From positions 1-23,689 of the IMG/VR virus record IMGVR_UViG_3300037584_000209: 23,689 nt of DNA. One strand, 5' to 3'. Position 1 is the first letter of the stretch; each line of letters starts with the position of its first letter. The stretch is from a virus. Of the stretch, positions 1-23,689 are shown in pieces. A program made the position numbers and the translations under genes. The notes under the pieces were generated by a model. That model was not told the DNA's origin and did not search any database. It saw only the letters and a program-made list of their open reading frames with translations.

Positions 1-42
1 AGTCATTGCATCTTGTTGGTCTTTTTCAAAATCAATTGTCAT
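1..42 (-). CDS. Partial CDS, N-terminus of an unidentified phage protein
   Basis: Only the first 14 codons are in the window, running off the left edge; the readable start is MTIDFEKDQQDAMT. The ATG at 42..40 is preceded by a textbook ribosome binding site (AAAGGAGAAATAG directly upstream), which fixes the start. The gene overlaps the last codons of the 129-residue gene upstream by 11 bases, so the two are almost certainly co-transcribed and translationally linked. The visible part is acidic and carries no recognisable domain, so no function can be assigned. Confidence 0.6.
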   Translation of the reverse strand, partial: MTIDFEKDQQDAMT

Positions 43-400
43 CTATTTCTCCTTTCTCGTATAGATTAATCTCAATAGGATAATACTTTCGTTCTTGTTT
101 ATCCCATTTCAATACATTGTATTTACCGTTTGTAATATCAGATACAATAGAACATGCAACACCTATGATAGCCGGATCACCTGTAAGTAAAAGGTAATCA
201 TCAACTGTATAATTTTTTAAACCTTGTCTTAACTTATAAATAAGTGGACCAGGAGAAAAAATCATCTGAGAAAATTCTGGTAATAAAAAATTAAATTTAC
301 CTGACGTAGAATAAGAAGCAGCACCCATAATATTTATTTTAGGATTGCCTGCTTGCGTTCCTGGAATTTCCTGTATTACATAAACTTTTCTTTCTGACAT
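32..400 (-). CDS. Conserved hypothetical phage protein (about 122-129 aa)
   Basis: A small soluble protein with no signal peptide or membrane segment. Its core reads KVYVIQEIPGTQAGNPKINI near the N-terminus and later LLLTGDPAIIGVACSIVSDI, a pattern I associate with hypothetical proteins of uncultured marine phages; no enzymatic motif is visible. The start is uncertain. An in-frame ATG at 421 has its only Shine-Dalgarno-like AAAGG directly abutting it. The ATG at 400 (MSERK) lies just downstream of a good minus-strand promoter (TTGACA, 18 bp, TATGAT), so it would be almost leaderless. I prefer 400; the longer form would end at 421. It is divergent from the helicase and overlaps the next leftward gene, suggesting it opens a separate early or replication-side operon. 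Function unknown. Confidence 0.75.
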   Translation of the reverse strand: MSERKVYVIQEIPGTQAGNPKINIMGAASYSTSGKFNFLLPEFSQMIFSPGPLIYKLRQGLKNYTVDDYLLLTGDPAIIGVACSIVSDITNGKYNVLKWDKQERKYYPIEINLYEKGEIDDN

Positions 401-402
401 TA

Positions 403-431
403 TTGACAAATCATATAACATCCTTTATATG
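403..431 (+). promoter_or_regulatory. Candidate sigma70-type promoter for the helicase
   Basis: A perfect -35 hexamer TTGACA (403-408), a 17-bp spacer, and TATATG (426-431; 4 of 6 to TATAAT). The predicted start near 438 leaves a leader of about 20 bases before the helicase ATG at 458, containing a purine-rich GAAAGAAG. The strong -35 and spacing support it; the -10 is mediocre. Confidence 0.4.
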
Positions 432-439
432 TATGTCAA
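410..439 (-). promoter_or_regulatory. Candidate sigma70-type promoter for the divergent leftward genes
   Basis: Read on the minus strand: TTGACA (439-434), an 18-bp spacer, then TATGAT (415-410; 5 of 6 to consensus). A predicted start near 403 lies at most a few bases before the ATG at 400, which would make that mRNA nearly leaderless. It overlaps the plus-strand promoter within the same palindrome, so the two would compete for polymerase and could share one regulator. Confidence 0.4.
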
Positions 440-457
440 TAGAAAGAAGAAAATAAA

Positions 458-1888
458 ATGAACTATAAATTTAAAACCAAGCCATATGCACATCAATTAA
501 CTGCATTAGAAAAATCTTGGAACAAAGAAAACTTTGCGTACTTTATGGAAATGGGTACAGGTAAAACAAAAGTATTAATTGATAACTTAGCTATGCTTTA
601 CGATAAAGGTAAAGTTGATAGTGCTTTAATTATAGCACCTAAAGGTGTTGTTAAAACATGGTATGAACAGGAATTACCAAATCACTTACCCACACATATA
701 GAAAATACTTTAGTATTATGGCAATCAAACATTACAAAAACACAACAAGAAAAGTTAGATACATTATTTGAAAACAGTGGTGATCTACGAATATTAATTC
801 AAAACGTAGAGGCTTTTAGCACAGAGAAAGGATTTAAATTTGCCGAAAGTTTTTTAAACTCTCGTCGATGTTTAATGGCGATCGACGAATCAACAACAAT
901 TAAGACGCCGACTGCAAGAAGAACAAAAAATATTATATCTTTGGGAAAAAAGGCTAGATATAGAAGAATACTTACAGGTTCTCCTATCACAAAAAACCCA
1001 TTAGATTTGTATACGCAGTGTGAGTTCCTTGATCCGTGGTTGTTGGACTTTACATCATACTACGCTTTTCGTAATAGATATGCAGAGATGAAGACCATGC
1101 ATCTACGTGGTAGATCTATACAAGTTGTTAGTGAGTTTAAGAATCTTGGTGAGTTATCAGAAACTGTAAAAAACTTTTCATACAGAGTATTGAAAGAAGA
1201 TTGCTTAGACCTACCACCAAAGAACTTTATTAAACGTCACATTACATTGACACCTGCACAGAAAAAACTTTATGAACAGATGAAGAAAGCAGCTATGGCT
1301 GTATTAAATGGTAAGGTTACAACTACAATGACTGTGCTTACACAGCTGATGCGTTTACATCAAATTACATGTGGTCACTTTACTGCTGACGATGGTTCTG
1401 TTCAAGAAGTAGAAAGCAATAGATTAAATGAATTGATGTCTATACTTGAAGAGACAGAAGGCAAAGCAATTATCTGGGCCAACTATCAAAGAGATGTTGC
1501 ACAGATTATAGAACACATAGAAAAGAAGTATGGTAAAGGATCTATAGTTGACTACTATGGATTAACACCACAAGAAGATAGACAAGATAACATTCGTAAG
1601 TTTCAAAACAATTCTAATTGTAGATTTTTAATTGGTACACCACAAACAGGTGGGTATGGTATCACACTTACACAGGCTAATACTGTAATTTATTATTCTA
1701 ATGGTTATGACCTAGAAAAGAGATTGCAGTCAGAAGACAGAGCACACAGAATAGGACAAAAGAAAACAGTGACCTATGTTGATCTGATTTGCGAGGACAC
1801 TGTCGACGAGAAGATTGTGAAGGCTTTAAGAGATAAAATAAATATTGCATCTGAAGTCATGGGTGAAGAATTAAAAGACTGGATCTAA
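458..1888 (+). CDS. SNF2/DEAD-like superfamily 2 helicase (476 aa)
   Basis: ATP-dependent DNA translocase or helicase, probably acting in phage DNA replication or recombination. Motifs in order: Q-like YAHQ (10-13), Walker A MGTGKTK (32-38), motif II DEST (143-146), motif III TGSP (173-176), motif IV-like KAIIWANY (336-343), motif V GGYGITL (398-404), and motif VI QSEDRAHRIGQ (424-434). The RAHRIGQ form of motif VI is diagnostic of the SNF2/RapA branch. Length matches compact phage members with only the two RecA lobes and no accessory domain. It is the only plus-strand gene here. Its stop overlaps that of the endolysin, and its start faces the divergent palindrome; the purine-rich GAAAGAAG provides a weak ribosome site. 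The exact substrate cannot be told from sequence. Confidence 0.93.
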   Translation: MNYKFKTKPYAHQLTALEKSWNKENFAYFMEMGTGKTKVLIDNLAMLYDKGKVDSALIIAPKGVVKTWYEQELPNHLPTHIENTLVLWQSNITKTQQEKLDTLFENSGDLRILIQNVEAFSTEKGFKFAESFLNSRRCLMAIDESTTIKTPTARRTKNIISLGKKARYRRILTGSPITKNPLDLYTQCEFLDPWLLDFTSYYAFRNRYAEMKTMHLRGRSIQVVSEFKNLGELSETVKNFSYRVLKEDCLDLPPKNFIKRHITLTPAQKKLYEQMKKAAMAVLNGKVTTTMTVLTQLMRLHQITCGHFTADDGSVQEVESNRLNELMSILEETEGKAIIWANYQRDVAQIIEHIEKKYGKGSIVDYYGLTPQEDRQDNIRKFQNNSNCRFLIGTPQTGGYGITLTQANTVIYYSNGYDLEKRLQSEDRAHRIGQKKTVTYVDLICEDTVDEKIVKALRDKINIASEVMGEELKDWI

Positions 1889-1900
1889 ACCAAGTCTTTT
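1873..1900. terminator. Bidirectional hairpin terminator at the convergent gene ends
   Basis: AAAAGACT (1873-1880) pairs perfectly with AGTCTTTT (1893-1900), with an additional GG/CC inner pairing across one bulged base. The A-tract on one side and T-tract on the other make it usable in both directions; a second TTTT follows on the plus strand. It lies over both stop codons (helicase TAA 1886-1888, endolysin TAG 1887-1885), exactly where convergent transcription must end. The stem is short and only moderately GC-rich, so efficiency is uncertain. Confidence 0.55.
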
Positions 1901-2361
1901 GCTTTTCCAATCACAGGTTTGTATTTAGTTTTTCCCTCTGATTTATATGCGTGCAAAAATTGTTTTCTTGGTTGGTCAGTAGTATAGCTACAATGTATCC
2001 ATCCACTGTTAGGCTCACCAGGAGTGTAGAACTCCAATATTAATTGATCATAGTCTAGGTTCTGGTTGATCCAGTCAGCTAATTCAGCATTGTCTGTGCC
2101 CATACATTCGAAATCGGCCGCCTCGGCTTTGGCATGTTGGCTGTTAACTGAGCTACCTATCTTCAAACACAGCTGTTCGCTACGAAAACCGCTTGTCACT
2201 TTGACCCTGCCAAAGTGGTCACGTACCGGCTGTAAAATATTTTCACAAAGATCTTTTAGTTTTTCTATCTGACCTGAGTTAGGATTGTTATTAATATCTA
2301 ACCTGATTGCAGTGTCAGATTTAATTAATTCTTGAAGGGTAAAATTACGACTTAAATTCAT
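1885..2361 (-). CDS. Endolysin, M15-family peptidase (158 aa)
   Basis: Zinc peptidase expected to cut peptide cross-links of peptidoglycan and release progeny. It matches the short Peptidase_M15 (D-Ala-D-Ala carboxypeptidase-like) phage proteins. TSGFRS (56-61) is the substrate-side motif. SQHAKAEAADF (74-84) supplies zinc ligands His76 and Asp83, and WIHCSY (121-126) supplies the third ligand His123. The Gly usual in HxxGxAxD is Ala79 here. There is no signal peptide, so a holin must provide access to the wall. The start ATG overlaps the stop of the 58-residue membrane protein (ATGA), which makes a translationally coupled lysis pair. The 3' end overlaps the convergent helicase and lies within a bidirectional hairpin. 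Confidence 0.92.
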   Translation of the reverse strand: MNLSRNFTLQELIKSDTAIRLDINNNPNSGQIEKLKDLCENILQPVRDHFGRVKVTSGFRSEQLCLKIGSSVNSQHAKAEAADFECMGTDNAELADWINQNLDYDQLILEFYTPGEPNSGWIHCSYTTDQPRKQFLHAYKSEGKTKYKPVIGKAKDLV

Positions 2362-2534
2362 TGTATCATGTTCATGATCAAGGCAAGTATTATAGCTCCG
2401 CCTCCACCCATGATCATTCTCTCCATCCTTGTTACACGTTCTTTGATTTCTTTTATTTGTTCAAAGGTCTGCTTTTGCATTATTCTGCAAAGCTTTTCGT
2501 GATCTTCAATTTTTTGTAACGCCGACTTTTTCAT
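2358..2534 (-). CDS. Small XhlA-like holin candidate (58 aa)
   Basis: A short gene between the large virion protein and the endolysin. Translation begins MKKSALQKIEDHEKLCRIMQ. Residues 1-38 are highly charged with heptad-like spacing, suggesting a helix or coiled coil (KIEDHEK, then IKEIKERVTRMERM). Residues about 41-56 are a Gly/Ile/Leu/Met-rich hydrophobic segment (MGGGGAIILALIMNM) that reads as one membrane helix. This charged-helix-then-single-TM plan, with ERVTRMERM before the TM, resembles the haemolysin XhlA family found in phage lysis cassettes. Its start shares a base with the preceding stop (TAATG) and its stop overlaps the endolysin start (ATGA). Holin or holin-accessory function is inferred from topology and position; a membrane-anchored spanin-like role is an alternative. 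Confidence 0.8.
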   Translation of the reverse strand: MKKSALQKIEDHEKLCRIMQKQTFEQIKEIKERVTRMERMIMGGGGAIILALIMNMIQ

Positions 2535-5500
2535 TATGTTGTTCTACTCGCTATAATTTTTTCTTCAGGTGATAGTAAAGCTTCTTGTGTACGTGTCAAG
2601 TTAGTATTTGGATTCACATCAGCTCTAGCTGTTTGCACCACAGGCATTGCCATATTAGGTAATGGTGGTGTCTGTATATTAGCTAATTGTGTTGTTTCTT
2701 CTTGACCAGGTAGTGAGCTTTGATTACCCGATATACTTTCTTTAAATTTTTCTAATTCTAACAATTTTGTATCTGGTTCTTCTATTTTTAAAGTTTTGTT
2801 TTTATATTCCCTTAATATATCTCTAAATAATTTTTTAGGATAAAAATATTCTTTGTTAACAGTCTCACCCTCACCTCTTCTTTTTGCTTCTATCTGTGCT
2901 TCTTTAACTCTTTTCTTCATACGTTCTTCAAATCCTGTGTATGGTATGTTTTTACCATCTAATAGTCTTTTTGCTCTTTTGTATGACACGTCTCTTTTTC
3001 TTAAAATTTTTAACAACGTTCTTTTTGGTACACCCGTTTTTAATGCATCCTCTAATATTAAATGAAACTCTCTATTTACTTTTAACGTTTCATCTTGAAT
3101 TTGTCTAAACTCATCAGCTAGTACAAGTGGTCCTCTGTTTTGATAGTTTTCTAAACTAAATAATTTTTCTGTTTGTGTAACAGATCTAAATTTTTTATTG
3201 TAATCTGTAATTTTAAATTGCATTGCCTTTGGTACATCTACGTTTATAATTCTTATACCTGAAAATAACGCAAGTAATTCATCTTGTAGTGTCACCGGTT
3301 GTCCACCTCGTTTAAGATCTTTCTCCAAACCTTGTACAAGTTTACCTGCAGTTGTAATTGCAGTTGGTTGAACACCTTCTATAATGTGCACCAAACTTTT
3401 CATAAAAGCATCTGGTCCGTCGTCCGTGATTGAATATACTCTTGATCCTGTTTTAGTAACACCACCTCTACCACCGAATCCAACTCCTGATGGTAATGTG
3501 TCTAATACTTTTTCAAAAAAGATTGCCTCTGATATAAATGGATCTAAAAGTTTTCTCACAGGTCCATCTTCTCCTAACATTAAATTCCATGCTACGTTAC
3601 CAGCATCTTCCTGTTTTACTTTACCTTCTTCTAATGTTTTTAATGCAGCACCAAAAGGTTGTTTTACAACATCGTACGGACTAAAGTATGAGAAGTTAAT
3701 CGCTTTACCAACACCCTCTTTCCATTTATTGATTGGTATGATTGCAGCTCTTGAATCCCATGGTGCTGATAAACTTCTTTTGTATGCATCTATCTGTTCC
3801 ATAGTTACACCTGTTAAGTTCTGACCTATCGTAGACACAGCTTTTTCTGCACCACCTAAAGTAACTAGTGAACCAATTAATCTTCTGTAACCCATCTGTC
3901 TTAGATTTGCATTTGATGATGTAGCTTCTTTTAATCCTAAACTTAATATGTTGTATGTTGTTCTAATCATCTCTGCAGGAAACGATACGAAGTTACCAAA
4001 TGGTAGCTTTCTTAAATTTTGTATGACTTCAGGAACTTTACTGTATGTTGGATATGTATTTCTTATCTGCCATGCAGCTGCTTCATCTAAAGCTTCGTCA
4101 AATGTTTTTAATTTACCTGTAAACGTATTGACTTTATCAAAATCTCTACCAACAATCTCTTTGGTCCATCGTGCAATATCATCTACGTTTTTGTAAATAG
4201 ATTTCATTTGTGATTTTACATACTCGTGACCATACCATTTCCATAAGTTATCACCTCCAGCATATATTCTTGTAGCTGTTTTTAACATTCTTGACTCGGA
4301 TAGTCTTGCAAGTAAGCTGTCCATATTCTTAACTTTTGCACCAGCTTTAATATCTTTTAATACAGCTTTTAATTCTGATGCCACAATGTTTTCATCAATG
4401 ACACCAAGACGTATTTTGTTTTCTAAATTTTTTATAAATTTAGTTTCATCAATAATCTTTCCTGCACCAAATATATCATCAACAACCATTTTAATTGATT
4501 CTGTTACTGATGATCTACCACCGATATGTCCATTAGCTAACGGAAACATACTAGCAGAAGTTACGTTTCTAACTTGTGTTGCAGGTGAAAGAACTGTTTT
4601 ACCAAACTGTGTTGCTACTTTAAACTGTAACATATTTCTGTATGCAGAACTTTGTAGTAAACCATCTAATTTACCTGGTGCACCTTTAAAAGCTTTAGCC
4701 ATATCTGCAGAAGCATATAATTTAGATATACTACTTTTTAATATACCAAGACTTGAAAGATCTCCTATCTTTTGTGCATCAAAAGCATTTTTAGCAATTG
4801 CATCTGATTCTGATTTATACAACCACCCTTCATCTAAACCTATTCTTGCTAGTTTATCTAAAGTTTGTTTATTAACTGCTTGTGTGATTGCATGTGATGT
4901 TGTTTGTAATACAGATGATTTTAAATTATTTTCTTCACCTAGTAATTTTTTAATTGCATCTGGTAATTCATCACCTGTCTTAATTAATTTGTCAGATCTT
5001 AATTGATCTTTAGCTACGTTTTGTAATAGTTTTAAAGGATCAACTCCATCTGTTTTTGTATTAATTAAAATTTTGTGGACCATAGAATCTGCCATAGCAT
5101 CTAATGCTTGTGCATCTGTCATCTTAGATGTTTTTAAAGTATTAATTGCACTTTCTCTTATGTCTTTGTTTCTTTTTACGACGTTGTTTAGTATCCATGC
5201 TTTTGCACCATCTTTTAATTTTTGGTCCGGCATGTATTCTGGATTTGTAAATATAGAGAAAGACTTTCTCATGTATGTTTTAATATTATCTAAAATAAAA
5301 TTTTTAAGATCACCTTTTGGTAATAACTCACCAAAGATTTGTTTTGTATTTATCATCTCTTTATTTAAATCTTCAGCAGTTTGTTGAAGAGCTTTTGGTA
5401 AGTCTGATTTTTTTATTTGTCCTTTTAGATACGCAAGCACTTGATCAAGATAATAGTCTTTACTTGCAGGTGATGTAGTGGCTGTGTTATACATACCTTC

Positions 5501-6724
5501 AAAACCTTTGGCTAAATCATATGACTTTTTTTCTATTGATTCTAAATATTTTTCTATTGTTCTCGCCCTTGCTTTTATTTCTCTTCGTGCTTCTGACGTA
5601 AGTTGATAACCAAGACCTGTGTATTTACCAAGTGATCTAAACCCAGATAAAAAGTTATCTACTTTTTTTAATCTAGCTTGTAATGGATCTTTACTAGTTG
5701 TTGAAAACATTCTCCATTTATCAAATGCGGGCAATTGTTTTTTAGGATTACCGGTTAACACTGTTGACAATGTTTTATCTACAACATAGTTACTTGCATT
5801 TCTTAAACCTTTACCAGCAGCTGTGGATCCTGGTATTCTTGATAAAAGATACGTTACAGGTCTAACAGCTAATGTATCAACACCTCGCAGTGCGTACCCT
5901 GCAGGTTTCATTAAACCATACTTTGCACCAAACGTTGCAACCTTACCAAGTGGTTTACCCATTAATGGAAATAAAAAACCTATAGTGCTTCCCTCTGCAC
6001 CAAATCTAAGTTTGTTTCTAAATCTAGCCAATGCAAGATCTTGTCCTTCTAAACCTTCTTCACTTTCAAGGTCCATGAGCAGTGGTTCATCGCCCGCTCT
6101 TTGTCTAGCCCCTGACGTAATAAAATCTGTTGCACCAAAAGCAGTTGCCATGTAGCCAGATCGTTTTGCAATATTCGCTATTTTAGTTCCTGCAGTACCT
6201 GCAGCTATTGTTTTATCTTTTACTTTTTTAGCTTTAATTAATTTTTTAGCTCTGTTCATTACTTTGAACACAGCACCACCTGGTAGACCATATTCAATCA
6301 GAACTTTATTTACTGTGCCTAATAATGTTTCAGGATCATCTATTTTTGTTTCGTCATAAATCTTATCTAATTTTGTTGTAAGCTCAGTATTGACCGCTGC
6401 ATCAATACCAGTGGTAATAAGATCACCAAACGAGTAACCTATATTTTGTACAGCACCATATATAGATTTTTCCATGTCTTCAAAAAAATCTATGTAGTCT
6501 TTTTCTTTTGGTTTATCTTTATTATCCATCAACTCTCTGAGTCTTTCATTTCTCATCTTGTCGAATGGATTTGTAGTAAATACTTTGCTAAAATTTTTAA
6601 GACCTTCCCATGTAAATTTTACAGGTTTCTTTTGTTTGGTAAGTGTTTTTTGTAAAGAAGATGAAAGTGTCTCTTTGACTTGATCTTGGTCTAAGATAAT
6701 TTTTGTTTTATTAAAGGGTTCCAT
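2534..6724 (-). CDS. Giant internal virion / DNA-ejection-type protein (1396 aa)
   Basis: The largest gene here. It has no signal peptide or recognisable catalytic motif. The sequence is largely helical, Lys-rich and Asp/Asn-rich, with scattered hydrophobic Gly/Ala segments in the N-terminal third (about 150-320). A conserved-looking patch LSPATQVRN lies at 712-720, and the extreme C-terminus carries LTRTQEALLSPEEK (1376-1389) after a Pro-rich linker. I associate both with the giant structural proteins of marine short-tailed phages. By size and position (last virion gene before lysis, after three other internal-protein candidates) it is the counterpart of large podovirus ejection proteins such as T7 gp16, but I see no transglycosylase motif. 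Its ATG directly follows the upstream TAG, and its TAA shares a base with the holin ATG. The structural role is likely; the precise role is inferred. Confidence 0.75.
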   Translation of the reverse strand: MEPFNKTKIILDQDQVKETLSSSLQKTLTKQKKPVKFTWEGLKNFSKVFTTNPFDKMRNERLRELMDNKDKPKEKDYIDFFEDMEKSIYGAVQNIGYSFGDLITTGIDAAVNTELTTKLDKIYDETKIDDPETLLGTVNKVLIEYGLPGGAVFKVMNRAKKLIKAKKVKDKTIAAGTAGTKIANIAKRSGYMATAFGATDFITSGARQRAGDEPLLMDLESEEGLEGQDLALARFRNKLRFGAEGSTIGFLFPLMGKPLGKVATFGAKYGLMKPAGYALRGVDTLAVRPVTYLLSRIPGSTAAGKGLRNASNYVVDKTLSTVLTGNPKKQLPAFDKWRMFSTTSKDPLQARLKKVDNFLSGFRSLGKYTGLGYQLTSEARREIKARARTIEKYLESIEKKSYDLAKGFEGMYNTATTSPASKDYYLDQVLAYLKGQIKKSDLPKALQQTAEDLNKEMINTKQIFGELLPKGDLKNFILDNIKTYMRKSFSIFTNPEYMPDQKLKDGAKAWILNNVVKRNKDIRESAINTLKTSKMTDAQALDAMADSMVHKILINTKTDGVDPLKLLQNVAKDQLRSDKLIKTGDELPDAIKKLLGEENNLKSSVLQTTSHAITQAVNKQTLDKLARIGLDEGWLYKSESDAIAKNAFDAQKIGDLSSLGILKSSISKLYASADMAKAFKGAPGKLDGLLQSSAYRNMLQFKVATQFGKTVLSPATQVRNVTSASMFPLANGHIGGRSSVTESIKMVVDDIFGAGKIIDETKFIKNLENKIRLGVIDENIVASELKAVLKDIKAGAKVKNMDSLLARLSESRMLKTATRIYAGGDNLWKWYGHEYVKSQMKSIYKNVDDIARWTKEIVGRDFDKVNTFTGKLKTFDEALDEAAAWQIRNTYPTYSKVPEVIQNLRKLPFGNFVSFPAEMIRTTYNILSLGLKEATSSNANLRQMGYRRLIGSLVTLGGAEKAVSTIGQNLTGVTMEQIDAYKRSLSAPWDSRAAIIPINKWKEGVGKAINFSYFSPYDVVKQPFGAALKTLEEGKVKQEDAGNVAWNLMLGEDGPVRKLLDPFISEAIFFEKVLDTLPSGVGFGGRGGVTKTGSRVYSITDDGPDAFMKSLVHIIEGVQPTAITTAGKLVQGLEKDLKRGGQPVTLQDELLALFSGIRIINVDVPKAMQFKITDYNKKFRSVTQTEKLFSLENYQNRGPLVLADEFRQIQDETLKVNREFHLILEDALKTGVPKRTLLKILRKRDVSYKRAKRLLDGKNIPYTGFEERMKKRVKEAQIEAKRRGEGETVNKEYFYPKKLFRDILREYKNKTLKIEEPDTKLLELEKFKESISGNQSSLPGQEETTQLANIQTPPLPNMAMPVVQTARADVNPNTNLTRTQEALLSPEEKIIASRTT

Positions 6725-7816
6725 CTACGCCCCCGATGGCATTGACAAGTTCACGTCGTATTGTTGATTGAAACTAGCGATATCCTCTGTTGTTTGAATG
6801 TTTGCGAAATCTAACAATGCCTGTTTACTGTTAGCTAAAAGCATAACAATATCATTTGAAATTTCTTGTGGTAGTCTTGCTCTAAGTTCTGTGTAAGATA
6901 ACTCTTGTACTTCACCTTTTGGTTGTTCTGCAACAGACTCCATCATCTTAGGTTCTTTAGGTGTTCCAAATTTAAATCCTGCTCTACCACCCTCTGCATA
7001 AAAAAATCTATCTCTTAAATCTTTTATAGTCAAAGCTCTTGCTTCAGCTGAACCATCTACCATTTGTGGAAACATTTTTAAAACTTCTGTTGGTATAGCA
7101 TCAGGATTTTTTTCTAAATAATCTTTTGCTAGTTGTTCTTGTTTTGCATTATATGTTCCAACAACAGCTGTCATTTCAGCATCAAACAAGTCTGAAGAAG
7201 ATATGATTGCAGCGTATTCTGCTGGCACTCCTAATTCTTTTACAAGAACATTTTGATTTACTTTAATAGTTCTTTCTGCTTGTTGTTTTTGTTCTTTTGT
7301 AGAGTCTTCATTATTTAATATATCTCTTGCTGCAAATATATTGTTTTGAGCAGTTTCAATAATACCACGTTCTACTTCTGGTGTTTTTCTGCCATCATCA
7401 GTTTTAGCATCAGCTTTAATTCTTTGTGCTTCTAGGTCATATTCTGATGCAAGAGCCGTGCCAAACATGTCTGTCAACTGATTTCTTGTATCTTGTCTTT
7501 CAGCTAGTTGTGCAGCTTGAAATTGTTTAAAAGGATCTTGAGCAGCTATAGCTGCTGTTTGAAATATGTTACCTTTTGGTGATTGAGCTAGTAAATTTAA
7601 ACCAAACGATGTAAGAAAGTTTGGTAGACCACCAGGCATCATTGGTGATGTCTCACCTCTAAATTTATCCATGTCTGCTCTAAATCTTTCAGTAGTTTTC
7701 ATAGCTCTATCGTATGGATCTGTTCCTTGTTTAAGTGGTTTTCTATCTAAACCAGACGTGATGCCTTCTGCTGCACCACCCATTCTAAACATTGGTCTTC
7801 TAAGTGTTCTGTTCAT
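6725..7816 (-). CDS. Internal virion protein candidate with GGRAGF motif (363 aa)
   Basis: A soluble, helix-prone, Gln/Ala-rich protein. The N-terminus has a basic RRPMFRMGGAAEGITSG (7-22). Next comes PNFLTSFGLNLLAQSP (65-80), leading into a segment ending AAQDPFKQFQAAQ, a layout I recall from uncultured marine phage virion proteins. Residues 110-235 look like long amphipathic helices. GGRAGFKFG (276-284) is a close match to two motifs in the 693-residue neighbour. It starts one base after the upstream stop (TAATATG) and its stop abuts the next start, so all four genes of this block are probably made together. A role as a mid-size ejection protein is inferred from neighbours; no enzyme motif is visible. 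Confidence 0.65.
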   Translation of the reverse strand: MNRTLRRPMFRMGGAAEGITSGLDRKPLKQGTDPYDRAMKTTERFRADMDKFRGETSPMMPGGLPNFLTSFGLNLLAQSPKGNIFQTAAIAAQDPFKQFQAAQLAERQDTRNQLTDMFGTALASEYDLEAQRIKADAKTDDGRKTPEVERGIIETAQNNIFAARDILNNEDSTKEQKQQAERTIKVNQNVLVKELGVPAEYAAIISSSDLFDAEMTAVVGTYNAKQEQLAKDYLEKNPDAIPTEVLKMFPQMVDGSAEARALTIKDLRDRFFYAEGGRAGFKFGTPKEPKMMESVAEQPKGEVQELSYTELRARLPQEISNDIVMLLANSKQALLDFANIQTTEDIASFNQQYDVNLSMPSGA

Positions 7817-7817
7817 A

Positions 7818-8882
7818 TTAACTAAAACCTGGTATTGCTTTTAAACTTCCTGGTTTTGCAATTGCACCGTAAATACCAGCAAGTGTTGATCCAACTCCTA
7901 ATGCAGTTTGTAATGGTGTAGGGTTAGGTATGTTTTGTGTTGATGTACCTGATCCTCTCATTCCACCCATGATACCAGTTGTGATATCTGCAAATCTATT
8001 TAACTCTTCTTGTGGTTGGAATGCAGCCATTCTTGTAGCTTCTCTTTGTGCATCAAGTCTAGCTTGTTCTTGCGCCTGGTTCAGTGCGCCCAACTGACCT
8101 AAACGTGCTATATCTGTTCCTTGTAATGATTGTAAACCTTGTCCAAACTGTGCTTGTTGACCAGCTAATCCAGATTGAAATGCACCTAAACCTTGCGTTG
8201 CTTGTGCTAAACCAAATCTATTTGCAATGTCTTGTTGTCTAGCTTGTTGTGCTTGACCAAAACCTTGTTGCAAGAGACCGGCTTGTAACAATGCACGTTC
8301 TCTCGCAGCCCCTGTGCCGAACTCTGCGAGTTGCACTCCCGCTCGACCACTGCCGAGCGCACCCAAAGCTGTTTGTTGATCTCTGATCTGTTGTTCTTGT
8401 ATTTGTTTATTACGGTCAAATTCTGCTAATGTTGCATCAATCACTTGTGATTGATAAGGTGACATAAAATCTTGTACACCTTGTTGAAAAGATTGTGCAC
8501 CTGTTCCAACTCCACCTAATTGTCCAAGAGCCGCGGTTCCTAAACCTTGAGCTAACCCTGCTTGTGTTTGTGCTGTTTGTAAAAATGGTTCAAATGATCC
8601 TATACCAGCTACTGCTCTTCTTTGAGCTTCTTGTTGTAGTGCATCTTGCCCTGCAACTTGTGGTGCAATACCTGCTAAATTTTGTTGTCTTACTTCAAAT
8701 GCTCTTGCAGCATCTTGTCTTGCTTTAAAACCTTCAGCTGTCTCACCTGCTCCTTGTGTTAAACCACCTATACCTGTTGTTACAACTGGAACGTTTTGTA
8801 ATCCTAAAGTTTGTTCAGCTAATTTTTTACCTATATCTTCTACAAATGGTGCGGGTCGATTTATTACGGTTTCTGTTGCCAT
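7818..8882 (-). CDS. Gln/Ala/Gly-rich internal virion (ejection-type) protein (354 aa)
   Basis: Composition is dominated by Gln, Ala, Gly and Leu in short AQ/GQ/LQ repeats with predicted long helices. The diagnostic patch is FMSPYQSQVIDATLAEFDR (139-157) followed by GALGSGRAGVQLAE (174-187). This pairing recurs in short-tailed phage proteins usually annotated as internal or structural proteins and resembling small ejection proteins. A hydrophobic C-terminal stretch (PLQTALGVGSTLAGIYGA, 323-340) could insert into a membrane. The DNA for residues about 175-205 is conspicuously GC-richer than its surroundings. The start shares a base with the preceding stop (TAATG). Virion location is likely by family resemblance; the membrane-channel role is inference. 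Confidence 0.7.
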   Translation of the reverse strand: MATETVINRPAPFVEDIGKKLAEQTLGLQNVPVVTTGIGGLTQGAGETAEGFKARQDAARAFEVRQQNLAGIAPQVAGQDALQQEAQRRAVAGIGSFEPFLQTAQTQAGLAQGLGTAALGQLGGVGTGAQSFQQGVQDFMSPYQSQVIDATLAEFDRNKQIQEQQIRDQQTALGALGSGRAGVQLAEFGTGAARERALLQAGLLQQGFGQAQQARQQDIANRFGLAQATQGLGAFQSGLAGQQAQFGQGLQSLQGTDIARLGQLGALNQAQEQARLDAQREATRMAAFQPQEELNRFADITTGIMGGMRGSGTSTQNIPNPTPLQTALGVGSTLAGIYGAIAKPGSLKAIPGFS

Positions 8883-10963
8883 TATATGACTTCTCCTAGT
8901 CTTTGTGATGTTTGAAACATTTTACGTGCGCCTTCTAAGCCTTGCGATTCTTCTGATACTTCACCTCCGGCTTCGAGGTTTTTCATCATGTTATACATGA
9001 CTTCTGCGCCTTTGTCTATATCTCCCTCACCAGCATTTCTTACAGCATCAGCTGTAAATACGAATTCATTTTTAGATAGTCTAGCTGGTACGTCGTCAGC
9101 TCTTTCCATTCTACCCATATCTACAAAACCACCTGTCTCTCTATAGTCTTTTTCTTTACCATCCATATCTAATAATGGCATAGTCTTTTTGGCTACTGGT
9201 TCTACATTACCACCATCAGCCACTTTCATTCTTGGACCACCATAAAAATCAAATTCACTACCCATGCCTCTTACACTTTGTGAAGGTGTTAATTGATTCT
9301 GTGCATAATAAGAAGCTAAATCAAATTCATCATCGTCTTGTTTTGCTGTCATAAGACCTGATAATAATGATGCTCCCAACATACTTTTTATAGGATTTGC
9401 TTTTATAAGACCTAATAAACCTTTTGATTTAAAACCCAGTGAGGGAGGTAATGTTTTACCACCTAATAATAACTGTTTAAAAGCTAAACCTTTTCCTGAA
9501 GAAAATAAATTTGCCATAGGTCCCATGCCTGCCAAACCAAATCCAGCTCCTAATAATGCAGCTTTACCTATTGGTGACTTTGCAAGTTTCTTGACACCTC
9601 TTACAGCTTTCTTTAATCCTTTTGCTATACCACCTAATAAGAATGCTTCTCTGTTTAGGCTCATTAATCCACCATCTTTTGCTTGTTGATAAAATTCTTC
9701 TATATCTTGAATAGTTGCTGGAGCATTAGGGTCATTAAATTTTTCTATGTTTTGTAATATTTCTTCATTAGAAATACCCATTATATCTTTTAAATTTTTT
9801 TGAGGTCCTTCCAACATTTTTTTCTGCATATCAGTTAGATCTGCTAACATCATGTTATCATCTTCTTCATCTTGATATAGATTTACCAAATCTTTTAAAT
9901 CAAATTTTGTAAAATTAGATGGTGTTTTAATATCTTTTTTTGTTTTTAATGTAGTGACATTTCCACCACCAACATTTGTAGGAGTTGTTTTAGGTCCGTC
10001 TCCACCGCCTCCTGTAAAAATACTACCACCATATTCTTGTTCTGGATTTCTATTACCACCATAATTTCCACCAGCTGATGCTCCTCCTGCTGGACCATTT
10101 TTAAAACCTATTCTGCCACCGTCAGCTGCAAACTGTGTGCCTGCAATTCTTGGTGTTAGTAAAGATAATGGGTTTACGTATTCTTCTACTTTAGGCTCGA
10201 CTGATCTTATACCCACAAAACAATATGCAGGTGGGTTTGGTCCTAAACATGGGTCTTGTATACCACCCTCTCCTCCTATATCTTTCGGTATATTTGGTCC
10301 AGGAAATAATTCATCATATTTAGTTTGTGTCATATCTCCTTTTCTTAATAAATCTTCTGCTTCAAATACTCTTCCTAATAAATCTTTTCCAGAAGAAAAT
10401 TTATTTACATCACCTTCTGTTTTTTGTTGAGAAAGATATGGTCCACTCGTTGCAATATCTAATAAATCTTCTTCTGACATTAATTCAAATTGTTCTGGAA
10501 TCTTACCTGTTAGTGCATCAATTGTTGCACCTACAAAACCTGTAAATCCAGGATCTTTTATTAAACCAAGTCTTTTTAAAGCTAAAACTTTATTTCTATT
10601 TAAAGATGCTTGTATTAATTTATTTCTAGTTCTATCAAGAAAACCTATTCCTTTTGGCACAGGTGTTGGAATAAAACGTTTATCTTTTTGTAATTGTGGT
10701 GGTAATGGTGGACCGTCTGATCCTTTATAAGAATCTATTGTTCCTTCTGATCTTCTTTTATTGTATTCAGATTTAGTCATTCCTCTTTGTTGAACATCTA
10801 AATCTCTGCCCTTACCAGTACCTCCTCTTGTACCTCCTCCTACGGATGTGCCTGGAGACATGGGTGATCCTTTTTTAGTGTCAGCTTGTGCACCTTTAAA
10901 GAACCCTATACGTCCTCCTTGTGCTAATAATTGTTTTGCTTGTTGTGCTCTAGTTATGGCCAT
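8882..10963 (-). CDS. Multidomain internal virion protein with two GGRIGF motifs (693 aa)
   Basis: A modular, low-complexity protein. GGRIGFFKG (16-24) is followed by a Gly/Lys/Arg-rich linker, and GGRIGFKNG (282-290) by a second Gly-rich linker to about 340. An acidic segment spans 350-430. A strongly cationic amphipathic stretch (GGIAKGLKKAVRGVKKLAKS, 444-463) then runs into hydrophobic Gly/Ala/Leu-rich segments (466-485 and 513-539). The C-terminal module has ADDVPARLSKNEFVFTADAV (622-641), a conserved tail I recognise from many marine phage structural proteins without an assigned function. Cationic-helix-plus-hydrophobic segments fit a membrane-active ejection protein. It lies between a 56-residue microprotein and the 354-residue protein; the stop overlaps the next ATG. 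Function is inferred from context only. Confidence 0.7.
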   Translation of the reverse strand: MAITRAQQAKQLLAQGGRIGFFKGAQADTKKGSPMSPGTSVGGGTRGGTGKGRDLDVQQRGMTKSEYNKRRSEGTIDSYKGSDGPPLPPQLQKDKRFIPTPVPKGIGFLDRTRNKLIQASLNRNKVLALKRLGLIKDPGFTGFVGATIDALTGKIPEQFELMSEEDLLDIATSGPYLSQQKTEGDVNKFSSGKDLLGRVFEAEDLLRKGDMTQTKYDELFPGPNIPKDIGGEGGIQDPCLGPNPPAYCFVGIRSVEPKVEEYVNPLSLLTPRIAGTQFAADGGRIGFKNGPAGGASAGGNYGGNRNPEQEYGGSIFTGGGGDGPKTTPTNVGGGNVTTLKTKKDIKTPSNFTKFDLKDLVNLYQDEEDDNMMLADLTDMQKKMLEGPQKNLKDIMGISNEEILQNIEKFNDPNAPATIQDIEEFYQQAKDGGLMSLNREAFLLGGIAKGLKKAVRGVKKLAKSPIGKAALLGAGFGLAGMGPMANLFSSGKGLAFKQLLLGGKTLPPSLGFKSKGLLGLIKANPIKSMLGASLLSGLMTAKQDDDEFDLASYYAQNQLTPSQSVRGMGSEFDFYGGPRMKVADGGNVEPVAKKTMPLLDMDGKEKDYRETGGFVDMGRMERADDVPARLSKNEFVFTADAVRNAGEGDIDKGAEVMYNMMKNLEAGGEVSEESQGLEGARKMFQTSQRLGEVI

Positions 10964-10972
10964 TTTACTATT

Positions 10973-11143
10973 CTATTTTGTTTTAGGAAAAATATCAAGG
11001 CTTGGCATTATTACTCTTACATCTTTTCTTATCTCTGATTCAGGTATGCCTTTTGCTTTCCATTCTTCATCATTTTTGTATTTTTCCCCTGTTCTAAGGT
11101 TATATATCTCCTCTATTATTTCTTTTGGTTTTAATACTTGCAT
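10973..11143 (-). CDS. Small conserved hypothetical protein (56 aa)
   Basis: A charged soluble microprotein reading MQVLKPKEIIEEIYNL, then LRTGEKYKNDEEWKAKG, and ending DVRVIMPSLDIFPKTK. The ATG shares a base with the stop of the upstream 113-residue gene (TAATG), and the stop lies 9 bases before the next start. Same-strand packing, coupled start and non-random protein-like sequence support a real gene. There is no membrane segment and no metal-binding motif. It lies between a beta-rich structural protein and the ejection-protein block, so it may be a minor virion or assembly factor. Not recognised beyond vague resemblance to small marine phage proteins. Confidence 0.72.
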   Translation of the reverse strand: MQVLKPKEIIEEIYNLRTGEKYKNDEEWKAKGIPESEIRKDVRVIMPSLDIFPKTK

Positions 11144-11484
11144 TATGTTGTTACCTCTCTTGGCTGTATTTCTAATATAGAGGCTATGACGTGCAGCTCA
11201 TTCGCGTCAGCAGCTTGTACTTTTAATGCTTCACTTTCCTCCATTACAAGAGGATTAGTTAAAAGTTCTGTTGTTGCCTTAGATGCTATTGTTTTATCTT
11301 TAAATAAATTAAATATGGCACCACTAGAATTTACTAGTGTTACCGTTATCGTGGTCCCTGATCCAGCATCCTCGGATACTAACAATGATTTAACAACAGC
11401 GGCTTTGAAACTAGGCACTGTGTATAATGTGGTTAAACCTGTTGTAGTTAAATCTGCTTTTTTATTTATAAAACTATTTGCCAT
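11143..11484 (-). CDS. Small beta-rich structural protein, paralogue of the 130-aa protein (113 aa)
   Basis: An almost all-beta, Thr/Ser/Val-rich protein starting MANSFINKKADLTTTGLTTL, without signal peptide or TM segment. It aligns along its length with the 130-residue protein at 20103-20495. TTLYTVPSFKAAVVKSLLVS corresponds to TTLMTVASNKVVKINRITVA; KTIASKATTELLTNPLVMEE corresponds to KTISVPADSTLVLLDTPIYL; both end in a short (V/F)xxS strand. Small beta-sandwich proteins of this sort in phage morphogenesis clusters are usually decoration or tail-associated proteins; which applies here is not shown. Both its start and its stop are TAATG fusions with the neighbouring small genes. Confidence 0.75.
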   Translation of the reverse strand: MANSFINKKADLTTTGLTTLYTVPSFKAAVVKSLLVSEDAGSGTTITVTLVNSSGAIFNLFKDKTIASKATTELLTNPLVMEESEALKVQAADANELHVIASILEIQPREVTT

Positions 11485-11648
11485 TAATTTAAAAAGAAGT
11501 TTTGTGCTTCTACCTCATCTTTTAATTCCTCTTGAAACGTTGTGTTTAATTTTTCTACAATTGCATCAAGATCTCTTACTTGTGCTTCTGCTGTACCTAA
11601 ATCATATTGAGGTGCAGGTCTAGTTAATACTTGTACTATCTTTGCCAT
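11484..11648 (-). CDS. Small coiled-coil-like hypothetical protein (54 aa)
   Basis: Begins MAKIVQVLTRPAPQYDLGTA. Residues about 21-50 are a single charged helix (EAQVRDLDAIVEKLNTTFQE) with hydrophobic residues at heptad-like spacing, suggesting a coiled coil or helical oligomer. The ATG shares its A with the stop of the 728-residue hub gene (TAATG) and its own stop shares a base with the next ATG. The identical junction style on both sides, and a family feel I recall from short marine phage proteins beside the hub gene, support it. A small tail-associated or chaperone role is possible but unproven. Confidence 0.75.
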   Translation of the reverse strand: MAKIVQVLTRPAPQYDLGTAEAQVRDLDAIVEKLNTTFQEELKDEVEAQNFFLN

Positions 11649-13834
11649 TATCTACGTCCGTCCGGTTGTGTATCTAATCTAAAAGTTCCTAACTTCCAAC
11701 TTTGATTAGTCGATGTATTTTCTATTTTTAAAGATACAGCTCTAGCTCTTGCACGTGTGTCTACTTTTTGTGTAGAAGAACTTATATCAAAAGGTCCAAG
11801 AGATGAGCTTGCTCTGTTATCATTTGGAAAATTTCTTAAATTTAATGTAACTCTGGTATTACCAGTCTGTGATATAAAATCAGGTATAAATCTTCTTATC
11901 TTCATAATAAACTCACCATCTCCTCTAAAGGTTGCAATACCCGTTGATTGTCCTGTAGCAGATGCTCTTTGTGCCGTAATGTCAAAATCTCCAGAAGATA
12001 TGTTTGCAGTAATTGCAGTTGTAGTTCCACCTTGAACTTGATCTGTCCCTGTTTCATGTTGATAGTATATTGTTCTACCTTCTGTGTTGCCCACAACATC
12101 AAAAGATGAATCATTACCTGCAGTGTATTCTGTTGCGTGTGGGCTACCAAACACGGCAGAGTCTTGCCACATTGTTCTAGCTAACGTACCTACAGTCCAT
12201 ACAGGTCTTTGAGGTGAAGAGTCAAAATAGTTATATGCAACCATTCTGTTTACAACAGAGGATGAAGAAGTTGGATAAAACCACATAACCTCACCAAAAA
12301 GATTATTTAATCCAGCAGATACCATTTGATTACCAGACTCTAAATTTATATCATCATACACGTGATCTTCTACTAAACACGGTAATGATTCTAACTTACC
12401 AGCATATCTAAAGAAACCATTCTCTGACATCCAATACGCAGAACCATCTACTTCCACACATGCGTTTTGTCCAACAAGTCCGCAGTTAGTTCCAACTTGT
12501 GAAAAGGCAAACGTAAATGGTTGACCAACAAAACGTTGTGTAAATAATGCTGTGTCAGTCCAAACATAGATCGCATCTCTACCTCTGATTGCTCCTCTGA
12601 TCTGTGATCCGTCGGCTAGTCTTTGTGTACCAGCTGTATTGGTTGCTGTAGGTGTATATGTGTTTATATCTTCTTGATCTGAAAATCTCACAAACATATC
12701 GTCTTGTGTTGTTGGATCACCAATAGTTGTTTCTGTTCCAAAAAATACTAAGTGTCTATCAGGTGTAGATACTAACATATGTCTTGATGCCGTTGGTGCA
12801 CCAGATATGATAGTTGCTCTATTAGATGTTGCATCTGTTGCTGCAGAGTTCCATTCAAATACAGCACTGTCATGAATAAGACAGATTGCTTTGTCACCAA
12901 AATTATCTAATGACCACATACCAGGTTCTAATACTAAGTCACCTGATGCTGCCTCACCCCATGCTACAAAATTTGTCGAACTTGTAATAGTTGCACCACC
13001 ACTATGAGCTGCTGCTGTTGTTCCTGCTACACCTCTTGTAACACCTGTAAGTTCACCTGTAGCTGCGATACCTGTGTAAGATATTTCTTCGCTATCTATA
13101 ATTATAAAATTTGTGCCTGCTGTTGGAAACTGTGATGAGTCAACTAATATAATACCTGTAGTTACAGAACTATTAATACCATTTTGTAAAGTGGTTGCAG
13201 GTTCACCTGATACTTCACCACCCCATGATCCTAATGACCAACCAAAACCTTTTGCTTGCACCGCTGGTCCCACAGGATAATAATGTTGTACTCGAATACC
13301 ACCTGATGTTGTTGCACCAGATCCTGATTCTGCTGATGGCATTGTGACCGTAATGGTTGTAGCGTTGGGGACTGTCGTCACCATAAATTTTTTATCATTA
13401 AAATCTGAAGCTGCAAAATTAGAATTAGTAATAGCTGAAAAACTATCTAATAATACTATATCTTGTGCAGATATACCATGATCACCGCTAAAAGTTATCG
13501 TAACTTCAGCTGATCCATTGGTCGTGGTAAATGCACTTGTAAGCGTTGTTGTAGATTTAATAGGATGTATGTCATAATAAACACCACCAGAAAATGCATA
13601 TAAAATTCTGTTTGTGCCTATAATCGCATATTTTCTAGATAAACTATTTACAAAATGATGAAGACCTCTACCTGCTCCTGTAAGAGCATCATCTCCTAAT
13701 TGTTTCCAACCACCTATTTTTTCAGGTGTACCATATCTAAACCTAACATTATCACAGTCGGTCCATTGACCCTCTGCTCCCGTGTCGGTTATTTGTTTAT
13801 TTATACCTGGTTGAAATCCTATTTTTTGTAACAT
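11648..13834 (-). CDS. Tail hub / DNA-stabilisation-type structural protein (728 aa)
   Basis: A large beta-rich virion protein. The N-terminal signature is GFQPGINKQITDTGAEGQW (6-24), then DCDNVRFRYGTPEKIGGW (26-43). It recurs in marine short-tailed phages and is reminiscent of packaged-DNA stabilisation or tail-needle-base proteins such as P22 gp10, whose role is closing the portal channel after packaging. Repeated short beta units across residues 60-600 suggest a propeller-like or nozzle architecture. Residues about 219-285 hold a Gly/Thr-rich insert with IDSEEISYTG and LTGVTRGVAGTTAAAHSGGA, a module seen in many unrelated phage proteins. There is no obvious Shine-Dalgarno except AGTAGG, which lies in the loop of a hairpin that holds the start codon. 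The stop is fused with the next ATG. Hub-versus-nozzle assignment is uncertain. Confidence 0.75.
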   Translation of the reverse strand: MLQKIGFQPGINKQITDTGAEGQWTDCDNVRFRYGTPEKIGGWKQLGDDALTGAGRGLHHFVNSLSRKYAIIGTNRILYAFSGGVYYDIHPIKSTTTLTSAFTTTNGSAEVTITFSGDHGISAQDIVLLDSFSAITNSNFAASDFNDKKFMVTTVPNATTITVTMPSAESGSGATTSGGIRVQHYYPVGPAVQAKGFGWSLGSWGGEVSGEPATTLQNGINSSVTTGIILVDSSQFPTAGTNFIIIDSEEISYTGIAATGELTGVTRGVAGTTAAAHSGGATITSSTNFVAWGEAASGDLVLEPGMWSLDNFGDKAICLIHDSAVFEWNSAATDATSNRATIISGAPTASRHMLVSTPDRHLVFFGTETTIGDPTTQDDMFVRFSDQEDINTYTPTATNTAGTQRLADGSQIRGAIRGRDAIYVWTDTALFTQRFVGQPFTFAFSQVGTNCGLVGQNACVEVDGSAYWMSENGFFRYAGKLESLPCLVEDHVYDDINLESGNQMVSAGLNNLFGEVMWFYPTSSSSVVNRMVAYNYFDSSPQRPVWTVGTLARTMWQDSAVFGSPHATEYTAGNDSSFDVVGNTEGRTIYYQHETGTDQVQGGTTTAITANISSGDFDITAQRASATGQSTGIATFRGDGEFIMKIRRFIPDFISQTGNTRVTLNLRNFPNDNRASSSLGPFDISSSTQKVDTRARARAVSLKIENTSTNQSWKLGTFRLDTQPDGRR

Positions 13835-13854
13835 AAAAACCTACTTTTTATGTT
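13830..13854 (-). promoter_or_regulatory. Perfect 10-bp hairpin holding the hub gene start codon
   Basis: AACATAAAAA (13830-13839) and TTTTTATGTT (13845-13854) are perfect reverse complements around a 5-base centre. In the minus-strand mRNA the loop is GUAGG, the only Shine-Dalgarno-like sequence, while the AUG of the 728-residue protein (13834-13832) lies in the 3' arm. It could tune translation or be an RNase III processing site. The all-A/T stem is of modest stability. Confidence 0.5.
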
Positions 13855-13895
13855 CTATATCAGTTTTTATACAGAAGCAATATTTTTAAGAATTA

Positions 13896-14486
13896 CTAAA
13901 GTTTAGGCCACTCGCCTAAAGGTCTAGTATACACAGGGCTCTCTTCTGTGCCTGTGTTAGTGTATGTGTATAAAGTTTCCATAGCCGCCGCGTCAGCTGC
14001 ACCATCGATTGCTGTTTCCATCTCATTAGATCTAGTTCTAACAGCTGCTCTGTAAGTGGCTATATCAGATGGTATTGTGGATCCAGCATCCTCTGCTTTT
14101 CTGACCACATACCAATCACTTGATGACAGTAAACCTTTAGCTTGTGCCTTTATTTCTTTTTTAAATATCGTTTTTAGACCTTCGATAATTACTTGATTAC
14201 CGTCTTGATCTAAAACATTATTTCCATTTTGATCAACTGCATCTTTATCATCTACATCTTTACCTGTAGCTGGCGCATAACTTGCTGTAACAGCATTGTT
14301 TGCAAACACCATAGATTCCGCACCGTTCCAATAGTATCTTGAATTTTTTAAATTAGTGTTATCGTATATTATTTCATAAACACCTTGTGCTTCTCTTTGA
14401 GAAACAGTTGTCTCAGGAGACAAACCAAACGACCCAAGGTTAGAGTTTGCTCTTACGATTTGATTATTTTCTACTTTTGCATACAT
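13896..14486 (-). CDS. Tail-fibre assembly / chaperone-like protein (196 aa)
   Basis: Begins MYAKVENNQIVRANSNLG, a short beta start typical of phage tail assembly proteins. The second half has LLSSSDWYVVRKAEDAG (118-134) followed by a helical segment with YRAAVRTRSNEME and a C-terminal WPKL. The LLxxxDWYxxRKxE plus IPxxIxxYRxxVR pattern is the hallmark I know from tail-fibre assembly / XkdW-like proteins. In the middle, DQNGNNVLDQDGNQV is a small tandem repeat. It lies directly after the four fibre genes, as chaperones often do, behind an excellent ribosome site (AAAAGGAGATCAAT before the ATG). A role in folding or attaching the upstream fibres is the likely reading. Confidence 0.7.
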   Translation of the reverse strand: MYAKVENNQIVRANSNLGSFGLSPETTVSQREAQGVYEIIYDNTNLKNSRYYWNGAESMVFANNAVTASYAPATGKDVDDKDAVDQNGNNVLDQDGNQVIIEGLKTIFKKEIKAQAKGLLSSSDWYVVRKAEDAGSTIPSDIATYRAAVRTRSNEMETAIDGAADAAAMETLYTYTNTGTEESPVYTRPLGEWPKL

Positions 14487-14532
14487 ATTGATCTCCTTTT
14501 ATTGTATTTTTAATTTATTGTCTATACCTATT

Positions 14533-15969
14533 TTACCTAGCTGTTACTGGCACCGCTGTTCCAGAATCGTTAGCTACAAACGGATTTTTTGCAAAAGCCA
14601 TAAAAAGATATGTATTTCCAGACGTGTTTAGATGACCAGTTGATGCTCTTACTTTAAAACCATTTGAAAGTATATCTAAATTTGCAGTTGATGTTGTAGT
14701 ATTTTCTGCATTAGATCCATTTGCAAATACAAAACTATAGTTTGTATTAAAGCCTAATCTTTTATCATCATATATATTCCAATTATCTGTTCCGTTTTTA
14801 TTTTTTATTATAACAAAAGCTGGTTTAAATCCTGTATGAACAGATGCTCCATTTGCATTTCCATTTCCTGAATAAGTTCCAAATTTTGAATATCCTTTTA
14901 CATCATTAAAACAATAACCAATATATGTTCCACTACTTGCATTTACATCAACACTCGTTTTAACATTAAATAGAGTTGAAGTTGGTGCTGTGTCATTCCA
15001 AATATCAGTTGTAAAAGCAGCTTCTGCAAGATTAAATCTAATATCTTGTGTTGCTGCATTACCTGAATGATAAACATGCCAATTAGAACTACCTGCATCT
15101 CTTCGTTTTACAAAATACCATTTTGGAATTGTTCCTAATCCGTGTCCAATTGTTGCTGCGCTACCTGTTCCTGTATAAGTAACAACACTAAATCCAGCAG
15201 TAGTATTTGTAGAAACAGTTGATTGAATGCTACCTGAAAAATTAGACGAGCCATGTGTAGAATTTGTATTTGCTTGTCCACCCATTCCAGAGTGTTGTGT
15301 GCAATAGTAATAAAGAGTTGGTGCAGATGCAGCTACTGTAATTACAGTTTTTGCGCCAGCACTTCCTGGTGTTCCAGTAGTTGTTACACCGGTCGTATAC
15401 TCACTTCCTCCACCATGTGATCCATCTGATGTCGTAGAAAATCTTAATGGGTGTCCTGAGTTAGAACTATCGGATTGATCAAATGTGTACGTGCCACCTT
15501 CTTGTAAATCTAATGTAACAGCACTAGTGCCATAGTCATCAAATCTATATTTGTTTCCACTATCTGAAACTACTTTTACTGAGTATGTTATAGCTGGTGC
15601 AGTTCCTCCAGCGAGCCAATTCCATGCTACATACGTTCTGCCACTTTCATTCCAATAACCATATCCATCTGCACCACCATCTGAGCCTTTTGTTGCAGTA
15701 AATCCTGTTGAAGTTGTACCCGAAATATATCCATATTGATCTGCTGTTCCTCCACCTTCTGCTGCAGTTTGTGAACATTGTAAATCTTTATCATTACCAA
15801 ATCCTCTAACACTATCATATAATTGATGATTATATGCAGTATTTCTTAGTTTACCCCAAATCCAATCAGGTTGAAATCCAACTGTAAGACTTTCTGGAGA
15901 AGAAGAATCTCCACTCCAAGTTATAGTATTAAAATGATCCTCTGGTTTTGTAATTGAACTATAAGACAT
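14533..15969 (-). CDS. DUF7483-like tail fibre protein with inserted cupredoxin-like domain (478 aa)
   Basis: A virion surface or receptor-binding protein by family and position. Three related units, GxxPxWxxxK followed by WxxY, occur at about 30-55, 276-302 and 379-404, and the C-terminal half carries GYSKFGTYSGNG (359-370) and LDILSNGFKVRAS (431-443), as in DUF7483-type fibre proteins. Between units 1 and 2, residues about 125-235 form an all-beta domain. It has GGTYTFDQSDSSNSGHPLRF (158-177) and LYYYCTQHSGMGGQ (219-232), giving His173, Cys223, His226 and Met229 in the order of a type-1 copper site. The paralogue at 17528-18577 lacks exactly this domain. Cys223 is the only Cys inside the domain. 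The start lies 5 bases after the previous stop. Copper binding is inferred from motif order alone. Confidence 0.82.
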   Translation of the reverse strand: MSYSSITKPEDHFNTITWSGDSSSPESLTVGFQPDWIWGKLRNTAYNHQLYDSVRGFGNDKDLQCSQTAAEGGGTADQYGYISGTTSTGFTATKGSDGGADGYGYWNESGRTYVAWNWLAGGTAPAITYSVKVVSDSGNKYRFDDYGTSAVTLDLQEGGTYTFDQSDSSNSGHPLRFSTTSDGSHGGGSEYTTGVTTTGTPGSAGAKTVITVAASAPTLYYYCTQHSGMGGQANTNSTHGSSNFSGSIQSTVSTNTTAGFSVVTYTGTGSAATIGHGLGTIPKWYFVKRRDAGSSNWHVYHSGNAATQDIRFNLAEAAFTTDIWNDTAPTSTLFNVKTSVDVNASSGTYIGYCFNDVKGYSKFGTYSGNGNANGASVHTGFKPAFVIIKNKNGTDNWNIYDDKRLGFNTNYSFVFANGSNAENTTTSTANLDILSNGFKVRASTGHLNTSGNTYLFMAFAKNPFVANDSGTAVPVTAR

Positions 15970-15974
15970 AATTT

Positions 15975-17528
15975 TTATCCATAAGTATTTAAGTTAGATG
16001 TATTTAACGCATAATAACCCGAAGGTACAGAATATTCGAAGTTTCCAAAACCATTAGCGTCACTGTTTCCTGATGAAATTGAGAAAGGTGGATTACCAAA
16101 ATTAAAAGAATAATGTTCAGCATTATAATAATTTGCAATAGCTGGTAAATAATTATGACCAGACGTTATGCTAAAAGCAGCATTAGTTCCTGAAGATCCT
16201 GAAGTTGGATCACCACTTGCTTGTACTGTACCATTTTTAGAAAAATATAATTTATGATTATCTAAATCTAAAAACACACCAACAATATCTCCTACTGTAT
16301 AACTATCTCCATAAGATACACCATTAGCAGTAACAGTATCATTGTTAAGTTTTTTTCCATCTTTGCCATGATAAGCATAGCCTTGTGCAGTTCCAAAAAA
16401 TTTACCGTTTGATGATGTTTGATCTACTTGATCTGTTGAAACAACACCAATAGCAAAGTTATTTGGGTCTGAAGCTTCTTTAGCATCTATTTTAATTTCC
16501 CAATACCACTTACCACTTGTTAAACCAAAAGTGCCATAAAGTGTTCTCCAAGCATTACCATCATTACCATCTACTGCTAAATTACCATTTGTTAGTGTAT
16601 AGCTAGAAGCAGCATAATATAATGGATCTATGGTTGCATAATTTTCTACACATGTATCAGTAGACTGATCTATGCTCGTTAGATTATTTACAGTAAAATC
16701 GTTATTTAATCCTGATGCATCATTACCTAGATTTGAACTGTCTTTGAAATCAAGATAGAATGAATTATCTCCTGCAGAAGAAAATGCCCCTATCTTTTTA
16801 GGTTTCCATATTCCTGTTGCAGTGTCCGTTTCACCAAATGATGTTGAGTCTAGTTGTAGTCCATCTATAAAAACAAATTCAGCCATGTAACCATCAAAAT
16901 AATGATCACCATTATTTCTTTTTCCAATGTGAGTTGTGTAACTACTGCTAACATTTACTTGCATGTCGGAATCTTGTGATGGATAAGTTGAACTTGAAAA
17001 TGATGTTTCTTGTACTCCATTTATATATAGTTTTATTCTATTTGCTTCTGTGCTTTGTGTTGTATCTACCGCAACAACTATATGATACCAAGCAAGAGGA
17101 TCTCTAAATAATCTATTTGTTCTTAAAAGAACAGTTTGAGAGCCACTTACCATTTGTCTTATTCTTAAATCATTATTATCTACTGCATGATTACCTTGTA
17201 ATTCGATTTTAAATTGATTACTTTCATCTGCCGCATTATTAACAATCATATCTGCATCTGTATCATTTTTAGATAGAGATTTTTTAGCCCATACAGAATA
17301 AGTAAAAGTTTTTCTATTAGATAAACTATCTGTCTTAGTTAGATTATCGCTAGAATTTTCATCAAATCTACAAGAGTTATCTATACTTTGAGGACCTGTT
17401 GGCCATTGACTATTGCTTACAAAATTTGCAACATCGTTCATTCTCCACACACCACCTGCTACTCCTTTAAATAGTCCTCCTACAGGTGTGTTTGCTGGTC
17501 CGATTATTCCTCCGTTTTTTCTAGACAT
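15975..17528 (-). CDS. LamG plus SPRY-domain tail fibre protein, copy 2 (517 aa)
   Basis: Begins MSRKNGGIIGPANTPVGG. Residues about 50-240 are a laminin-G / concanavalin-like jelly roll: FTYSVWAKKS (75-84), DPLAWYHIVVAVDTT (143-157), IKLYINGVQETSF (165-177), DGYMAEFVFIDG (212-223). A linker with NNDFTVNNLTSIDQ (275-288) leads to a SPRY-type domain at about 330-480, with SGKWYWEIKI (338-347), GDIVGVFLDLDNHKLYFSKN (413-432) and a terminal FEYSVPSGYYALNT (497-510). LamG and SPRY are ligand- or glycan-binding folds, so a receptor-binding role fits. It is the close paralogue of the gene at 18577-20070. The start is fused with the stop of the preceding DUF7483-like gene (TAATG). Confidence 0.85.
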   Translation of the reverse strand: MSRKNGGIIGPANTPVGGLFKGVAGGVWRMNDVANFVSNSQWPTGPQSIDNSCRFDENSSDNLTKTDSLSNRKTFTYSVWAKKSLSKNDTDADMIVNNAADESNQFKIELQGNHAVDNNDLRIRQMVSGSQTVLLRTNRLFRDPLAWYHIVVAVDTTQSTEANRIKLYINGVQETSFSSSTYPSQDSDMQVNVSSSYTTHIGKRNNGDHYFDGYMAEFVFIDGLQLDSTSFGETDTATGIWKPKKIGAFSSAGDNSFYLDFKDSSNLGNDASGLNNDFTVNNLTSIDQSTDTCVENYATIDPLYYAASSYTLTNGNLAVDGNDGNAWRTLYGTFGLTSGKWYWEIKIDAKEASDPNNFAIGVVSTDQVDQTSSNGKFFGTAQGYAYHGKDGKKLNNDTVTANGVSYGDSYTVGDIVGVFLDLDNHKLYFSKNGTVQASGDPTSGSSGTNAAFSITSGHNYLPAIANYYNAEHYSFNFGNPPFSISSGNSDANGFGNFEYSVPSGYYALNTSNLNTYG

Positions 17529-18577
17529 TATCTTGCCGTCCCCGCTGCTTTAGTTCCTGATGTTACAAATGGAAACTCTGCGAAGGCCATGAAAATATAG
17601 TTAGTGCCATTTCCTTGTTCTCCAGTGCCACTACTTCTAAATTTCCAACCATTACTTAATATATCAATATTAGAGCCATTAAATTCAGTATCATTTGTAT
17701 CTGCTAATAATTGATCGTCAACTAAATTAAATCCAGGTCTTTTAGAGTCCCACATATACCAACTTTTTGTAGCATCAATTGCTTTAATCATAATCCAAGC
17801 TGGTCTAAAACCTGTGTAAACAAATGGTCCCTCTGTACTTCCATTTCCTACATAGCTTCCAAATTTGCTGTAGCCTTTTTTCTCTGCAAACGCATACATT
17901 ATACAAGTTCCATCATTAGTATTTAATTGAGAACTGTCTCCTAAAGTTACTACTGAAGATGTTGGTGCTGTATCATTCCATTTATCACTTGCATCACTTG
18001 TTGCGGCTGTTGTGTTCAAAACTAGATAATCTGTTTCTGGTGATGATGTATTTTTATGATGATACACATCCCATTCTTTTGTGGATGATATTGTTCTTGC
18101 AATAACCCATACTGGAGTGGTGCCTAAATGATGTGGTATCGTGTGACCAGCAGTTCTGTTACCAATATATCGTATTATAGAAAAACCAGCATCTGTATTT
18201 ACTGAACCTGTATAAGTTTTAGCAGTACCACTTCCACCTGTATTACCAGATACAGATGTTCCAGCTTTCCAGTTCCAAGCTACTATTCCATTACCATTTC
18301 CATTAACATTATCAGTAGCACCAACACTAAAACCATCACTATCAAAACTTGTAAAAGCCGAACTATAATCGCCCTCTGCACTATCACTATTTGTATATAA
18401 ATATTTTAATCCTCTTACAGAATCTATAGCCACAGGGTTTAATGCTTGATTTCTATTTTTTATCCAACACCAATCTGGCTGAAAACCAACACCTGTTATA
18501 GATTGTGTTCCACCATTTCCTGTATAGAGTTTAGTATTAAAATAATCTGTTGGTTTATCTATTGTTGTGTAAGCCAT
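17528..18577 (-). CDS. DUF7483-like tail fibre protein, copy 1 without cupredoxin domain (349 aa)
   Basis: Shares the plan of the 478-residue gene: N-terminal DKPTDYFNTKLYTGNG (7-22), unit 1 VGFQPDWCWIKNRNQ (30-44), WNWKAG (101-106), unit 2 HHLGTTPVWVIART (149-162) with WDVYHH, GYSKFGSYVGNGS (235-247), unit 3 YTGFRPAWIMIKAID (254-268), and NIDILSNGWKFRSSG (303-317). Where the paralogue has its roughly 110-residue cupredoxin-like domain this one has only a Gly/Ser/Thr linker (about 105-120). It is probably a virion surface protein acting with the adjacent LamG/SPRY protein. Both ends are TAATG fusions, so it is made in tight ratio with its neighbours. No signal peptide, TM segment or enzymatic motif is seen. 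Confidence 0.83.
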   Translation of the reverse strand: MAYTTIDKPTDYFNTKLYTGNGGTQSITGVGFQPDWCWIKNRNQALNPVAIDSVRGLKYLYTNSDSAEGDYSSAFTSFDSDGFSVGATDNVNGNGNGIVAWNWKAGTSVSGNTGGSGTAKTYTGSVNTDAGFSIIRYIGNRTAGHTIPHHLGTTPVWVIARTISSTKEWDVYHHKNTSSPETDYLVLNTTAATSDASDKWNDTAPTSSVVTLGDSSQLNTNDGTCIMYAFAEKKGYSKFGSYVGNGSTEGPFVYTGFRPAWIMIKAIDATKSWYMWDSKRPGFNLVDDQLLADTNDTEFNGSNIDILSNGWKFRSSGTGEQGNGTNYIFMAFAEFPFVTSGTKAAGTAR

Positions 18578-20070
18578 TATCCAAACTCCGCTAAGTTTTT
18601 TGTGTTAAGTGCATAATATCCACTAGGCACTGCATATTCAAAATTTCCATAGCCATTACCATCTGCATTGCTAGATGAGATTGAAAAAGATGGAGAGCCA
18701 AAGTTTGCTTCAAATACTCCACTATATGAGCCATCGTCATATCCAAATGCCGGATGCCAAACTCCTGTTTTAGGTGTATAGCTTGAAATATCTATTGCAG
18801 TTCCACTATTTTGTGCAGTTCCATTTTTATAAAAAGTTAATTCATTATCATCTAAATTTAAAGCAACTCCTATAATATCTCCTGGTGCATAAGTGTTTCC
18901 ATAAGAGGCAGGTGTACCTCTAATTTTACGATTTCCATTAATCGCTTCATATGCAATTCCTTCAGTTTCTCCTAAACCACCTGTATTTGGTGGATCAATG
19001 TCTGCTATTCCAATTCTAGCATAATTATTAGAGCCATCTGTATCTGATACATATTTAACTTCCCAATACCATTTTCCAGATGACACACCTATAGTAGCTT
19101 GATTATAAGAAGTAGCTGATGAAGGTGTTGTGATTTTTAAATTTCCTTCACTAAAAGTGTTAGCAGAATTTGTAATAGCCAAAGGATTCATTACTGCAAA
19201 ATTATTGCTGCAGGTATCACTAGATTGATCGATACTTGTTAGGTTATTGACAGTAAAGTCGTTATCATTACCGGATACATCATTTCCTAGAGCGCTACTG
19301 TCTGCAAAATCCAATCTAAATCCATTGTTACCATACGTTCCAGCATAAGCTATAGGCTCCCAAATACTAGTAACAGGATTAAATGCGCCAAATGATGTTG
19401 GTTCTAGTTGTTGTCCATCAATAAAATAATATTCTGTTAAATAACCATCTAAAAAATCATTATCACCACCATTTGTACTATCAGCACCAATAGTGTTTTC
19501 TCTATTTTGTCCAAAACCTAATATATCATAATTTTGACTTGGATAAACTATTCCATCTCCACTACTATCAAATGATGTTTCCTGAACACCATTTACATAA
19601 ATTTTAATTCTATTAGTGTCTGTTGATTGGGTTGTATCTATAGCAATTACTATATGATACCACGCTGATGGGTCTCTAAATAATCTATTTGTTTTTAAAT
19701 GGCCTGGAACGGCATTATCTAAAAAAAGATTTAAAGTATTTGAGCTAAAAAGAATAGAATCTCTATTATTATTAGAGCCACTTGTATCAGCAGTTAAAAT
19801 TCTATCATTTCCACCAAATCCTGATCTCTTACACCAAAAAGAAAGTGTCATTTTTCTTGAACTTGTTGGTGTTCCAAATCCTGTTGTTCTTAAATAATCA
19901 TTACCACCTGAAAACCTACATGAATTAGCAATGGTTGTTTGTGGAAAGGCAAGAGGCCATATTGATGAAGATTGAGCTTCAAACTGACTATCTAAAGACC
20001 ATACACCTGAAGCAACTGACGTTGTTGGTGTATTTATTTTTCCTAAGATTCCGCCGTTATTCTGGTCCAT
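18577..20070 (-). CDS. LamG plus SPRY-domain tail fibre protein, copy 1 (497 aa)
   Basis: Begins MDQNNGGILGKINTPTTSVA. The LamG-like domain spans about 50-235: MTLSFWCKRS (74-83), DPSAWYHIVIAIDTTQST (133-150), IKIYVNGVQETSF (155-167), DGYLTEYYFIDG (208-219). After NDFTVNNLTSIDQSSDTC (270-287), a SPRY-like domain covers about 325-460: SGKWYWEVKY (331-340), GDIIGVALNLDDNELTFYKN (397-416). The terminal FEYAVPSGYYALNT (477-490) matches copy 2. Blocks shared with the 517-residue protein include the segment around TNRLFRDP, the DTTQST run and the linker. The start is supported by CGGAG seven bases upstream; its stop is fused with the next ATG. A receptor-binding role is inferred. Confidence 0.85.
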   Translation of the reverse strand: MDQNNGGILGKINTPTTSVASGVWSLDSQFEAQSSSIWPLAFPQTTIANSCRFSGGNDYLRTTGFGTPTSSRKMTLSFWCKRSGFGGNDRILTADTSGSNNNRDSILFSSNTLNLFLDNAVPGHLKTNRLFRDPSAWYHIVIAIDTTQSTDTNRIKIYVNGVQETSFDSSGDGIVYPSQNYDILGFGQNRENTIGADSTNGGDNDFLDGYLTEYYFIDGQQLEPTSFGAFNPVTSIWEPIAYAGTYGNNGFRLDFADSSALGNDVSGNDNDFTVNNLTSIDQSSDTCSNNFAVMNPLAITNSANTFSEGNLKITTPSSATSYNQATIGVSSGKWYWEVKYVSDTDGSNNYARIGIADIDPPNTGGLGETEGIAYEAINGNRKIRGTPASYGNTYAPGDIIGVALNLDDNELTFYKNGTAQNSGTAIDISSYTPKTGVWHPAFGYDDGSYSGVFEANFGSPSFSISSSNADGNGYGNFEYAVPSGYYALNTKNLAEFG

Positions 20071-20102
20071 TAGCTACTCCGTTTCGCTCCATCAGTGGAC
20101 TC

Positions 20103-20495
20103 CTACGCGTCGTCTATAGATTCATATGATACGAATAAATCTAAATCAGAAGCAGCTCCTGCTCCTCCTTTTAGAACATCTGATTCCATTAAGTAGATTG
20201 GTGTGTCTAGTAAAACCAACGTTGAGTCAGCTGGCACTGATATTGTTTTTGCAATAAAAAAAGTTCCGGATGTATCAAAATCTGAAATACCATCTGGAGT
20301 AAAGTTTGCTTTTGTGATTGAAACAGTTACATCAGCTGCATTAGTTCCATCAACGTTTGCAACTGTAATTCTGTTTATTTTTACAACTTTGTTTGAAGCA
20401 ACTGTCATTAAAGTTGTTGTAGTGGTAGCTGATAAATTAAATCCTACCGATTCACCTTTAATACTTGTTACTGATACTATATTTGGGTTTGCCAT
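20103..20495 (-). CDS. Small beta-rich structural protein, paralogue of the 113-aa protein (130 aa)
   Basis: Begins MANPNIVSVTSIKGESVGFN and is almost entirely predicted beta strand. It has ITVANVDGTNAADVTVSITK (42-61) and a later run of hydrophobic strands ending in DLDLFVSYES. It aligns with the 113-residue protein at 11143-11484 through the TTLxTVxSxK and KTIxxxAxxT blocks. Proteins starting MANPN with a VDGTNAADVTV strand are familiar from marine phage structural clusters, but their role is not established. An excellent AAAGGAGTAAATT precedes the ATG; 32 bases separate its stop from the next gene. Probable minor virion or tail-fibre-associated protein. Confidence 0.75.
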   Translation of the reverse strand: MANPNIVSVTSIKGESVGFNLSATTTTTLMTVASNKVVKINRITVANVDGTNAADVTVSITKANFTPDGISDFDTSGTFFIAKTISVPADSTLVLLDTPIYLMESDVLKGGAGAASDLDLFVSYESIDDA

Positions 20496-20507
20496 AATTT
20501 ACTCCTT

Positions 20508-21335
20508 TTATCCGAATACGATTGCCATTGCAATAGCTTTTCCTGTTGAAATTCCACTTGATGCTGTTGCAAAACTTAAATTTCCAGATCCATCGGTCTG
20601 TAATACTTGACCATTACTACCATCTGCTGCTGGAAATGTCAAAGCATCGATAGTTACTGTTCCAGAGCCTTTTGGCTGTATGGATACACCAATATTAGTG
20701 TCTCCACCAGATGCAGTAAGAGATGGTTTATTTCCTGTGGCTGCGTTTGCATATGTTAATTGGTTAACTGCTGAACTTGTAGCTGTTAATAAAAATAATT
20801 CATTACCATTTGTATCTAAAATAGATGTTCCTATTTTAGGTGATGTTAATGTTTTGTTTGTTAAAGTTTGTGTGCCTGTCTCTGTTACTGTGCCTGCTGT
20901 AGCTAATGATATTTCTACAATATCGGGATTAGTTGCATCGTTACCTTTTGCAACAACTAATTTATCTCCTTTATCTGTAGCAGAGAAAGTTACAGAACTT
21001 CCTGATCCAGATGCATATTTAAACTGAACTGTATAAGAACCAGAACTAGAATTTCTTAAAAAATAAAAATTTTGTGTATCTAAAGGAATTGTGACTACCG
21101 CGTTTCCAGACAGAGATCCTGTAAATTCTATTACTCTGTGAGACATTACAGCACCAGTTGATCCATCTGAAACAGCTAATGTAACTGTTCCACCACTTGT
21201 TAACGCTTGTTGTGTAAATCCACCAGCTATTTGTTCTATGATTTGTAAATTTGTGTTAGTCTTCGTACCCCACGTTCCGGCATTTTCTCCGGTTGCTTGA
21301 AGCTCTATACCTAACGGTGTGTATGTTGATGCCAT
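20508..21335 (-). CDS. Tail fibre protein with YTPLGIELQATGENAGTWG N-terminus (275 aa)
   Basis: A fibre-like beta-rich protein. The N-terminal YTPLGIELQATGENAGTWG (5-23) with NTNLQIIEQIAGG (28-40) is a conserved attachment-end signature of marine phage tail fibres. The middle is Ser/Thr/Gly-rich, and TQTLTNKTLTSPKIG is a widespread fibre-shaft motif. The C-terminal part, with GQVLQTDGSGNLSFATASSG, is typical of trimeric fibre ends. It is preceded by TAGGAGATAAAAATTT before the ATG and followed 12 bases later by the 130-residue gene. No enzymatic motif is seen. It is probably a short or adaptor fibre to which the LamG/SPRY proteins could attach, the latter being inference. Confidence 0.82.
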   Translation of the reverse strand: MASTYTPLGIELQATGENAGTWGTKTNTNLQIIEQIAGGFTQQALTSGGTVTLAVSDGSTGAVMSHRVIEFTGSLSGNAVVTIPLDTQNFYFLRNSSSGSYTVQFKYASGSGSSVTFSATDKGDKLVVAKGNDATNPDIVEISLATAGTVTETGTQTLTNKTLTSPKIGTSILDTNGNELFLLTATSSAVNQLTYANAATGNKPSLTASGGDTNIGVSIQPKGSGTVTIDALTFPAADGSNGQVLQTDGSGNLSFATASSGISTGKAIAMAIVFG

Positions 21336-21348
21336 AAATTTTTATCTC

Positions 21349-22290
21349 CTATGCAGCGTCACTATAACTTGTATTTGATCCAGTTGCAACATCCGAATAA
21401 GAGTCATTCGAACCTGTTGAAATATTACTATATGATGTATTTGATCCAGTGTCAACATCACCGTAAGCAAATATATCAACAGTTCCAATATTAAATGATG
21501 CTGATTGACCGGTCAATCCTACCTGCATATCAACAACTGTAACTGATCCAACACTAGCACTAAATGATACACCAGTTAATCCTATGGTCAAATCATTAGG
21601 ATCTAAAGCTCCAACACTAGCTGTAGCTGATTGACCTGTTGGTTGTGCTACCGCACCTCCTAGTCCAACAAGAGAACCTTCTTGTGCCTCTATTGATAAA
21701 CCACTTACTATAGCAGTTGCATTTGGTAAAGTTACAGAACCTAAAGATGAAGTAACTAATTGTCCAGATAACGTAACTTCTTGTTCTGATATTGCTCCAG
21801 CTGTACCTTGTGAAGAAGTTATTGAAAGTCCTGAAGGCTGAACAGTATCGTTTGGAGCAAATGCAGTTCCTTGAGAAACAGTTATAGATTGACCTGTTAA
21901 ACCAATTGTTAGATCATTAACACCAGGAGCACCTATTGCTGAAGTTATTGATTGACCCGTTAGTCCAATTGACATCTCTGTTGGTGTAATAGAACCAACA
22001 GAAAAAGTTGCTGACACTCCGTCAAAGCCAACTCCTATGTCTGGTAAACTTATTGAACCAATAGATGCGGTTGTGGATTGTCCTGTTAATGTTAGATTAA
22101 CATCATCAACAGTTACAGATCCTACACTAGCTGAAATTGATAAACCGGATGGTTGAGCAACAGCATCGGATAGTTGACCCCATTCATCTTCACCCCAAGC
22201 TTTAGCACCCCAACCTGTTTTTAAAGTTACGGCATCACCCCAATTAGCCTGATCCCAGGTTAACCGGCCCCATCCTGAAGTCACCGACAT
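21349..22290 (-). CDS. Repeat-rich tail fibre-like protein (313 aa)
   Basis: The N-terminal 46 residues are Trp/Gly-rich (SGWGRLTWDQANWGD, then TGWGAKAWGEDEWGQL), a motif recurring at the start of marine phage fibre proteins. Residues 47-278 are eleven tandem repeats of 21 residues (occasionally 20 or 22) with consensus LTGQSxTxSxGSVTxxDxxxG. Such regular Gly-turn beta repeats suggest an elongated beta-solenoid-like shaft. The C-terminus (279-313) is three copies of a roughly 11-residue (A/S)TGSNTSYSDV unit. A perfect AGGAGGT lies before the ATG. It lies between a minor structural protein and another fibre, so it is likely a virion fibre or spike component. The fold is inferred from periodicity only. 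Confidence 0.82.
   Translation of the reverse strand: MSVTSGWGRLTWDQANWGDAVTLKTGWGAKAWGEDEWGQLSDAVAQPSGLSISASVGSVTVDDVNLTLTGQSTTASIGSISLPDIGVGFDGVSATFSVGSITPTEMSIGLTGQSITSAIGAPGVNDLTIGLTGQSITVSQGTAFAPNDTVQPSGLSITSSQGTAGAISEQEVTLSGQLVTSSLGSVTLPNATAIVSGLSIEAQEGSLVGLGGAVAQPTGQSATASVGALDPNDLTIGLTGVSFSASVGSVTVVDMQVGLTGQSASFNIGTVDIFAYGDVDTGSNTSYSNISTGSNDSYSDVATGSNTSYSDAA
21352..21456 (-). repeat. Three short C-terminal coding repeats
   Basis: Three units of 11-12 residues, DTGSNTSYSNI, STGSNDSYSDV and ATGSNTSYSDAA, close the fibre protein. The copies are much more alike than the 21-residue repeats before them. Confidence 0.75.
21457..22152 (-). repeat. Eleven tandem 63-bp coding repeats (21-residue period)
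   Basis: Coding repeats within the 313-residue fibre protein; the unit consensus at protein level is LTGQSxTxSxGSVTxxDxxxG. Most copies are exactly 21 residues and diverged in DNA, so this is an old, selected protein repeat rather than a recent expansion. Confidence 0.8.
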
Positions 22291-22300
22291 GGTTGACCTC

Positions 22301-22753
22301 CTATGCTAATCTGATTATCGCGTTACTTGCGTCTGCTGCTGGAAATTCTATTTTAAAAGTTCCGTTACTTGCTGTCTTGTCACCACCAAATGCGATGATA
22401 GCAACAGCATCAGTTGTCCCTGAACCACCATCTGTTGTAGTGTTATAAATCATTGCTCCGTTTGCAGTAAAAGATGCAGAAGAATAAGTTACGTCTGCAA
22501 AGTCAACGAAAGCTGTTGTTGATGATAAAGATACACCATTGTTTGTAAGTGTAGCTCCACCTGCAGAGTATGCAGATCCAGATGTATTTGATATTTCGTT
22601 TGATGTTGAATAATCAGTAGTCGCTGCACCCAAAGAAGCTGAACTTGTAAAAAGAGCAATCTTAAAAGTGTGTCCACCTGAAGATTCAAAACTGTGTTTA
22701 CCTTGTAAAAGCTCTTGTTTAAAACTTGAACATATTGCTGATGATATTGCCAT
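22301..22753 (-). CDS. Minor phage structural protein (150 aa)
   Basis: Begins MAISSAICSSFKQELLQGKH with SGGHTFKIALFTSSASLGAA (25-44), and ends DAVAIIAFGGDKTASNG (115-131) followed by KIEFPAADASNAIIRLA. This small Ser/Thr-rich beta protein, with FKIALFTSSA near the start and FGGDKTASNG near the end, recurs in the structural regions of marine phages; its role is not established, though its position between connector and fibres suggests a tail or collar component. There is no TM segment or catalytic motif. AGGAG overlapping the upstream stop (TAGGAG) 8 bases before the ATG fixes the start. Ten bases separate its stop from the repeat-rich fibre gene. Confidence 0.78.
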   Translation of the reverse strand: MAISSAICSSFKQELLQGKHSFESSGGHTFKIALFTSSASLGAATTDYSTSNEISNTSGSAYSAGGATLTNNGVSLSSTTAFVDFADVTYSSASFTANGAMIYNTTTDGGSGTTDAVAIIAFGGDKTASNGTFKIEFPAADASNAIIRLA

Positions 22754-22762
22754 AATTTTCTC

Positions 22763-23473
22763 CTACGGGTTTGCTGAGTTTACCGGTATACGAACAGCGC
22801 CATCAGTGTAGTCGTCTCTTCGTCTTCTACCAACTTGCTCATTAGCAAACTTCTGTACTTCTTGTTTATATTTATTTTCGTAAAGTGTCAACATATCTAT
22901 TGGACCTTTTAAAAAGCCATATGCTTCTGATAGACAGCAATATAAAAGGCCATTTGGAAAATTAAGACTAATATAATTAGTATCGTTATTTTCTAAAAGA
23001 TCAGGCATTTTATTAAAATGAACTCTAAACCTGTATGTTGTATTTGGAGTAGGTGCTACAAATATTCTACCTGATGTAGTATCTGATTCTCCGGTTGCAC
23101 CACCAAATGCAGCATAATATTTAGGTTGACCTTGAGCGGCTGATGTTCCTGTTATATCTTGATACTCTTGAAGATAAGACATGTCTTTCTTTTCCAGCCA
23201 TCTATTAGCTCCTGTAATAGCTGATCCATTTGTATCATATACTTGTATACCTCTAATAAATAAACATCCTGCTGGAGCATTTATAGATTCTTGTCCAGCA
23301 ACAAAATTACCTAATTGTTGTTTTCTATCTGCATCTATAGGTACATCTCTAAAAATTCTATATTGTGCATTTAAAATTATATTTTCTAAAACAGCGTCTG
23401 TTAAAACATTTGAATCTGTTTCAGTGTAACTTCTTATCTGTGTTTTTAATCCTGATGCACTTAATCCAGCCAT
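22763..23473 (-). CDS. Head-tail adaptor / tail tubular protein A-like (236 aa)
   Basis: Links the portal ring to the short tail, in the manner of T7 gp11 or P22 gp4. The N-terminal half is helical (MAGLSASGLKTQIRSYTETD, then VLENIILNAQYRIFRDVPID). A beta-rich centre has GRIFVAPTPNTTYRFRVHFN, and a C-terminal helix has LYENKYKQEVQKF followed by a basic GRRRRDD. This layout, with NAQYRIFRDVPID, matches adaptor-type proteins of marine podoviruses. An upstream ATG at 23494 is in frame, but I choose 23473: the preceding gene ends exactly there in a TAATG fusion and AGGAG lies 11 bases upstream. The basic C-terminal tail could contact DNA in the channel (inference). Confidence 0.8.
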   Translation of the reverse strand: MAGLSASGLKTQIRSYTETDSNVLTDAVLENIILNAQYRIFRDVPIDADRKQQLGNFVAGQESINAPAGCLFIRGIQVYDTNGSAITGANRWLEKKDMSYLQEYQDITGTSAAQGQPKYYAAFGGATGESDTTSGRIFVAPTPNTTYRFRVHFNKMPDLLENNDTNYISLNFPNGLLYCCLSEAYGFLKGPIDMLTLYENKYKQEVQKFANEQVGRRRRDDYTDGAVRIPVNSANP

Positions 23474-23637
23474 TACGCTACAATCTCCTGACATCTAGGA
23501 CAGGTTTTTCTAAATCTTAAATGTCCTGAACAATGTGTTGGTTTAGGTTTTTCTACCTCTTTGTATAAAACAAGATGTGGATCTTGTTTTTCCGGTACAA
23601 ACATATTTTTTATCCAATTCCAAATTTTATTTATCAT
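23473..23637 (-). CDS. Cys/His-rich microprotein, possible zinc knuckle (54 aa)
   Basis: A short gene reading MINKIWNWIKNMFVPEKQDP at the start; the last 20 residues contain THCSGHLRFRKTCPRCQEIV (34-53). His35, Cys36, His39, Cys46 and Cys49 form an HCxxH-x6-CxxC arrangement that could hold one zinc ion. The N-terminus is amphipathic with Trp/Ile/Phe residues. The start overlaps the upstream stop (ATGA) and the stop overlaps the adaptor ATG (TAATG), so it is translationally locked between two structural genes. It may be an assembly factor, a nucleic-acid-binding regulator or a small connector component; none is proven. Confidence 0.75.
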   Translation of the reverse strand: MINKIWNWIKNMFVPEKQDPHLVLYKEVEKPKPTHCSGHLRFRKTCPRCQEIVA

Positions 23638-23689
23638 GCGCTTACTGTGACTGGCCCTGCTGAAGCTATGTCACCTCCTCCTTCTAATG
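23634..23689 (-). CDS. Partial CDS, C-terminus of an upstream structural-region protein
   Basis: The last 17 codons enter from the right edge and read LEGGGDIASAGPVTVSA before the TGA at 23636..23634. The stop overlaps the microprotein ATG (ATGA), which confirms the frame. The Gly/Ala/Val-rich end is too short to identify the protein; by position it belongs to the head or connector block. Confidence 0.6.
   Translation of the reverse strand, partial: LEGGGDIASAGPVTVSA

Follow-up and report, generated by a model that had tools for sequence, protein, structure and literature searches.

Introduction

Blue copper proteins of the plastocyanin, amicyanin and pseudoazurin type (PF00127, Copper-bind) are free periplasmic electron carriers, and the known cupredoxin domains of three-domain nitrite reductases (2dv6, 6tfo) and of rusticyanin also belong to electron-transfer proteins. 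Amicyanin, with the pattern HN...CTPHPFM, has a CxxHxxM spacing in its ligand loop, whereas a CuA site needs a second, bridging Cys (CxxxCxxxHxxM). On the attachment fibres of phages, the transition metal known or proposed to be bound is iron, as in the HxH tail fibres of T4 (gp37) and of Alteromonas phage R22Y (PMC11705849), in which paired His residues form an octahedral site within another fold.

The locus analysed here lies in a viral record, and the full 23,689 bases of that record are referred to below as the window. It encodes a fibre protein of the DUF7483 family (PF24299; PHROG 24898 and 19943), whose members PHROG assigns to the tail fibre or virion structural proteins. The fibre shows the part order of its relatives but, unlike most of them, carries a cupredoxin insert. 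This insert resembles the PF00127 proteins in its modelled fold, in the ligand order His-Cys-His-Met, in the HxxxF motif at the first ligand, in the aromatic residue two positions before the Cys and in a CxxHxxM loop of amicyanin length. It differs from them in scoring below the cut-off of the family, in being embedded in a fibre and in two positions at which amicyanin has Asn and Pro: the residue following the first His is Pro in 402 of 428 related domains instead of the usual Asn, and the residue preceding the second His is variable (most commonly N or A), with no conserved Pro. The best structural matches were the N-terminal cupredoxin domain of three-domain nitrite reductase and rusticyanin (Z 9.9 and 9.0), which matched along the entire domain at 12-18% identity. 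As with the iron-binding fibres (PMC11705849), a transition metal would sit on an attachment fibre, although here it is a prediction and the fibre of the window contains no HxH motif, its His residues being at positions 12, 48, 173, 185, 226, 239, 276, 298, 301, 378 and 446. No description of a cupredoxin or blue copper site on a phage fibre was found in the literature searched, which left out most subscription journals. The explanation that we favour, with moderate confidence, sees in the block a cupredoxin whose type 1 site is complete, inserted as a self-contained and optional module in the linker of a DUF7483 fibre, where it would have a generic accessory role.

Results

The insert lies in one of two tandem fibre modules

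The fibre gene (14533-15969, minus strand) is an open reading frame of 478 codons whose product passes the DUF7483 cut-off of 27 with 321 bits (Pfam stretch, residues 237-463) and matches tail fibre and virion structural families of PHROG. By alignment with paralogues lacking the insert and a search with the N-terminal part, the protein was divided into an N-terminal DUF7483 lobe (residues 1-121; 15607-15969, minus strand), the cupredoxin domain (residues 124-238; 15256-15600, minus strand), which is foreign to DUF7483, and the C-terminal DUF7483 part (residues 249-478; 14536-15225, minus strand). The initial annotation had placed a block of interest at residues 125-235, and these residues do map to 15265-15597 as it proposed. 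It had also described the neighbouring paralogue as collinear with the fibre except for exactly this block, and the alignment agrees: the 349-residue paralogue (17528-18577, minus strand) covers the whole DUF7483 profile in one stretch (368 bits), is 42% identical to the C-terminal part of the fibre and aligns with both halves of the latter, skipping the insert.

Each of these two genes has a partner encoding a Laminin_G_3 plus SPRY protein, as identified with Pfam and PHROG, located at 15975-17528 (minus strand) for the fibre and at 18577-20070 (minus strand) for the paralogue. The region 14533-20070 (minus strand) is made of a two-gene module, Laminin_G_3 plus SPRY followed by DUF7483, which is duplicated in tandem and bears the cupredoxin in its second copy only; in other phages the same Laminin_G_3/SPRY/DUF7483 units are fused into a single protein (phrog_19943). 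The closest relatives found through a neighbouring 728-residue protein were phage 023Pt_psg01 and the pelagiphages HTVC027P and HTVC023P. A 1396-residue protein encoded at 2534-6724 (minus strand) had no PHROG family match at E 1e-5, and its position suggests an internal virion protein. No pointer to copper handling was detected within the window.

Residues 124-238 are predicted to fold as a cupredoxin

The isolated domain was modelled with AlphaFold2 from an alignment of 97 sequences, comprising that of the window and its relatives from viral contigs. The resulting model was almost entirely beta (pLDDT 95.5, pTM 0.88), and a Foldseek search of the PDB returned first the N-terminal cupredoxin domain of the Hyphomicrobium nitrite reductase, followed by CueO and rusticyanin, with modest E-values of around 1e-3 (1.5e-3). 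In VIA, the domain was superimposed on the cupredoxin domain of 2dv6 over 101 of its 115 residues (Z 9.9, rmsd 2.5), and the best 50 structural matches listed were all of cupredoxin fold and nearly all copper proteins, including nitrite reductase, rusticyanin, small laccases, other multicopper oxidases and the A domain of coagulation factor VIII. The all-beta, cupredoxin-like unit anticipated by the initial annotation is borne out by this model and its matches. When the full-length fibre was modelled (pLDDT 85.4), residues 122-240 again matched cupredoxin folds; for the fold of DUF7483 itself the whole model gave no answer, its PDB matches landing mostly on the cupredoxin part.

At the sequence level, a profile of the domain was compared with the PDB, and all 41 sequences matched (E up to 10, best 1e-4) were copper proteins: nitrite reductases, plastocyanins, pseudoazurin, rusticyanins, amicyanins, multicopper oxidases and auracyanin. 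In the alignments shown, with plastocyanin and nitrite reductase, ligand residues were paired with ligand residues. The Pfam Copper-bind model (PF00127) gave 14.4-14.5 bits for the domain of the window, below its cut-off of 21.2, and 19.3 bits for the second copy of phage P-HM1, and it matched 24 of the 97 family members, with 4.9e-5 as the best value. Alignment with SAR11 pseudoazurins by hhalign reached a probability of 76%, which fell to 0.08% when the four ligand columns were masked. Therefore, the sequence evidence is that of the ligand motif, and the evidence for the fold is that of the model, a high-confidence one in which residues 124-238 form a cupredoxin.

Two other resemblances were considered. 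The At5g54830-like domain (PF25489) showed a weak sequence match in 13 of the 97 phage domains (best E 2e-5). The possibility that the viral nirK (PMC8115048) is a misannotated copy of this domain was discarded, since a true nitrite reductase is described in that paper.

The putative copper ligands are the most conserved residues

The four putative ligands are His173, the first equatorial ligand (codon at 15451-15453, minus strand), Cys223, the thiolate ligand (15301-15303, minus strand), His226, the second imidazole ligand (15292-15294, minus strand), and Met229, the axial ligand (15283-15285, minus strand). In the model, His173 is found just before the strand formed by residues 52-55 in the numbering of the domain, Cys223 ends the next-to-last strand (96-100), and the loop leading into the last strand (107-113) contains His226 and Met229. 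These strand positions correspond to the type 1 copper arrangement, and as modelled the four residues occupy type 1 ligand positions, in keeping with both the positions and the order that the initial annotation had given for them.

Conservation was analysed in 429 related domains, detected in 334 searched sequences, mostly of marine phages. His173 was present in 428 of 428 homologues, Cys223 in 425 of 427, His226 in 424 of 427 and Met229 in 412 of 427. The two domains without the Cys had also lost the second His. The Met229 column was the most variable of the four, its 15 exceptions being Gln (10), His (2), Leu, Val and Glu (one each); Gln is the natural axial ligand of stellacyanin. When 61 domain clusters of less than 70% identity were compared, the four ligand columns ranked first to fourth in conservation, so the free loss of ligands that would have spoken against the annotated site was not seen among homologues. 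The CxxHxx[MQHL] spacing was found in 422 of 426 domains; the spacing between the first His and the Cys ranged from 39 to 65, whereas that of Cys, His and Met was constant.

Since the search words themselves could carry ligand residues, 366 domains that could be found through words free of them were counted separately, and these kept the first His in 366 cases, the Cys in 365, the second His in 364 and the Met in 360. Ligand conservation was also unchanged in 51 flank copies that contained none of the search words, and an artefact of ligand-bearing words was rejected on both grounds. A disulphide does not explain the conservation of Cys223, as it is the sole Cys in 410 of 426 domains. A chance origin of the motif was likewise rejected, because CxxHxxM occurred only three times in 901,836 residues of the other reading frames of the same loci and the ligand columns are the top-ranked ones. 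The initial annotation had compared the short gap between His and Met to that of some CuA-type loops, and this comparison did not hold: the spacing is that of amicyanin, and the second Cys of a CuA site is absent. The YYCxxHSGMGG stretches that it mentioned for marine phages proved to be real and were located in 27 records of the phage collection and in at least 595 places in viral contigs.

The domain is carried by unrelated types of attachment-related protein in marine phages

The domain was found in the pelagiphages HTVC028P, Baldr, Hodr and Mosig, in the OM43 phage Melnitz and in cyanophages including S-TIM5, S-B68, Bellamy, P-HM1 and P-HM2, that is, in phages infecting SAR11, OM43, Synechococcus and Prochlorococcus. 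It is borne by four types of scaffold (a T7 fibre N-terminus, a T4 gp9/10 N-terminus, DUF7483 and a subtilase/Ig cyanophage protein), which are unrelated to each other and all related to attachment; the PHROG families of the carrier regions were tail fibre, baseplate wedge-fibre connector and virion structural protein.

In the Prochlorococcus phage P-HM1, the 1832-residue protein PHM1_104 (L087, 4650-10145) contains a subtilase (E 5.6e-28) flanked by two cupredoxins; the catalytic-triad motifs DTG, HGT and GTSF are present in it, and its annotation is merely that of a hypothetical protein with an Ig-type domain. In loci related to P-HM1 (L191, L186, L205, L206, L207 and L209), some copies have the axial Met replaced by Gln, in the motif CHxHTGQG; these copies lie near the 3' end of their open reading frames and are mostly extra ones beside other cupredoxins of the protein.

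The insert is an optional and slow-evolving part of the fibre

Within the DUF7483 family, a cupredoxin was found in the same slot, between the two DUF7483 parts, in some 70 proteins, both free-standing fibres and long fused proteins. Its boundaries were precise in the alignment with paralogues lacking it, and copies with and without insert occurred together within contigs. Of 56 DUF7483 units selected through their C-terminal flank, 54 lacked the insert and two had it.

When 74 domains were compared to that of the window, the median identity was 84% for the cupredoxin versus 40% and 45% for the flanks, a contrast biased upward by the ranking of these loci by domain identity. The pS values of the same comparison were about equal (0.63, 0.59 and 0.60), and pN was 0.135 in the cupredoxin versus 0.44 and 0.39 in the flanks. 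An artefact of ranking accounts for part of the high identity, but the contrast stood when the analysis was repeated on pairs chosen through another domain (73% versus 41% and 43%). Overall, within the same proteins the cupredoxin was about 73-79% identical and the flanks about 41%. Recent swapping of the cassette as the cause of conservation was not supported, as synonymous divergence, though near saturation, was similar to that of the flanks. Judged from these sequence comparisons, the cupredoxin module is the slow-evolving part of a fibre that otherwise changes fast.

These data bear on the possibility that the domain, with or without copper, is a host-specific receptor-binding tip whose gain or loss alters host range. 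Its presence in fibres as an optional cassette is what is often observed for receptor-binding modules, but specificity tips usually diversify fastest, whereas this domain is the slowest-evolving part of the fibre and is common to phages of SAR11, OM43, Synechococcus and Prochlorococcus. Since phages whose hosts are unrelated have this slowest-changing part in common, a generic role is likelier than that of a specificity tip, which we regard as unlikely, if the least unlikely of the alternatives. The initial annotation had suggested that a metal site might stabilise the fibre, sense copper or redox state, or bind copper-handling proteins of the host surface.

Slightly less probable still is that the domain is a mere beta-sandwich spacer, in which the conserved residues are kept for folding or act as a structural staple by holding a metal other than copper, such as zinc. 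Ig-like spacers abound in phage fibres, the P-HM1 and P-HM2 proteins with the domain are annotated as bearing an Ig-type Pfam domain, and a structural role would be consistent with the strong conservation. Nevertheless, a spacer has no need to fix a lone Cys, two His and a Met through such a large change of sequence, the exchanges of Met for Gln suit an axial ligand of copper better than a core residue, and the PDB matches were to copper proteins and not to Ig domains.

Cellular relatives of the domain

Outside phages, the domain was found in lipoproteins of SAR86, SAR92, OM182 and K189A bacteria and of Marine Group II archaea, and in one SAR86 family it was present in 19 of 40 genomes. The full site was kept in 45 of 46 cellular domains, the exception being cut by the end of its contig. 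In the scans made of these lipoproteins, the domain did not reach the cut-off of any Pfam or NCBIfam family. Several other contigs of the cell-derived set look viral. In a tree of the domain, built on too few columns to fix the directions of transfer, copies from viruses and cells were interleaved; the virus label changes 13 times, and at least two of these changes are required by well-supported branches.

The cellular loci (L349, L351, L355, L360-L365, L369, L462, L463 and L469-L472) encode Gly-rich lipoproteins in marine Gammaproteobacteria, SAR86 among them, and lipoproteins in Marine Group II archaea. One archaeon of the latter group encodes a predicted lipoprotein with collagen-like repeats and a C-terminal cupredoxin, a fibre-like layout (L358, 3987-5264).

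The existence of such relatives raises a further alternative, of about the same low probability as the spacer, namely that the domain mimics or competes with cupredoxins of the host surface and helps to dock the virion to redox or copper-uptake partners. For copper, this would parallel the Trojan-horse hypothesis that has been put forward for iron-bearing tail fibres (PMC11705849). The interleaved tree agrees with it, as does the close relationship to lipoproteins, predicted to lie at the cell surface, of SAR86, SAR92, OM182 and Marine Group II archaea, which have the same ligands. However, SAR11 phages carry the domain, yet only 1 of 79 SAR11 genomes has it and that single copy is in a fibre-like gene, so mimicry of a host copy was not supported in SAR11; pseudoazurin-type proteins of the ordinary kind were found there instead (11 of 41 genomes).

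Discussion

The results above point to a real and intact cupredoxin module which, as modelled, is new in the setting of a phage fibre. Blue copper proteins normally carry electrons and plastocyanin genes are present in some cyanophages, but a function of the domain as an electron-transfer or other auxiliary metabolic protein, acting in host metabolism during infection, is highly improbable, as the examined phages have it not as a free protein but within fibre proteins annotated as tail or virion structural.

The preferred explanation, an optional cupredoxin module with a generic accessory role, is made of parts of unequal strength. The site of the cupredoxin is very probably intact, and copper is likely to be really bound to it in the virion, while the accessory role in adhesion or contact is a tentative proposal. 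A lone conserved Cys on an outer protein of the virion would be hard to explain without a metal. According to the mechanism that we propose, the fibre would be made in the host as an apo-protein and would acquire a single copper ion, either once the cell has lysed or at the surface or envelope of the next host cell, and the site would be kept because the metal is needed. The copper-loaded head could then make or stabilise the contact as a host-independent accessory module of the attachment apparatus, whereas the fast-evolving parts of the fibre would set host specificity. It is conceivable, and we give it somewhat less than even credit, that the attachment fibres of abundant marine phages, those of SAR11, OM43, Synechococcus and Prochlorococcus, bear functional type 1 centres whose copper is obtained from sea water or from the host envelope and used in attachment. 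If this were true, copper would influence infection, and virions would form a pool that binds the metal.

A fold and a likely ligand can now be assigned to a module that PHROG annotation leaves without function. Iron is the metal that such fibres have been shown or proposed to bind, and a blue copper site on one of them would be new to the literature searched. The data suggest that marine phages carry copper on the parts with which they attach to the host. Should the site be occupied, copper would be exposed on the attachment parts of some of the most common marine viruses. This would offer a spectroscopic handle on a fibre domain and would link virus infection with the copper chemistry of the ocean.
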